Assembly (NCBI GenBank): GCA_902614235.1
Contig: CACMKG010000001.1
Location: forward strand, 69,969-133,968
Direction of reading: 5' to 3'
DNA from: an uncultured SAR86 cluster bacterium
GTDB taxonomy: Bacteria > Pseudomonadota > Gammaproteobacteria > Magnimaribacterales > AG-339-G14
Length of the DNA stretch: 64,000 bases
Made by a program: the position numbers and the translations under genes. Below are positions 1-64,000 of the stretch, in pieces (positions within the stretch are counted from its first letter, which is position 1; every line of letters starts with the position of its first letter). Below the pieces are notes generated by a model, which searched no databases, was not told the origin of the DNA, and saw only the letters and a list, made by a program, of their open reading frames with translations.

Positions 1-740
1 ATGAAGGCATTGAATTAATTACAGGTTACAAAAAAGATGAACTCATAAATAAACCAATTTTGGGTGGTAAAGCTCCACTATATGATCGTCTTCAAAATCC
101 GGATGGCGTCCAAAAGGTTAGTAATCATTGGAGACCACAATTCTCTTTTCCGATCCAGAACGTTCCCGATGAAAGATTAAAAGAGACTCTATACTACCTG
201 GATTATCAAGGTGTTCGTTTTATATCGCTTGATTCAAATATTGAAATGGAGCTTCAAGTAGATTGGCTCAGAAAAGTTCTAGAAGAGAATAATAATCGTT
301 GGACGATAATTACATTTCACCATCCGCTTTATTCTCCTGCATCAGATCGTGATAATTCTGAAATGCGTCAATTGTGGAAACCGTTACTTGATGAATTTAA
401 AGTTGATCTAGTTTTAAGCGGTCATGATCATACCTACCAACGGACCGGAGTAATTGATACAAAAAAAATTGAAAATATCCCAACAGGCTATCAGCAAGCT
501 TATGATCCAGAAATTGGCACGGTCCATGTTGTTTCAGTAAGTGGGCCAAAAATGTATAAAATTACTAAAGGTTCTTATGCAAAAAAGCTTGGAGAAAATA
601 CCCAGCTCTATCAAATTATAGATATTAACAAAGATGATCTTAGGTTTCGCGCATTTACGGCAACGGGAAAGCTATATGATGAATTTCTTCTTAAAAAACG
701 TAAAGACCAACCAAATTTATTAATTGAAACTAATCCTTAA
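1..740 (+). CDS. Purple acid phosphatase-like metallophosphoesterase, C-terminal part
   Basis: The frame is open from base 3, with no start codon needed by the TTG at 60, so the gene begins left of the window and only its C-terminal ~245 residues are present. Late calcineurin-type metal motifs are visible: TFHHPLYSPAS, then VLSGHDHTYQRTG, the pattern of purple acid phosphatases and related secreted phosphomonoesterases, which use a dinuclear metal centre to release phosphate from organic esters. The N-terminal metal ligands and any signal peptide are outside the window. It converges with a PlcP-like/glycosyltransferase pair, a context that fits phosphorus scavenging. Family is fairly sure; substrate is unknown. 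Confidence 0.8.
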   Translation, partial: EGIELITGYKKDELINKPILGGKAPLYDRLQNPDGVQKVSNHWRPQFSFPIQNVPDERLKETLYYLDYQGVRFISLDSNIEMELQVDWLRKVLEENNNRWTIITFHHPLYSPASDRDNSEMRQLWKPLLDEFKVDLVLSGHDHTYQRTGVIDTKKIENIPTGYQQAYDPEIGTVHVVSVSGPKMYKITKGSYAKKLGENTQLYQIIDINKDDLRFRAFTATGKLYDEFLLKKRKDQPNLLIETNP

Positions 741-748
741 AAATAAAT

Positions 749-847
749 TTAATGAAAATCTAGACAGTCGAATCTGAAGAGAGCAGATAAGCTTGCCTCA
801 CCCAAACCTCTTGCTGAAATAGCAACAGTAATAACATCAATATTCAT
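749..847 (-). CDS. Small ORF or gene remnant (32 codons) coupled to the glycosyltransferase
   Basis: An open frame starts at an ATG that overlaps the stop codon of the upstream glycosyltransferase gene as ATGA, the same coupling seen between the two preceding genes on this strand. It begins MNIDVITVAISARG and ends with TAA eight bases beyond the stop of the converging phosphatase gene. I recognise no family. It could be the surviving start of a lost third operon gene, a real small protein, or chance. Overlap geometry is the only positive evidence. Confidence 0.25.
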   Translation of the reverse strand: MNIDVITVAISARGLGEASLSALFRFDCLDFH

Positions 848-1830
848 GAATATGCCGTTGTTACCGAAGAAATAAAATTGCTTGCAACTTCGTCCCAAGA
901 ATATTTTTTTGAATATGCAATACACGATTTAGGATCAACTTTTTGTGCTTGCTTTATTGCTTGGTATAAATCTTTATTTAAATAGCCATTTACGCCATTC
1001 TTAACAACATCAATAGGTCCGGTTACTGGATATCCTGCCACTGGAGTTCCACAGGCATTTGCTTCTATCATAACTATTCCAAAGGTATCAGTCCGAGAAG
1101 GGAAAACCTTAACACATGCGTTTGAGTAAATTTCAGCAAGCTCTCTGCCAAATTTATAGCCAAGAAATTCTACATCTGGATATTTTTTTTTGAGACTTTT
1201 CAAACTAGGCCCATCACCTACAACGACTTTCTTTTTGTCCAGTTCTAAACTTAAGAAAGACTCTAAATTTTTTTCTTTAGATACTCTACCAACATATAGA
1301 TAGTAACTATTATTTCTATCACTTGGAGTGGGAAAAAAAATGTTTTCATCAATGCCCCTTGACCATAAAGCTAATTTCTCAATTCCTATCTCTTTCAGTT
1401 CCTTTTTATGAGATGGAGTATTTACAAGGGTCACACAAGCTGCATTGTGAAACCATCTTTCAAATCTATTTGTAAATTGAACTGGAATACCCAGCATTTT
1501 TTTTAGATATAAGGGAAAGTTTGTGTGGTAAGAAGACGAAAATTTTAATTTTTCAACCAAACACACTTTTCTTGCATACAGCCCAAGCGGGCCCTCAGTT
1601 GCAATATGAATTAAATCTGGACGAAAATCTTTTATTATTTTTTTTATTTTAAAAACATTCAGTGAAAGTTTTATTTCCTTATAAAAAGGTATAGGAACAG
1701 AAATAAAACTATTTGGCTCAATAATTTTTACATCATTGTTTATTGATAGTTTCTTTACTAAATTTTCTAATGTAGTTACTACGCCATTAACTTGAGGTTT
1801 CCAAGCATCCGTGACCAAAAGAATTTTCAT
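844..1830 (-). CDS. GT4-type glycosyltransferase, possible glycolipid synthase (Agt-like)
   Basis: The protein (328 aa) has the two-Rossmann GT-B layout of family GT4. The N-terminus carries DAWKPQVNGVVTT (residues 8-20), typical of enzymes that glycosylate diacylglycerol or phosphatidylinositol, and the C-terminal donor-sugar motif is PSRTDTFGIVMIEANACG (residues 244-261). Its start overlaps the stop of the PlcP-like gene by 4 bp (ATGA), so the two are translationally coupled. In marine bacteria a PlcP phospholipase and a linked glycosyltransferase (Agt) replace phospholipids by glycolipids under phosphate starvation; by analogy this enzyme would transfer a sugar to the diacylglycerol that PlcP frees. 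Alternative: a lipopolysaccharide or other glycan transferase. Confidence 0.82.
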   Translation of the reverse strand: MKILLVTDAWKPQVNGVVTTLENLVKKLSINNDVKIIEPNSFISVPIPFYKEIKLSLNVFKIKKIIKDFRPDLIHIATEGPLGLYARKVCLVEKLKFSSSYHTNFPLYLKKMLGIPVQFTNRFERWFHNAACVTLVNTPSHKKELKEIGIEKLALWSRGIDENIFFPTPSDRNNSYYLYVGRVSKEKNLESFLSLELDKKKVVVGDGPSLKSLKKKYPDVEFLGYKFGRELAEIYSNACVKVFPSRTDTFGIVMIEANACGTPVAGYPVTGPIDVVKNGVNGYLNKDLYQAIKQAQKVDPKSCIAYSKKYSWDEVASNFISSVTTAYS

Positions 1831-2603
1831 GCAACCTTATCTTCTGAATAATTTTGATTGTTTGTATATTTAGAATAATCAATTATGTGAAAAAGGCCTT
1901 CATAATCTTCTACCAATGCAGTACAAGACTCAACCCAGTCGCCACAGTTTAAATAATGTATTTCATCTATCATTTCATTCGCAGCTGAATGAATATGTCC
2001 GCAAATTACACCATCAAATCCTTCTTTTTTGCATGCAATAGCTAAAGTACTCTCAAAATCGCTTATAAAATTTACTGCTGATTTAACTTTGTGTTTTATG
2101 TATGCTGAGAAGGACCAGTATCCAAGATTGAAATTTTTTCTGAAAAAATTTAACACTCTATTTATTGCCATCAAGAGTTCATAAGCCCAGCTTCCTAATT
2201 TCGAAATCCATTTACTGTATTTCGTAACTAAATCATATTGATCACCATGGATAACAAGGTATTTTTTTCCACTTATCGAGGTATAAATAGCTCGATCAGT
2301 AACTTTTACATTTCCAAGTAGGATAGGAGAGTATGATCTAAGAAACTCATCATGATTACCAGTGATGTAATTTACATTTGTGTCATTTTTGGCATAAGAC
2401 AAAAAACGCCTTAAGACATTGGTGTGCGCTTGGGGCCAAAAAAGAGATTGTTCCATTCGCCAACCGTCAACGATATCTCCAACCAGATATAGTTCTTCGC
2501 AGGAATGATTATAGAGAAAGTCAAGTAATCTTTCTGCTTGACAACCCTTGGAACCCAAATGAATGTCCGACAACCAAATAGACTTGTATTTTTTTTGATT
2601 CAA
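1827..2603 (-). CDS. PlcP-like metallophosphoesterase (COG2908 superfamily)
   Basis: The protein (258 aa) has a full calcineurin-like set: D13/H15 (SDIHLG), D43/D46 (VGDIVDGW), N83-H84 (GNHDEF), H119 (VIHGD) and H203/H205 (CGHIHSA). LpxH-type UDP-diacylglucosamine hydrolases share this fold, and so does PlcP, the manganese-dependent phospholipase C of marine heterotrophs. Coupling to a GT4 glycosyltransferase favours PlcP. Translation must begin at TTG because an in-frame TAG directly precedes it and the next Met is past the first metal motif. No Shine-Dalgarno is visible; a stem-loop lies just upstream. An LpxH-like role cannot be excluded from sequence alone. Confidence 0.82.
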   Translation of the reverse strand: MNQKKYKSIWLSDIHLGSKGCQAERLLDFLYNHSCEELYLVGDIVDGWRMEQSLFWPQAHTNVLRRFLSYAKNDTNVNYITGNHDEFLRSYSPILLGNVKVTDRAIYTSISGKKYLVIHGDQYDLVTKYSKWISKLGSWAYELLMAINRVLNFFRKNFNLGYWSFSAYIKHKVKSAVNFISDFESTLAIACKKEGFDGVICGHIHSAANEMIDEIHYLNCGDWVESCTALVEDYEGLFHIIDYSKYTNNQNYSEDKVA

Positions 2604-2610
2604 CTAAACT

Positions 2611-2635
2611 ATTAGAAACTTAAGTGAGTTCTAAT
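2611..2635 (-). promoter_or_regulatory. Stem-loop just upstream of the PlcP-like gene
   Basis: The arms ATTAGAACT and AGTTTCTAAT (minus strand) pair around a 6-nt loop with one bulged base, ending 7 nt before the TTG start. It occupies the place of a ribosome binding site, so it could modulate initiation. No T-run follows, so it is not a classical terminator. The rest of the 187-bp gap to the epoxide hydrolase gene shows only AT-rich sequence and no convincing Pho box. Confidence 0.3.
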
Positions 2636-2790
2636 TCAATGCTATTAAATCTAAACTGTATGATTTTTTCATAAAATTTTCGATTTTGTAACAGAACCTT
2701 TATAAAGTTCACGATTTCTTTAATTTTTCTGCCAGCTCAAATGCATTTTCAAAAATCATTATTTGGCTCGACTAAATATTAAAATCTCTT

Positions 2791-3924
2791 TTATCTAAAT
2801 AAAGAAAAATACTTTCTTATTTCATCAATGAAAATTTCTGGTTTTTCAAATGCAGCAAAATGTCCACCAGAATCTAAAACGTTGTAATAAGAAAGCTTTG
2901 TATATCTCTTTTTAAGCCAGCGTTGTGAGGCTCGAAAGATTTCTTTTGGATAAACGCTTACACCAGTGGGAGTTGTAACCTCTTCGCCATCAAAGTCACC
3001 AAAACTCTCCCAATAGAGTCTAGCCGAAGATGTAGCGCTTTCAGTTAACCAGTAAAACATCACATTGGTAAGCAAATCATCTCTTGAGATCACATTTTCA
3101 GGATTGCCATTGCAATCCGTCCATTGGTAAAATTTTTCTATAATCCAAGCTGCTTGTCCTATTGGAGAATCAGTTAATCCATAACCAAGAGTTTGAGGTC
3201 TAGTTGACTGTTGTTTTGAGTAACCCGAATCCCAATCTTGATAAAATTGAAAGCCTGCTAAAGCGGATTGCTCAAGTTCGGTTAAATCATTCATGGTTTC
3301 CATGTCAGGTGCAACGATCGCCATATTTAAATGGATAGCTTCACAGTTTTCGTCTTGCATACCTAAGGCAGTCGTTACAGCTGAACCCCAGTCTCCACCT
3401 TGAGCATAATATTTTGTGTAGCCTAATTCTTTCATTAGTTTTGCAAATGTATCTGCAATTTTTTCAACCCCAAAACCTGGAGTTGTTGGTTTGCCTGAAA
3501 ATCCAAAACCTGGAAGCGATGGCGTCACTATATGAAAAGCATCTTTGGAATCTCCTCCGTTTAGTGTTGGGTCGGTTAAAGGCTTGATGACTTGAAGAAA
3601 CTCGACTAATGAGCCCGGCCAACCATGTGTAATGATCAAAGGCTTAGCTTCAGGATGAGGAGATTTTAAGTGAATGAAATGAACATCTAAGTCATTAATT
3701 TTTGCCATGAATTGAGGAAAATCATTTATTTTTGCTACTTCTTTATTCCAATCGTACTTATTTAACCAATAAGAATGAATTTCTTTCATGTAAGACAATG
3801 GTATGCCTTGTGTCCAATCTGACGGAGTCTCTTTGTCAGGCCATCTTGTGAGTTCGAGTCTCTTTTTTAAATCATCAAGTTTTTCTTCAGGTATATTTAT
3901 TGAAAAATCTTTTATTGTTGTCAT
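2791..3924 (-). CDS. Microsomal-type epoxide hydrolase (EHN + alpha/beta-hydrolase)
   Basis: The protein (377 aa) opens with the epoxide hydrolase N-terminal domain (residues ~1-110, RWPDKE and the WLNKYDW block) and continues as an alpha/beta hydrolase. HGWPGS (100-105) forms the oxyanion hole, D178 in GGDWGS is the predicted nucleophile and H355 in SGGHFAAFE the predicted base. These enzymes open epoxides to vicinal diols through a covalent ester. No signal peptide is visible, so it is probably cytosolic. It starts 1 bp after the stop of the copper amine oxidase gene, so the two are surely cotranscribed. Substrate unknown; an algal or lipid-derived epoxide is a guess. Confidence 0.9.
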   Translation of the reverse strand: MTTIKDFSINIPEEKLDDLKKRLELTRWPDKETPSDWTQGIPLSYMKEIHSYWLNKYDWNKEVAKINDFPQFMAKINDLDVHFIHLKSPHPEAKPLIITHGWPGSLVEFLQVIKPLTDPTLNGGDSKDAFHIVTPSLPGFGFSGKPTTPGFGVEKIADTFAKLMKELGYTKYYAQGGDWGSAVTTALGMQDENCEAIHLNMAIVAPDMETMNDLTELEQSALAGFQFYQDWDSGYSKQQSTRPQTLGYGLTDSPIGQAAWIIEKFYQWTDCNGNPENVISRDDLLTNVMFYWLTESATSSARLYWESFGDFDGEEVTTPTGVSVYPKEIFRASQRWLKKRYTKLSYYNVLDSGGHFAAFEKPEIFIDEIRKYFSLFR

Positions 3925-3925
3925 T

Positions 3926-5827
3926 TTAATTTTTACTTGATTTTTCTTGGCATGATGGAGGTAAATTTATAGTTGGATTGCTATCAAAAAAACCAGATGG
4001 AATTAATTGGAATCCACAATATTCGACTGGCATAACAGGCCAATCTTCTGGTCTCGGCACATGCGTTACTCCAAAAGTATGCCAGGTAACTAGATCACAC
4101 TTGCTAATGTCTCTATCGCTTGCAGTCATTTCATCTAAACCTCCTTGACCTTGATGCATTACTGTAAATCTGCCGCCACCAGAAATTTCACCTTTTTCAA
4201 AAGGCGTTGCCCATATATTATATTTTGCAAATGAAGCTCTCTTCCCTGTGGGAGAATCAAAATCAGACAAAAGCACAGGAGAATAACCGGGTAAAAATTT
4301 ATAGGCTGATTCACCGCCGATAGAATTCTTTTTATTTGGGTTAGTTATTTTCCATACTCTACTTTTTTCTGGTGCAATGTTTCTTTTTGCTTCTGACTCT
4401 TTTTTTAGATGACTTGAGATCGCTTGGAATTGTGTTCCATGAGGATTTTTATTTCCAATTGGAACTCTTTCTGCATTAGTCTCGATCAGTTTATTTTTAC
4501 CGCCGTCTAAAAACCAATCTATCCTCACGTTGAAGAGATGTTGATGAATAGGAGAAACCAGTTCTTCCGTAATTTTCATATCTTGTTCTGGATTATGAAT
4601 TTCTTCATTGTGGGCGCTAATTCCCACAATTCCTGTCAATTTTATTTCTAATTCAATTGTTCCATCTAAATACAAGTACCAAAAAATTCCGTAATCGTAA
4701 TTACCTACTGTAGAAAAAGAACTAATCACTAATCTTCTGGATCTTCTTACCTCGCTGTGGCCTTCACCAATCAAATGAGAATGTTTCCACTGAATTCCAT
4801 AATCCTCCTCATGCAAACAAATTGCGTTTTTAATCGTTTCAACAGAGCCATCGAAATTCAATTTATTAGTATCAAAGTAATAAATTTCTCCGAGACAATC
4901 ACATCCTAAAGTCAAAGAATTAGACAATGATCCAAAGCCATACTCTGTGCCATCGTGTACAGCTTTCCAAGAATGCATTGGATCAGCAGAGCCGTAGGGA
5001 ACAACCATATCGGACATGCTTGCACGATAAAAAATCTCTCTTTTATTTAAATTTAAATTTTGAATTACTAATCCTTCGATGGGATCAATTGAAACTCTTA
5101 GGTTCCATCCTTCCCAACTAATTTCATTATTAGAGACTTCGAAACCTGGTCCATCGGGTTGAGTAATAGAAATATCTTTGGGTCTATTTCTAAGAACTTC
5201 TTGAGAGGCAGCATCATACTTTGCCGATTGCTCGGGTAAGTTGCTTATCCCTTGATCTTCAATTTCAACAATACATTTATCTGTTAGATCAACATGAGAA
5301 ATTAGTCCAGATATTGGTCTGGCGTAGGCATTATCTTCTGGGCTCTCTTTTAAAAAAGAGATTGTTTTAAGAGCTCTGTGACCCTCTTTAATTTTTTCAT
5401 GAGTTATTCCCCCGCCTGGCCAAGGATCAATTTGAATAAGACTTAGATCTGTAATTCCTCTTTTTTCTAAAGCGGCTTGATATTCATCATTTTCTAAAGT
5501 TAATTGGATAGCGATCATAATTTCTGTCATTGTATAAGTTGGACCAGCAGCATCAGGAATTACATTCAGCGAAGTAACTTTTTCTTTATTCAAATCGATT
5601 GATGCTTCAAACCCTTTTGAGGATGAATCGACGCCAATAATTTTTGTTTTCCTTGAAAAGGAATCACCGACTTTATAATTTTTTACAAAATTTTTATCTG
5701 GCTCTTCTAAACTGATATAGCTAAAGACTGAGTTTTCATCAGAATTATTATCTGATTTAAAGATATTTACAGATTTTTTTATCTCGTCTACAGAAAGAGA
5801 ATCTAATGGATGCATATTATTATTCAT
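3926..5827 (-). CDS. Copper amine oxidase (primary-amine oxidase)
   Basis: The protein (633 aa, usual bacterial length) has the topaquinone motif TVGNYD with Y377 as cofactor precursor, catalytic base D292 in HDGTEYG 85 residues before it, copper ligands H428 and H430 (IHQH), and the C-terminal THVPRPEDWPVMP block with the third histidine. The reaction oxidises a primary amine to aldehyde, ammonia and hydrogen peroxide. There is no signal peptide, unlike periplasmic TynA, so a cytosolic enzyme of the Arthrobacter histamine/phenethylamine oxidase kind is likely. It is the first gene of a pair with the epoxide hydrolase and is divergent from a sodium symporter. Confidence 0.95.
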   Translation of the reverse strand: MNNNMHPLDSLSVDEIKKSVNIFKSDNNSDENSVFSYISLEEPDKNFVKNYKVGDSFSRKTKIIGVDSSSKGFEASIDLNKEKVTSLNVIPDAAGPTYTMTEIMIAIQLTLENDEYQAALEKRGITDLSLIQIDPWPGGGITHEKIKEGHRALKTISFLKESPEDNAYARPISGLISHVDLTDKCIVEIEDQGISNLPEQSAKYDAASQEVLRNRPKDISITQPDGPGFEVSNNEISWEGWNLRVSIDPIEGLVIQNLNLNKREIFYRASMSDMVVPYGSADPMHSWKAVHDGTEYGFGSLSNSLTLGCDCLGEIYYFDTNKLNFDGSVETIKNAICLHEEDYGIQWKHSHLIGEGHSEVRRSRRLVISSFSTVGNYDYGIFWYLYLDGTIELEIKLTGIVGISAHNEEIHNPEQDMKITEELVSPIHQHLFNVRIDWFLDGGKNKLIETNAERVPIGNKNPHGTQFQAISSHLKKESEAKRNIAPEKSRVWKITNPNKKNSIGGESAYKFLPGYSPVLLSDFDSPTGKRASFAKYNIWATPFEKGEISGGGRFTVMHQGQGGLDEMTASDRDISKCDLVTWHTFGVTHVPRPEDWPVMPVEYCGFQLIPSGFFDSNPTINLPPSCQEKSSKN

Positions 5828-5959
5828 ATTTTTTAAACTTTTAAATCTAAAAAGAATACACTTTTTTGATAATTATTTTTTTAGTAAGATCAATTCTAAA
5901 GATCGGCTGGGAAATTTCCATCATTAAACTAAAATTTATTTCGTTATCATTAAATTGCT

Positions 5960-6223
5960 ATGCAAAGAAAAAATACAACTTACTGGAAATCAAATTTAAA
6001 AATTGTTATTTCGTTGCTGATAGTGTGGTTTTTGGTATCTTTTGGATTCGGAATAATTTGGTCTGATGCTTTAGATAATATTCAAATCGGTGGCTTCAAA
6101 TTAGGATTCTGGTTTGCCCAACAGGGTAGCATTTTTGCTTTTGTAATCATAATTTTCATTTATGTGTTTTTACTCAATAGACTGGATAAGAAACATTTTT
6201 CTAAATTATCAGAGGACGATTGA
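5960..6223 (+). CDS. DUF4212 small subunit of a sodium/solute symporter
   Basis: The protein (87 aa) has two membrane helices (about 15-35 and 55-75) separated by the GGFKLGFWFAQQGS block typical of DUF4212 proteins, which are encoded directly before VC_2705-type SSS transporters and are thought to be their accessory subunit. Its TGA stop abuts the ATG of the symporter with no gap. The 132-bp region shared with the divergent amine oxidase gene must hold both promoters; it contains AT-rich tracts but no clean sigma-70 pair that I trust. Confidence 0.88.
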   Translation: MQRKNTTYWKSNLKIVISLLIVWFLVSFGFGIIWSDALDNIQIGGFKLGFWFAQQGSIFAFVIIIFIYVFLLNRLDKKHFSKLSEDD

Positions 6224-7972
6224 ATGGAAACACAAACGCTTACCTATTTATTTGTCGGAGCTTCTTTTGCGCTATACATAGGCATAGCTTTTTGGTCTCG
6301 CGCTAAATCAACTAATGATTTCTACGTGGCTGGAAAAGGAGTCAATCCGATAGCAAACGGTATGGCAACTGCGGCCGATTGGATGTCTGCTGCTTCTTTT
6401 ATTTCTATGGCTGGATTGATTGCCTTCCTTGGCAAAGACGGTTCGGTATATTTAATGGGATGGACGGGAGGCTATGTTTTATTGGCTTTGCTATTAGCTC
6501 CTTATTTAAGGAAATTTGGTCAATATACGGTGCCAGATTTTATAGGAACTCGTTATTACTCAAATACTGCAAGACTAGTTGCGGTGATATGTCTTATTTT
6601 TGTTTCCTTTACTTATATCGCTGGTCAAATGAGGGGAGTAGGCATAGTTTTCTCGAGATTTTTAGAAGTGGATATCGACTTAGGGGTGATCATTGGCATG
6701 ATTATCGTATTTTTTTATGCAGTTATGGGAGGCATGAAAGGCATTACTTATACTCAGGTAGCTCAATATTGTGTAATGATTTTTGCTTACTTAGTACCAG
6801 CAATTTTTATTTCTATTCTAATCACAGGAAACCCAGTTCCACAATTAGGTTTTGGAGATACCTTAACCGGTACTTCGACTTATTTATTGGATAAATTAGA
6901 TCAAGTAACAATTGATCTTGGCTTTGGCGCCTATACGGAAAATACGAAAACCAACATAGATATCTTTTGTATAACAGCTGCTTTGATGTTTGGTACCGCT
7001 GGTTTGCCTCATGTGATTGTCAGGTTTTTCACTGTGCCTAAAGTTAGCGATGCTAGAAAATCAGCCGGTTATGCTTTGATTTTTATAGCACTGTTATATA
7101 CAACTGCTCCAGCTGTTGCAGCTTTTGCAAGAATTAATTTTGTTGATTCTATTCAAGATGTTGAATACTCAGCCGCACCGGATTGGTTTAAAAATTGGGA
7201 AAATATTGGATTAATTGCATGGCAAGATAAAAATGACGATCAGTCTATTCAATATTCATCAGGAAATGCTCTGGAGGGAGTAAGACCTGATTACTCAGAT
7301 CGCAGAGGTAAAAATGGAGAGCGGATTCTAAATAACAGGCCAAACGATAACAATGCCAACGAAATTTATATTGATCGCGATATTATGGTGCTTGCTAATC
7401 CAGAAATTGCAAAATTGCCTGGATGGGTTGTAGCATTAGTTGCCGCAGGAGGCTTGGCTGCAGCACTTTCAACAGCTGCAGGACTTCTTCTTGTTATTTC
7501 TTCATCAATTTCTCATGACTTGTTGAAAAAAACATTTATGCCAAGAATTAATGAAAAACAAGAGCTTCTTTTTGCTCGAATTGCCTCAGCCATAGCGATT
7601 GTTATCGCAGGCTTATTTGGGATTTATCCTCCGGCTTTTGTGGCGCAAGTTGTGGCCTTTGCTTTTGGATTAGCAGCCTCAACAATTTTTCCAGCTCTTT
7701 TAATGGGAATTTTTTCAAAAAGACTCAATAAAGAAGGGGCCATTACAGGAATGATCTTCGGCCTTATTTTTACTTCTTCTTATATTATTTATTTCAAATT
7801 CATAAATACTTCTTTGAATTTGCCAGAAAATTGGTTGTTTGGAATTTCCCCTGAGGGAATAGGCTTTGTCGGGATGCTGATAAATTTTGCGATCGCCTTT
7901 ATTGTTTCGAGTGTTACTAATAATCCGCCAAAAAAAATAAATGAAATGGTAGAAGATATAAGAAAACCTTGA
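6224..7972 (+). CDS. Sodium:solute symporter, VC_2705/ActP-like
   Basis: The protein (582 aa) is a polytopic SSS-family transporter. Helix 1 is followed by RAKSTNDFYVAGKGV and helix 2 by NGMATAADWMSAASF, both family hallmarks, and FTYIAGQMRGVGIVF follows later. A hydrophilic insert at about 320-395 is characteristic of the VC_2705 subfamily. It would import a small solute, commonly acetate, another monocarboxylate or an amino acid, using the sodium gradient; the substrate cannot be read from the sequence. It is paired with the DUF4212 subunit and divergent from the amine oxidase, so a product or substrate of amine oxidation is one possibility. Confidence 0.92.
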   Translation: METQTLTYLFVGASFALYIGIAFWSRAKSTNDFYVAGKGVNPIANGMATAADWMSAASFISMAGLIAFLGKDGSVYLMGWTGGYVLLALLLAPYLRKFGQYTVPDFIGTRYYSNTARLVAVICLIFVSFTYIAGQMRGVGIVFSRFLEVDIDLGVIIGMIIVFFYAVMGGMKGITYTQVAQYCVMIFAYLVPAIFISILITGNPVPQLGFGDTLTGTSTYLLDKLDQVTIDLGFGAYTENTKTNIDIFCITAALMFGTAGLPHVIVRFFTVPKVSDARKSAGYALIFIALLYTTAPAVAAFARINFVDSIQDVEYSAAPDWFKNWENIGLIAWQDKNDDQSIQYSSGNALEGVRPDYSDRRGKNGERILNNRPNDNNANEIYIDRDIMVLANPEIAKLPGWVVALVAAGGLAAALSTAAGLLLVISSSISHDLLKKTFMPRINEKQELLFARIASAIAIVIAGLFGIYPPAFVAQVVAFAFGLAASTIFPALLMGIFSKRLNKEGAITGMIFGLIFTSSYIIYFKFINTSLNLPENWLFGISPEGIGFVGMLINFAIAFIVSSVTNNPPKKINEMVEDIRKP

Positions 7973-8030
7973 ATTTAAGACACTCTTTTAGCCATTAACT
8001 TATTTATGAATAAATTATATATTTACTTAA

Positions 8031-9113
8031 ATGAAAATATTGAGAACACCAGATAAATGCTTTAAAAAGTTAAAGGATTATCCTTTTGAACCAAACTACA
8101 CCACGATAAAAACAGAGGATGGAAGTGATCTGAGAATTCATCATATTGATGAAGGCCCAAAAGATGGCCCAGTCCTTTTAGCAATGCATGGACAACCTGT
8201 ATGGAGTTATCTTTACTCAAAGATGATTCCCTTTCTAACGAATGCTGGTATTCGAGTCATCGCCCCTGATTTGCCTGGATATGGAAAATCCGATAAGCCT
8301 GCAGAAAGAGAAGACTACAGCTATCAAAAACAAGTAGATTGGATGACAGATTGGCTTATTGCCAATGACTTTAAAAATCTCACTTTTTTTGGACAAGATT
8401 GGGGCGGCTTAATCGGACTGAGAATGGTCGCAAACGAGCCAAGTCGATTCGACAAGGTTTCGATGGGTAATACTGGGTTGCCTTACAATCCTGAGGCACC
8501 CAAAGAAGTTTTAGAAAAAATAAAAGAGTTTAGAGAAAGTAGTCTCAAGCTAACTCCCATGTCAATGGCTAAAGAAATAAGCGAAATGGATGGGAAAAAT
8601 TTGTCCCAAGAAGATACAGAATTTCATCCAGCATTGAAATTTATGTATTGGCAAAAATTTTGTTGGGATACAGTTGATTTACCAACAGGCTTTTTAATGA
8701 CAAACATGATGGAAAAAAATTCTAGATTAAATTCAGCGGCATATTATTTATTTGTTTCACTAGGTTTAGGAAAATATTTTCCTTTTAAATCAGATGTTGC
8801 CAGGGCATATGAGGCTCCATTTCCCGACCCAAGTTATAAAATGGGACCCAGAGCTATGCCAAGTCATGTTCCAACAATACCGGATCAATCACTTGAAGCA
8901 CAAAGAAAAGCAAGAGAAGTATTTAAAAATTGGGATAAACCTTTTTTGAGTGTATTTGCTGGGGACGATCCTGTTACCAACGGAATAGAAAGAGATGTTT
9001 TGGCAATGTGTCCTAATGCAAAAAGCGCACCTCACATAGGCGGTGGTCATTTCTATCAATGGACAAGACCCAAAGAATTATCAAATTTATTAATAAATTT
9101 TATCAACACTTAA
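8031..9113 (+). CDS. Haloalkane dehalogenase (alpha/beta-hydrolase, HLD-I-like)
   Basis: The protein (360 aa) shows the haloalkane dehalogenase signature: oxyanion/cap start HGQPVWSYLY (53-62), nucleophile D123 followed by halide-binding W124 in GQDWGG, acid at D312/D313 (FAGDDP) and base H340 (IGGGHFYQW). The aspartate beside the nucleophile tryptophan separates it from epoxide hydrolases and esterases. It would hydrolyse carbon-halogen bonds to an alcohol plus halide. Family length is usually 295-310 aa, so this one is long. It is first in a plus-strand run with two GST-type proteins and a DUF1330 protein. The dehalogenase class is likely; the exact substrate is unknown. Confidence 0.85.
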   Translation: MKILRTPDKCFKKLKDYPFEPNYTTIKTEDGSDLRIHHIDEGPKDGPVLLAMHGQPVWSYLYSKMIPFLTNAGIRVIAPDLPGYGKSDKPAEREDYSYQKQVDWMTDWLIANDFKNLTFFGQDWGGLIGLRMVANEPSRFDKVSMGNTGLPYNPEAPKEVLEKIKEFRESSLKLTPMSMAKEISEMDGKNLSQEDTEFHPALKFMYWQKFCWDTVDLPTGFLMTNMMEKNSRLNSAAYYLFVSLGLGKYFPFKSDVARAYEAPFPDPSYKMGPRAMPSHVPTIPDQSLEAQRKAREVFKNWDKPFLSVFAGDDPVTNGIERDVLAMCPNAKSAPHIGGGHFYQWTRPKELSNLLINFINT

Positions 9114-9124
9114 GGAGAATAATT

Positions 9125-9736
9125 ATGTTGAAACTTCATTATGCGCCAAACTCAAGAGCCGAAAGAGTCTTGTGGTTATTAGAGGAATTGGAGTTACCCT
9201 ACGAGTTAAACTCGATGCCTTTTCATCCAGAAGCACTTAAGTCAGATGAACATCGCAAAAGACATCCCCTCGGAAGAATACCGGTTTTAGAAGATGGTGA
9301 TGTGAGTATTTATGAATCCGGTGCGATAATCGATTATGTGCTGGAAAAACATAAAAATGGCGGTTTAAAGCCTTCAGTCGATTCTTCTGAGTATCCATAT
9401 TATTTACAATGGTTCCATTTCTGTGAGGGTATGATTGCTCAACCGATGAATACTATTGTTGTTCATACTATTCTTCTTCCACCCGAAAGAAGAGACGAAA
9501 CTGTTCTGGGCCAAGCACAGCGTTTAGCTTCTAAATCCTTAGCTGCGATCGAGACAGCTCTAGATGGCAAAGAGTATTTGGTGGGAGATTTTTCTGGTGT
9601 TGAATTTATGACTGGTCATTGCTGTACTAAATTATCAGATTTGGGATGTGTAACAGATGAAATGCCAAACTTAAAAGCATATGTTGAAAGAATCAAAGCA
9701 AGACCAGCTTTTCAAAAAGCTACTTCAACAACTTAA
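9125..9736 (+). CDS. Glutathione S-transferase
   Basis: I start at the ATG preceded by AAGGAGA, 6-7 nt upstream; an upstream in-frame ATG lies inside the dehalogenase gene and would add 22 non-homologous residues. The protein (203 aa) has an N-terminal thioredoxin fold with YAPNSRAERVLWLLEELE (residues 5-22), the GRIPVLEDGD cis-proline loop and IYESGAIIDYV glutathione-binding segment, then an all-helical domain. It would conjugate glutathione to, or reductively process, electrophiles. It is 11 bp after the dehalogenase gene, which suggests it handles a halogenated or electrophilic intermediate. Confidence 0.9.
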   Translation: MLKLHYAPNSRAERVLWLLEELELPYELNSMPFHPEALKSDEHRKRHPLGRIPVLEDGDVSIYESGAIIDYVLEKHKNGGLKPSVDSSEYPYYLQWFHFCEGMIAQPMNTIVVHTILLPPERRDETVLGQAQRLASKSLAAIETALDGKEYLVGDFSGVEFMTGHCCTKLSDLGCVTDEMPNLKAYVERIKARPAFQKATSTT

Positions 9737-9747
9737 AAGGCCTGGAT

Positions 9748-10161
9748 ATGAAAGTAGAAAATAAAGTAAATCCTAACGAAGAACAAATGGCAGGATTTTT
9801 AGAAGGAGATGTTGATTCTCCTATAGAAATGGTGAATCTTCTTAAGTTTAAAGAAAAAGCTGAGTATGAAGATGGAAGGGAAACAGATCTTTCTGGAGAA
9901 GAAGCATATGCAATTTACGGCCTAGAAGTAATGGAACATTTAAAAAAAGTTGGTGCCGAATCGGTTTTTTTTGGCAAAGTCGAACGCCTAATGCTTGGGG
10001 AAGTAGAAGAGCTTTGGGATATGGTGGCTATTGCTAGATATCCATCCAGAAAGGCAATGTTGAAAATGATCACAGATCCAGATTACATAGAGAGTTCTAA
10101 ACATAGATCTGCCGGATTAAAGGGACAATTAAATATAGAGACCAAAACAGGTAATAGTTAA
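9748..10161 (+). CDS. DUF1330 family protein
   Basis: The protein (137 aa) matches the DUF1330 ferredoxin-like fold: MVNLLKFK near the start, YGLEVMEHLKKVGAESVFFG in the middle and the VAIARYPSRKAMLKMITDPDY block near the end. Small dimeric proteins of this fold include Dabb-type enzymes and monooxygenases, but no activity is established for the family. It lies between two GST-type genes with 11 and 1 bp gaps, so it should be made together with them. No signal peptide is present. Confidence 0.88.
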   Translation: MKVENKVNPNEEQMAGFLEGDVDSPIEMVNLLKFKEKAEYEDGRETDLSGEEAYAIYGLEVMEHLKKVGAESVFFGKVERLMLGEVEELWDMVAIARYPSRKAMLKMITDPDYIESSKHRSAGLKGQLNIETKTGNS

Positions 10162-10162
10162 T

Positions 10163-11206
10163 TTGGAGCCTTTAACTTTAATTGGTGCGCCTCCGTCACC
10201 TTATACCAGAAAAATGATTGCCTTAATGAGGTATCGTCACATTCCCTATAATATTATTTGGGGAGATCCACAAAGTTTGCTTTCAGGCGAGTTCAAAAAT
10301 CTTGGCATTGATCCACCTAAACCTGTTTTGCTTCCAACTTTTATACTTCCGGATGAAAAGGGAATTCTAAAAGCAGAGACAGACTCAACTCCATTAATTA
10401 GAAGATTTGAAAGCGAGTACGAAGATAGAAAATGCCTACCAGAAGATCCTGCCTTAAATTTTTTAAATTTCCTTTTGGAAGATTTCGCTGATGAATGGGT
10501 TACCAAGTTTATGTTTCATTATCGTTGGCATTTCAACGAAGATGCTGATAATGCCGGTACTTTGTTACCTCTAGCTCAGACAACTAATCTTCCTGACGAA
10601 ATTCATCAATCAGCAAAAAAATATATTTCTGAAAGACAAATTGAGCGACTTAGAGTGGTTGGATCCAATGATACAACGGCTCCAATTATTGAAGCTAGTT
10701 ACAAAAGATTTTTGAGTATTTTAGAAAAACACTTTAAAAATTCACCTTTCTTATTAGGGCAAAGAGCAAGCTCAGCAGATTTTGGTCTTTACGGGCAATT
10801 GAGTCAGCTTATTGGTTTTGATCCTACGTCTAGAAAAATTGCTCATGATTTGTCTCCTAGAACAGTAGCTTGGATCAATGTCATTGAAGACTTATCTGGA
10901 CTTGAAATTACTGAGGAGGGATGGACTAAATTAGAAGAATTGCCAGAAAGTATTTTTGACCTTCTCAACGAGGTGGGCCGAGGCTATGTACCGGCTCTCT
11001 TATCAAACAAAGAAGCACATGAAAAAGGTGAGAAAACATGGGAAGCTGAAATAGACGGTTGTCCTTGGGTTCAACAAACATTTCCCTATCAATCAAAATG
11101 CTTGAAATGGATAAACGAAGAATATTTAAAACTTAGTGAAATGGATAGATGCAGAATTGACAATGCGCTTAAAGACACAGGCTGTGAAAAATTATTTCTC
11201 CAATGA
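10163..11206 (+). CDS. Long GST-like protein of unknown substrate
   Basis: The protein (347 aa) begins at TTG, 1 nt after the previous stop, since no ATG precedes the conserved LIGAPPSPYTRKMIALMRY segment of a GST-N thioredoxin fold. An alpha-helical GST-C-like region follows (FLLGQRASSADFGLYGQLSQ at about 200-219). The extra ~100 C-terminal residues (CPWVQQTFPYQSKCLKWINE) do not match an ordinary 200-220 aa GST. The SPYTRK stretch suggests a serine- or cysteine-type glutathione site. It overlaps the next gene by 4 bp. I cannot name a precise family; the fold call is moderately sure. Confidence 0.75.
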   Translation: MEPLTLIGAPPSPYTRKMIALMRYRHIPYNIIWGDPQSLLSGEFKNLGIDPPKPVLLPTFILPDEKGILKAETDSTPLIRRFESEYEDRKCLPEDPALNFLNFLLEDFADEWVTKFMFHYRWHFNEDADNAGTLLPLAQTTNLPDEIHQSAKKYISERQIERLRVVGSNDTTAPIIEASYKRFLSILEKHFKNSPFLLGQRASSADFGLYGQLSQLIGFDPTSRKIAHDLSPRTVAWINVIEDLSGLEITEEGWTKLEELPESIFDLLNEVGRGYVPALLSNKEAHEKGEKTWEAEIDGCPWVQQTFPYQSKCLKWINEEYLKLSEMDRCRIDNALKDTGCEKLFLQ

Positions 11207-11670
11207 AATTAATCAATAATTTATTTCCAAAAGATGCTTCCTTATATAACGGGAGTAAAATAGCTTTTTATAGTTTTATTCTCTTTCTGGCTTTAATGAC
11301 ATGGCGAGCAATCATACATATGTTCTTTTGGGAGACCGGACTGCATGACATTGCAAATGTAATTGTTCTAGAAGGAGAGCCTGATCCAATGATTCCTATC
11401 TATTTATTTTTTTCCTTGTGGGGTCTTCAACAAATTTTAACATGCCTAATTAGCTTAATCGTTCTATTGAAATATCAAGGACTGATTCCCTTAATGATTT
11501 TGATTTTTGCTCTCGAATGGTGGGTAAGAACTTTTTACAGTTTGATGGGAATGCCATCGATTATTGATGGATATACTGATGGCGTTACACCTGGGGCAGT
11601 TGGAGCACCATTTGCAGGTGTTTTGCTTTTAATAATGTTAGCTCTTTCTTTACGATCTAAAAATGCTTAA
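11203..11670 (+). CDS. Four-helix integral membrane protein of unknown function
   Basis: The protein (155 aa) has hydrophobic helices near residues 22-42, 65-88, 92-112 and 133-150 with a periplasmic or cytosolic loop rich in acidic residues (LEGEPDP). I do not recognise the family. It overlaps the upstream GST-like gene by ATGA and the downstream sulfatase by 8 bp, so it is translationally tied to both. It could be a transporter-like or anchoring subunit for the cassette, but nothing in the sequence shows this. Confidence 0.7.
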   Translation: MKLINNLFPKDASLYNGSKIAFYSFILFLALMTWRAIIHMFFWETGLHDIANVIVLEGEPDPMIPIYLFFSLWGLQQILTCLISLIVLLKYQGLIPLMILIFALEWWVRTFYSLMGMPSIIDGYTDGVTPGAVGAPFAGVLLLIMLALSLRSKNA

Positions 11671-13315
11671 AAAAATATTCTATATTTTAGGTACGCTTTT
11701 ATTAAGTGTCTCTATCGTCTGGGAATATAAGGTAAATATTCTTATTTGGTCCATTCCAAAAATAGCCTATTTTACGATGCCTATAAAAGAAAATATTCCT
11801 ACGAATTGGTCAAGTGGGCCAAGCGAAATTCAAAAAAGAACAGACGAAAGACCAAACATAATCTTAATATTGGCTGATGATATGGGTTACAACGATATAT
11901 CTGCGCATAATGGCGGGGCTGCAGATGGTTCTCTAAAGACTCCGCACATTGATTCGCTAGCAAATAGTGGAATTTTATTTTCAAGAGGTTATGCAGCAAA
12001 TGCAACTTGCGCTCCCTCTAGAGCTTCAATAATGACTGGAAAATATCCGACAAGATTTGGGTACGAATTTACTCCTGTTCCTGCTTCGGGCAGATTAATA
12101 ATGCAATGGCTAGCGGACGAGGATGATGAAGAATTAAGGGCAAGGATTGATCGAGAAGTAGCAACAAACATACCTCCTTACATGGAGCAGGGGATGCCCA
12201 CCGAACAAATTACTGTTGCAGAGATTTTACGAGATGCAGGATATTACACGGCCCATATAGGAAAATGGCATCTTGGTAATGCCTATGGTATGGATCCTCT
12301 CAGTCAAGGCTTTCAAGATTCTTTGCAAATGCTGGGACCACTGTATTTACCTGAAGATCACCCAGATGTCGTTAATGCTAAGTTTAATACAAGAATTGAC
12401 AGGATGATTTGGGGCCTTGGGCAATATTCAGCTAATTTTAATGGGGGCGATCGATTCAAACCCGACAAATATCTAACAGATTACTATACTGACGAAGCAT
12501 TAAAGGTAATTGAGAATAATAAAAATAGACCCTTTTTTTTATATTTAAGCCACTGGGCAATTCATAATCCACTTCAGGCTTTAAGAAGCGATGTTGAGCA
12601 AATGAGTCATATGCACAGTCATAATCTTCAGGTTTATTCAGGAATGATAGCTGCTCTCGATAGAAGTGTAGGAAAGGTTGTACAGAAATTAAAAGATTTG
12701 GATATATATGGAAGAACCTTAATTATTTTTACTAGTGATAATGGTGGAGCTAACTACATTGAATTGGAAGATATAAATAAGCCCTACAGAGGTTGGAAAA
12801 TAAGTTTTTTTGAGGGTGGAATCAGAGTTCCTTATATCGTTAGTTGGCCCGAGCAAATCGACCCAGGACAAAAATCAGAGAGTACTGTCCATCACTTTGA
12901 TATTTTACCTACCATTACTTCAGCTGCAGGAATCAAATCACCTATTGAGACAAATTTAGATGGAGTAAATTTATTACCTTATATAAAGAAAGAAGTTGAT
13001 ACTCAACCTCATAAAACCCTATTTTGGAGATCCGGGAATCATCAATCGGTCCTCCACGAAGACTGGAAATATATAGTAAGCAAAAAAGAAAATTTCCGCT
13101 GGTTATTTGACACTTCCGTCGATCAGGAAGAAAAAAATAATGTTATAGATAGTTATCCTGAGAAAGCTAAATTACTTGAAGAACTCTTAACTAAATTTAA
13201 CTCAGAACAAAAAGATCCTTTATTTCCTTCTGCATACGAAGTTTCAACCATGATAGATAAGTATGACGGACAAGAATACCAAGAAGGAGATGAATATATT
13301 TATTGGTCAAATTAA
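11663..13315 (+). CDS. Type I sulfatase (arylsulfatase family), membrane-anchored or exported
   Basis: The protein (550 aa) carries the formylglycine motif C116-A-P-S-R followed by ASIMTGKYPTRFG, metal ligands ADDMG (71-75) and FTSDNGG, and GKWHLG, all sulfatase hallmarks. The N-terminus (residues 5-20) is hydrophobic and reads as a signal anchor, so the enzyme probably acts in the periplasm. Type I sulfatases hydrolyse sulfate esters of polysaccharides, aryl compounds or lipids. The Cys-type site would need a formylglycine-generating enzyme; none is in this window. It overlaps the upstream membrane-protein gene. Confidence 0.92.
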   Translation: MLKKIFYILGTLLLSVSIVWEYKVNILIWSIPKIAYFTMPIKENIPTNWSSGPSEIQKRTDERPNIILILADDMGYNDISAHNGGAADGSLKTPHIDSLANSGILFSRGYAANATCAPSRASIMTGKYPTRFGYEFTPVPASGRLIMQWLADEDDEELRARIDREVATNIPPYMEQGMPTEQITVAEILRDAGYYTAHIGKWHLGNAYGMDPLSQGFQDSLQMLGPLYLPEDHPDVVNAKFNTRIDRMIWGLGQYSANFNGGDRFKPDKYLTDYYTDEALKVIENNKNRPFFLYLSHWAIHNPLQALRSDVEQMSHMHSHNLQVYSGMIAALDRSVGKVVQKLKDLDIYGRTLIIFTSDNGGANYIELEDINKPYRGWKISFFEGGIRVPYIVSWPEQIDPGQKSESTVHHFDILPTITSAAGIKSPIETNLDGVNLLPYIKKEVDTQPHKTLFWRSGNHQSVLHEDWKYIVSKKENFRWLFDTSVDQEEKNNVIDSYPEKAKLLEELLTKFNSEQKDPLFPSAYEVSTMIDKYDGQEYQEGDEYIYWSN

Positions 13316-13351
13316 TTTGTATTAAGTTTAAAAATTAAAGAAAATAGAAAT

Positions 13352-13564
13352 ATGTTGTCTAATTTAATTGAAGGAATATTTAACCATTTAACTAATTGGG
13401 GAGTTTTTTGGTTTGGTTTTTTGTTTTTCGGGAGTATTTTTGGTGCAATTTTGACTTTAATTTTCTCTACATATGATTCAAAAACTGTACTTTTTGCGGG
13501 TTATTTTTTAGGAGCAATTTTCGGATTGATAGCTAATTATAAGGATTGGTCATGGATCAACTAG
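13352..13564 (+). CDS. Small two-helix membrane protein, unknown
   Basis: The protein (70 aa) is hydrophobic with two predicted helices (about 15-38 and 46-63) and an aromatic-rich N-terminal half (WGVFWFGFLFFGS). It lies 36 bp after the sulfatase gene and its last 13 bp overlap the desaturase start. That position between two related genes makes a real gene likely. No family is recognised. It may be an accessory subunit of the desaturase. Confidence 0.6.
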   Translation: MLSNLIEGIFNHLTNWGVFWFGFLFFGSIFGAILTLIFSTYDSKTVLFAGYFLGAIFGLIANYKDWSWIN

Positions 13565-14496
13565 CAGAGCAAAAAGATTTGTTTCAAAATCATCAGGAAG
13601 AAAATTTAGATCTTTCTTTGGAAGCTGAGAAAAAAATAGCCAGGTCATTTATGGGCCGAATAGAATGGGAAATGATAGTCATTGGATTAACCCAATGCCT
13701 ATTTTGGTTTGGTGTTTGCGCGATGGTCTTGAATGGTTTTATGCCTCTTTGGGCTGGATGTCTCACTTTGATAATTTCTACAACTTTTGCCTATTTGCCT
13801 TCACATGCTGGCCAGCATGGCCATTTATCTGGAAACAAAAAAAATTTAGATTGGTTAAATTTTTGGGTAGGTCAGATTTCATTGATACCTCTAGCTCAAT
13901 CACATGAGATTTTAAAAATAACTCATCTTAAACATCATGCTCATACCAATGATCCGAATAATGATCCCGACTATAATCATACTCACACAAGTGGTTGGTT
14001 TAAATCGGCTTTAGCTGTGCACCTTCAAACTGGCACTAGAGACGAAAGATTAAATAACATGATCGAAAAGTGGACGGAGACAGATCCTGAATTTAAAGCC
14101 GCAAGCGAAAGAGGAGGAATGGTTCTAGTTGGTTTTTATATATTACAGATTGTTGCTGCAATTAATTTTCCTCTAGAAACTTTGCTTTTGTGGTGGCTTC
14201 CTCGAAAACTGGCTACCTCATATTTGGGCGTAATATTTTCTCATATGCCTCACAAGGGTCTTCCTGTTGGCAGACACTCTGATACTAGATTTTGGTCGAA
14301 TGGAATCGTTAGATTTTTCAATCACTCGATGCAGATTCACGCTATGCATCACATGTATCCAAAAATTTGTCACCATGACGAGCCAAAAGCAATTGAAGCT
14401 TTAAGGCCCTTTATGATTTCTAGAGGTATACCCGGAGCAGATAGAATACCCGAGAAAATTAAGAACAACCCTCTCACAAAGTTGGAAATTGTCTAA
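13552..14496 (+). CDS. Membrane fatty acid desaturase
   Basis: I start at the ATG preceded by AAGGA with 6-nt spacing; a TTG two codons earlier is less likely. The protein (314 aa) has the three histidine boxes of diiron membrane desaturases: HAGQHGHL, HLKHHAHTND and HAMHHMYP, spread between hydrophobic segments. It would insert a double bond or hydroxyl into acyl chains, with an electron donor not found nearby. It ends the plus-strand run that starts with the dehalogenase. Alkane hydroxylases share the fold, but the box spacing looks like a fatty acid desaturase. Confidence 0.9.
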   Translation: MDQLAEQKDLFQNHQEENLDLSLEAEKKIARSFMGRIEWEMIVIGLTQCLFWFGVCAMVLNGFMPLWAGCLTLIISTTFAYLPSHAGQHGHLSGNKKNLDWLNFWVGQISLIPLAQSHEILKITHLKHHAHTNDPNNDPDYNHTHTSGWFKSALAVHLQTGTRDERLNNMIEKWTETDPEFKAASERGGMVLVGFYILQIVAAINFPLETLLLWWLPRKLATSYLGVIFSHMPHKGLPVGRHSDTRFWSNGIVRFFNHSMQIHAMHHMYPKICHHDEPKAIEALRPFMISRGIPGADRIPEKIKNNPLTKLEIV

Positions 14497-14497
14497 T

Positions 14498-14526
14498 AGA
14501 CTTTATAAAATTTTATAGTTTTTATA
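14498..14526. terminator. Possible bidirectional AT-rich terminator
   Basis: The 25-bp gap between the converging desaturase and ammonium transporter genes contains the perfect palindrome TATAAAATTTTATA (14504-14517) flanked by ACT/AGT, with a T-run (GTTTTTATA) after it. The stem has almost no GC, so it is a weak candidate. Confidence 0.3.
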
Positions 14527-15727
14527 ACTTGTAACCAGACTGACCGTGGGAAGAGATATCCAAACCTGCTTCAATATCATCATCAGAAACTCTTATACCT
14601 ATCAATCTTTTAACAAAGACTGCGATTAAGAAACTTAATAGTAGTGTAAAAATTAGAACAGCAATAACACCAATAAACTGAGCCATCATAAAACTTGAAA
14701 AGTTTGTTTCTCCATATCCTATGCCTCCAAATCTTTCAGAAATTAAAAGAGGTAGCAAGAGAATTCCAATAGTTCCTCCTAAACCATGAACAGCAAAAAC
14801 GTCCAAAGAGTCGTCTACTTTAAACCTATTTTTAATCAATCCAACAGCTTCATAACATAAATAACCTGAAATAAGTCCAATTAAAACTGCTCCTAAGGGG
14901 CCGACAAAACCTGAAGCTGGAGTAATTGACGCTAAACCAGCAATTGCTCCAGTAACAACTCCTACTAAACTTGGTTTTCCAAACCTCATCCATTCAATTG
15001 CGATCCAAACTAACGAAGCAACAGAAGCAGATATATGAGTGACTAATATTGCCATTCCTGCATCGGAATTAGCAGCTAGGGCGCTTCCTCCATTGAAACC
15101 AAACCATCCAACCCACAACATACAAGCTCCCATCATAGTGAGGCCAGGATTATGAGGAGGTTTGACTTGATCAGGGAATCCCTCTCTTGTACCAGACATA
15201 ATTGCTAAAACTATAGCTGTTGTTCCTGCTGTCAAATGAACAACCAAACCGCCAGCAAAATCTAAAACACCCAATTCTGCCAGCCATCCTCCACCCCAAA
15301 TCCAGTGTGTAACAGGCGCATAAACAAAAATGATCCATAAAAAGGAAAATAAAAGTATGAATCCAAACTTCATTCTTTCAGGATAAGCGCCTACGATTAG
15401 AGCGGGAGTAATGATACAAAAAGTCATCTGAAACATGAAGAATACTGATTCCGGTATTTCTCCAGCCATAGAATCTCTTGCCATGTTCAGTAAAAAAATC
15501 TGACTTAAGTCACCAAAGAAAGGATTTCCAGAACTGAATGCAATGCTGTAACCAATTCCAAGCCAAGTTACTGAAGCAACACAAGCAATTCCAAAGCAAT
15601 GCATTAGCACAGAAAGTACATTTTCTGATTTAACTAATCCTCCGTAAAACAGTGCCAATCCTGGCATTGTCATGAATAAAACTAAAGCAGTGGATGTTAA
15701 AATCCATGCAGTACTTCCAGTATCCAT
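14522..15727 (-). CDS. amtB: Ammonium transporter (Amt/MEP family)
   Basis: The protein (401 aa) is an eleven-helix ammonium channel. The twin pore histidines are present as H164 (AGGLVVHLTAG) and H314 (FAVHGLGGTIG), and GACMLWVGWFGFNGGS is the family signature. It imports ammonium across the inner membrane. It starts directly at helix 1 with no cleaved signal peptide, whereas many proteobacterial AmtB proteins have one. No glnK/glnB PII gene lies beside it, although glnK-amtB pairing is the rule, so PII control must come from elsewhere. Confidence 0.95.
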   Translation of the reverse strand: MDTGSTAWILTSTALVLFMTMPGLALFYGGLVKSENVLSVLMHCFGIACVASVTWLGIGYSIAFSSGNPFFGDLSQIFLLNMARDSMAGEIPESVFFMFQMTFCIITPALIVGAYPERMKFGFILLFSFLWIIFVYAPVTHWIWGGGWLAELGVLDFAGGLVVHLTAGTTAIVLAIMSGTREGFPDQVKPPHNPGLTMMGACMLWVGWFGFNGGSALAANSDAGMAILVTHISASVASLVWIAIEWMRFGKPSLVGVVTGAIAGLASITPASGFVGPLGAVLIGLISGYLCYEAVGLIKNRFKVDDSLDVFAVHGLGGTIGILLLPLLISERFGGIGYGETNFSSFMMAQFIGVIAVLIFTLLLSFLIAVFVKRLIGIRVSDDDIEAGLDISSHGQSGYKL

Positions 15728-15820
15728 AAGACCCCCCTCAGAGACTTTTGATAATAAAAAATGATTTTTTTAAAACTTAAGTAATTCTAATCAATGAATC
15801 AGACTTCAACAATCAATAAA

Positions 15821-17077
15821 TTAAGTCGAAAAAGATATTCTTGGTAAAAGTTTTAGAAATGCTAATAAAATAAAATTAAATAATGCTTGAAAAATAAAAA
15901 TCTGAGTTGCTAAGAGCTCAGCATTAACCATATTTCCAAAAAAGAAAAATATAACAACAGCCGAAGATCTTAAAATTTCTGGTAAGAAGCTTAATTCGTA
16001 TTTTTCCATACTCATCAAAGCTATGGTCGAAGTGATCAAGAGAGTAATTGCAAAAACACTAGTGTCTTGAAAGGATTGGCTTGCAACTGAAGCAGTAACA
16101 GCCGCCGATAAAACCATAATGAAAAATAATTGAATCCAACTATAAATTTTTACTTCAAAAGAAGTTGAAGGATTGTAAGGCTCAAAATTATCCAAGTCAT
16201 TTTTATAAATAGGATAATTTGTCTTTACGTCATCTGGTCGCCAGTTTGGCCTTGAAAACCAAACTCTTATTTTGTCTTTTATAGATTTAGTTCTGGTGGA
16301 GTCCTTAATCATTTCTGCAAATATGTCTAAGTTGGCTTTGAAAGGATTCCAACTTCTTAAAGGCTTTGCAGTTCCATATATAGGTTTCAATTCATCCAGC
16401 TCTTCTTTGTAAGTACCAAAGAGCCTGTCCCATAAAATGAAGACACCTCCGTAGTTGGCATCCACATAATGTTTGTTTTGAGCATGATGAATTCTATGAT
16501 TTGAAGGGGAAACAAAGACATATTCATACCAACCAAGTTTAGGAATGTGTTCTGTATGAACCCAAAATTGATAAACAAGATTTATTCCCGCTACTGTGAC
16601 AAAAACTTCCGGAGGAATTCCAACTATAAAAATGGGTAAATAAAATATCCACTTCCAAAGAAAACCTGTACTTGTTTGTCTAAGCGCCGTCGATAAATTG
16701 AATTCTTCTCCATGATGATGAACCACGTGAGTTGCCCATAATACTTTCACTTCATGATGCAACCGATGCATCCAGTAGTAACAAAAATCATATAAAAAGA
16801 ATGCAAATATCCAAACCCATAAAGAGGAAGCAGAAAATAATTTTAGATTGTAGTATTGAGCAACATAGGCAAAAGCTGCTCCTTGCAGGCCCAACCCAAG
16901 TAAAGGAATGTACCTACTAATAAGACCTAGACTTATACTTGTAAAAGAATCGTTCAAGCGGTAATTATTTTTGCCTGCAACTAAACCGTATACCAACTCA
17001 ATAAAAATTAGCACAAAGAAAGCGGGTACGGCTAACGTTATAATTATTGAAGAATCGAATGAGCCAACTTTTTCCAT
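15821..17077 (-). CDS. Sterol desaturase / fatty acid hydroxylase superfamily protein
   Basis: The protein (418 aa) has the superfamily histidine clusters in order: YYWMHRLHHEVKVLWATHVVHHHGEE and, later, HTEHI and SNHRIHHAQN (the first cluster is quoted in part: WMHRLHHE, HVVHHHGEE). About eight hydrophobic segments surround them, including a C-terminal block with four helices. The layout resembles alkylglycerol monooxygenase-like membrane diiron enzymes. It would hydroxylate or desaturate a lipid substrate. It is alone between the ammonium transporter and a divergent redoxin gene, and its substrate cannot be inferred. Confidence 0.88.
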   Translation of the reverse strand: MEKVGSFDSSIIITLAVPAFFVLIFIELVYGLVAGKNNYRLNDSFTSISLGLISRYIPLLGLGLQGAAFAYVAQYYNLKLFSASSLWVWIFAFFLYDFCYYWMHRLHHEVKVLWATHVVHHHGEEFNLSTALRQTSTGFLWKWIFYLPIFIVGIPPEVFVTVAGINLVYQFWVHTEHIPKLGWYEYVFVSPSNHRIHHAQNKHYVDANYGGVFILWDRLFGTYKEELDELKPIYGTAKPLRSWNPFKANLDIFAEMIKDSTRTKSIKDKIRVWFSRPNWRPDDVKTNYPIYKNDLDNFEPYNPSTSFEVKIYSWIQLFFIMVLSAAVTASVASQSFQDTSVFAITLLITSTIALMSMEKYELSFLPEILRSSAVVIFFFFGNMVNAELLATQIFIFQALFNFILLAFLKLLPRISFST

Positions 17078-17152
17078 TGAAGAATTTTAGTTTAAATATA
17101 TGAAAACACAAAAATTTATTGCTTTTAACAAAAAGTTAACTAACCTTAGATC

Positions 17153-17731
17153 ATGTCATTTACTTTGCAATTGAGCCAAAAAGCTCCAGAATTTAACCTA
17201 ATTTCTACAAGCAATGAAAATGTTTCCATTTCAAGCTTTGATTCTAAATTTTTAGTCATTTTTTTTACATGCAATCATTGTCCTTACGTTACCGGATCGG
17301 ATGAGGTAACTAGACAAACTGCAAATAAATTCAGAGATAAAGATGTGAGCTTTATCGCTATCAACTCAAACAGTGCAAATACGTATCAAGAAGATAGCTT
17401 TGAAAATATGGTTTTGAGAATGGAAGAATATAATTTTCCTTGGGTTTATTTACATGATGCCGATCAGGAAATTGCAATAAAATATGGAGCTCTCAAAACT
17501 CCGCACTTTTATGTTTTCAATGAACAAAGAGAACTAGTTTATACGGGCAGGGGAGTGGATTCACCTCTGGATGCAAATAAAATTAAAATCAACAATCTTG
17601 AATTAGTTCTTGATGAGCTTACTTCAAATACATTAATATCTATCCCCATCACAAACCCAATTGGGTGCAGTGTAAAATGGGAAGGTAAAGATTCTCATTG
17701 GATGCCACCTGAGGCATGTGATCTTATATAA
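17153..17731 (+). CDS. Thioredoxin-like (redoxin/AhpC-TSA) protein
   Basis: The protein (192 aa) begins with the redoxin opening ([10 protein letters not shown]) and carries a CNHC site at residues 40-43 followed by PYV, typical of the DUF-type thioredoxin family proteins that are annotated as redoxins or thioredoxin-related AhpC/TSA proteins. A cis-proline loop (KTPHFYVF) is present. No signal peptide is visible, so it is cytosolic and likely acts as disulfide reductase or peroxidase. It is 13 bp before a crotonase gene. Confidence 0.88.
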
Positions 17732-17744
17732 ATAAGGAGTAGAT

Positions 17745-18443
17745 ATGACAGATTTGGCCACACTTACGAAGCAAGGAGATGTTTCGATAATAAAATTGGA
17801 TGATGGAAAAGCCAATGCTTTTTCTTTGGACATGTTGGAGAGCCTCAATGCTTGTTTGGCTGAAGTACCAAGGGACTCAGGATCTTTGATAATTACTGGC
17901 AGAGAAGGCCTTTTTTCTGCTGGATTTGATTTAAAAACTCTTGCATCCGGAGACGTGGAAGCTGCACAAAAGATGGTTAAACTTGGTTTCAATACTCTCC
18001 TAGACTTGTATTCATTTCCAAGACCTATTGTGGCTGCAATTTCTGGCCATGCCGTCGCACTAGGGATTTTTGTTGCTTGTTGTTGTGATTATAGGATTGG
18101 AATTGAAGGAAAGTTTATCTGCCAAGCTAACGAAGTTAGAAATAACATGGATATTCCTGTGCAGATTATGGAGATAGTTAAAGATAGACTTGATAAAAAG
18201 CATTTTTATAAAGCGATATATCATGCGGAAGTTTACCCAATGCACGAAGCCATTTCTGCTGGGTATATTGACGAAATAGTACCTCCAGCAAACTTGATGG
18301 AAAAAGCTTTAGAAAAAGCTGAAGATCTTGCAACTTTAGGCCATCCATACTATATGAACACCAAAAATGTGTATCAAGCCGATGTCGTTGCCAAAATTAA
18401 AGAGGGAATAGAAGGGGCAAGACCGCCAGGACAAAGTGCTTAA
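17745..18443 (+). CDS. Enoyl-CoA hydratase/isomerase (crotonase) family protein
   Basis: The protein (232 aa) is of near-minimal crotonase length. The oxyanion-hole segments are visible as FSAGFDLKTL (about residue 63) and SGHAVALGIFVACCCDYRIG (about 101). The position normally held by catalytic glutamates in hydratases reads NEVRNNMDIP, so hydration chemistry is uncertain and isomerase or thioesterase activity is possible. An AAGGAG ribosome site precedes the ATG. It forms a pair with the redoxin gene and converges with the lipid operon with a 1-bp gap. Confidence 0.88.
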   Translation: MTDLATLTKQGDVSIIKLDDGKANAFSLDMLESLNACLAEVPRDSGSLIITGREGLFSAGFDLKTLASGDVEAAQKMVKLGFNTLLDLYSFPRPIVAAISGHAVALGIFVACCCDYRIGIEGKFICQANEVRNNMDIPVQIMEIVKDRLDKKHFYKAIYHAEVYPMHEAISAGYIDEIVPPANLMEKALEKAEDLATLGHPYYMNTKNVYQADVVAKIKEGIEGARPPGQSA

Positions 18444-18444
18444 A

Positions 18445-19455
18445 TTATTTTTTTTCTAAAAGATAATGGTTTACAAACCATTCGTCACCATCATTAATTT
18501 TAAAAAATTCTTCGACGGTTAGAAAAAAAATTTTCCATCTTTGAAACCACAAATTTGCATCTTCGTAATGGTTTGCAAACATAGCTAAAGTTTCTTTTTT
18601 ATTTTTATAGTGATTCGAAAGCCAGTCTCTCGATGTAAGAGAATAATGTGTGCCGTTTACTTTCCAATCTTTTATGACAGTCATATCATTGGAAAAATAA
18701 CTAAAGATATCTTGTGACGGCATTATTCCTCCTAGGAAGAAGAATTTGGTCATCCAGTCAGCATCACCGGAAATTTCATATGGATACAAAAAATCTTTGT
18801 GACAAAAAATATGAACAAATAGTTTGCCGTTTTCTGTAATCATATTAGCTATTTTTGAAAGAAGCTTTTCATAATTTCTCATATGCTCAAACATTTCTAT
18901 TGAAACAATTCGATCAAATTTATCCTCTAGATCTAATTCGTTAATATCTACTTTTAAAGCAGTGATATTATTTAAGCCTCTTGATTTTGCTTCGGTGGTA
19001 ATAAAGTCTATCTGGTCTTGAGAATTGCTTATTGAAGTAAAAGAATTTTTAGGAAATCTTTCTGCTGCAAATAAACTAAAACTTCCCCAGCCACAGCCCA
19101 AGTCTAGAATCTTTTGACCATCACAAATTTCAGCTCTACTGAGATAAAGCTCAAGCATTTTTTCTTCTGCTTCGACTAGGGTTTCTTTTTGAGTTTCATA
19201 CAAACAACAGGAATATTTTAAATTCTTGCCCAACACCTTAGTAAAAAATGATGGTGGAACTTCGTAATGCTGTTCATTAGCCTCAAGGGTTTGTTCGGCT
19301 ATAGATCCTTCTTTGAAAGAAGCTGCAATATTTGATTTTTCAGACAACAACGACTTATCTTTTAATCTGCTCAAGCTAAGTTTTCTTATTGCAATTCTTA
19401 ATAAGAAGTCTGGAATAAAGCCTTTTTCAGCTAACCATAATCCTAATCTCATCAT
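18445..19455 (-). CDS. Cfa-like SAM-dependent lipid methyltransferase, paralog 2
   Basis: I start at the ATG that overlaps the upstream stop as ATGA; a longer frame to 19536 would duplicate 80 bp of the upstream gene. The protein (336 aa) lacks most of the N-terminal domain. The SAM site is ILDLGCGWGSF (116-126). Residues matching the E. coli Cfa bicarbonate site are kept: YSCC (C83/C84 at C139), IEMFEH (E239) and FVHIFCH (H266). It should therefore transfer a methylene or methyl group to unsaturated acyl chains in membrane phospholipids. It is last in the four-gene lipid operon. Confidence 0.9.
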   Translation of the reverse strand: MMRLGLWLAEKGFIPDFLLRIAIRKLSLSRLKDKSLLSEKSNIAASFKEGSIAEQTLEANEQHYEVPPSFFTKVLGKNLKYSCCLYETQKETLVEAEEKMLELYLSRAEICDGQKILDLGCGWGSFSLFAAERFPKNSFTSISNSQDQIDFITTEAKSRGLNNITALKVDINELDLEDKFDRIVSIEMFEHMRNYEKLLSKIANMITENGKLFVHIFCHKDFLYPYEISGDADWMTKFFFLGGIMPSQDIFSYFSNDMTVIKDWKVNGTHYSLTSRDWLSNHYKNKKETLAMFANHYEDANLWFQRWKIFFLTVEEFFKINDGDEWFVNHYLLEKK

Positions 19456-20615
19456 TTTACTTTTAATAAATATTGCGAAACTTCTAATTGACCATTCAAG
19501 AAACCCCCTCTGCAGTAGGCTAAATACATATCCCAAGTTCTTTTGAATTTTGCATCAAATCCCATTTCTTCTATATCACTCCAGGCGATCTGAAAATTTT
19601 CATACCAAGTTTCTAATGTTTTTGCATATGATTTTGCAAAATTAGTAGTTTTTATATTTTCTAAATCAAACTTTCTTGCTTCATCAATAAACAATTGATC
19701 TGATGCTAATTCTCCGCCAGGAAAAATGTAAGTCTGAATAAAATCTGGCCATTTGTCATAACCTTCAAAGTAATCTTTAGTCATTGTTATTGTTTGAATG
19801 ACAGCCTTAGCATTAGGTTTAAGGACATTTTGAATTTTTTGAAAGTAAGAATTCCAATACTCAGAACCAACTGCTTCAAACATTTCGATAGAGACGACAG
19901 CGTCAAATTTACCCTCAAGCAATCTGTAATCGATTAATTCAATATCAGGAACTGTTTCTAAGTTTTCAATTCTATCCTTAGCAAATTTGAATTGACTTGG
20001 CGAAATAGTAATTCCTTTTACTAAATAACCTTCCTTTGATGCATGTTCTAGAAAACCTCCCCAGCCACAACCTATTTCTAAGATACGAGATCCAATCGGA
20101 AGATCCAAGGTATCTAGAATTAATTGATATTTAGCTTTTTGGGCTTCCTCGATAGTTTCATTATCCCCTTTGTAAAAACCAGAAGAGTAGGTCATTGTTT
20201 TATCAAGCCACATAGAATAAAAATCGTTCCCTAAGTCATAGTGGGCTTCAATATTTTTTTTGCTTCCTGAAATTGAATTTTTATTTAGTCGGTGTTGAAA
20301 TTTTGTGAAGATTCTCCCTAAAACTTTTCCATCAACAATTGTACTTATTGAAGAATAGTTTTTAGTGAGAAATTCCATTAAAAATATTAAGTTTGAAGTG
20401 GACCAATAATTCTTGATATAACCTTCGGTAAAACCAAGACTGCCTCTGGTGAATAAAAGCCAAATACCTTTCCAAGAAGTAATAACCAAGTCTGCTTTTT
20501 CGGATCCTTCTCCAAGTTGAAGCAGAGTTTTATTGGGAAAAGTGATTATTAAAGAACCAGATTCTAAATTAACAATCCTTTTCTCAAGCCATTTTTTAAA
20601 AAATTTACTCAACAT
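19452..20615 (-). CDS. Cfa-like SAM-dependent lipid methyltransferase, paralog 1
   Basis: The protein (387 aa) has full cyclopropane synthase length: N-terminal lipid-binding domain (1-115), the HYDLGNDFYSMWLD block (125-138) and SAM motif ILEIGCGWGGF (178-188). At the position of E. coli C139 it has YSSG, and at H266 it has VIQTIT, so two bicarbonate-site residues are changed to Ser and Gln. That suggests methyl transfer without ring closure, as in UfaM-type enzymes of furan fatty acid synthesis, but this is inference. It overlaps DUF1365 by 11 bp and paralog 2 by 4 bp. Confidence 0.9.
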   Translation of the reverse strand: MLSKFFKKWLEKRIVNLESGSLIITFPNKTLLQLGEGSEKADLVITSWKGIWLLFTRGSLGFTEGYIKNYWSTSNLIFLMEFLTKNYSSISTIVDGKVLGRIFTKFQHRLNKNSISGSKKNIEAHYDLGNDFYSMWLDKTMTYSSGFYKGDNETIEEAQKAKYQLILDTLDLPIGSRILEIGCGWGGFLEHASKEGYLVKGITISPSQFKFAKDRIENLETVPDIELIDYRLLEGKFDAVVSIEMFEAVGSEYWNSYFQKIQNVLKPNAKAVIQTITMTKDYFEGYDKWPDFIQTYIFPGGELASDQLFIDEARKFDLENIKTTNFAKSYAKTLETWYENFQIAWSDIEEMGFDAKFKRTWDMYLAYCRGGFLNGQLEVSQYLLKVK

Positions 20616-21336
20616 AACCCTTGCCGTTATGAGCGAACACCTTAACTTTTTTCATCCAAAGGAATAATGCTTGAAGGTGAATCCTAGCTAAAACTAGAGA
20701 AGAATTAATAAATATTGAAAAGAAAATTAATAATTTGTTTTGCCATGAAAAGTTTATTCTTTGTCCGGACAAATTCGATAAAATCTCAAGTTCTCCATTA
20801 GGATCATATTCGTTGATCTTTATATTTAATGGATCACCAGAAATTTTAAATTGATAAAGTCCTTGTTTATCGGCAAAGGGCGATACATACATTTTTTTTT
20901 GAATCGGTATCCATTTTTTTCCATCAAGAATATTAAGTGAGTCATGGACGTAATAAATTTGCCTTTCATAAAAGGTGTTTGTTACTTCAGCTACCATCAT
21001 TAAATCATTTTCATTTTTTTTTAAAAACCAAAAACATACAGGGTTGAAAGTTTTGAGAAAATAAAAATCAGGAGTTTTTAAAAGATTTATTTTGAGATTT
21101 TCCTTCGAGATATTTTGTTCTTCAATGTATTTAAGAATGTTGTTTAAAATCTTTTTTGAATCGTCATTTTTTAAAAAAGAAAAATTAAAAAAAGTAGATT
21201 TAATATGATTGATCTTGCCTTCTTGAAAATTATAAATATTTTCTAGAAAGATACTTCGATAGGGATAATCAAAACCATGTTTTTTTGATTTGACTCTTCT
21301 ATGAGAAACAATTCCTTTAAAAAAATATTTTTTCAT
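20605..21336 (-). CDS. DUF1365 family protein
   Basis: The protein (243 aa) starts FKGIVSHRRVKSKKHGFDYP, the family opening (the H-R and F-Y-P signature), and contains FNPVCFWFLKK and YVSPFADKQGLYQF, the NPV-F and SPF blocks. DUF1365 proteins almost always sit between a flavin-dependent amine-oxidase-like protein and a Cfa homologue, as here; the molecular role is not established. It may bind or present phospholipid acyl chains. Overlaps of 4 and 11 bp with neighbours show tight coupling. Confidence 0.93.
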   Translation of the reverse strand: MKKYFFKGIVSHRRVKSKKHGFDYPYRSIFLENIYNFQEGKINHIKSTFFNFSFLKNDDSKKILNNILKYIEEQNISKENLKINLLKTPDFYFLKTFNPVCFWFLKKNENDLMMVAEVTNTFYERQIYYVHDSLNILDGKKWIPIQKKMYVSPFADKQGLYQFKISGDPLNIKINEYDPNGELEILSNLSGQRINFSWQNKLLIFFSIFINSSLVLARIHLQALFLWMKKVKVFAHNGKGYVE

Positions 21337-22535
21337 ATATCTCTACTATTAATGAGCTTGCAGATTGCTTGTGAAGATTTTATGCCATCTTCATGAAAAC
21401 CGTAACCCAAATAAGCACCCGTAAAATAAGTATTTTTTTCAGATTGGATTTCTTTAAATTTCTTTTGACCCATTAGAGCTTTAAAATCAAATATTGGATG
21501 TTCGTATTCCATCTCGTTAAAGATTAAATTAGGTTTAGGAAAATTTCCTAAGGTGACAAAAATATTTTTGCTAGTATTAATTTTTTGAAGATTATTCATC
21601 CAGTAAGTAACGTATTCGTAATTTTCATCCTTATACACATTCCAAGAACACCATTGTTTTTTATCTCTTGGCATTAAACTTTCATCTCCATGCAAAATAG
21701 TTATATTTTTTTGATATTTGATTGAATCAATAGCATTTTTTTCTTTCTCATTTAAATCATCAATGCATTCCTCTATCTGATTTGGGTGATTTGCCATTAT
21801 CAGTAAATCGAATTCATATGATTCATCTTTATTCGAAATGAATATTTTATTGTCGGATCTATTAATTTTGATTTCTGAATTAAGCTTTACATCAAAGACT
21901 TTTAAATCCAATAATTTCTCAACGTAAGTATTACTTCCTCCTAAAACCGAAAACCACTGCGGACGGTCATAAAGATTTAATAAACCATGATTATTCAAGA
22001 AATTATTCATTGATTCGGCGGGGTAGTTTCTTATCTCTTTAGAAGTGGAAGACCAAATTGCTGAAGTCATGGGAAGCAAATAACTTTCAACAAAAAGATT
22101 AGAGAATTTAGAGGTTTTTAACCACTCGCCAATATTTTCTTTGCTTTTGAGATTTTTAGCTAAAAAATTAAATCTCACAATGTCGATTAGTAGTTTAATT
22201 TTTTTTAAACTTGTTAGAAAAGAAAAATTAAAAAACTCTTTAGAATTCCAAATTAAGAATTTTGAATTTACTGAAAAAGACATCTCTGTTTGATATAAAT
22301 CAATATCAATTTCATTAAAAAATTCCATTAGATTTTTATAATTTTTATCATTAAGCACAATAAATCCTGAATCAACCTTTATTAAATTTTCAAGTTCTAG
22401 TTGATGAGTGTGTGTATGACCACCCAATCTGTCAGAGTTTTCAAAAATAGTTACTTCATGGTTTTTGCCTAAAAAGTAAGCAGCAGACAATCCACTTATT
22501 CCCGAACCAATTACAGCAATCCTCATAATTAACAT
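21333..22535 (-). CDS. FAD-dependent oxidoreductase (COG2907, amine-oxidase fold)
   Basis: The protein (400 aa) begins with a dinucleotide-binding loop, VIGSGISGLSAAYFL (residues 8-22), then the FENSDRLGGHTHTHQL segment of NAD(P)-binding amine-oxidase-like proteins and the VDSGFIVLND block typical of COG2907. It is first in the DUF1365 / Cfa operon and probably oxidises or desaturates acyl chains, as UfaD does in alphaproteobacterial furan fatty acid synthesis. Two ATG starts (22535 and 22526) fit equally; neither has a clear ribosome site. A tRNA-Ala gene lies 76 bp upstream on the other strand. Confidence 0.9.
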   Translation of the reverse strand: MLIMRIAVIGSGISGLSAAYFLGKNHEVTIFENSDRLGGHTHTHQLELENLIKVDSGFIVLNDKNYKNLMEFFNEIDIDLYQTEMSFSVNSKFLIWNSKEFFNFSFLTSLKKIKLLIDIVRFNFLAKNLKSKENIGEWLKTSKFSNLFVESYLLPMTSAIWSSTSKEIRNYPAESMNNFLNNHGLLNLYDRPQWFSVLGGSNTYVEKLLDLKVFDVKLNSEIKINRSDNKIFISNKDESYEFDLLIMANHPNQIEECIDDLNEKEKNAIDSIKYQKNITILHGDESLMPRDKKQWCSWNVYKDENYEYVTYWMNNLQKINTSKNIFVTLGNFPKPNLIFNEMEYEHPIFDFKALMGQKKFKEIQSEKNTYFTGAYLGYGFHEDGIKSSQAICKLINSRDI

Positions 22536-22611
22536 TCTAGGTTATTTATCTGTTTGTATAAGGAATAAAAATAGAAGAGATTTATATTTTTAATATATAA
22601 TTCTTCGCCTT

Positions 22612-22687
22612 GGGGCTATAGCTCAGCTGGGAGAGCGCCTGATTTGCATTCAGGAGGTCCGCGGTTCGATCCCGCGTAGCTCCACCA
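22612..22687 (+). tRNA. tRNA-Ala (anticodon UGC)
   Basis: A 76-nt cloverleaf with acceptor GGGGCTA/TAGCTCC, D-stem GCTC/GAGC, anticodon stem CCTGA/TCAGG with loop TTTGCAT (anticodon at 22645-22647), T-stem CGCGG/CCGCG and an encoded CCA. A perfect TATAAT (22596-22601) lies 10 nt upstream and is a likely -10 element; the matching -35 is weak. It stands alone rather than in an rRNA operon, and ends 5 bp from the stop of the converging permease. Confidence 0.97.
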
Positions 22688-22692
22688 TTTCC

Positions 22693-23991
22693 TTATAAAA
22701 AAATAAATTTAGAAATAAATATCAAGGTAAGAAACCAGGCTCCAGAAGAAATTTTAGTTATTTCACCATAGCCCACTTTTAAAACGACATAAGACAGAAA
22801 TCCCAAAGCAATTCCATCTGCTATAGAAAAGGTGAGGGGAATCATCACTATAATGATTAGAGCAGGTAATAAATCGACCATATTGGACCAATTTAATTTT
22901 TCCATTCCACTTAGCATTAAAATAGCAACATAGATTAGAGCTCCTGCAGTCGCATAAGCTGGAACAATCAGTGCCAAAGGAGAGAGAAAAATTGCTAATA
23001 AAAAAAACAATCCTATAAAAATAGCAGTAAGGCCAGTCCTACCGCCTGCCTCAACACCTGCAGAACTTTCTACGTAACTTGTTACAGGAGAGCACCCCAA
23101 AAGTGCGCCTAAAAAACTTGCACTGCTGTCTGCTTTTAAAGCTTTATCGAAATTATTTGCATCTCCAGAATTATTAATAAGATTTGCCCTATCAGCCACT
23201 CCCAAAAGAGTTCCTGTTGTATCAAAAAGATTAACAAATAAAAAAGACATGATGATAGTTATCATCGTCAAATCCAGAGCTCCCAAAATGTCTAGTTTCA
23301 ATAGGACAGGATCAATTGATGGTGGCATTGAAATTAAGCCATTGAATTGAACTAAATTTAATAACAAAGCAGATATTGTAATAATCAGAACGCCTAACAA
23401 AATTGCACCAGGAATTTTTCTTATTGCTAAAACAGAAATTAAAAGAAAACCCAAAGCAGCTAACAATGTTTCAATATTTGAAAAATCTCCTAATTTTAAA
23501 AAAGTCGCATCATTACTGATAATGATGCCACCATTTTTGAGACCTATAAATCCAATAAAAAGTCCAACACCAGAACCCATTGCAATTCTTAAATTCAACG
23601 GAATACTTTCAATCATCCAGCCTCTTAATTTTGTTATGCTCATTAAGAAAAACAAAACGCCAGCTAAAAAAACAGCTCCAAGAGCAACTTCCCATGCATA
23701 GCCCATTTCACCAACTACAGTAAAAGTAAAAAATGCGTTTAAACCCATTCCAGGAGCCAAGCCAACTGGCCAATTTGCAAATAATCCCATAAGGATGCAG
23801 GCTAGCGCGGCGGCAAGGCAGGTTCCAACAAAAACAGCACCTTGATCCATTCCGCTTAGCGACATTATTTGAGGATTAACAAAAATAATGTACGCCATAG
23901 TTATGAAAGAGGTGAATCCACCTAAAAATTCACTTTTTAAATTAGTATTATTTTCTTTTAGCTTAAAAAATTGCTCTACTAAATCATTCAT
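22693..23991 (-). CDS. NCS2-family purine permease (AzgA/PbuG-like)
   Basis: The protein (432 aa) has about 12-14 helices and the AzgA-branch signatures FLGGFTSFITMAYIIFVNPQ near the start, VGLAPGMGLNAFFTF, and GCSPVTSYVESSAGVEAGGR before the last helices. The branch imports hypoxanthine, guanine or adenine with protons. A TonB-dependent receptor and a purine phosphoribosyltransferase follow on the other side, so outer-membrane uptake, inner-membrane import and salvage to nucleotide may be linked. The 213-bp gap to the receptor gene is shared. Confidence 0.92.
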   Translation of the reverse strand: MNDLVEQFFKLKENNTNLKSEFLGGFTSFITMAYIIFVNPQIMSLSGMDQGAVFVGTCLAAALACILMGLFANWPVGLAPGMGLNAFFTFTVVGEMGYAWEVALGAVFLAGVLFFLMSITKLRGWMIESIPLNLRIAMGSGVGLFIGFIGLKNGGIIISNDATFLKLGDFSNIETLLAALGFLLISVLAIRKIPGAILLGVLIITISALLLNLVQFNGLISMPPSIDPVLLKLDILGALDLTMITIIMSFLFVNLFDTTGTLLGVADRANLINNSGDANNFDKALKADSSASFLGALLGCSPVTSYVESSAGVEAGGRTGLTAIFIGLFFLLAIFLSPLALIVPAYATAGALIYVAILMLSGMEKLNWSNMVDLLPALIIIVMIPLTFSIADGIALGFLSYVVLKVGYGEITKISSGAWFLTLIFISKFIFL

Positions 23992-24157
23992 CTAATTATT
24001 TAAGCATACCCCTATAAAAAAATTTCAGATTTTTTTCATTGAAACTTTACTAATCTTATTTGCACTTTCATAAATCAATAAAATAAACTTTTTGTATAAA
24101 AATGGTGCATTTTCAAAAAAAAAAGCAAAAATTAATAGTAATTTTGGAGAAAAAAAC

Positions 24158-24202
24158 ATGACATAATTTTAAATGGAGAGTCATTTCAAAAAAACAGAAT
24201 AA
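24158..24202 (+). promoter_or_regulatory. Two tiny open frames in the leader of the TonB receptor gene
   Basis: A GGAG lies 9 nt before ATG-ACA-TAA (24158-24166), a two-codon frame. A nine-codon frame MESHFKKTE (24173-24202) ends 2 nt before the receptor ATG at 24205. The receptor ATG itself has no Shine-Dalgarno within 20 nt, so reinitiation after the second frame is possible. Upstream, the AT-rich intergenic stretch has a TATAAA at 24095-24100 but no matching -35. All of this is short and could be chance. Confidence 0.25.
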
Positions 24203-24204
24203 TT

Positions 24205-26562
24205 ATGAAAATTTTAAAACAAAATTTAGCTTTTATTGCTATCTTAACTTTATATAACACCTCAACTTTCGCTCAAAGTGATGGGTTTTTCGAAGACGTA
24301 ATTGTGACTGCTGAGAAAAGAAACGAAAGTCTTCAAGACGTTTCTCAAGCTGTTACGGCCCTTACTTCATCTGAAATGGAAGTAAAAAAAATAGATTCTA
24401 TTGTCGATCTTAGTTCTATTGTACCTGGCGTAACAGTTGCAAAAAACGAAGGTTATAAAACTGTGATTTCTATAAGAGGAATAGGAAACGAAACTAACCA
24501 AAATGCCATAGCAGCTCCTTCGGTTGCTTATCATATTGATGGTATATTCGTTGCTTCGCCTTTTTCACTGCAAACAGATTTTATAGGTGTCGACAGAATA
24601 GAAGTTTTAAGAGGCCCCCAAGGAACTTTGTTCGGTCAAAACTCTACTGGTGGAGCAATCAATGTAATTACTAAAAAACCTTCTTTAGACGAGTCATATG
24701 CTTCAACTTCAGTGACAATTGGCGAGTACAATATGACAAAATTCACTAGTTTCGCTAGTGGCCCTATTTTTGATAATGTCGCTGCAAGCATAAGCGCTAC
24801 AAATATTAAAAGGGATGGTTTTTCAACCAATATTCACAATGGTCAAGATTTAGATGATGCAGACAGTTTTAGCGTTAGAAATGACTTTTTAGTTACGTTA
24901 GACGAATCTTCTACTTTGAGACTTTTTGGACAATATTCAAGTGTAAATAGAAACGGTTCAGCAATGAAAGGCATTGATGATACAACTCCTGGCATAAGAA
25001 ATCTTAAACAAGACTCTTTATCAAGCTTGGAATTATCTTCATCTTTATTTGCCGGAATTTACGAAACTGATTTGGGATATGCAAATTTGAAAGTTATGGC
25101 AAGCATCCAGCAAGATTTTATAAGTGTTGATAGAGATAATGACCGACACTTTTATAATGACGCTTCACCATCTTTACCTGGAGTACCAACATATACTAAA
25201 GCCGTTTTCAGACCTGAAAGTTCTGACGTAGATACAGAAACTTTTGAATTAAATCTTATTTCAAATGAGCCTTTATTAGATGGGAAATTAGATTGGACTA
25301 TTGGTGCATTTTATATGAATCATGAAATAGAAAATCATATTAGGGAGTATCTTGATGGCGCAGGTGTGGGTAATGCAAAAGACGGAGTATTAAAATTTGT
25401 TTGTGGAGAAGTTTTTGCAGATCCTAATAATTGTTTCACAATTGGAACAGACAATGCTTTTGTGCAAGGAGAATTCGGTTTTGTAACAGATGCCTTTCCC
25501 ACGAGGGAATCTAAATCAGTATATGGACAAACAACATATAGCTTTGATGATGATTTAAGGCTAATTTCAGGCTTTAGATATACAGAGGATAAATTTGAAT
25601 CGATAGACGTGACAAATTTCTTTGGACTGCAAGTATTTACAGCGGTGGGAGATATTGAAGAGGTTTCTGGAAGATTAACGTTCGAATATGATTTAAATTC
25701 AGATACCATGATCTATTTTTCACAAACAAGAGGTATCAAGCCTGGGGGAGCAAATTTAACTTATGGTTATACTAAGGCAGAGGATACTTTAACTCTTACT
25801 GATGGCACTCCAGGTTTTTTACAAAGACAATCTGTAGATCCTTTGGTGTTTCCAACCTTTGAATCGGAAACTTTGGATTCCACTGAAATTGGTTTAAAAG
25901 CTGACTTTTTTGATGGATTAGCAAGAGCGAACATAGCAATTTTTGATTACACTTATGAAAATCTTCAAGTACAAGGTACCGATCCAGATGTGTTTAGAGG
26001 AGGAGTTGTGAATCTTCCAGAATCAGAAGTCAACGGTATCGAGATTGAATTTACAGGTGCACTTTCAGATTCATGGACCATTGATGCAAATTTAGCATTC
26101 TTGGATTCAGAAATTACTAAGTCTTATATGTATTTAGATAATGTTAAAGCTCAACAACATGGTACTGGAAGTGAAATAGCTCGAGATAACTTGAAAGAAG
26201 ACGTTTTGGGTAACGATTTAGCAAAAACTCCTAAATTTTCTGGAGATTTAAGTTTGATTTACACTAAGGAACTTTCTTCGGGCGATGTCAGCACTACAGC
26301 CTTACAGTTAGTTAAAAGAGGAAAATTCTATCAGAGGATAGTTAATAACCCCGTTCAAGACGTGGTTGATGGCTATGAAGTAATTAATTTTTCATCTGGA
26401 GTAGATTTTTCTAGCGGGTATGGATTCGATATTATTGTAACAAACGTAGGAGACGAAGAAGGCATGAATTCAGCGATGACGGATGTTTTCGGTGTTGGAG
26501 CTACAGGTATTGAATATATACCGCCCAGACAGCTCATGGTTCGATTAAGTTACGATTTCTAG
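24205..26562 (+). CDS. TonB-dependent outer-membrane receptor
   Basis: The protein (785 aa) has a signal peptide (1-23, cleavage after TFA), a TonB box FFEDVIVTAEKR, a plug domain (about 45-160) with ISIRGIGNE and VEVLRGPQGTLFGQNSTGGA-type blocks (here RIEVLRGPQGTLFGQ), and a beta-barrel ending in the usual aromatic RLSYDF. Such receptors import iron chelates or other scarce solutes across the outer membrane using TonB energy. The ligand cannot be read; purine permease and salvage genes on both sides make a purine-related ligand one hypothesis. Confidence 0.97.
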   Translation: MKILKQNLAFIAILTLYNTSTFAQSDGFFEDVIVTAEKRNESLQDVSQAVTALTSSEMEVKKIDSIVDLSSIVPGVTVAKNEGYKTVISIRGIGNETNQNAIAAPSVAYHIDGIFVASPFSLQTDFIGVDRIEVLRGPQGTLFGQNSTGGAINVITKKPSLDESYASTSVTIGEYNMTKFTSFASGPIFDNVAASISATNIKRDGFSTNIHNGQDLDDADSFSVRNDFLVTLDESSTLRLFGQYSSVNRNGSAMKGIDDTTPGIRNLKQDSLSSLELSSSLFAGIYETDLGYANLKVMASIQQDFISVDRDNDRHFYNDASPSLPGVPTYTKAVFRPESSDVDTETFELNLISNEPLLDGKLDWTIGAFYMNHEIENHIREYLDGAGVGNAKDGVLKFVCGEVFADPNNCFTIGTDNAFVQGEFGFVTDAFPTRESKSVYGQTTYSFDDDLRLISGFRYTEDKFESIDVTNFFGLQVFTAVGDIEEVSGRLTFEYDLNSDTMIYFSQTRGIKPGGANLTYGYTKAEDTLTLTDGTPGFLQRQSVDPLVFPTFESETLDSTEIGLKADFFDGLARANIAIFDYTYENLQVQGTDPDVFRGGVVNLPESEVNGIEIEFTGALSDSWTIDANLAFLDSEITKSYMYLDNVKAQQHGTGSEIARDNLKEDVLGNDLAKTPKFSGDLSLIYTKELSSGDVSTTALQLVKRGKFYQRIVNNPVQDVVDGYEVINFSSGVDFSSGYGFDIIVTNVGDEEGMNSAMTDVFGVGATGIEYIPPRQLMVRLSYDF

Positions 26563-26623
26563 TTAAATACTTGGATATCATTCCTGCAAATAAATAGTCT
26601 TTTTCATAAACATTTTATAAATT

Positions 26624-27187
26624 ATGGAAAAGCTATTTATCAAAGCCAATGAATTGCTGGAAGATTCTTTCAATCTTGCATGGAAAATTTATAAAAGTGG
26701 ATACATACCCAATTATATTGTTGGAGTCTGGCGAGGAGGTGCTCCAGTAGGCATTGCTGTTCAAGAATTTTTAAATGTACTAGGTGTTAAATCAGATCAT
26801 ATTGCGATAAGAACATCTTACTACTCAGGAATTGATGAGCGAAAAAGTAAAGTTCAAGTCTACGGTTTGAATTACGTAATAAACAAAGTCAAGGCAGAGG
26901 ATAAACTTCTAGTTGTAGATGACGTACACGATACTGGCAATTCTATCAACCAAATTATCTTGGACCTTAGAGAGGCTTGCAAAGAAAATACCCCAGAAAT
27001 TAAAATTGCAACTCCTTACTTCAAACCTAATAAAAACCAAACAGATAGACAACCTGATTTTTTCATCCATGAAACGGATCAATGGCTTATTTTTCCTCAC
27101 GAACTTGAGGGATTATCTTTTGAAGATATAAAAGAAAACAAGCCCGAATTAAAAAATCTATTAGAGCAAATTAAATCTAAAATTTAG
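26624..27187 (+). CDS. Purine phosphoribosyltransferase (xanthine/hypoxanthine type)
   Basis: The protein (187 aa) has the type I PRPP-binding loop LLVVDDVHDTGNS (residues 97-109), preceded by GVWRGGAPVG in the first loop, and a C-terminal hood with WLIFPHELEG. Proteins of this branch convert xanthine, hypoxanthine or guanine plus PRPP to the nucleotide. With the NCS2 permease nearby, salvage of imported purines is the probable job. No signal peptide is present; cytosolic. Base specificity is not certain. Confidence 0.88.
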   Translation: MEKLFIKANELLEDSFNLAWKIYKSGYIPNYIVGVWRGGAPVGIAVQEFLNVLGVKSDHIAIRTSYYSGIDERKSKVQVYGLNYVINKVKAEDKLLVVDDVHDTGNSINQIILDLREACKENTPEIKIATPYFKPNKNQTDRQPDFFIHETDQWLIFPHELEGLSFEDIKENKPELKNLLEQIKSKI

Positions 27188-27205
27188 TTGTTTTTAATGA
27201 ATAAA

Positions 27206-27622
27206 TTAAGCAGTTACCCGAGGCTGGGAATTCCAACTATAAAGTAAAGCGTAAAACCAAAAACCATTTATCAAAGGTTCAACTACTGCATCAACGGCCG
27301 CTAAGCTCAAATCAACTCCAATTATCAAAAAGCTCCAAGAAGTAGCAATTAAAAAATGTCCAGTGGTATATACCACAGCAAGTAGGGCAGGTTTAAGCTT
27401 ATCGTGAGCGTATTTATGTAGCAAGAAGAACCAAAAGCCATTAATTATCGGCTCTATTATTGCGTCAGCTGATGCCAAGAAAAAACTTGTTTGAAATATA
27501 ATTGTCGCACAAGCCCATGCGATGACTACATGCCCAACTGTATAAACAATTGACAGGCCGAAGCTACTCAAAGAGTGAATTAAGGTATTCACTCTACTTA
27601 GTTGTATAACAAAACTCTTCAT
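27206..27622 (-). CDS. Membrane protein with tandem DUF2061 repeats
   Basis: The protein (138 aa) consists of two similar halves offset by 58 residues. The first (about 26-69) reads VYTVGHVVIAW ... ADAIIEPIINGFWFFLL and the second (about 84-127) VYTTGHFLIAT ... VDAVVEPLINGFWFYALL. Each half has two helices and the E-P-x-x-N motif of DUF2061, a small inner-membrane domain of unknown function. Single-domain DUF2061 proteins are the rule; this is an internal duplication or fusion. It converges with the phosphoribosyltransferase and has no obvious partner. Confidence 0.8.
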   Translation of the reverse strand: MKSFVIQLSRVNTLIHSLSSFGLSIVYTVGHVVIAWACATIIFQTSFFLASADAIIEPIINGFWFFLLHKYAHDKLKPALLAVVYTTGHFLIATSWSFLIIGVDLSLAAVDAVVEPLINGFWFYALLYSWNSQPRVTA

Positions 27623-27718
27623 TAGAAATATTTAAACATTTTGTAAAAAAGATACAAGATCAAAAAGGGTGCATTTTAAATAATTATTAAATTATTATTT
27701 AAAATTATTAAATAAACT

Positions 27719-28609
27719 TTAAATCTTAGAGAGCCTTTTTTTAAAAACTGAAATCAACTCTTCTACTTTCTTTAACCCTGTATAAGTTGGCCTTATAATG
27801 ACTGCCAATTCTCTATGAGGACCTGGTTCATCCAGTTTAGTTTTTACTAAATCAGGAATTGTATCTACAACTTGGTTAATGGCTAATTTGGGTACCAATG
27901 TTTTTCCCATTTTTCCCGCAACCAATTGAATTAATGTGCTCATGGAGGAAGACTCCATGGCAAATCTTTTTTTTGGAGATATTTTGCAAGCTGAGAGAAT
28001 ATGTTTTTTTAAACAATGTCCATCTTCAAGGAGAAGCAAATTTGTTGTATCAATATTTTTAGCTTTTATCTTTTTCCCATAATGAGGAAGATCATCTTTA
28101 TGAGAAATTAAATATAGATTTTCTTCCCAAAACTCTAAGGCTAACAAACCTTTCACATCAAATGGCAATGCCAAGATGGCCATATCAATTTCACCTTCCT
28201 TAACTTTATTCACTAACTGATTTGACTGAGCTTCTATAATTTTTAAATTTAAATTAGGAAATTTTTTATTTAACTCTGGTAGCACCAAGGGAAGAAAATA
28301 AGGACCCACAGTAGGAATAATTCCTAGCGAAATAGAAGAGTTTGCAATTGAGTTATTTTCGCCAAGATTATAAATATCTTGCATTTGAATTTTAACTTCT
28401 CTTGCTTTTTTTAAAATTTTTTCTCCAGATTTTGTAACTATTACTTTTTTGTTATCTCTCTCAAAAATTTGAGTCCCTAGTTGTAGTTCCATCTCGTTTA
28501 TTGCATTACTTAAAGTAGAAGGTGAAACAAAACATTCGTCTGCTGCCTTTTTAAAATGAAGATTTTTTTGAACGCTTAATGCGTAATTTATTTGTTTGAG
28601 AGTAATCAT
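27719..28609 (-). CDS. oxyR: Hydrogen-peroxide sensing LysR regulator OxyR
   Basis: The protein (296 aa from the ATG chosen) has a LysR winged helix (residues ~4-62, FVSPSTLSNAINEMELQLG) and a sensor domain with LLLLEDGHCLKKHILSAC. With this start the two cysteines are C199 and C208, the same numbers as the redox switch of E. coli OxyR, which is why I reject an upstream ATG at 28642. It is divergent from katG with ~100 bp between starts, the classical arrangement in which oxidised OxyR activates katG. No clear OxyR box or ribosome site can be picked by eye in this AT-rich gap. Confidence 0.93.
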   Translation of the reverse strand: MITLKQINYALSVQKNLHFKKAADECFVSPSTLSNAINEMELQLGTQIFERDNKKVIVTKSGEKILKKAREVKIQMQDIYNLGENNSIANSSISLGIIPTVGPYFLPLVLPELNKKFPNLNLKIIEAQSNQLVNKVKEGEIDMAILALPFDVKGLLALEFWEENLYLISHKDDLPHYGKKIKAKNIDTTNLLLLEDGHCLKKHILSACKISPKKRFAMESSSMSTLIQLVAGKMGKTLVPKLAINQVVDTIPDLVKTKLDEPGPHRELAVIIRPTYTGLKKVEELISVFKKRLSKI

Positions 28610-28711
28610 TTGATGTTCATTATAATCGAATATAAAATTCATTTTAAGTATATTTAGTAAATATTAAAAGAATGTTAAATTTTTACTTAAATAAACATTT
28701 TGGAGTTATAA

Positions 28712-30853
<2,142 letters not shown>

Positions 30854-30894
30854 AATTATCTATTAAATAGATAAGTAGAAGGGAGATTTAAGAG

Positions 30895-32793
30895 ATGCAC
30901 GATCTTGTCATTAGAAATGGTCTTATCGTTGATGGTTCGGGAAAGAAACCATACTTCGGTGATATAGCAATTGATAACGAAAACATATCATTAGTCTCCA
31001 GTTCTATAACAGAAAAAGGGAAAGAGGAGATTGATGCTGAAGGGAAGCTAGTTACACCCGGATGGGTTGATATTCATACTCACTATGACGGACAAGTATG
31101 TTGGGATCCTTATTTGACCCCATCGAGTTGGCATGGAGTTACAACTGCTGTCATGGGAAATTGTGGAGTAGGCTTTGCCCCAGTTAGACCAGGTGAGGAA
31201 AATTTTTTAATACAGTTAATGGAAGGAGTTGAGGATATTCCAGGATCAGCCTTGCATGAAGGAATAGAATGGGGGTGGGAAACTTTCCCAGAATTTTTAG
31301 ACGCGATAGATAAAAAAGAATTCGTCATGGATCTCGGCTTTATGATCGGACATGGTCCTTTAAGAAGTTATGTTATGGGACACGATAGATGTCAGAATCA
31401 AGTCGATGCTTCTGATTTAGAAATTAATAAGATGTCTGAACTTGTAACGGAGGCTATCAATGCCGGGGCTTTAGGATTTAGCACTTCAAGAACTATTTTA
31501 CACAGGGACATTTACGGAAAATATGTTCCCGGAACTGAAGCTAGTTCTGAAGAGATGAGAGCTCTTGCGTTTGGTGTTGATAAGGCTGGCGAAGGAACTT
31601 TAGAAATAACATCTGATTGGTTAGATGAAGAGATTGAGATGTCTTGGATGAAAGAATATGTGAAAAAAAGTAATTGTGGATTGACTTTTTTACAGACGAA
31701 TGGAGATGCAGTTAAAACCATTTTATTTTCAGAAGAGCATTACTTGAAGGGCAAAAATATTCGACCTCAATTTCCGGGAAGAAATGTAGGTTTAATGTTT
31801 GGCTTTGAAAGTTCACTTAATCCTTTTATGCAATATCCAGCTTATAGAGAAATAGCCCATCTACCTCATGAGCAAAAATATGAAATCATGAAAGATCCTG
31901 ATTTCAAAAATAGATTGTTGAGTCAAAAACCTGATCTCAAATCAGAAATAGATAAAAGACTTGCTGAACCCGATAATACTAAAACTAGAGAAGAGATTGA
32001 AAAAGATGCAGAACTTTTATCAAGTTTAACTACAAATTATAAGACTCAATTCATTTTAGGGACTCCTCCAAATTACGAACCTAAACAAGAAGATAGTATT
32101 GCTGCAATTTCTTCAAACAAAGGCATTTCTGAACTAGAAGTAATGTTTGATGAAATGATGAAGAATAATGGCACAAATTTAATCTACGCTGCTTTTACTC
32201 CATATGATGATTACAAACTTAATTTTGTAGAACGAGCTTATGGATTGAAATCTTCTGTTGCTGGGGGAAGTGACGGGGGAGCGCACTGTGGATTAATATG
32301 TGACGCAAGCATGCCAACGACTAACTTATCTCATTGGGCTAGAGATCGCGAAGCTGGAAAAAAGGTTCCTCTTGAAAAGTTAGTTAGGAAACAAACAAAA
32401 GATACAGCTGAAACTTTTGGATTATTTGATCGCGGCGAGATCAAATCAGGAATGTTGGCCGACATTAATGTTATAGATTTTAAAAAATTAAATGTTAGTC
32501 ACCCAAAAATGATTCATGATTTGCCTCTTGGAGGAAAGCGTTTGGTTCAGGATGCTTCAGGATATGTTGCCACAATAAAGAGAGGTCAAATAGTGAGTGA
32601 AAATGGAAGAGCAACGGGTTCTCTTCCTGGTAATTTAATTAGAGGAAAGCAGACGTGTAAGGTCAAATCTGAAATCTCTAAAATTTCTCTGTTTGACAGA
32701 ACAGTAAGGTTAATTTTGATAAAATTAGCTCAGATGTATTGGAAATTTAACAAGAAAACAGTTAAATCAACTATTGTTTCCTCGTCTAGTTAG
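30895..32793 (+). CDS. N-acyl-D-amino-acid deacylase / amidohydrolase-3 family
   Basis: The protein (632 aa) is a metal-dependent amidohydrolase. The first metal motif DIHTHYDGQVCWDP (about 59-72) and GNCGVGFAP follow the family pattern, and GGSDGGAHCGL holds the late aspartate. Members cleave the N-acyl group from D-amino acids; many marine bacteria have close homologues with other unproven substrates. Length exceeds D-aminoacylase (about 480-500 aa), mainly from an insert around 330-400 and a basic C-terminal tail. It lies 41 bp after katG and 12 bp before coaE. Confidence 0.87.
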   Translation: MHDLVIRNGLIVDGSGKKPYFGDIAIDNENISLVSSSITEKGKEEIDAEGKLVTPGWVDIHTHYDGQVCWDPYLTPSSWHGVTTAVMGNCGVGFAPVRPGEENFLIQLMEGVEDIPGSALHEGIEWGWETFPEFLDAIDKKEFVMDLGFMIGHGPLRSYVMGHDRCQNQVDASDLEINKMSELVTEAINAGALGFSTSRTILHRDIYGKYVPGTEASSEEMRALAFGVDKAGEGTLEITSDWLDEEIEMSWMKEYVKKSNCGLTFLQTNGDAVKTILFSEEHYLKGKNIRPQFPGRNVGLMFGFESSLNPFMQYPAYREIAHLPHEQKYEIMKDPDFKNRLLSQKPDLKSEIDKRLAEPDNTKTREEIEKDAELLSSLTTNYKTQFILGTPPNYEPKQEDSIAAISSNKGISELEVMFDEMMKNNGTNLIYAAFTPYDDYKLNFVERAYGLKSSVAGGSDGGAHCGLICDASMPTTNLSHWARDREAGKKVPLEKLVRKQTKDTAETFGLFDRGEIKSGMLADINVIDFKKLNVSHPKMIHDLPLGGKRLVQDASGYVATIKRGQIVSENGRATGSLPGNLIRGKQTCKVKSEISKISLFDRTVRLILIKLAQMYWKFNKKTVKSTIVSSSS

Positions 32794-32805
32794 TACTTAA
32801 CTAAA

Positions 32806-33405
32806 ATGTTTGTTTTGGGTATAACGGGTGGCATAGGCTCAGGCAAAACTGCTGTCACAGATATTTTTTCTGAATTTAATATAGACGTTATAGATGCTGA
32901 TATTGCTTCAAGGAAAGCGGTAGAAAAGGGATCTTCCTGCCTCGAAGAAATAGAAGATCATTTTGGAAGAGAAATGATTTTAGAGGACGGTAACCTGAAT
33001 AGGCAAAAACTTAGAGAAGTCATATTTGATAAAGAAGAAGAAAAAGATTGGCTGGAGAAATTATTACATCCTCAAATTTTAAAAATAATTAATAGCGAGC
33101 TAGCTGAATCAAGAACAATTTATACAATTCTTGTTTCTCCTCTGTTATTTGAAACTGGACAAAGTAAATTATGTTCCAGAACTTTATTAGTCGATGTCGA
33201 AGAAAAATTACAAATTTCTAGAGCTTCTAAAAGAGACAATGTTTCAGAGGAACAAATCAAGAATATTATCGAAGCTCAAATGTCTAGATCAGATAAAATA
33301 AGTCATGCAGACGATATAGTGACAAATAATGGTTCTCTAGAAGATCTAAAAAAAGAAATAATTTCTTTGCATCATAATTATTTAAAATTGAGTAATGAAA
33401 AGTGA
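32806..33405 (+). CDS. coaE: Dephospho-CoA kinase
   Basis: The protein (199 aa) starts at the P-loop, GITGGIGSGKT (residues 5-15), and has DADIASR and SPLLFE blocks of CoaE. It phosphorylates the ribose of dephospho-CoA, the last step of coenzyme A synthesis. Its TGA stop overlaps the GTG start of yacG as GTGA, so the two are coupled. The coaE-yacG pair facing the lpxC-secA group preserves the E. coli neighbourhood, with zapD missing between them. Confidence 0.96.
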   Translation: MFVLGITGGIGSGKTAVTDIFSEFNIDVIDADIASRKAVEKGSSCLEEIEDHFGREMILEDGNLNRQKLREVIFDKEEEKDWLEKLLHPQILKIINSELAESRTIYTILVSPLLFETGQSKLCSRTLLVDVEEKLQISRASKRDNVSEEQIKNIIEAQMSRSDKISHADDIVTNNGSLEDLKKEIISLHHNYLKLSNEK

Positions 33406-33557
33406 AATGTCAGCACTGTAAAAAAAAATTTCAAGTTAAAGATAAAAAATATTTACCCTTTTGTTCTTCAAGGTGCAAATCTTTAGATTTATCGAATTGG
33501 CTATCTGAAGTTAATAAGATTTCTAGTTCAGCAATTCCGGAACAAGATAAATTTTAA
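33402..33557 (+). CDS. yacG: DNA gyrase inhibitor YacG, 51 aa
   Basis: The short frame begins at a GTG overlapping the coaE stop (GTGA). It encodes KCQHCKK then FCSSRCKSLDLSNWL: four cysteines at residues 3, 6, 21 and 25 in the CxxC...CxxxC zinc finger of YacG, followed by the conserved DL..W segment. YacG binds GyrB and inhibits gyrase in E. coli. The last 4 bp overlap the stop end of the converging TenI-like gene. Length and position next to coaE both fit the family. Confidence 0.93.
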   Translation: MKCQHCKKKFQVKDKKYLPFCSSRCKSLDLSNWLSEVNKISSSAIPEQDKF

Positions 33558-34087
33558 AAAAAGCAACTAATCCCTGAAATTCCTGTTCCACCATGATTGA
33601 TAGACTCACTCAAGTCTTCTATTTTGACTCCGCCCAAAGCATAACTAATTCCATTAAAATTTTTAGCAAGTTCTCCAAATTTTTCCCAGCCAATTTCTTT
33701 ATTGCCTTGTTTATCTTTAAGAACAGGTGAAATCAATATGTAATCACATTTCAATTGATTAGCTTTTTCTACTTCATTCTGATTGTGACATGAGGCACCC
33801 AATAAAAAATTACATTCACGCTTTTCCTTATAATTCATAAGATCAATTGAAGTTAAATGAATGTTTTTTTTGCTGCTAATATCATTTCTAGAATTATAGA
33901 TAACAATTGAATTACTTTTCTTAGATGAGTTCTCTATTTTTTCTAATAAGTCTTGAGTATAAAAAGCTTCGTCTAATCTAATAATTAAAGCTTTTTTTAC
34001 ACCTTCAAAAAAATTTTCAACCTTTTTAAGAAAATCTTCTTTTGGATGAAGAGGGGTTATACCAATGTGCTTAACTTCTGTAATCAC
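33554..34087 (-). CDS. TenI/ThiE-like domain protein in the mutT position
   Basis: The protein (177 aa) matches the C-terminal thiamine-phosphate-synthase-like domain of gammaproteobacterial MutT fusions: GASCHNQNEVEKANQLKCDY, then ISPVLKD, GWEKFGELA and YALGGV. The Nudix (MutT) half is absent; there is no GX5EX7REUXEEXGU box in it or next to it. It overlaps argJ by 17 bp and sits exactly where mutT follows secA in relatives. It may be an independent TenI-type thiazole tautomerase-like enzyme or a remnant whose partner was lost. Function is uncertain. Confidence 0.82.
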   Translation of the reverse strand: MITEVKHIGITPLHPKEDFLKKVENFFEGVKKALIIRLDEAFYTQDLLEKIENSSKKSNSIVIYNSRNDISSKKNIHLTSIDLMNYKEKRECNFLLGASCHNQNEVEKANQLKCDYILISPVLKDKQGNKEIGWEKFGELAKNFNGISYALGGVKIEDLSESINHGGTGISGISCFF

Positions 34088-35246
34088 TATTTATTGATAT
34101 ATATTCTTTTGAAAGATCAGAGCCTATAACAGTAAATGAATTTTTAGACTTTCCGATTGATAATTCCAAATTAATTTTTCTTTTTTTGAATTCTTTTTGC
34201 CCAAAATTCTCCTTATAATTTTTGGATAAATTTCCATTTTTTAGTACAAAATGTTTTCCAATTTTTAGGGACAAATTTTCGATCTCAAATTCATCAACCT
34301 CTGCATTTCCTGCAGCTGCAATTATTCTTCCCCAATTAGGATCCTCGCCGTAAGCTGCAGTTTTAACCAAAGGCGAGTTAGCTATCTTCATCGCAACTTT
34401 TTTACAATTAGCCTCAGAAGATAATCCCGTAACTTTTATGTTGAGTAATTTTGTTGATCCTTCGCCATCTAATACTAGCTTTTCAGACAATTTGCTAAAA
34501 ATTGAAAAAATATCTTTTTCTATTTTTTTAGAATAGTTTTTAAAATTAACTTTGCTCGAGCCAGTTGCAACAAGAATACTAGAATCACTAGGCGATTGAT
34601 CGCCATCAATAGAAATAGCGTTGAAGGTTTTATCACAAATTCTTTTATGTAATTTTCTCAAAGTAAGCTCTGGAATCTTCAAATCTGTAAAAACATAGCT
34701 TAGCGTAGTAGCCATATTTGGTTCTATCATTCCAACACCTTTTGCGATACCGATTATGTGATACTTTTTGGAACCCGCTTTAAAAGGAAGTTTAATAATT
34801 TTACTCTTCGTATCTGTGGTCATAATGGCTTTTGCAAAATCATCCCATGAATTTTTACTCAAGTTTTTAAAACATTTGTTAAAAGCCGAAGAAAGTTCTT
34901 TCATATCCAAAAGTTGTCCTACGACACCTGTTGAGAAAGGTAATATTTGAGCAGTTGAAATATTAGTTAAATTAGATATTTCTTTAATAAGTTTTTTTGC
35001 ATCAGAAACTCCCTTTTTTCCAGTTGCTGCATTCGCATTACCTGCATTTATTGCAAGCATCTTTTTGCCTTTCATTTTCGCTTCAAATTGATCTAGGCAT
35101 ATTTGAACAGGAGCAGATTTGAATTTATTTGAAGTGAATAAACCTGAAATCTTTGCATCAGAATTCAATTCAACTAATGTTGTATCTAAGCGATGCCCAT
35201 AAGTTGTTTTTGTTGAAGCACAACCTATTTTTATTTGCTCTATCAT
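34071..35246 (-). CDS. argJ: Glutamate N-acetyltransferase / amino-acid acetyltransferase
   Basis: The protein (391 aa) has the self-cleavage site MATTLS with predicted cut between A179 and T180, which yields the alpha and beta chains and exposes the nucleophilic threonine. MIEPN before it and NAGNANAATG at residues 67-76 are ArgJ hallmarks. It moves the acetyl group from N-acetylornithine to glutamate in arginine synthesis. It overlaps secA by 4 bp and the TenI-like gene by 17 bp, so it is part of the long minus-strand run. Confidence 0.96.
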   Translation of the reverse strand: MIEQIKIGCASTKTTYGHRLDTTLVELNSDAKISGLFTSNKFKSAPVQICLDQFEAKMKGKKMLAINAGNANAATGKKGVSDAKKLIKEISNLTNISTAQILPFSTGVVGQLLDMKELSSAFNKCFKNLSKNSWDDFAKAIMTTDTKSKIIKLPFKAGSKKYHIIGIAKGVGMIEPNMATTLSYVFTDLKIPELTLRKLHKRICDKTFNAISIDGDQSPSDSSILVATGSSKVNFKNYSKKIEKDIFSIFSKLSEKLVLDGEGSTKLLNIKVTGLSSEANCKKVAMKIANSPLVKTAAYGEDPNWGRIIAAAGNAEVDEFEIENLSLKIGKHFVLKNGNLSKNYKENFGQKEFKKRKINLELSIGKSKNSFTVIGSDLSKEYISINSDYRS

Positions 35247-37858
35247 TTTCTTTTTTTTCGATTTGCTTTAGCTTGCATTCTTCTTAACTTTCTATTTCCT
35301 TCTGAAGGTGAAGGCTTTTCAACGACTTTTGGACTTTCTAATTCTTTTGTATCAAATAATGATGGGGTGTCAGGACGCTGAGAAACCATTTTTTTCGATT
35401 CTGGTTGAGACAAATTATTTTCGTTAGAAGAAATTATTATTTTTGATAAGTATCTTATTGATTCAAATTTAATATTTTCTAACAATCCCTGAAACATTTC
35501 GAAAGATTCTCGTTTGTACTCTAACCTAGGGTCTTTACCCGCATAACTTCTAAAACCAATATTTTGCCTTAACTGTTCCAATGAATTGATATGATTTTTC
35601 CAAGATTGGTCTATAACTTGCAAGACTATTTGCTTTTCTACCTCACTGAAAATATCTTTATGTAAATCTGATTTCTCATCATATTTCTTTTGTAAGGCTA
35701 TAATTATTTCTTCATTTGATTTTTCTAAATCTAATTCTTTATTATCTAAAATATCTTTAACAGCGATTTTTAAATCATATTCATTTTCTAAAACCTCTTC
35801 GAAGTCTTTAATTTTCCAATTAGATTCAATTTCATATTCTGGAATAAATTTTTGAAACAGATTAGACATAACATCTACTCTCATAGTTCTTACAAGTTCA
35901 GATATGTTGTCTTCTTGCAATATTTCTTTTCTTTGCTCATATATTACTTTTCTCTGTTCGTTTAGCACATCATCAAATTCAAGAATCCTTTTTCTAATAT
36001 CAAAATTTCTTCCCTCAACTCTTCTTTGAGCTCTTTCTATGGCATTTGTTAACATTCTATGTTCAATCGCCTCTCCTGGTTGCATTCCACCGATGGATTT
36101 CATTAAATTTTTCATTCTATCGGGAGCAAAAATTTGCATCAAAGGATCTTCTAGAGATAAAAAAAATTGAGTAGAACCAGGATCACCTTGACGTGCGCAC
36201 CTACCTCTTAGCTGGTTATCAATTCTTCTAGACTCATGTCTTTCAGTTCCAATGACATGTAAGCCCCCTATATTTAAAACTTGGTTTTTATTTTCTAAAT
36301 TCTCTGGGAGTCCTCCTAATACTATATCAGTTCCTCTCCCAGCCATATTTGTTGCAATCGTTACAGATCCTGATCTGCCGGCTTGGGCAATTATGTCTGC
36401 TTCTTGTTCATTTTGTCGCGCATTTAATACTCTGTGGTCTATTTTCTTTTCTTTTAGTTTTTGTGAAATTAATTCAGAGGTTTCAACTGATATTGTTCCG
36501 ACCAAGATAGGATTACCTTGTTTATTTACTTCAATTATATTTTCAACGATTGCGTTATATTTTTCTTCAAGAGTCAAAAAGATTTTGTCTTCTCCATCAA
36601 CCCTAATCATAGGAAGATTAGTAGGAATTGCCACAGTTTCTAAACCATAAATTTCTTCAAATTCAGCTGCTTCAGTTTTTGCTGTACCTGTCATGCCAGA
36701 AAGAACTTCGAAGGATCTAAAGAAATTCTGGAAAGTTGTTGAAGCAAGAGTTTGACTCTCAACTTGAATTTGAAGACCTTCTTTCATTTCTAAAGCCTGG
36801 TGAACTCCGCCTGATAGCCTTCTACCTGGCATTGCTCTTCCAGTATTAGTATCAATCAGTACAATTTTTTTATCATTTACCAAATAGTCTATGTTCTTCT
36901 GAAAAAGTAGGTTTGCTCTTAAAATTGAGGTGAGCATATCTAAATGTTTCAAATTTTCTGTGGCATATAGAGTATCTGTAGTAGCGATGATTCCACTTTC
37001 TTTAAGATTTTTTTCAATTTTTTCATGACCTTGATTTGAAAATTCTATTGAATTAGAAGCAAGGTCAATTAGGTAATCGCCTTTCTTTTCAACTTCTCCA
37101 GTTTCTGGATCTAAAAGTTCTTCTTTTAAAGAGGGAATGATTTTTCTTAACTCTCTGTACAAAGAAGAATTATCTTCAGCAACACCGCTGATAATCAAAG
37201 GGGTCCTGGCCTCATCAATTAAAATAGAATCAACCTCGTCAACTACTGCAAAGTAAGGATCTCTCATAGCTTGATGTTCTTTTTTTAAAATCATGTTATC
37301 TCTAAGAAAATCAAAACCAATTTCATTATTTGTTACATATACAACGTCATTTGAGTAAGCATCTTTTCTTGAAATTTGGTCTAAATCAGACAGGACGTAA
37401 CCTACGGTCATATTTAATTTCTCATAGATTGGACGCATCCATAAAGCATCTCTTTTGGCAAGATATTCATTTGCAGTAATTACTAAAGTACTTTTTTCAG
37501 TTAAAGCATTTAAATAACAGGGAAGAGTGGCAACCAGAGTTTTACCTTCACCAGTTGCCATTTCAGCGATTTTTCCATCATTAAGAATTATTCCACCCAA
37601 TAATTGGCAATCATAATGTCTCAGGCCTATGGATCTTTTGCTTGCTTCCCTAACAGCGGCAAATGCCTCGGGTAAAATACTCTCTAAAGAATTTCCTTCA
37701 GATAGAGATGTCTTAAATAAATTAGTTTTCGATTTTAATTCTTCGTCAGACAAGACTTCGAATTCTTTTTCAAGACCATTTATTGTTGCAACAATTTTTT
37801 CAGCATTCTTTAAAGCCTTTTTATCTTTATCGCCAAATACAAAGCTTAAAAATGACAT
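35243..37858 (-). CDS. secA: Preprotein translocase ATPase SecA
   Basis: The protein (871 aa) has the DEAD motor with MATGEGKTL (Walker A), VDEVDSILIDEARTPL, and NMAGRGTDIVLGG in the second motor domain, so it is the ATPase that pushes preproteins through SecYEG. It ends in a basic tail, RKLRRMQAKANRKKRK, and lacks the cysteine-rich zinc motif that binds SecB in most proteobacterial SecA. Only 17 bp separate it from lpxC, leaving no room for secM. Expression must therefore be set without SecM arrest. Confidence 0.98.
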   Translation of the reverse strand: MSFLSFVFGDKDKKALKNAEKIVATINGLEKEFEVLSDEELKSKTNLFKTSLSEGNSLESILPEAFAAVREASKRSIGLRHYDCQLLGGIILNDGKIAEMATGEGKTLVATLPCYLNALTEKSTLVITANEYLAKRDALWMRPIYEKLNMTVGYVLSDLDQISRKDAYSNDVVYVTNNEIGFDFLRDNMILKKEHQAMRDPYFAVVDEVDSILIDEARTPLIISGVAEDNSSLYRELRKIIPSLKEELLDPETGEVEKKGDYLIDLASNSIEFSNQGHEKIEKNLKESGIIATTDTLYATENLKHLDMLTSILRANLLFQKNIDYLVNDKKIVLIDTNTGRAMPGRRLSGGVHQALEMKEGLQIQVESQTLASTTFQNFFRSFEVLSGMTGTAKTEAAEFEEIYGLETVAIPTNLPMIRVDGEDKIFLTLEEKYNAIVENIIEVNKQGNPILVGTISVETSELISQKLKEKKIDHRVLNARQNEQEADIIAQAGRSGSVTIATNMAGRGTDIVLGGLPENLENKNQVLNIGGLHVIGTERHESRRIDNQLRGRCARQGDPGSTQFFLSLEDPLMQIFAPDRMKNLMKSIGGMQPGEAIEHRMLTNAIERAQRRVEGRNFDIRKRILEFDDVLNEQRKVIYEQRKEILQEDNISELVRTMRVDVMSNLFQKFIPEYEIESNWKIKDFEEVLENEYDLKIAVKDILDNKELDLEKSNEEIIIALQKKYDEKSDLHKDIFSEVEKQIVLQVIDQSWKNHINSLEQLRQNIGFRSYAGKDPRLEYKRESFEMFQGLLENIKFESIRYLSKIIISSNENNLSQPESKKMVSQRPDTPSLFDTKELESPKVVEKPSPSEGNRKLRRMQAKANRKKRK

Positions 37859-37875
37859 GTTGTATTTTATAAAAA

Positions 37876-38796
37876 TTATCCCGAACTAGGATCAATTATC
37901 GGCTCAATATATCTTATTTCAGGGGCATCACCGTCTGATGATATTACTTCCCAAGCATCTGGCAATTCCAATAATCTGTTCAGTAATAAATTGTTTAGTG
38001 AATGACCTGATTTGTAACCTTCAAATTCGGCCATGATATTGTATTGAAGTAAATATAGATCACCTATCACATCTAATATTTTATGTTTAACTAATTCTTC
38101 ACTTGATCTGAGTCCATCATCGTTTAATATTTCGTCTTCTCCAATTACAACAGCATTTTTCTCACTACCACCTAAAGCAAGATTATTCTTTTTCATATAG
38201 TCAATATCACTTACAAAACCATATGTTCTAGCTCTAGAAATTTCTTTTAAAAAAGTAGTTGAATTAAAATCAACAGTTGATGTGCTGTTATATTTTTTTT
38301 GTTTTTCGTTATCATAGACCAGGGCGTAAGTTACTTTAAATCCGTTGTAAGGAGCCAACTTTGCATATGCTCCATCAGGCGTTTCAACCTTAATTTCTTC
38401 TTTTATTTTTATGAATTTTTTTGGTTTAGTTTGTTGTTTTATTCCCGCAGATTGAATCAAAAATACAAATGGGCTTGCGCTACCATCCATAATAGGTACT
38501 TCCATGTCATCAACCTCAACAATCACGTTATCTATTCCTAAACCAGCAAATGCAGACATTAAATGTTCAATAGTTGCTATTTGAGTCTCTCCTTCCACTA
38601 AAGTAGTCGCTAAAGTAGTCGCTCCTACATTATCAACAATAGCCTTGATTTCAACTTGTGGACTTAAATCTATTCTTCTGAAAATAATTCCGGTGTCCTC
38701 ATCTGCTGGAAATAAATTTAATTTTATTTGTCTTCCAGAGTGCAATCCTACGCCGGTTGCGCTGATAGGATTAGTGAGTGTTCTTTGGACTAACAT
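37876..38796 (-). CDS. lpxC: UDP-3-O-acyl-N-acetylglucosamine deacetylase
   Basis: The protein (306 aa) has the LpxC zinc ligands in the TIEHLMSAFAGLGIDN (H78 region), KHKILDVIGDLYLL and GHSLNNLL blocks and the opening RTLTNPISATGVGLHSG. It carries out the committed deacetylation of lipid A synthesis, so the organism makes lipopolysaccharide. It is between rlmB and secA, keeping the lpxC-secA adjacency of gammaproteobacteria, but ftsZ and the rest of the division cluster are not next to it. Confidence 0.97.
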   Translation of the reverse strand: MLVQRTLTNPISATGVGLHSGRQIKLNLFPADEDTGIIFRRIDLSPQVEIKAIVDNVGATTLATTLVEGETQIATIEHLMSAFAGLGIDNVIVEVDDMEVPIMDGSASPFVFLIQSAGIKQQTKPKKFIKIKEEIKVETPDGAYAKLAPYNGFKVTYALVYDNEKQKKYNSTSTVDFNSTTFLKEISRARTYGFVSDIDYMKKNNLALGGSEKNAVVIGEDEILNDDGLRSSEELVKHKILDVIGDLYLLQYNIMAEFEGYKSGHSLNNLLLNRLLELPDAWEVISSDGDAPEIRYIEPIIDPSSG

Positions 38797-38807
38797 CTTT
38801 TATTATT

Positions 38808-39509
38808 TTAAGTTCTTTGTCTTTTCGCTTCAAATAGAATAACAGATGTTGCATTAGAGACGTTAAGGCTTTCCAATCTCGAATCAATAGGAATTTTAAT
38901 TTGTCCATTGGCTTCATTTGCTAAAAATTTTTGAATTCCTTTTTCTTCTGAGCCAAATATTAAAGCTTTAGGGCCTTTAAAATCTATGTCAAAATAATTT
39001 TTATTGGCTTCACCCGAACATGCATAAATTTCAACAGAATAATTTTTTAGTATTTTGACTGTATTTCGTAAATTGCTTACAACGATCACAGGAATTATTT
39101 CTGAAGCAGCTTTAGATACTTTCCTAACGGTAGGTGTGAGATGACAAGCTCTATCTTTAGGAATAATAACTGCATCAACACTAGCTCCAAGGGAACTTCT
39201 TAAAATAGATCCTAGATTTTGCGGATCTTGTATATGATCTAAAACAACTAAGAGAGGATCTTTTTTCCTCATAATATTGTTTTCTAAAAAGTTTATATCC
39301 TCCATCTCTCTTGGATAGAAATAAGCTTCAAACCTTTTAGTTTTATCAAAGGTTATTACAGTAGAATTTTTTTTTGCAAGAGAAATAATATTCAGAATTC
39401 TTGAATCTTTAGATTCCCTTTTTACTATAATTCTTTCAATTTTTTTTGGATCACTCTCCAAAAGAGTTTTGATAAAATTAATATCTTGGGTGTTTAATGA
39501 TCTACTCAT
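38808..39509 (-). CDS. rlmB: 23S rRNA (guanosine-2'-O)-methyltransferase RlmB (TrmH/SpoU)
   Basis: The protein (233 aa) has an N-terminal substrate-binding domain (1-75) and a SpoU knot domain with DHIQDPQNLGSILRS, FGSEEKGI and the C-terminal LNVSNATSVILFEA. RlmB methylates G2251 in the peptidyl-transferase P loop. Its partner in E. coli, rnr, is directly upstream here too (2-bp gap). Assignment to RlmB rather than another SpoU enzyme rests mainly on this adjacency and on length. Confidence 0.92.
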   Translation of the reverse strand: MSRSLNTQDINFIKTLLESDPKKIERIIVKRESKDSRILNIISLAKKNSTVITFDKTKRFEAYFYPREMEDINFLENNIMRKKDPLLVVLDHIQDPQNLGSILRSSLGASVDAVIIPKDRACHLTPTVRKVSKAASEIIPVIVVSNLRNTVKILKNYSVEIYACSGEANKNYFDIDFKGPKALIFGSEEKGIQKFLANEANGQIKIPIDSRLESLNVSNATSVILFEAKRQRT

Positions 39510-39511
39510 AT

Positions 39512-41437
39512 TTAATGCAATGAAAGATTTACTCTTCCTTTGAAAGACTCAACAGACTCAATTTTTACCTTAAGAATATCTCCAACATAAAAACTTTTTT
39601 TATTTTTTGTTGATTTCATTGATATTGAAGCTTCATCAAAAACCAGATAGTCCTTTTTGCTCAACTTACTTACATGAATAAAACCCTCAATATTCAACTC
39701 TAATATTTTTACAAAAATACCGAATTCAAACGCTGAAGTTATAGAGCCTTCAAAGTTTTTACCAATATAATTTTCAGCACATTTACACTGTAAGTACTTA
39801 TTTTCTTTTCTGCTGATTTTTTCTGCATTCCTATCTTTAATAGAAATATCTTCTGCAATATCAGACACAGCATTGAGTGAATAAGGGAAAGAATTGCTTT
39901 TTATAAATTTTCTTTTTGAAGAAAGAGAATTTATATTTTGAGATATTAGTTCTTTAATGCATCTGTGTACAACTAAGTCCGCATACCTTCTTATTGGAGA
40001 TGTAAAGTGTGTATATTTATCTAGAGATAATGCGAAGTGAGAAGACAGTTTTGGATCATACTTTGCAAGAGACATGCTTCTTAAAATCTGAATCGTTATA
40101 ACTTCAAAAATTTTTTTTGTTTTTGCAGCTTTCATCCAGGAAATTAAATTCTCCCTTGTTTTATAGGAGTCCATGTTATTTTTAATTTGCCTGCTTGTCA
40201 GAAAATTCTTTAGAATCATAATTTTAAGTGGGTCTGGCTTTTCATGTGATCTATATATTGAGGGAATTTTTGATTTACTAATTAACTCAGCAGCACAAAC
40301 ATTAGCAAGTATCATGCATTCTTCTACGAGTTGATGAGAATGATTTCTCTCTATTGGCTGAAAATTTTTAATTTTTTGTTTGTCGTAAAAAGGGTAATAT
40401 TCCGGTAAATCAAAATCTATAGCATTTCTTTTTGATCTATTTGCTGAAAGAAGTCTATAAATTTTTTCCAAAGATCCTAAACTAATAGAAACTTCCTTAG
40501 GCAATGCATTTTTTTCCTTTTCAAATTGGGCCCCCAACTTTTCATATGTTAGCCTAGCCTTAGAATTAATAATTGAATTATAAAATTTAAAGTTTTTTAA
40601 TTGGCCCTTATTATCTATTTCGATTTCACAAGTAAGCGTTAATTTATCTTCACTAGGCTTTAAAGAACAAAGATCGTTAGAAATTTTTTCAGGCAACATT
40701 GGGATAACCTTTCTTTTAAAATAAATTGACGTTCCTCTATTAAGTGCCTCCAAATCTAAGGCAGATTCAAAATTAACATATTCGGCAACATCTGCTATTG
40801 ATACGAACAAAACGAAACCTGAATTTGTTTTTTTTGCAAAAAGAGCATCATCAAAATCTTTCGCAGATTTTCCATCGATAGTTACGAAAGGTAGATTCCT
40901 AAGATCTTCCCGGATATCACTGTTGTTATCTACAAAAGATGTATCAAGCCTATTTGTTTCCGAGATTACAGATTTAGGCCAATTTACTTCAATTTCCGAG
41001 CCCTCCAAGGCAACTTCAAAGGCCTCTTCAAAAGGATCTGATATTTTTTTAGACGAAATAATTTTTGCGGAAGGTTTATATTTTAAACTAGGTTGTTTAG
41101 TAATCTTTGCTTCACAAATGTCACCAATTTTTTTTGAGTTGGATATTTTTGAATCTACTAAAACATCAAGGTGATAAGAAGAATCAAGAGAGGAAAGGTA
41201 ATGTCTTTTCTTGTTGAAGTTAAGGACTCCTTTTATGGTTTTAGTATTCCTTTCAAGCACTTCAACTATTTTTGCTCTGTCCTTTAGTGTTATAGAACAC
41301 TTTACTTTGTCATTTGGAAAAACCTTAAACATTTCTCTTTTTGGTAGGAAATATTTTTCATCTTCTGATACCACTAAGATGCCTTTACCTGATTTGTTGA
41401 GTTTTACTCGACCTATTAAGAATTCTTTTTTTGACAT
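39512..41437 (-). CDS. rnr: Ribonuclease R
   Basis: The protein (641 aa) has a cold-shock domain (about 1-90), the RNB catalytic domain with TIDGKSAKDFDDALF holding the metal-binding aspartates, and a C-terminal S1 domain (about 560-641). It is much shorter than E. coli RNase R (813 aa): the N-terminal helix-turn-helix and the basic tail are missing. It degrades structured RNA 3' to 5'. It heads the minus-strand run with rlmB, and the RNase regulator gene rraA is divergent from it. Confidence 0.95.
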   Translation of the reverse strand: MSKKEFLIGRVKLNKSGKGILVVSEDEKYFLPKREMFKVFPNDKVKCSITLKDRAKIVEVLERNTKTIKGVLNFNKKRHYLSSLDSSYHLDVLVDSKISNSKKIGDICEAKITKQPSLKYKPSAKIISSKKISDPFEEAFEVALEGSEIEVNWPKSVISETNRLDTSFVDNNSDIREDLRNLPFVTIDGKSAKDFDDALFAKKTNSGFVLFVSIADVAEYVNFESALDLEALNRGTSIYFKRKVIPMLPEKISNDLCSLKPSEDKLTLTCEIEIDNKGQLKNFKFYNSIINSKARLTYEKLGAQFEKEKNALPKEVSISLGSLEKIYRLLSANRSKRNAIDFDLPEYYPFYDKQKIKNFQPIERNHSHQLVEECMILANVCAAELISKSKIPSIYRSHEKPDPLKIMILKNFLTSRQIKNNMDSYKTRENLISWMKAAKTKKIFEVITIQILRSMSLAKYDPKLSSHFALSLDKYTHFTSPIRRYADLVVHRCIKELISQNINSLSSKRKFIKSNSFPYSLNAVSDIAEDISIKDRNAEKISRKENKYLQCKCAENYIGKNFEGSITSAFEFGIFVKILELNIEGFIHVSKLSKKDYLVFDEASISMKSTKNKKSFYVGDILKVKIESVESFKGRVNLSLH

Positions 41438-41514
41438 TTATAAAGAGTATAATTTTTGTTAAGCAAAGTATTAATCATAAGAGTTAACTTAAGATAATAA
41501 ATTATAGATTTATA

Positions 41515-41994
41515 ATGAATAGTACACCCGATATTAGTGATAAGTTTCCTGATTTAAAATTTTTAAACATTCAATTTAAAAGTTTTGGTGCAATTAACTT
41601 TTTTTCTGGACAGATTGTTACTGCAATTTGTCCGGAAGACAATTCAAAAATAAAGAAAATATTAAATGAACCTGGAAATAAAAAGGTATTAATTGTTGAT
41701 GGACAAGCTAGTTTTAAAGTAGCACTGCTTGGAGATTTAATTGCTGGTGCGGCAGTAAAGAACAATTGGTCAGGAGTAATTATAAATGGATGTGTAAGAG
41801 ACGTAGAGCTTTTGAAAAACATTGATTTAGGTATTTTAGCTATTGGAGCTGTCCCAAGAAAAAGTGAAAAATTAGAAAGAGGCTCACTTGGGGAAGACAT
41901 AAGGATAGGAGACATTCGGATTTCTGATGGCAACTGGGTTTATGCTGATGAAAATGGTGTAATAATTTCTGAAAAAGAACTGGAGATGGATTGA
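41515..41994 (+). CDS. rraA: RraA family protein (RNase E regulator or HMG/oxaloacetate lyase)
   Basis: The protein (159 aa) has the RraA fold motifs VTAICPEDN, LLGDLIAGAAVKNNWSGVII and NGCVRDVELL, with GAVPRKSEK after. RraA binds RNase E and lowers its activity, but the family also includes metal-dependent aldolases and decarboxylases, and the GDLIAG and R-D residues of those enzymes are present. Divergence from rnr by 77 bp fits RNA metabolism. Its stop overlaps the next TTG start. Confidence 0.88.
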   Translation: MNSTPDISDKFPDLKFLNIQFKSFGAINFFSGQIVTAICPEDNSKIKKILNEPGNKKVLIVDGQASFKVALLGDLIAGAAVKNNWSGVIINGCVRDVELLKNIDLGILAIGAVPRKSEKLERGSLGEDIRIGDIRISDGNWVYADENGVIISEKELEMD

Positions 41995-42362
41995 ATAAAA
42001 TTAGCTTACTTTTGATTCTTGCCGCTTTTTTTTACATTACAATTTCTATTTTTCAAATATCAGCGGTTGCCGATGCAATAAAACTTATTTTAATGATTGA
42101 TAATACTTTCTTAGAGGGAATTATTTTTATCTTTTCGCTTTTCATAACTTTCACGCCTTTTGTAGGTCCCATATTAGGCATAATTGGAGCTGTTTTTGTT
42201 TGGGATTGGAACATCTTATTTGCCCTATTATTATTTTTTTGGCCTTATTTTTTTGGAGGAATTGCTTGGACCTTGTTCAATAAAAACAAAGCGAGAAAAA
42301 AAGAAGAAGAAAAATCTTTTGATGCTGAAGACGCTGAAATTATAGAAGAATGGAAAAAGTAG
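41991..42362 (+). CDS. Small membrane protein, unknown
   Basis: The protein (123 aa) starts at TTG overlapping the rraA stop (TTGA). It has three or four hydrophobic helices (about 5-25, 42-60, 62-78 and 80-97) and a charged C-terminal tail rich in lysine and glutamate. No family is recognised. Coupling to rraA suggests the two are made together. It may be a scaffold or transport protein. Confidence 0.7.
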   Translation: MNKISLLLILAAFFYITISIFQISAVADAIKLILMIDNTFLEGIIFIFSLFITFTPFVGPILGIIGAVFVWDWNILFALLLFFWPYFFGGIAWTLFNKNKARKKEEEKSFDAEDAEIIEEWKK

Positions 42363-42367
42363 CTAGA

Positions 42368-42748
42368 TTAAACTTTTTCCAAAGTTCCACCCATTAACTC
42401 GTGAATCAATTGAACACCTTTTAAAGGTCTTATAAGAACTCTAAATTCAATAATTTTATTTTCTTTATTCCAAGAAATTAAATCAACACCATTTATTTTT
42501 ATATTATTTAATTCCAACTCAAATTCAAGACATGCATTATTTTCATTTATAATTTCTTTGGTATAAGTAAAAGATTCGTCCCCAAACACTAAAGCAGCAG
42601 CTGAAAGATATTTCAACGTAATCTCTTTTCCTTCCTGAGGCCTAAAAACTACAGGAGAATAAAAAATACAATCCTGATCAATAAGTGTAGATAGTTTTTC
42701 AGTATTTCCTGATTTAACTATTTCATGCCATTCTTTAATTGGGTTCAT
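42368..42748 (-). CDS. NTF2-like / SnoaL-type protein
   Basis: I start at the ATG 11 nt after the 3' end of tRNA-Thr; a longer frame begins inside the tRNA and its first 24 residues are antisense or tRNA-derived. The protein (126 aa) opens with helix PIKEWHEIVKSGNTEKLSTL and continues DQDCIFYSPVVFRPQEGKE, the cone fold pattern of NTF2-like proteins. Function is unknown; relatives include isomerases, cyclases and binding proteins. It is probably transcribed after birA and tRNA-Thr. Confidence 0.8.
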   Translation of the reverse strand: MNPIKEWHEIVKSGNTEKLSTLIDQDCIFYSPVVFRPQEGKEITLKYLSAAALVFGDESFTYTKEIINENNACLEFELELNNIKINGVDLISWNKENKIIEFRVLIRPLKGVQLIHELMGGTLEKV

Positions 42749-42759
42749 TGCTTCTAAAA

Positions 42760-42835
42760 TGGAGCTGGCGATTGGATTTGAACCAACGACCGCCTGATTA
42801 CAAATCAGGAGCTCTACCAACTGAGCTACGCCAGC
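42760..42835 (-). tRNA. tRNA-Thr (anticodon UGU)
   Basis: A 76-nt cloverleaf on the minus strand: acceptor GCTGGCG/CGCCAGC, D-stem GCTC/GAGC, anticodon stem CCTGA/TCAGG around loop TTTGTAA, T-stem GTTGG/CCAAT, discriminator T and encoded CCA. It lies 19 bp after the birA stop and 11 bp before the NTF2-like start, so RNase P and 3' processing should separate it from flanking mRNA. In E. coli the same tRNA (thrU) precedes tyrU on the same strand; here it is inverted. Confidence 0.97.
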
Positions 42836-42854
42836 AAAAAATATGATTATATAT

Positions 42855-43652
42855 TTATTTTTGTATCTTTAAAGATACTTCTCCAGAAGTTACTTTATGC
42901 TTAAAGTTATCAACAAGTAAATTCAATGAACCATCTTCATTGACATCAAGAGCAATACAATCAGATGATGAGAAATTCGATACCAAAACTTTTTTATTTT
43001 TCAATATATTGCGTTTATCAAAGTCTTTTTTAAATGCCTTAAAACCTTTTTCTAAAAAATAATTCAAATTATTTGAAATTTCTGAAATTATTTTTGATAT
43101 TAATATATTTCTATCTATCTCTAGAAAAGGCTTCTCAATGTGTAGAGAGGTCCATTCTTGATTAATAAACTCATTGGTTTTCATAAAAATATTAAGTCCA
43201 ATACCAATTACTATTGATAACTTTTTATTCACTATCTTTGTTTCGATCAAAATTCCTCCAAATTTTTTATTTTTGAGATACAGATCATTGGGCCATTTTA
43301 TTTTGGCCTTAATTTTATAAAGATCCTCTAAAGCATTACATATCATAAGAGCGATAAGAAGACTAAACCCATCTAGTTCTGATATTTCTCTATTTAAAAG
43401 TGTTCCAATTGATAAATATATATTTTTCTTTTTAGGACTTTCCCAAACTTTTCCTGATCTTCCTTTTCCTTTCGTTTGCATTTCAGCAATGCAAATATTC
43501 AATTCATTAATGACTTGTTTTTTATTTAATAAATACGAATTAGTTGAGTCGATCTGGTTGAAAATTTCTACATTTACTTTTATTTTTTTATCAATATTCA
43601 AATAGGAGAGAATATTTTCTCTATTTAGGTTCTTTTGATTGACATCTTTCAT
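42855..43652 (-). CDS. birA: Biotin--protein ligase, catalytic form
   Basis: The protein (265 aa from the ATG; a TTG three codons earlier is possible) has EIFNQIDSTNSYL, the biotin/AMP loop KGKGRSGKVWES, IKWPNDLYL and GGILIE of BirA. It attaches biotin to acetyl-CoA carboxylase carrier protein. The N-terminal winged helix of E. coli BirA is absent, so it cannot act as the bio repressor. Its start region overlaps the promoter of the divergent tRNA-Tyr. Confidence 0.93.
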   Translation of the reverse strand: MKDVNQKNLNRENILSYLNIDKKIKVNVEIFNQIDSTNSYLLNKKQVINELNICIAEMQTKGKGRSGKVWESPKKKNIYLSIGTLLNREISELDGFSLLIALMICNALEDLYKIKAKIKWPNDLYLKNKKFGGILIETKIVNKKLSIVIGIGLNIFMKTNEFINQEWTSLHIEKPFLEIDRNILISKIISEISNNLNYFLEKGFKAFKKDFDKRNILKNKKVLVSNFSSSDCIALDVNEDGSLNLLVDNFKHKVTSGEVSLKIQK

Positions 43653-43667
43653 TGGTAGCAAGAGAAT
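43639..43667 (+). promoter_or_regulatory. Sigma-70 promoter for tRNA-Tyr
   Basis: Perfect TTGACA (43639-43644), 17-nt spacer, GAGAAT (43662-43667), then a GC-rich CCTCCC stretch before the tRNA at 43681. The predicted start is about 7 nt upstream of the tRNA. The -35 lies over the first codons of birA on the other strand. Confidence 0.6.
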
Positions 43668-43680
43668 ACTCCTCCCGATA

Positions 43681-43764
43681 GGAGGGGTTGGGGAGCGGTC
43701 AAACCCAGCTGACTGTAAATCAGCCGCTTCGGCTTCGCAGGTTCGAATCCTGCCCCCTCCACCA
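43681..43764 (+). tRNA. tRNA-Tyr (anticodon GUA)
   Basis: An 84-nt class II tRNA with a long variable arm (GCTTCGGC segment), acceptor GGAGGGG/CCCCTCC, anticodon loop CTGTAAA (GTA at 43715-43717), T-loop TTCGAAT and encoded CCA. It corresponds to tyrU, which in E. coli sits before glyT, thrT and tufB. No tRNA-Gly is found in the 151 bp that separate it from the following tRNA-Thr. Confidence 0.97.
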
Positions 43765-43804
43765 CGACGTATTTTATTTTCACAATAATATAACTATAAT
43801 TTTG

Positions 43805-43833
43805 TTGCATTTATTCTCAGAATTGAGTATAAA
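43805..43833 (+). promoter_or_regulatory. Probable promoter for tRNA-Thr(GGU)-tuf with GC-rich discriminator
   Basis: TTGCAT (43805-43810), 17-nt spacer, TATAAA (43828-43833), then CGCGAAC. The GC-rich discriminator is typical of stringently controlled translation promoters. The -35 matches only half the consensus. A second TATAAT (43795-43800) has a poorer -35. Apart from these, the 151-bp gap between the tRNAs shows no gene. Confidence 0.5.
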
Positions 43834-43915
43834 CGCGAACGGAGTTTTGGGTCTAGGCTTGTTGATTTTTAAACATTCATTTTTGTCTTGTATTCAATGT
43901 TCCAAACTTAGGAAT

Positions 43916-43991
<76 letters not shown>

Positions 43992-44031
43992 TAGATTAAA
44001 ATTTACAGTACAAATTAAAGAGGAAGATTAA

Positions 44032-45225
44032 ATGTCTAAGGAAAAATTTGAAAGAACGAAACCACATTTAAATGTGGGTACTATTGGCCACGTAGATCAC
44101 GGAAAAACTACGCTGACTGCAGCTTTGACGAAAGTTTGTGCTGAAGCTTATGGATCTGGAGAAGCAGTGGCATTTGATGGTATTGATAATGCTCCAGAAG
44201 AAAGAGAAAGAGGAATAACAATTGCAACTTCTCACGTCGAATATGACTCTCCTGCAAGACATTATGCGCATGTCGATTGTCCAGGACACGCGGATTATAT
44301 TAAAAATATGATTACGGGTGCAGCTCAAATGGATGGAGCAATTCTGGTTGTAAATTGTGCAGATGGGCCTATGCCGCAAACTAGAGAACATATACTTTTA
44401 GCTAGACAGGTTGGAGTGCCTTTCATAGTTGTTTACCTTAATAAAGCCGACCAAGTTGATGATGAAGAATTAATCATGCTCGTTGAAGAAGAAATCAGAG
44501 AATTACTAACGGAATATGATTTTCCTGGAGCAGATACACCAGTTATAGTTGGTTCAGCGCTTAAAGCTTTGGAAGGAGATACATCCGATCACGGAGTAGA
44601 ATCTGTAAAAAAATTGGTTGAATCTATTGATTCGTATATACCAGAGCCAACCAGAGAAACCGATAAACCTTTTTTAATGCCAATTGAAGATATTTTTTCT
44701 ATTCAAGGTAGAGGAACAGTTGTAACTGGAAGAATTGAAAGAGGAATGGTAAACGTTAATGATGAAATGGAAATTGTTGGAATTAAAGACACTGAAAAAA
44801 CTGTTTGCACAGGTGTTGAGATGTTTAGGAAACTTCTGGACCAAGGAAGAGCAGGAGAAAATGTCGGAGTACTTTTAAGAGGAACTAAAAGAGAGGATGT
44901 AGAAAGAGGTCAAGTTCTTTCTGCTCCGGGCTCTATAAAACCACATACAAAATTTGAAGCTCAGGTATATGTGTTGAGTAAAGAAGAAGGAGGAAGACAC
45001 ACCCCTTTCTTCAAAGGTTATAGACCTCAGTTCTATGTCAGAACTACTGATGTTACTGGAGAAGTAACGCTTCCAGATGGAGTAGAGATGGTAATGCCAG
45101 GCGACGATATTGCAGTGACAGTAGAATTAATTTCACCTGTAGCTATGGAAGATGGCATGAAATTTGCCATCAGAGAGGGTGGAAGAACAGTTGGAGCTGG
45201 AGTAGTTTCAAAAATTATAGAGTAG
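44032..45225 (+). CDS. tuf: Elongation factor Tu
   Basis: The protein (397 aa) has G1 [10 protein letters not shown], the switch block [21 protein letters not shown] (G3) and NKADQVDD (G4), then domains 2 and 3 with the TDVTGEV segment. It delivers aminoacyl-tRNA to the ribosome. An AGAGGAAG ribosome site precedes the ATG. It is the only tuf in the window; the usual tufA position after fusA is taken by another gene. Its TAG stop shares its last two bases with tRNA-Trp. Confidence 0.99.
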
Positions 45226-45299
45226 GCCAGTAGCTCAATTGGTAGAGCGGCGGTCTCCAAAACCGCAGGTTGGGGGTTCGATTCCCTCCTGGCCTGCCA
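45224..45299 (+). tRNA. tRNA-Trp (anticodon CCA), overlapping the tuf stop codon
   Basis: A 76-nt cloverleaf: acceptor AGGCCAG/CTGGCCT with A1-U72, D-stem GCTC/GAGC, anticodon stem GCGGT/ACCGC with loop CTCCAAA, T-stem GGGGG/CCCTC, discriminator G and encoded CCA. A1 and G2 are the A and G of the tuf TAG stop. E. coli tRNA-Trp also starts with A1 and has G73, which supports this 5' end. RNase P cleavage would remove the stop codon from the tuf message. Confidence 0.97.
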
Positions 45300-45318
45300 G
45301 AGTTTGAAGGATTTATCT

Positions 45319-45687
45319 ATGGCACAACAAAGTTCAAAAACATTCAATATGCAAAGTAAGGTTCTTTGGGTTTTGGCGTTGGGTTTAATATTTTTGGCTG
45401 TTTGGGCTAACTCTTTTTATAGTTATGTGGGTCTACTATACAGAGTGATAGGCGTCATACTTGTTTTGTCTGCTTCACTAGCAATTCTAAGATACACTGA
45501 ATTTGGGAACCAAGCTTACGTTTTAATCACCCAATCATTTGTTGAGGTGAGAAAAGTCGTTTGGCCAAACAGAACCGAAACGACTCAAACAACTTTCATT
45601 GTAGCAGCAGCAGTTATTGCTGCTTCATTGATTTTATGGGGCTTGGATTCGTTATTTTCATTTTTAATGAAAGCAATTATAGGATAA
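45319..45687 (+). CDS. secE: Preprotein translocase subunit SecE
   Basis: I start at the ATG with GAAGGA 7 nt upstream, 20 bp after tRNA-Trp. The protein (122 aa) has three hydrophobic helices (about 13-33, 38-55 and 90-115) and the conserved SecE segment VEVRKVVWPNRTETTQTT before the last helix, as in gammaproteobacterial three-helix SecE. It clamps SecY in the SecYEG channel. It is followed 3 bp later by nusG. Confidence 0.96.
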   Translation: MAQQSSKTFNMQSKVLWVLALGLIFLAVWANSFYSYVGLLYRVIGVILVLSASLAILRYTEFGNQAYVLITQSFVEVRKVVWPNRTETTQTTFIVAAAVIAASLILWGLDSLFSFLMKAIIG

Positions 45688-45690
45688 TAG

Positions 45691-46224
45691 ATGTCTAAAT
45701 CTTGGTATGTAGTTAATTCTTATTCTGGCTATGAAAACAAAGCCAAAGAGCAGCTCTTAGAGAGAATTGAAAGAGAAAATCTTCATGAATTCTTTGGAGG
45801 CATTGAAGTCCCAACTCAAACAATTACAGAAATGAAAGCAGGAAAAGAAAAAGTTACTGAAAAAAAGTTCTTCCCCGGCTACGTGCTTGTTCAAATGGAA
45901 ATGAATGATGAAACTTGGCACTTGGTTAAAGAAACACCTAGAGTTTTAGGCTTTATTGGAGGAACTAAAAATAATCCTAAGCCTATTTCTGAAACTGAGG
46001 CTAATAAAATACTTCAACAGCAAGAAGAAGGAATTCAGCCTAGTTCTCAAATAACAGCTTTTGAACCAGGTGAAATGATTAGAGTCATAGATGGTCCATT
46101 TAATGATTTCAGTGGCGTTGTTGAGGAGATAGATCAGGAAAAAAGTAAGGTCAAAGTTGCAGTAATGATTTTCGGACGATCAACTCCAGTAGAATTGGAT
46201 TTTACTCAAATTGAGAGAAGTTAA
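45691..46224 (+). CDS. nusG: Transcription termination/antitermination factor NusG
   Basis: The protein (177 aa) begins [17 protein letters not shown] and has an NGN domain (1-115) and a KOW domain (about 125-175, [20 protein letters not shown]). NusG binds RNA polymerase and couples it to Rho or to ribosomes through S10. The stop and the rplK start overlap by one base (TAATG). Confidence 0.98.
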
Positions 46225-46655
46225 TGGCTAAAAATAAAGAAATAATTACATACATTAAGTTGCAAGTACCGGCGGGCGCAGCTTCTCCTAGCCCTCCTGT
46301 TGGACCAGCTCTCGGACAGCACGGAGTTAATTTAATGGATTTCTGTAATGCATTTAATGCACAAACTAATGAGTTGGAAAAAAATCTTCCTGTTCCAGTA
46401 GTAATTACTGTTTACGAAGACAGAAGTTTTGATTTCATAGTCAAAACAACTCCAGCTAGTGTTTTACTAAAAAAAGCAGCAGGTTTGAGTAAGGGAAGTG
46501 GTACACCAAATTCTGAAAAGGTTGGAAAAGTTACAAGAGCGCAATTAGAAGAAATAGCAACAGCAAAGATGAAAGATCTAAACGCAACTGATATGGATGC
46601 AGCTGTGAAAATTATCGAAGGCAGTGCTAGAAGTATGGGAATTGAGGTTAGTTAA
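46224..46655 (+). CDS. rplK: 50S ribosomal protein L11
   Basis: The protein (143 aa) has [20 protein letters not shown] at the start, the proline-rich N-terminal domain, and RNA-binding C-terminal domain. It forms the GTPase-associated centre with 23S rRNA and is needed for RelA activation. L1 autoregulation in E. coli acts near the rplK start; the 1-bp overlap with nusG leaves only coding sequence for such a site. Confidence 0.98.
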
Positions 46656-46656
46656 A

Positions 46657-47313
46657 ATGGACTCAAAAGATAAGAAATTTTCAATAGACGAAGCTGTAAA
46701 AATTATAACTGATGAGGCCTCAAAGAAATTTGTGGAAGCAATTGATGTTGCAGTAAATCTTGGTATTGATCCTGTAAAAACAGATCAAGCAGTCAGAGGA
46801 GCAACGAATCTTCCCCATGGAAATGGAAAAACTTATAAAGTTGCAGTTTTTGCCGAGGGCGACGAAGCAAAAGAAGCAAAAGATGCTGGAGCTGATCAAG
46901 TTGGAATGGAAGATCTTGCAGAAGATATAAAAAAAGGAAATATTGATTTTGATGTAATCATTGCTACTCCAGAAACTATGAGAGTTGTAAGTCCTTTAGG
47001 TCAGATTTTGGGTCCTAAAGGTTTGATGCCTAACCCTAAATCAGAAACAGTTACAAAAGATGTTTCTACTGCAGTAAAAAATTCTAAAGCAGGACAAATT
47101 AGGTATAAATCAGATAAGCAAGGTATAATACATTCTCGTATTGGTCAGGTTGGATATACAGATAAACAATTAGAAGAAAATTTAGTTACTTTTTTAGCAG
47201 ATGTTAAGAAAGCTAAACCTCCTTCCGCAAAAGGAGTTTATATTTCTAAGGTTTCTATTTCATCCACGATGGGCAAGGGTTTAGAACTTGATATGTCCGC
47301 TTTAAGTTTTTGA
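46657..47313 (+). CDS. rplA: 50S ribosomal protein L1
   Basis: I start at the ATG 1 nt after the rplK stop, with GAGG upstream; an earlier in-frame TTG lies inside rplK. The protein (218 aa) has [28 protein letters not shown] and GKGLELD-type blocks of L1. It is about 15 residues shorter than E. coli L1 at the N-terminus. It forms the L1 stalk and represses its own operon. Confidence 0.97.
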
Positions 47314-47340
47314 GGATGGTGTATTGATAGGTTTAAAAAG

Positions 47341-47485
47341 ATTTTTGGGCTATTGCGATTCTATTGCAATTGTCGAAGACCGTAGGTGTTTAAATATTAA
47401 ACTTAATTTCCTACGCAGATGGTTCTTAGCACAAACTTCGGTTTAGCTAGGGTTTTTTATTTCTCAAATATAGAGAGATTAATAA
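47341..47485 (+). promoter_or_regulatory. rplJ leader (L10-type autoregulatory RNA)
   Basis: The 172-bp gap between rplA and rplJ contains a long-range stem CGTAGG (47381-47386) / CCTACG (47410-47415), extended by an AAGACC/GGTTCTT pairing, as expected for the leader to which L10-(L12)4 binds. The AT-rich internal loop GTGTTTAAATATTAAAC is the hairpin cap. No gene lies here. Leader identity comes from position and fold; kink-turn detail cannot be confirmed by eye. Confidence 0.65.
47427..47458 (+). terminator. UUCG hairpin with T-run, possible attenuator before rplJ
   Basis: TAGC, AC, AAAC, the tetraloop TTCG, GTTT, A, GCTA, then GGG and TTTTTT: a tetraloop stem of eight pairs with a small internal mismatch, followed by a U-run 28 bases before rplJ. 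This is the architecture of an intrinsic terminator and could act as an attenuator within the L10 leader. Confidence 0.55.
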
Positions 47486-48004
47486 ATGTCGAACTTAGAT
47501 GAAAAGAAAGTACAAGTAGATGCATTGAAGCAAGTTGCAGAACAAGCGTTTTCTGCTATAGCTGTTGATTATAGAGGTACTGATGTACCCAAATTGACAA
47601 ACTTTAGAAGAGACGCGAAAGGACAATCTGTACATGTAAAAATCATCAAAAATACTTTAGCGAAAAAAGCATTAGAAGATACAAAATTCGATTCTTTAAG
47701 TGAGGTGCTTTCAGGTCCCACACTATTAGCTTTTTCATTGGAAGATTATCAAAGTGCAGCAAAATTAATTAAAGATTTTTCTGCGAACGAGGAGTCTTTC
47801 GAAGTAAAAGGCTTATCGATTGGTGAAGGGTTTTTATCAGCACAAGAATTGAATAGTTTGGCTTCACTTCCTTCAAAGGAAGAAGCTATTTCTATGATGC
47901 TTGGGTTATTAAATGCGCCAGTTCAAAAGTTAGCGAGCACACTAAACGAAGTGCCTTCTAGTTTTGTTAGAGCATTAGCAGCATTTGGTGAAAGTAAGTC
48001 TTAA
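47486..48004 (+). CDS. rplJ: 50S ribosomal protein L10
   Basis: The protein (172 aa) has the L10 opening EKKVQVDALKQVAEQAFSAI, VDYRGTDVPKLTNFRRDAK and IIKNTLAKKAL, and a C-terminal helix that carries L7/L12 dimers. It forms the stalk base and, with L12, represses its own leader. AGAGAG precedes the ATG. It is 24 bp before rplL. Confidence 0.98.
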   Translation: MSNLDEKKVQVDALKQVAEQAFSAIAVDYRGTDVPKLTNFRRDAKGQSVHVKIIKNTLAKKALEDTKFDSLSEVLSGPTLLAFSLEDYQSAAKLIKDFSANEESFEVKGLSIGEGFLSAQELNSLASLPSKEEAISMMLGLLNAPVQKLASTLNEVPSSFVRALAAFGESKS

Positions 48005-48028
48005 GTTTGAATTGAATAGGAGTTAAAA

Positions 48029-48409
48029 ATGGCTTTATCAAAAGAAGAAATTTTAGATGCTATTTCAGAAATGAGTGTTATGGATGTCGTTGACTTAGTA
48101 AAACTCATGGAAGAAAAGTTTGGAGTTACTGCTGCTGCACCGGTTGCAGCCGCTGCTGCTCCAGCAGCTGGAGGCGAAGCCGAAGCTGCAGAAGAACAAA
48201 GTGAGTTTGAAATTTTCTTAGCTGATGTTGGTGATAAAAAGATTGATGTTATTAAAGCAGTCAGAACTATCACAGGACTTGGCTTGAAAGAAGCGAAAGC
48301 GATCGTTGACGGAGCTCCGGCTTCTGTCAAAGAAGGAGCTAATAAAGAGGAGGCAGAAACTGCTAAATCTCAATTAGAAGAAGCTGGCGCGACAGTAGAA
48401 CTTAAGTAA
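48029..48409 (+). CDS. rplL: 50S ribosomal protein L7/L12
   Basis: The protein (126 aa) has an N-terminal dimerisation domain (1-33), an alanine-rich hinge (about 34-55) and the C-terminal factor-binding domain with [20 protein letters not shown] and [11 protein letters not shown]. It recruits elongation factors to the ribosome. An AGGAG ribosome site precedes it. Only 24 bp separate it from rpoB, against about 320 bp in E. coli. Confidence 0.98.
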
Positions 48410-48433
48410 TTAAAATAAATTTATAGAGTATTT

Positions 48434-51400
48434 ATGGCTGAAAATTATTCCTTTGCAGAGAAAAAAAGAATTAGAAAAAGTTTTGAAAAAATTTCAAGCG
48501 TTATGTCACTTCCTGACATACTTGAAGTGCAAACAAATTCATATAAGCATTTTCTGCAAAGTGCCGTAAATAAAGATAAAAGATTAGATCAAGGTCTAGA
48601 ACATGTTTTTAAATCTATTTTTCCAATAGTAAGCGTTTCAGGTAATGCGAAAATAGATTATCTTGGCTATGAGCTCGGAGAACCTGAGTTTGACGTATTT
48701 GAATGTCTTCCTAGAGGAAGAACCTATGAAGCTCCACTAAATATATGGTGCCGAATAACTTTTATCGACAAATCCACAGGTGAGGAAAATCTAAAAAGCG
48801 CAAAAGACGAAAGAGTTTATATGGGAACGATGCCTTTAATGACAGAACATGGAACATTCGTTATCAACGGTACTGAAAGAGTTGTAGTTTCTCAGCTTCA
48901 TAGATCTCCCGGATTAATATTTGATCATGATAAAGGTAAAACTCATTCATCTGGAAAACTACTCTATTCATCTAGAGTAATTCCTTACAGAGGATCATGG
49001 TTAGATTTTGAATTTGATCACAAAGATCTTGTTTACATCAGAATTGATAGAAGAAGAAAGCTATACGCTTCTATATTGTTAAAATCATTAGGCTTAACTC
49101 CACAAGAAATTCTAGATACTTTTTATGAGAATGAGTCTTACACCTTTAATAAGGATGGTAGTTACACATTACCTGTTAATACTCAGAAGCTTGTAGGAAG
49201 ACTTGCCCCTGTAGACATAGTTTCTCCAAAAGATAAGAGTCTTATTATTGAACAAGGAAAAAGGATAACAGCAAGACATATTAGACAAATTGATTCCAAT
49301 AAAATTAAGAACTTGAGTTTACCAAGAGAGGCTCTCTATGGATTGGCTCTCTCTAAAGATTATATTGACGAAAGTTCAGGAGAAATTTTATTTAGTTGTA
49401 ATTCACTTATTGACGAAGAGCTTCTGACTGCTATGGAAGAGGCAAAAATAAAAATCATAAGTGTTCTTTATATAAATGAACTTGAGTCAGGCCCCTATAT
49501 TTCTGATACTTTGAGAGCTGATACGACAGCAACAAATTTAGAAGCCTTAGCTGAAATATATAGGATGATGCGTCCAGGAGAGCCACCAACAAAAGAAGCA
49601 GCCACTTTACTTTTTGAGAATTTATTTTTTAATCCTGAAAAATATGATCTTTCTGCAGTAGGGAGAATGAAGTTCAACAAAAGATTGGCTAGAGAAGAAC
49701 TTATAGGTGAGGGAATTTTATGTAAAGAGGATATTCTCGAGGTTATGAAGACTTTGGTAGACATAAGAAACGGAAAACAAAATTGCGATGATATTGATCA
49801 TTTAGGTAACAGAAGGATTAGATCCGTAGGAGAAATGGTAGCGAACCAAGTAAGAGTTGGTCTTTTGAGAGTTGAGAGAGCAGTAAGAGAAAGATTGAAC
49901 GTAGCTGAAACTGAAGGTTTTGGCCCATCTGATTTGATAAACGCCAAGCCTGTTACTGCAGCTATTAACGAGTTTTTTGGATCTAGTCAGTTATCGCAAT
50001 TCATGGATCAGAATAATCCCTTATCCGAAGTAACGCACAAAAGACGAGTTTCAGCCTTAGGGCCTGGCGGTTTGACTAGAGAAAGAGCAGGTTTCGAAGT
50101 GAGAGATGTGCATCCTACTCATTACGGAAGAGTCTGTCCTATAGAGACCCCGGAAGGACCAAATATCGGATTAATAAATTCCCTATCTGTTTATTCTAAA
50201 GTAAATGAATATGGTTTTATCGAAACTCCGTATAGAGAAGTTAAAAATGGAAAAGTTACGGAAGACATTAAATTTGTTTCTGCTATTGAAGAGGGAGAGT
50301 TTGTAATTGCTCAGGCGAGTGCAAAGATAGATAAAAATAATAAATTTACTGAAGAACTTGTTCCAGTTAGATATAGAAATGAATTTGAGCTAATGAATCC
50401 TTCAAGAGTTGACCTGATGGACGTTTCGCCTCAGCAGGTTGTTTCTATAGCTGCAGCTTTGATTCCTTTTTTAGAGCATGATGATGCAAATAGAGCTCTG
50501 ATGGGTTCAAATATGATGAGACAGGCAGTCCCTACATTGTCAACTGAAACTCCTCTGGTAGGAACAGGTATGGAGAGGACAGTTGCTAGATTTTCCGGAG
50601 ATTGTGTAATCGCTCAAAATGCTGGAACTATCGAAAAGGTAGATTCTGGTAAAATCGTGGTTAGAAAAAATCTTAAAGATATAAGTGGTTCTGGTTCGGC
50701 AGTAGATATTTATAACCTTGTTAAATACACGAGATCAAATCAAAACACTTGCATAAATCAAAGGCCAATTGTTAAAGAAGGAGATAAAGTTTCTAAGGGA
50801 GATATTCTTGCTGATGGTTCTTCAATTGATCTAGGAGAATTAGCCCTGGGTCAAAATATTAAAATTGCTTTCATGCCTTGGCATGGCTATAACTATGAAG
50901 ATTCAATTCTTATTTCTGATAGATTGGTTCAAGAAGATAAGCTTACGAGTGTTCATATTCAAGAATTGACATGTACGTCTAGAGATACAAAATTAGGTCC
51001 AGATGAAATAACTGGAGATATTCCAAATGTTGGCGATTCAGCTTTATCTAAATTAGATGAATGTGGAATTGTCCATATTGGGGCCGAAGTAAACGCAGGA
51101 GATATTCTTGTTGGAAAAGTAACTCCAAAGGGAGAAACTCAGCTCTCTCCAGAAGAAAAGCTTTTGAGAGCGATCTTCGGAGAAAAAGCGTCGGATGTTA
51201 AAGACACATCTTTGAGAGTTCCTTCTGGAGCAGATGGAACTGTCATTGATGTTCAAATATTTACAAGAGAAGGGCTAGAAAAAAATTCAAGAGCAAGCGT
51301 TATTGAATCAGTTTCTTTATCAGAAATTCAAAAAGATATTGATCAAGAATTCGAGATCGTTTCTTCAGCAACTTTGAATTCTTTGAAATCAGAATTATTA

Positions 51401-52519
51401 GGTAAAAAAGTCATTAGCGGTAGAGGACTTTCAAAAGGCGATGCTTTAGACGAAGAATTCTTATCGAATTTGGCTCCTTCTGAATGGTTTAAATTAAGAA
51501 TGAAAGATGAGTCTTTGAATGATTCAATAAAAGAAGCCAAAGATAAATTAAAAGCTTATGAAAGTGTTTTAAAAAGTAGATTCGAAGATAAAAAGAAGAA
51601 AATTGTATCTGGCGATGATTTGCCTCCAGGAGTCCAGCAAGTAATTAAAGTTTATCTTTCTATCAAAAGAAGAATCCAACCAGGAGATAAACTTGCAGGA
51701 AGACATGGAAATAAAGGAGTTATATCAGTCATTATGCCCGTGGAAGACATGCCTTTTGATGAAAATGGCGAGCCTGTTGATGTTGTTTTAAATCCACTTG
51801 GCGTTCCATCAAGAATGAATGTTGGCCAATTAATGGAAACTCATTTAGGGTGGGCATCTAAAGAACTAGGAAAGAAAATAGGTCAATTAGTTAGTAACGC
51901 CTCAAATTTAGCTGAAACTAAGAAGTTTGTAGATAAAGTGTATTCTGCTACCGGAAGGCCTGAGGATTTATCCAAACTTACAGATAAGGAATTCAGGGAA
52001 CTTTGTGAAAACCTAAAAATAGGAGTTCCAATGGCCACACCTGTATTCGATGGAGCATCTGAGAAAGAAATTAAAAGCATGCTTGAATTAGCAGATCTTC
52101 CTTTATCAGGCCAAACTACGCTTTATGACGGAAGAACAGGAGATGCTTTTGAGAGACCTGTAACAATAGGATATATGTACATTTTAAAGCTTAATCATTT
52201 AATCGAAGATAAAATGCATGCCAGATCCACAGGATCATACAGTCTTGTAACTCAGCAACCTTTGGGTGGTAAAGCTCAATTTGGAGGACAAAGGTTAGGA
52301 GAAATGGAAGTTTGGGCTTTGGAGGCATATGGGGCTGCAAATACCTTACAGGAGATGTTGACAGTTAAATCTGATGATGTGCCAGGTAGAACTAAAGTTT
52401 ATAAAAATATTGTGGATGGTAACTACGAAATGGAAGCTGGTATTCCTGAATCATATAACGTCTTAACTAAAGAAATAAGATCTTTAGGAATCGACATTGA
52501 CTTTGAAGAGGTTGAATAA
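48434..52519 (+). CDS. rpoB: RNA polymerase beta subunit
   Basis: The protein (1361 aa, E. coli 1342) is complete. The rifampicin region reads [17 protein letters not shown] then [14 protein letters not shown], the sensitive wild-type form, and the C-terminal part has [12 protein letters not shown] and the IDIDFEEVE end. It forms half of the catalytic cleft. No attenuator or RNase III stem precedes it, so rpoBC must be read through from the rplJ/rplL transcript. Confidence 0.99.
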
Positions 52520-52522
52520 TTT

Positions 52523-55500
52523 ATGAAAGACTTACTTAAACTTTTTAATCAAGATACTGAAAGTAATTTTAACTCAATAAAAGCCGGGTTGGCTTCCCCT
52601 CAACAAGTTAGATCTTGGTCTTTTGGAGAAGTAAAAAAACCTGAAACAATAAATTATCGAACTTTCAAACCAGAAAGAGATGGGTTGTTTTGTGCAAAAA
52701 TTTTCGGTCCCGTAAAAGACTACGAATGTATTTGTGGAAAATACAAGAGAATGAAACACAGAGGTGTTGTTTGTGAAAAGTGTGGAGTTGAAGTCACACT
52801 TGCCAAAGTTAGAAGAGAAAGAATGGGCCACATAGAATTAGCTGCACCAGTAGCTCATATATGGTTCTTAAAATCCTTGCCTTCAAGAATATCTCTTCTT
52901 TTGGACATGACTCTACGAGAAATAGAGAGAATTCTTTATTTTGAATCCTTTGTTGTTACCGATCCAGGTATGACCGATTTAGAAAAAGGCCAAATACTAG
53001 ACGAAGAAGAATACTATGAAGCTCTAGAAAATTATGGCGAAGAATTTGAAGCAGGAATGGGAGCTGAATCTGTAAAAATTCTTCTTCAAGACATGAATTT
53101 AGAAGAGGAAATTGCTGAAGTTATTAGTCAGATAGAAGGTACTAATAGTGAGGCGAAAATTAAAAAATTATCCAAAAGACTTAAAATTTTAAAAGGTTTC
53201 GTCAATTCTACAAATAAACCTGAATGGATGATTTTAGATGTTCTACCTGTTTTACCACCTGATTTAAGACCTCTGGTACCCTTGGAAGGAGGTAGATTTG
53301 CCACTTCGGACTTGAATGACTTATATAGACGAGTAATAAATAGAAATAACAGATTAAAAAGATTACTGGAGCTAAGTGCTCCTGAAATAATTGTTAGAAA
53401 TGAAAAAAGGATGCTGCAAGAATCTGTGGATGCGCTGCTTGATAACGGAAGAAGAGGAAGAGCAATAACAGGTTCTAATAAAAGACCTCTCAAATCTTTA
53501 TCAGACATGATCAAAGGTAAGCAAGGAAGATTCAGACAGAACCTCTTAGGGAAAAGAGTAGATTATTCTGGAAGATCAGTAATTGTAGTTGGACCTACTT
53601 TGAAACTTCATCAGTGTGGTCTGCCTAAGAAAATGGCGCTTGAATTGTTTAAACCTTTTGTTTTTGGAAAACTTCAAAATATGGAGCTTGCTAATACAAT
53701 TAAAGGCGCAAAAAGAATGGTCGAAAGAGAAGAGCCTGTCGTTTGGGATATTCTTGCAGATGTTATTAGAGAACACCCCATTTTGCTTAATAGGGCGCCT
53801 ACTCTTCATAGGTTAGGAATACAGGCATTCGAACCTATTCTTATTGAAGGAAAAGCGATTCAACTCCATCCTTTAGTTTGTAAAGCTTACAATGCTGATT
53901 TTGATGGAGATCAAATGGCAGTGCATGTCCCTCTTACTCTTGAGTCTCAACTTGAATGTCGAGCCTTAATGATGGCAAGTAATAATATTTTGTCACCTTC
54001 TAATGGAAAGCCAATAATTGATCCGTCTCAAGATGTAGTGTTAGGTCTTTATTACATGACTAGATCAAAAATAAATTCAAAAGGAGAAGGCTCTATATTT
54101 GCTGATTGCGATGAAGTTCTCAGAGCTTACAACACTAACAATGTAGCTCTTCAAGCAAAAGTCAAAGTAAGAATAGAAAACGAAGATGGAGAAAAAGAGC
54201 TAATTGATACAACAGTTGGTAGATCGATTTTATGGGAAGTTGTGCCAAAAGGTATCTCTTTCGATCAAATCAACAAAACTTTAACTAGTAAGGTAATTTC
54301 AGATCTTATTAATACCTCTTATAGGTATAGTGGATTAAAGGCTACTGTAATCTTCGCTGATAAACTGAAAAACCTTGGTTATGAATATTCTACTAAATCA
54401 GGTTCTTCAATTTGTGTCGACGATTGTGTAATTCCAGAAAATAAAGAAAGCATAATTTCAAAAGCAGAAAATGAAGTAAAAGAAATTGAAGCTCAATATT
54501 CTTCGGGCTTAGTCACTCAAGGAGAAAAATACAATAAAGTTATCGACATTTGGTCCCGAGCGAATGAAACAGTTGCAAGCTCTCTTATGGATACAATTTC
54601 AACCGATGTTGTAGTAAACAAAGAGGGCAAAGAAGAAGAGGAAGCTTCTTTTAATTCTGTTTACATGTATCTTGATTCTGGTGCTAGAAGTTCGCCTGCG
54701 CAAGTAAGACAACTTGCTGGTATGAGAGGATTAATGGCCAAACCGGATGGTTCCATAATTGAAACTCCTATAACTGCAAATTTTAGAGAAGGATTAACTG
54801 TTTTACAGTACTTTACTTCAACACATGGAGCTAGAAAGGGACTAGCAGACACAGCACTTAAAACTGCTAACTCTGGTTACTTAACAAGAAGATTAGTAGA
54901 TGTAGCTCAAGATTTAGTTATTAGAGAGGGAGACTGTGGAACTAAAGAAGGCCTAGAAATAAGGACTATTATTGAGGGTGGCGAGGTAGTTGAAGCCCTA
55001 AAAGATAGGATTTTAGGAAGAGTCCTAGCTGAGGATATTGTTTCTAAAGATGGAGATTTTAAAATCAAAAAAGGAACTCTTATTGATGAAGCTCTCGCTG
55101 AAGAATTAGACAATAATAATATTAATTCTGCAAAAGTAAGATCAGCTATAACCTGTGAAACTAGTTTTGGTATTTGTTCTATGTGTTACGGAAGAGATTT
55201 AGGAAGAGGTCACCTAGTTGATCCAGGAGAAGCTGTCGGAATTGTCGCTGCTCAATCAATTGGAGAGCCTGGAACTCAATTAACAATGAGAACATTCCAC
55301 ATCGGTGGGGCTGCTTCTAGATCTTCAGAGGAAGATAAAATAGAAGTGAAATTTGATGGGGTTGTTAAGTATCACAACATTAGTTCTGTTCAAAATAAAG
55401 ATAAAAATGCGGTATGCATATCCAGATCAGCTGAAATAATTTTAATGGATGAAAATGATTCAGAAAAAGAACGTTACAAGCTTCCCTACGGTGGAATTGT

Positions 55501-56698
55501 AAACGTCAAAGACGGAGCTAAAGTTTCCGCTGGAGACGTTATTGCCACATGGGATCCGCTTAATCACCCTATAATTTCAGAAGTGAAAGGAAAAGCGAAA
55601 CTGTTAGATATGGAAAGTGGAATATCTGTAAGAGTTGTTGAAGATCCTTTGACAGGTTTATCTAATATAGAAGTTCTAGATGCAGCGGAAAGGACAGCAG
55701 CTGGAAAAGATCTTGCCCCAACAATATCAATTGTTGATGGAAAAGGTAAGGAGGTATTGCTCCCTAATGGCAAAAGACCTGCAAACTACATTTTGGAATT
55801 AAAATCTTTAGTCAATATTTCAGAAGGCCAAGCAATTGAAGTTGGGGATGTTATTGCAAGAATTCCGAAAGAGTCTTCAAAAACAAAAGATATAACAGGT
55901 GGATTGCCCAGAGTAGCAGACCTTTTTGAAGCTAGAAAACCAAAAGAAGTTGCAATCTTGGCTGAACTATCAGGAGTGGTTTCTTGGGGTAAAGAAACTA
56001 AAGGCAAAAGAAGACTCATTATCACCGGCAAAGAGGGAACGGAAGAAGTTGTAAGTGAAAACTTAATTCCTAAAACCAGAAGCATTAATGTTTTTGAAGG
56101 AGAAACTGTTAATAAAGGCGATGTTATTAGTGAAGGATCTCTGAGTCCACATGATATTTTAGCTTTAAAAGGTGTAGCTGAATTAACTGATTATGTTGTA
56201 AACGAAATACAAGACGTATATAGACTTCAAGGAGTTGAAATAAGTGATAAACATATTGAATGTATTCTTAGACAAATGCTAAAGAAAGTCGAAATAACTT
56301 CAGCTGGAGATTCTGAATTTATTATAGGAGACCAGGTAGAATACTCAGAAGTGATTAATGTTAATAAAAAGTTAATCAATGAAGGAAGTATTCCAGCTGA
56401 ATTCAATAGAATGTTACTTGGTATCACAAAAGCTTCATTAGCTACCGAATCTTTTATTTCAGCTGCTTCATTCCAAGAAACTACAAGAGTTCTTACCGAA
56501 GCTGCGGTAACAGGTAAGGTCGATAAGCTTAGAGGACTAAAAGAAAATGTTGTCATAGGGAGATTAGTCCCTTCTGGAACTGGATATAATGTTAGAGAAG
56601 AAGAAGCTGATATATCTTTATCTGATTTAGAATCAGAAATGGCTGATGCTTTGGATTTAAAAGATTCAGATTCAAAAGATTCTTCGGAAGAATCTTAA
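52523..56698 (+). CDS. rpoC: RNA polymerase beta-prime subunit
   Basis: The protein (1391 aa, E. coli 1407) is complete. The N-terminal zinc site is [20 protein letters not shown], the catalytic magnesium loop [12 protein letters not shown] lies near residue 460, and the second zinc site [11 protein letters not shown] and [20 protein letters not shown] follow. It ends in an acidic serine-rich tail ([11 protein letters not shown]). It is 3 bp after rpoB. A perfect palindrome overlaps the last codons. Confidence 0.99.
56676..56696 (+). repeat. Perfect inverted repeat at the rpoC stop
   Basis: Ten-base arms AAGATTCTTC and GAAGAATCTT surround a single G, so an RNA stem of about eight pairs with a five-base loop would include most of the last rpoC codons. 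No T-run follows. It may protect the rpoC 3' end or weakly slow polymerase before the str promoter, or be chance in serine/lysine codons. Confidence 0.35.
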
Positions 56699-56704
56699 AT
56701 AATA

Positions 56705-56733
56705 TTGACCAGTGTCTAATTGATCCTTACAAT
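56705..56733 (+). promoter_or_regulatory. Sigma-70 promoter for the str operon
   Basis: TTGACC (56705-56710), 17-nt spacer, TACAAT (56728-56733): five of six matches in each box. The predicted start near 56740 is only about 8 nt before the rpsL ATG at 56748, which has no Shine-Dalgarno, so the transcript would be almost leaderless. Confidence 0.7.
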
Positions 56734-56747
56734 CGCAACAAAAAATT

Positions 56748-57119
56748 ATGGCAACTGTTAATCAATTAATTAAAAAACCAAGAAAGTCAAAAAAGGCTAA
56801 GAGTGATGTACCCGCATTAAATGGGTCTCCTCAAAAAAGAGGAGTTTGTACAAGGGTTTATACAACTACTCCTAAAAAGCCTAATTCAGCTTTAAGAAAA
56901 GTTTGTAAGGTAAGGTTAACTTCTGGTTATGAAGTTATTTCATACATTGGAGGAGAAGGTCACAATCTTCAAGAACACTCAGTCGTTTTACTAAGAGGCG
57001 GAAGAGTCAAAGATCTCCCAGGTGTGAGATATCATACCGTTCGAGGAACTCTAGATACAACCGGTGTAGATGACAGAAAACAGAGACGTTCTAAATACGG
57101 ATCTAAAAAACCTAAGTAA
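56748..57119 (+). CDS. rpsL: 30S ribosomal protein S12
   Basis: The protein (123 aa) has [20 protein letters not shown] and [18 protein letters not shown], the two decoding loops that determine streptomycin response; the lysines at the known resistance positions are wild type. It shapes the decoding centre. It heads the str operon. The sequence between promoter and ATG is AAAAAATT, without a ribosome site. Confidence 0.99.
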
Positions 57120-57121
57120 AA

Positions 57122-57592
57122 ATGCCAAGAAAAGGACCAATACCTAAAAGAGAGATACTTCCTGATCCAAAATATGGAAATTTAAAACTAGCAAAGTTTG
57201 TTAATAATTTAATGGAAAGAGGTAAAAAAAGTACTGCTGAAAAAATTATTTATTCTGCTTTGGACGAAATCTCAAATAAAGCAAAAAGGGATCCTTTAGA
57301 GATTTTTGAGGAGGCTTTAGATCAAGTTGGGCCTCATGTTGAAGTTAAATCTAGAAGAGTAGGCGGAGCAACTTATCAAGTTCCTTTAGAAGTTAAATCA
57401 GGAAGAAAAATGGCTTTGGCTATGAGATGGTTGGTAACTAGCGCAAAAAAAAGATCAGAAAAAAAGATGTCCACTAAATTAGCTAATGAGTTAATGGAAG
57501 CTTCCGAAGGGAAAGGTGAAGCTGTTAAAAAAAGACAAGATACCCATAAAATGGCTGAAGCTAACAAAGCTTTCTCTCATTTTAGATTTTAA
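57122..57592 (+). CDS. rpsG: 30S ribosomal protein S7
   Basis: The protein (156 aa) has [37 protein letters not shown] and [12 protein letters not shown] of S7. It nucleates 30S head assembly. Only 2 bp separate it from rpsL, while E. coli has about 96 nt there holding the S7 repressor-binding structure; that control site cannot exist here in the same form. Confidence 0.99.
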
Positions 57593-57609
57593 AATATTTA
57601 AAAAAAATA

Positions 57610-59724
57610 ATGAGCTCAAGAAAATTTCCATTAGATTTGTATAGAAATATAGGAATATGTGCACACGTTGACGCCGGGAAAACAACTACTACAGAAAGAG
57701 TTTTATATTACACAGGCATTTCTCACAAAATTGGTGAAGTTCACGACGGAGCTGCAACAATGGACTGGATGGAACAAGAGCAGGAAAGAGGAATAACAAT
57801 TACTTCAGCGGCTACTACCTGTTTTTGGAGCGGGATGAGAAAAAATTTTTCAGAACATAGAATTAATATAATCGATACCCCAGGCCACGTTGATTTTACC
57901 ATTGAGGTAGAAAGATCTTTAAGAGTCTTAGATGGCGCAGTTGTAGTCTTTTGTGGAAGTTCAGGTGTAGAACCTCAATCTGAAACAGTTTGGAGACAGG
58001 CAAATAGATATAAAGTTCCTAGAATTGCTTTCATTAACAAAATGGACAGAGCTGGAGCTGATTTTGAAAGAGTTGTAGATCAAATTAAAAATAGACTTGG
58101 TGCATCTGCCGTACCGATTCAATTGCCAATCGGAGCAGAAGATGATTTTTCAGGAATTGTAGATCTTATTAAGATGAAAGCTCTTTACTGGGATGGTGAT
58201 GATAAGGGGCTCTCATATGAAGAAAAAGAAATACCAGAAAACCTTTTAGAAAAAGCTCAAAAGTACCGAGAAGAAATGCTTGAAAGTGTTGCAGAGGCAT
58301 CTGAAGAATTGATGGATAAATACTTGAATGAGGGAGATTTGTCGGAAGAAGATATTAATTCCGGTTTAAGAATAAGGACTTTATCTAATGAAATCGTTGT
58401 TTGCATTTGTGGTTCAGCTTTCAAGAACAAAGGGGTTCAGCCTATGTTAGACGCAGTAGTTGATTATTTGCCTTCGCCTACTGAAGTGGAAGCCATTCAA
58501 GGAATCCTAGAAGACGAAGAAACTACCGAAGCAAGAAATTCAGATGATGCAGAACCCTTTTCAGCTTTAGCTTTTAAAATAGCTACTGATCCATTCGTTG
58601 GAACCTTAACCTTTATAAGAGTTTATTCAGGTGTTTTATCTCAAGGAGATTCTGTCTATGCGCCTTCCAAAAGGTCCAAAGAAAGAGTCGGTAGAATGTT
58701 GCAAATGCACGCAAATAATAGAGAAGAAATTTCTGAAGTAAGGGCCGGAGATATAGCTGCAGTAATAGGTTTAAAGGATGTTACTACCGGTGATACATTG
58801 TGCGATTTAAAAAAACCAATCATCTTAGAAAAAATGACTTTTCCAGAGCCAGTTATTTCTGTTGCGGTTGAACCAAAAACTAAATCCGATCAAGAGAAAA
58901 TGGGTACTGCTCTAGGAAGACTTGCTCAAGAAGATCCTTCTTTTAGAGTGCAAACAGACGAGGAATCGGGTCAAACAATTATTTCTGGGATGGGAGAACT
59001 TCACTTGGATGTCCTTGTGGATAGAATGAAAAGAGAATTTGACGTTGAGGCTAACATAGGAAAGCCTCAGGTTGCTTATAGAGAATCTATTAGGAAACCA
59101 ATAGAGTCAGAAGGCAAATTTGTTCGTCAATCTGGAGGGAAAGGTCAATATGGACATGTCTGGCTTAAAATAGAACCTTTACCAGAAGAAGAAAAAGAAG
59201 ACGAAAAACAAACTTTTCAATTCATTAATAAAATTGTTGGAGGCACAATTCCAAGAGAATTTATTCCAGCAGTTGAAAAGGGTGCTAAAGAGCAAATGGA
59301 GTCAGGTGTTATCGCAGGCTATCCTTTAATAGACGTTAAAGTCACAGTTTATGATGGTTCATTTCATGATGTTGATTCAAGTGAGATAGCCTTTAAAGTC
59401 GCTTCTTCGATGGCTTTAAAAGACGGAGCACTTAAAGCTAATCCAGCATTATTAGAGCCAGTCATGAAGCTCGAAGTAGTGACTCCTGAAGAATATATGG
59501 GAGATGTTGTGGGAGATTTGAATAGACGTAGAGGGATAGTTTCTGGAATGACTGATGTCCACGCCGGTAAGGTTTTAGATGGAGAAGTTCCTCTTGCTGA
59601 AATGTTTGGATATGCTACTGACTTAAGATCCGCCACCCAAGGTAGAGCGACTTTTACGATGGAGCCTCTAAAATATTCTGAAGTTCCCACAAATGTTGCC
59701 GAGGCAATTATAAATAAGAATTAA
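57610..59724 (+). CDS. fusA: Elongation factor G
   Basis: The protein (704 aa) has the G1 loop [20 protein letters not shown], the switch [23 protein letters not shown] and NKMDRAGAD, followed by domains II-V with [10 protein letters not shown] and [20 protein letters not shown]. It drives translocation. The EF-G1 type length and the str operon position support FusA rather than a paralog. The 24-bp gap after it leads to a VTT-domain gene, not to tuf. Confidence 0.99.
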
Positions 59725-59748
59725 TCAATAATTTAGTTCAGATTTGAA

Positions 59749-60390
59749 ATGTATTTTCCTTTGTGGCTTAAATGGACTGCTTTTTCTATAGTTCTTTTTA
59801 CCTCACTAATTCTTCCACTTATTTTCTTTGAATCTTCTTTTAAAATATACGGAGAAAATCTTTTGGTTTGGGCCAAGGATAATTCTTTTTTGATTTCTAT
59901 TACAGTAATTTTAGCTTTAACAGCAGACGTCTTTTTACCTGTTCCAAACGGTTTAACGAATACACTTGCTGGAGTTGCTCTAGGATGGCCAATTGCGTCA
60001 TTTGTTGTTTGGCTAGGATTAAATCTGGGCGCTATTTTTGGTTATTGTATAGGAAGATTTTTTGGAAGACCGATAGCAAAGTTCATTGTTGGAGAAAAAG
60101 ATATGAATAACGCAGAAGAATCTTCAAAAAATCTCAATGTAATTGGCTTGATTATATCTAGACCTGTTCCTGGATTTGCTGAGCTTTTCACTTTAGCAGC
60201 TGGAATTACTAGGATGAATTTCTTTAAATTTATAACTGTAGTTTTTTTAACAAATATAGGTGTTGCAGTTGTATTTGCAGGTCTGGGCGCAGCGGCTCTA
60301 GAATCTTCCTCTTCTACTATTGCTTTCTTTGGCGCGGCCGTTTTGCCAGCGTTATTTTATTTTCTTTACAAGAAATTTTATAAAATTTAA
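59749..60390 (+). CDS. VTT-domain (TVP38/DedA-like) inner-membrane protein
   Basis: The protein (213 aa) has about six hydrophobic segments and the VTT motif pattern: LGAIFGYCIGRFFGRPIA then a re-entrant region with SRPVPGFAELFTLAAGI, as in DedA/TVP38/TMEM64 proteins. Family members act in membrane lipid flipping and envelope homeostasis. It lies between fusA and the S10 promoter, exactly where tufA stands in many gammaproteobacteria, and it follows fusA by 24 bp, so it may be transcribed with the str operon. Confidence 0.85.
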   Translation: MYFPLWLKWTAFSIVLFTSLILPLIFFESSFKIYGENLLVWAKDNSFLISITVILALTADVFLPVPNGLTNTLAGVALGWPIASFVVWLGLNLGAIFGYCIGRFFGRPIAKFIVGEKDMNNAEESSKNLNVIGLIISRPVPGFAELFTLAAGITRMNFFKFITVVFLTNIGVAVVFAGLGAAALESSSSTIAFFGAAVLPALFYFLYKKFYKI

Positions 60391-60418
60391 ATCTGAGAAA
60401 ACTTAATATTTTTATAGG

Positions 60419-60447
60419 TTGACACCCTTAGCTTGCAATCATAGAAT
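60419..60447 (+). promoter_or_regulatory. Sigma-70 promoter for the S10 operon
   Basis: Perfect TTGACA (60419-60424), 17-nt spacer, TAGAAT (60442-60447), then TGCCCTCC. The predicted start lies near 60454, giving a leader of about 80 nt before rpsJ. This is the strongest promoter match seen in the window. Confidence 0.75.
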
Positions 60448-60464
60448 TGCCCTCCATTTGCTTA

Positions 60465-60500
60465 TTTATGAGAGTTTTGCTCTCTATAAGTTGTGAGTTT
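60465..60500 (+). promoter_or_regulatory. Hairpin in the S10 leader followed by T-rich stretch
   Basis: GAGAG (60470-60474), loop TTTTG, CTCTC (60480-60484), extended by ATG/ATA-like pairs, and then GAGTTTTTTAAC. It resembles a weak attenuator. The leader is about half the length of the E. coli S10 leader, so L4 control of the classical kind is doubtful. Confidence 0.4.
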
Positions 60501-60535
60501 TTTAACAATTTTGTATTTTTTTTGAGGTGTAGGTT

Positions 60536-60859
60536 TTGCAAAACCAAAACATTAGAATAAGGCTTAAGGCCTTTGATAATAAACTAATCGATAAATCCGC
60601 TAAAGAGATTGTCGAGACTGTAAAAAGAACTGGGGCTTTAATTAAAGGTCCAATTCCTATGCCTGTTAGAAAGAGACTAACAACCATTCTTATTTCTCCT
60701 CACAAGGATAAGGATGCAAGAGATCAATACGAAATTAGAACTTATAAAAGAGTAATGGACATAATTAAGCCTACGGAAAAAACTGTAGACGCTTTGATGA
60801 AATTAGATTTATCTGCAGGTGTGGATGTTCAAATTTCTCTAGACGAATTAACTAAATAA
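60536..60859 (+). CDS. rpsJ: 30S ribosomal protein S10
   Basis: The protein (107 aa) has [20 protein letters not shown] and [17 protein letters not shown], aligning from the first residue with E. coli S10, so the TTG start is right; GAGGTG lies 8 nt upstream. S10 is in the 30S head and also binds NusB/NusG. A TTG start lowers initiation relative to ATG and is unusual for such an abundant protein. Confidence 0.98.
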
Positions 60860-60872
60860 AAAGGTATTTAAA

Positions 60873-61511
60873 GTGATTGGTTTAATAGCGACAAAAGAGG
60901 GTATGACAAGACTTTTCCAAGAAGATGGAAAATCTTTACCCGTGAGTGTTCTTAAAGTTGACACAAATTTTATATCCCAAATAAAAACAAAACAATCAGA
61001 CGGTTACGACTCTATTCAACTATCCACAAAAGAACAAAAAGAAAAAAATCAGACAAAATCAAAAATAGGCCATTTCAGTAAGAACAATCTTTCCCTAAAA
61101 AAACATATAAAAGAATTCAGATTAGATGAAAGTGAGTTAGATGGCCTCGAACTAGGAAAAGAATTTGATGTAAATATTTTTGAAGAAGGTCAATTAGTTG
61201 ATGTTTCAGGAATTTCAAAAGGTAAAGGTTTTGCTGGAACAGTTAAAAGATGGAATTTTGCTACTCAAGACGCGACTCATGGTAATTCACTTGCCCATCG
61301 AAAACCCGGATCCATAGGCCAATGTCAAACTCCTGGAAGAGTATGGAAAGGAAAAAAAATGGCAGGTCATATGGGAAGCGTAAAAAAAACTATTCAGAAT
61401 TTAAGAGTTGTAAAGATTGATGAGGAAAACAGTTTGCTCTTAGTTCAAGGAGCAATCCCAGGGTTTAATGGTTCGTCTGTAATAATTAAACCCGCAGTGA
61501 AGGCGAAGTAA
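60873..61511 (+). CDS. rplC: 50S ribosomal protein L3
   Basis: The protein (212 aa) starts at GTG with IGLIATKEGMTRLF and has the extension tip segment HRKPGSIGQCQTPGRVWKGK, with the glutamine methylated by PrmB in relatives. It binds near the peptidyl-transferase centre. Its stop overlaps the rplD start by one base. Confidence 0.98.
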   Translation: MIGLIATKEGMTRLFQEDGKSLPVSVLKVDTNFISQIKTKQSDGYDSIQLSTKEQKEKNQTKSKIGHFSKNNLSLKKHIKEFRLDESELDGLELGKEFDVNIFEEGQLVDVSGISKGKGFAGTVKRWNFATQDATHGNSLAHRKPGSIGQCQTPGRVWKGKKMAGHMGSVKKTIQNLRVVKIDEENSLLLVQGAIPGFNGSSVIIKPAVKAK

Positions 61512-62119
61512 TGGATCTGCCAGTAATAAACTCTAAATCTAAGACTTCGGTATCCGAAGTTATTTTTAATCAATCTGTAAATAAGGAGTTAATCACTCAG
61601 CTAATTAATAGCTTTGTTTCAAATAGTCATCAAGGTACAAAGGCTCAGAAAAATAGATCTGATGTAAGAGGCGGAGGAAAAAAACCTTGGAGACAAAAAG
61701 GAACTGGGCGAGCAAGAGCAGGAACTATCAGGAGTCCTATTTGGAGAGGCGGCGGAGTTACTTTTGCTGCTAGATCGAAAAGCTCTGAACCGAAAAAAAT
61801 TAACAAAAAAATGTACAAATCCGCAATGAGATCTATTTTTTCATCCTTAGCAGAAAACAATAAAATTTTTCTTTCAAAAGATATTTCTATCCAAAATCCA
61901 AAGACCAAAGAATTATTGGAACTTCTAAAAAAAATTAAATTTAATAGTGGATTAATAATAGTAAGCAACTTAAGTTCTAACTTAGAACTAGCTGCAAGAA
62001 ATATTCCTCACGTTGAAATAACAGATGCTAATTTTATAAATCCGATTAAGTTACTTAAACATGATGCAATACTAATAGCAGAAGATTGTTTGCCTAAATT
62101 AGAAGAGCTTTTTACATGA
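61511..62119 (+). CDS. rplD: 50S ribosomal protein L4
   Basis: The protein (202 aa) has the extended loop RSDVRGGGKKPWRQKGTGRA and GTIRSPIWRGGGVTF that lines the exit tunnel near the macrolide site. It is a ribosome component and, in E. coli, the repressor of this operon. One-base overlap with rplC and 4-bp ATGA overlap with rplW show coupling. Confidence 0.98.
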   Translation: MDLPVINSKSKTSVSEVIFNQSVNKELITQLINSFVSNSHQGTKAQKNRSDVRGGGKKPWRQKGTGRARAGTIRSPIWRGGGVTFAARSKSSEPKKINKKMYKSAMRSIFSSLAENNKIFLSKDISIQNPKTKELLELLKKIKFNSGLIIVSNLSSNLELAARNIPHVEITDANFINPIKLLKHDAILIAEDCLPKLEELFT

Positions 62120-62412
62120 GTACTTTATTTCCAAATCAAGTCATTGTTTCTGCTCATCTTACTGAGAAGGCATCTTTAGTGGGTCAATTTGCCAATACTT
62201 ATGTTTTTAAAGTGGCCAGTAAAGCTACTAAACTTGAAATTAAAAAAGCAGTAGAAAACAAATTTAATGTAACCGTAACCAAAGTGAATCTTTTAAATGT
62301 TAAGGGAAAAATGAAAAGAGGTGGAAAGGGAAAACTTACAAAAAAATCTAATTGGAAAAAAGCTTACATTTCACTCAAAAATGAAGACAGGATAGAAATT
62401 TCTCAAGATTAA
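62116..62412 (+). CDS. rplW: 50S ribosomal protein L23
   Basis: The protein (98 aa) has the opening [20 protein letters not shown] and the basic segment [20 protein letters not shown]. It surrounds the tunnel exit and is a docking site for trigger factor and SRP. Gene order rpsJ-rplC-rplD-rplW-rplB is canonical. Confidence 0.98.
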
Positions 62413-62413
62413 T

Positions 62414-63238
62414 ATGGCAATAACAAAGGCAAAACCAACTTCACCAGGAAGAAGATTTAGAAGTCTTTCTTCTGATTTGGGCTTATATAAAGGTAGGTCT
62501 TATGCGCCTCTAACTCAGCAAAAGTCTAAAAGTGGAGGAAGAAACAATAATGGACGAATAACTACTCGTCACATTGGAGGAGGGCACAAACACCACTATA
62601 GAGTCATAGACTTTAAAAGAAATAAAGATGGAATTCCTGCGGTAGTGGAAAGAATTGAATACGATCCTAACCGATCTGCATTTATCGCTTTGGTGCTTTA
62701 TGAAGATGGAGAAAGAAAATATATTATCGCGCCAAAAGGACTTAAAGAGGGATCAAAAATTATTTCAGGTGCAGACGCCGAAATTAGTGTTGGTAACACT
62801 TTAGAATTGAACAATATTCCCGTTGGAACTACAGTTCATTGTGTTGAGCTTAAACCTTTAAAGGGAGCGCAACTAGCAAGAAGCGCTGGAACTTCTGTGC
62901 AGTATGTTGCGAAAGAAGACGGATATGCATCTATCAGATTAAAAAGCGGAGAATTTAGAAAAGTACTCACCACTTGTAGAGCTACTATTGGAGAAGTTTC
63001 TAATCAAGAACATTCTTTGAAATCCTTTGGAAAAGCTGGTGCTAAAAGATGGGTTGGAGTCAGACCTACTGTGAGAGGTGTAGCAATGAACCCTATAGAT
63101 CATCCTCACGGAGGTGGAGAGGGAAGAACTTCTGGAGGAAGGCATCCTGTTTCGCCTTGGGGAACGCCAACTAAGGGTTATAGGACAAGAAGTAACAAGA
63201 GAACAGACTCTTTAATAATTAGAAGAAGGAAAAAATAA
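62414..63238 (+). CDS. rplB: 50S ribosomal protein L2
   Basis: The protein (274 aa) has [20 protein letters not shown] near the N-terminus and the C-terminal [20 protein letters not shown] with the essential histidine near the peptidyl-transferase centre. It is of standard length. One base overlaps rpsS. Confidence 0.99.
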
Positions 63239-63507
63239 TGCCAAGATCAATTAAAAAAGGACCATTTGTCGATCATCATTTGATGGATAAAGTTGTGAAA
63301 GCTTCATCAACTAATGACAAAAAACCTATAAAAACTTGGTCAAGAAGATCTATGGTTTTGCCAGAAATGGTAGGACTGACAATCTCAGTACACAACGGAA
63401 GAGTGCACGTTCCAATTTCAATTAAAGAAGACATGGTTGGTCATAAATTAGGAGAATTTGTTTTAACAAGAACTTTTAAAATTCATTCAGGAGATAGAAA
63501 GACTTAA
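63238..63507 (+). CDS. rpsS: 30S ribosomal protein S19
   Basis: The protein (89 aa) has [18 protein letters not shown] and [20 protein letters not shown] of S19, in the 30S head next to S13. Its stop is 1 bp before the rplV start. Confidence 0.99.
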
Positions 63508-63508
63508 G

Positions 63509-63850
63509 ATGGAACAAGTAACAGCAAAACTAAGTAGACTTCCTGTTTCTGGCTTTAAAGTCAGATTAATAGCTGATCAAATCAGAGGAAAACAGGTTGG
63601 AGAAGCTCTTGAAATTTTAAAATTTAGCAAGAAAGCGTCTGCTAAAAATGTAAAAAAACTATTAGATTCTGCAATTGCTAATGCAGAACATAACAAAGGA
63701 CTGGATGTTGATAATTTAATCATTTCTAGGATAACTGTTGATGAAGCTCTTTTGTTTAAAAGAATCCAAGCTAGAGCGAGGGGAAGAGCCGACAGAATTC
63801 AAAAAAGAAACTGTCACGTAAACATCACTTTAGAAAACGTAGGTAATTAA
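63509..63850 (+). CDS. rplV: 50S ribosomal protein L22
   Basis: The protein (113 aa) has the opening VTAKLSRLPVSGFKVRLIAD and the tunnel loop RIQARARGRADRIQKRNCHV. L22 lines the exit tunnel. The rpsC start follows the stop without a gap. Confidence 0.98.
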   Translation: MEQVTAKLSRLPVSGFKVRLIADQIRGKQVGEALEILKFSKKASAKNVKKLLDSAIANAEHNKGLDVDNLIISRITVDEALLFKRIQARARGRADRIQKRNCHVNITLENVGN

Positions 63851-64000
63851 ATGGGACAAAAAGTTAATCCAGTTGGTTTTAGATTAGGTATTTCTAGGGA
63901 CCATAATTCAACTTGGTATGCTGAAAAAGGGAAATATCAAGAACTTCTATTAAATGATTTTGCTGTTAGAGAATTCTTAAAAAAGGAATTAGATAATTCC
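63851..64000 (+). CDS. rpsC: 30S ribosomal protein S3, N-terminal part
   Basis: The first 50 codons read [20 protein letters not shown] and on to KKELDNS, a clear S3 start. The gene is cut by the right end of the window. S3 is at the mRNA entry site. The ATG follows the rplV stop directly. Confidence 0.97.

Follow-up and report, generated by a model that had tools for sequence, protein, structure and literature searches.

The stop codon of tuf overlaps the tRNA-Trp gene in SAR86 bacteria and part of SAR11, probably through genome streamlining

In an uncultured SAR86 cluster bacterium, the gene for elongation factor Tu (tuf) ends in a TAG stop codon whose last two bases are also the first two nucleotides of the tRNA-Trp gene that follows on the same strand. 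The overlap is present in every readable junction of the bacterium's own family, in part of a second family of the order and in a clade of SAR11. We judge, with a probability of roughly 0.6, that it is a product of general streamlining in which the transcript is translated first and the tRNA matured late, tolerated by the cell rather than serving as a special switch.

Results

The tuf/tRNA-Trp junction

Within the window, that is, the whole stretch of 64,000 nt that was analysed, the EF-Tu frame runs from 44032 to 45225 on the plus strand (397 aa), and the sequence at its 3' end reads AAA ATT ATA GAG TAG GCC AGT, with the stop TAG at 45223–45225. The identity of the protein is firm, given the Pfam domains GTP_EFTU, D2 and D3 and a TIGR00485 score of 725 bits. 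The tRNA-Trp, with anticodon CCA and an encoded 3' CCA, occupies positions 45224–45299 of the same strand, its 5' end being placed at 45224 by both ARAGORN and Rfam (RF00005, 72.6 bits). The 5' strand of its acceptor stem, AGGCCAG (45224–45230), pairs fully with CTGGCCT (45289–45295), which is followed by G73 and the CCA, up to position 45299. The AG at 45224–45225 constitutes at once bases 2 and 3 of the tuf stop and nucleotides 1 and 2 of the tRNA, so that a genuine coding gene and a genuine tRNA gene, both on the plus strand, overlap at the stop codon of the former. A previous sequence-only reading of this DNA had proposed the two-base overlap, as well as the acceptor pairing and the A1/G73 end of the tRNA, and frame, sequence and tRNA predictions bear out both. 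The junction pattern was matched once in the window and in none of 100 shuffles. In the genome to which the window belongs (about 90% complete), one match to the tuf region was found, and a single tRNA-Trp was present among the 27 tRNAs detected.

The gene order around the junction, all on the plus strand, is tRNA-Tyr, tRNA-Thr, tuf, tRNA-Trp, secE, nusG, rplK. The tRNA-Tyr(GTA) lies at 43681–43764 and the tRNA-Thr(GGT), just upstream of tuf, at 43916–43991, both detected by ARAGORN and Rfam. Downstream, secE (45319–45687; Pfam SecE, 59.4 bits) starts 19 nt past the tRNA-Trp, followed by nusG (45691–46224; Pfam NusG, 103.1 bits) and rplK, encoding L11 (46224–46655; Pfam Ribosomal_L11). A promoter-like sequence, TTGACA-17-GAGAAT, was found by consensus scan just 5' of tRNA-Tyr (43639–43667, plus strand), although such matches were overall not above those in shuffles; tRNA-Tyr(GTA) is probably part of the same transcription unit as tuf.

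Conservation in SAR86 and wider distribution

The sequence-only reading had proposed that absence of the overlap from close relatives would count against it. Sixty-one genomes of the order, that of the window included, were searched; 55 gave some match, and the junction region could be read in 53 and parsed in 52. In the bacterium's own family (f1; 37 genomes searched, seven without a readable junction), the 2-nt overlap with TAG was present in 30 of 30 readable junctions, and in family f2 the identical overlap was found in three of eight genomes, belonging to genera g5, g12 and g13, so the idea was not refuted. The other five f2 genomes, all of genus g8, carry a tandem TAG-TAG whose first stop does not touch the tRNA, the original one being retained in frame after it. 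In family f3 all eight genomes have TAA and a gap of 59–76 nt between tuf and tRNA-Trp, and in family f4 the gap is 37–45 nt in the six of eight that were measurable (five with TAA and one with TAG). A hairpin-like sequence, recognised by eye, occurs in the f3 spacer after the TAA (L040–L043, L045, L046, L050, L052) and may be a tuf message end or a processing site.

To judge from these sequences, the tuf/tRNA-Trp overlap is old in the lineage. Chance as its source was rejected, since it is conserved across relatives, and so was an assembly or sequencing error, as different genomes from different sources agree, with tuf-to-secE DNA only about 75% identical.

A scan of 84,980 species genomes for the exact pattern gave 46 loci, of which 26 were titled SAR86, 15 Pelagibacteraceae, four Gammaproteobacteria and one Rhodospirillales. 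ARAGORN and the reading frame confirmed the 2-nt overlap with TAG in 46/46, one tuf (that of the Rhodospirillales) being cut by a contig edge. The scan required exact spacing after a GxG motif and the TAGYTCANNNGGTAG D arm, leaving out overlaps of 1 or 10 nt, so that there are at least 46 such loci, and the genomes scanned may leave out records of the window's own genome. The Rhodospirillales match, the sole one outside small-genome groups, comes from a metagenome-assembled genome of about 3.7 Mb (L092, 1–98), where the 2-nt overlap sits at the contig edge and may reflect a binning error.

Bacterial mRNA-tRNA operons such as tuf-tRNA-Trp-secE are common, and they have the gene order seen here. 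Among 369 Gammaproteobacteria, tRNA-Trp lay at most about 52 nt from tuf in 16, and only two of these, both of the SAR86 order, showed the overlap; for the remaining 14, the gap was 17–47 nt in the 13 that were measured, the other being unparsable. In Pelagibacteraceae, 109 of 147 sampled genomes were readable: five had the overlap and 104 a gap of +5 to +22 nt, with none between -1 and +4. These 109 values were derived from match lengths, and 20 re-measured from the sequence all agreed.

A tuf tree of 83 rows grouped the f1 and f2 sequences of SAR86 in one clade (support 100/99), beside the spaced f3 and f4 and other gammaproteobacteria; the SAR11 rows with the overlap formed a clade of their own (99/92), nested among SAR11 rows with spaced genes. 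Of the titled Pelagibacteraceae loci the tree took in 13 of 15, and of the other gammaproteobacterial loci 6 of 14; six SAR86 rows were left out for lack of a completely parsed frame (L006, L040, L042, L045, L046, L050), and the tree was also built without L039, L051 and L053. Three changes of the overlap state are needed on it (3–3 in the bootstraps). These may correspond to one gain and two losses; we prefer a reading of the tree in which there would have been two gains, in SAR86 and in SAR11, plus the relaxation in g8, because spaced relatives surround both overlap clades.

Overlaps of other coding genes with tRNAs

In a complete relative of the same order (G008; 1,194,046 bp), 22 of the 35 tRNAs have the end of a same-strand ORF at most 300 nt upstream, and five of these 22 pairs overlap: galU/tRNA-Leu (by 1 nt), a carboxyltransferase gene/tRNA-Pro (10), a P450 gene/tRNA-Val (2), ispE/tRNA-Gln (10) and tuf/tRNA-Trp (2). 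Three of 18 pairs overlap in the window's genome (tuf by 2 nt, ispE by 10, the carboxyltransferase gene by 10), the stops of IspE, within tRNA-Gln, and of the carboxyltransferase, within tRNA-Pro, both lying at U8-A9-G10. In a SAR11 genome (G426), three of 13 pairs do so: tuf by 2 nt, recJ/tRNA-Glu by 22 and an FkbM methyltransferase gene/tRNA-Ser by 1. The deepest of these, at L230 around 1501–1522, takes RecJ 22 nt into tRNA-Glu, where it ends at the D-loop TAG; the C-terminus of this RecJ extends about 15 residues beyond the RecJ profile. The expected Pfam domains were present in seven overlap proteins, and with NCBIfam, IspE, RecJ, EF-Tu and FkbM scored above cut-off and GalU slightly below its own. 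Overlap is not restricted to functionally matched gene-tRNA pairs, unrelated genes overlapping tRNAs too. With other pairs overlapping likewise, we did not retain a function specific to tuf.

Two of these overlaps were followed in relatives. For the ispE test, the search pattern located tRNA-Gln in 14 of 30 genomes: among 11 further f1 loci the 10-nt overlap was present in ten, and the gap was +3 in three of three f3 loci. At the eleventh f1 locus (L237, G011), ispE enters tRNA-Gln in a different frame and stops at a TAA at tRNA nucleotides 19–21, the tRNA there catching a frame change. tRNA-Pro was located in 11 of 30 genomes, with overlap in six of the 11 loci (genera g1 and g2); in the four g3 loci another ORF ends directly 5' of the tRNA, and the single g4 locus has a gap of 30.

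Two control genomes were treated in the same manner. G041, of family f3 in the same order and about 1.2 Mb in size, showed overlap in none of 23 pairs (30 of its 34 tRNAs examined), which implies that small size by itself is not enough to bring about overlaps. In 800 kb of a gammaproteobacterium with 64% GC, one of 11 pairs overlaps, by 13 nt; the ORF involved has no Pfam or NCBIfam match and is probably spurious.

Among same-strand pairs of coding genes in G008, 251 of 751 or 293 of 776 overlap, depending on the start codons allowed (33–38%); the ORFs came from a crude longest-ORF script, so that start positions and these rates are rough. The rate for coding gene-tRNA pairs in this genome (5/22) does not exceed that between coding genes, and spacer loss consequently explains the origin of the overlaps without any special benefit.

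The stop codon was TAG in all 11 overlaps of G008, the window's genome and the SAR11 genome; as background, TAG terminates 166 of 1124 ORFs in G008. We attribute this to the tRNA sequence, which offers TAG: one ends at nucleotide 10 in 21 of 35 tRNAs, and a stop is met within 25 nt in 45 of 105 tRNA frames, versus 26.5 ± 3.8 for shuffled tRNAs. A tRNA gene that follows a coding gene would in this way be ready as a backstop, and the gene's own stop could be lost at the small cost of a few added residues.

Escape mutations and constraint

From a last tuf codon of GAG, GAA or CAA, as in overlapping SAR86 sequences, or AAA, as in SAR11, one base change gives a stop at the cost of one residue. Such a one-step escape, a single substitution in the last codon, is available in 30 of 31 overlapping SAR86 sequences and in 14 of 14 from SAR11; it was used by 0 of the 31 and by none of the 14. 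The tandem stop of g8 (five rows, one clade) is the one relief seen. That the escapes are unused argues for an order in which translation comes first and tRNA release late; it could also mean that the C-terminal residue of EF-Tu is important or that the overlap brings some benefit.

Over the final 10 codons of tuf, synonymous variation was 0.33, compared with 0.44 overall, and 6% of windows along the gene were as low. The value at the 3' end is a weak hint of some constraint, although variation is low in the first 20 codons too.

Transcription, tRNA maturation and rescue

A scan with a sigma70-like consensus, SAR86 promoters not being characterised here, gave no promoter-like match on the plus strand between 44764 and 45393, and the promoter-like matches of the region totalled 10, versus 11.8 ± 4.1 in shuffles. 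No terminator-like match was found by consensus scan on the plus strand between 43400 and 45602. tuf and tRNA-Trp are therefore likely to be carried on a common transcript, as nothing promoter- or terminator-like lies on this strand between the last 460 nt of tuf and the tRNA. A separate promoter for the tRNA, the alternative named in the sequence-only reading, found no match in this interval either, which favours one transcript.

By the logic of the sequence, RNase P cutting before 45224, as that reading had it, would leave a tuf message whose final base is the U of the stop codon. Such a cut takes bases 2 and 3 of the stop away from tuf; ispE and the carboxyltransferase gene, cut before A1 of their tRNAs, would lose the stop together with the two codons preceding it. 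Further full-length translation and a mature tRNA consequently require different times or different molecules. The predicted probability of the tRNA-Trp acceptor stem was about 0.1 when no leader was included, 0.97 when 20 or 40 nt of tuf preceded the tRNA and 0.41 with 80 nt; none of our conclusions draws on these values.

A class A RNase P RNA was found in G008 (308 bits), and tmRNA scored above cut-off in 59 of the 61 relatives, the window's own genome included. Alphaproteobacterial tmRNA has a permuted, two-piece form. With the ordinary tmRNA model, four genomes with overlap loci gave no match above cut-off, a result that is uninformative on absence.

Discussion

The reading we favour starts from the loss of the spacer that separates a coding gene from the tRNA gene downstream, which would proceed until the stop of the coding gene itself is gone and the tRNA provides one in its place. 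In tuf, a single T before A1-G2 of tRNA-Trp would make the TAG; elsewhere, the stop would be the U8-A9-G10 of the tRNA. The common transcript would be translated first, and a ribosome that has reached the stop would cover the acceptor stem on its 5' side; once translation is over or the 5' part has decayed, the stable tRNA would fold and RNase P would free it from the 3' remnant. One transcript would in this way serve for many rounds of EF-Tu synthesis and yield one tRNA-Trp, which fits the fact that a cell needs far more EF-Tu than tRNA-Trp. Early cleavage would give non-stop messages, rare enough for tmRNA to clear. Cotranscription, the order of these events and the low cost of the overlap are what we infer from the arrangement of the genes. 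As a counterpoint to streamlining, the overlap also occurs in the Rhodospirillales genome mentioned above, which is not small.

A regulatory coupling, in which termination on tuf and maturation by RNase P would compete on each transcript and the supply of tRNA-Trp would sense EF-Tu translation, is decidedly improbable. Its two outcomes are indeed mutually exclusive on one molecule, the overlap has been kept through f1 and most f2 genera as well as in a separate SAR11 clade, a single tRNA-Trp was found in G000 and G008, and the somewhat reduced synonymous variation near the end of tuf would suit it. However, the overlaps of ispE with tRNA-Gln, the carboxyltransferase gene with tRNA-Pro, the P450 gene with tRNA-Val, galU with tRNA-Leu, recJ with tRNA-Glu and the FkbM methyltransferase gene with tRNA-Ser have no common logic, genus g8 has relaxed the overlap to a tandem stop, and two sister families are without it. 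The link between tRNA-Trp supply and EF-Tu translation suggested by the sequence-only reading is thus unsupported, unrelated genes overlapping their tRNAs as well and some of them more deeply (10 and 22 nt). The same low variation in the last tuf codons could instead reflect a promoter within tuf from which tRNA-Trp would mainly be made, leaving the overlap almost without consequence; this is rather unlikely, as the consensus scan, weak evidence in itself, gave no sigma70-like match there and a total no higher than in shuffles, and any read-through tuf transcript would still need the stop inside the tRNA.

Frequent non-stop cleavage, with the cell paying by constant tmRNA rescue of EF-Tu, appears highly improbable. 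An uncleaved tuf message gives no tRNA-Trp, and tmRNA was detected in nearly all the relatives, but it is near universal and its presence says little. Moreover, selection on so highly expressed a gene should have used the one-step escapes, which none of the 31 SAR86 sequences has done, the sole relief being the g8 tandem stop. The heavy load on tmRNA that had been proposed from the sequence accordingly agrees poorly with how long the overlap has persisted and with its unused escapes. We also put forward, tentatively and as an unlikely possibility, that in SAR86 and part of SAR11 the overlapping transcript is a one-way molecule with two phases, message first and tRNA precursor later, in which the ribosome at the tRNA-borne stop would keep the tRNA unfolded and RNase P would act only after translation. 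If this were true, the amount of tRNA-Trp produced would be set by how long the tuf message lasts, and tRNA supply would read out message turnover with no feedback from a dedicated regulator.

Streamlining of this kind, our preferred explanation, has known counterparts. Stop-start overlaps between coding genes (ATGA, TAATG) in compact bacterial genomes likewise involve spacer loss until the neighbours share bases; there, one uncut message can serve both genes, whereas here the second gene encodes a structured RNA that RNase P excises, and when it is made, that molecule loses the stop. Where cleavage leaves a mitochondrial stop codon incomplete, polyadenylation completes it; to our knowledge, bacteria do not complete cleaved stops in that way. 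One account of animal mitochondria describes tRNAs that abut messages in compact genomes, their excision defining the message ends, and tRNA-tRNA overlaps of 1–6 nt that are repaired by editing (PMC4394434). The abutting tRNAs of that account are similar to those described here, but in our case the tRNA contains part or all of the stop codon. Among open-licence papers, represented mostly by titles and the beginnings of abstracts, no bacterial report of tRNA-shared stop codons was found, and we do not claim a first report.

In SAR86 and SAR11, abundant ocean bacteria both, compaction has here gone so far that what seem to be the sole genes for EF-Tu and tRNA-Trp can no longer both be expressed in full from a single RNA molecule. 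The overlap makes testable the order of translation and processing on a mixed mRNA-tRNA transcript. Annotation pipelines that forbid overlaps between coding and tRNA genes may, by inference, clip real C-termini.

Other RNA features were noted in passing. In the window, the spacer between the rplA and rplJ frames (47314–47485) contains stretches that look self-complementary by eye and could be an rplJ leader. The relative G008 has an IMES-5 RNA and a glutamine riboswitch, at L138 9930–10077 and L135 18946–19082.
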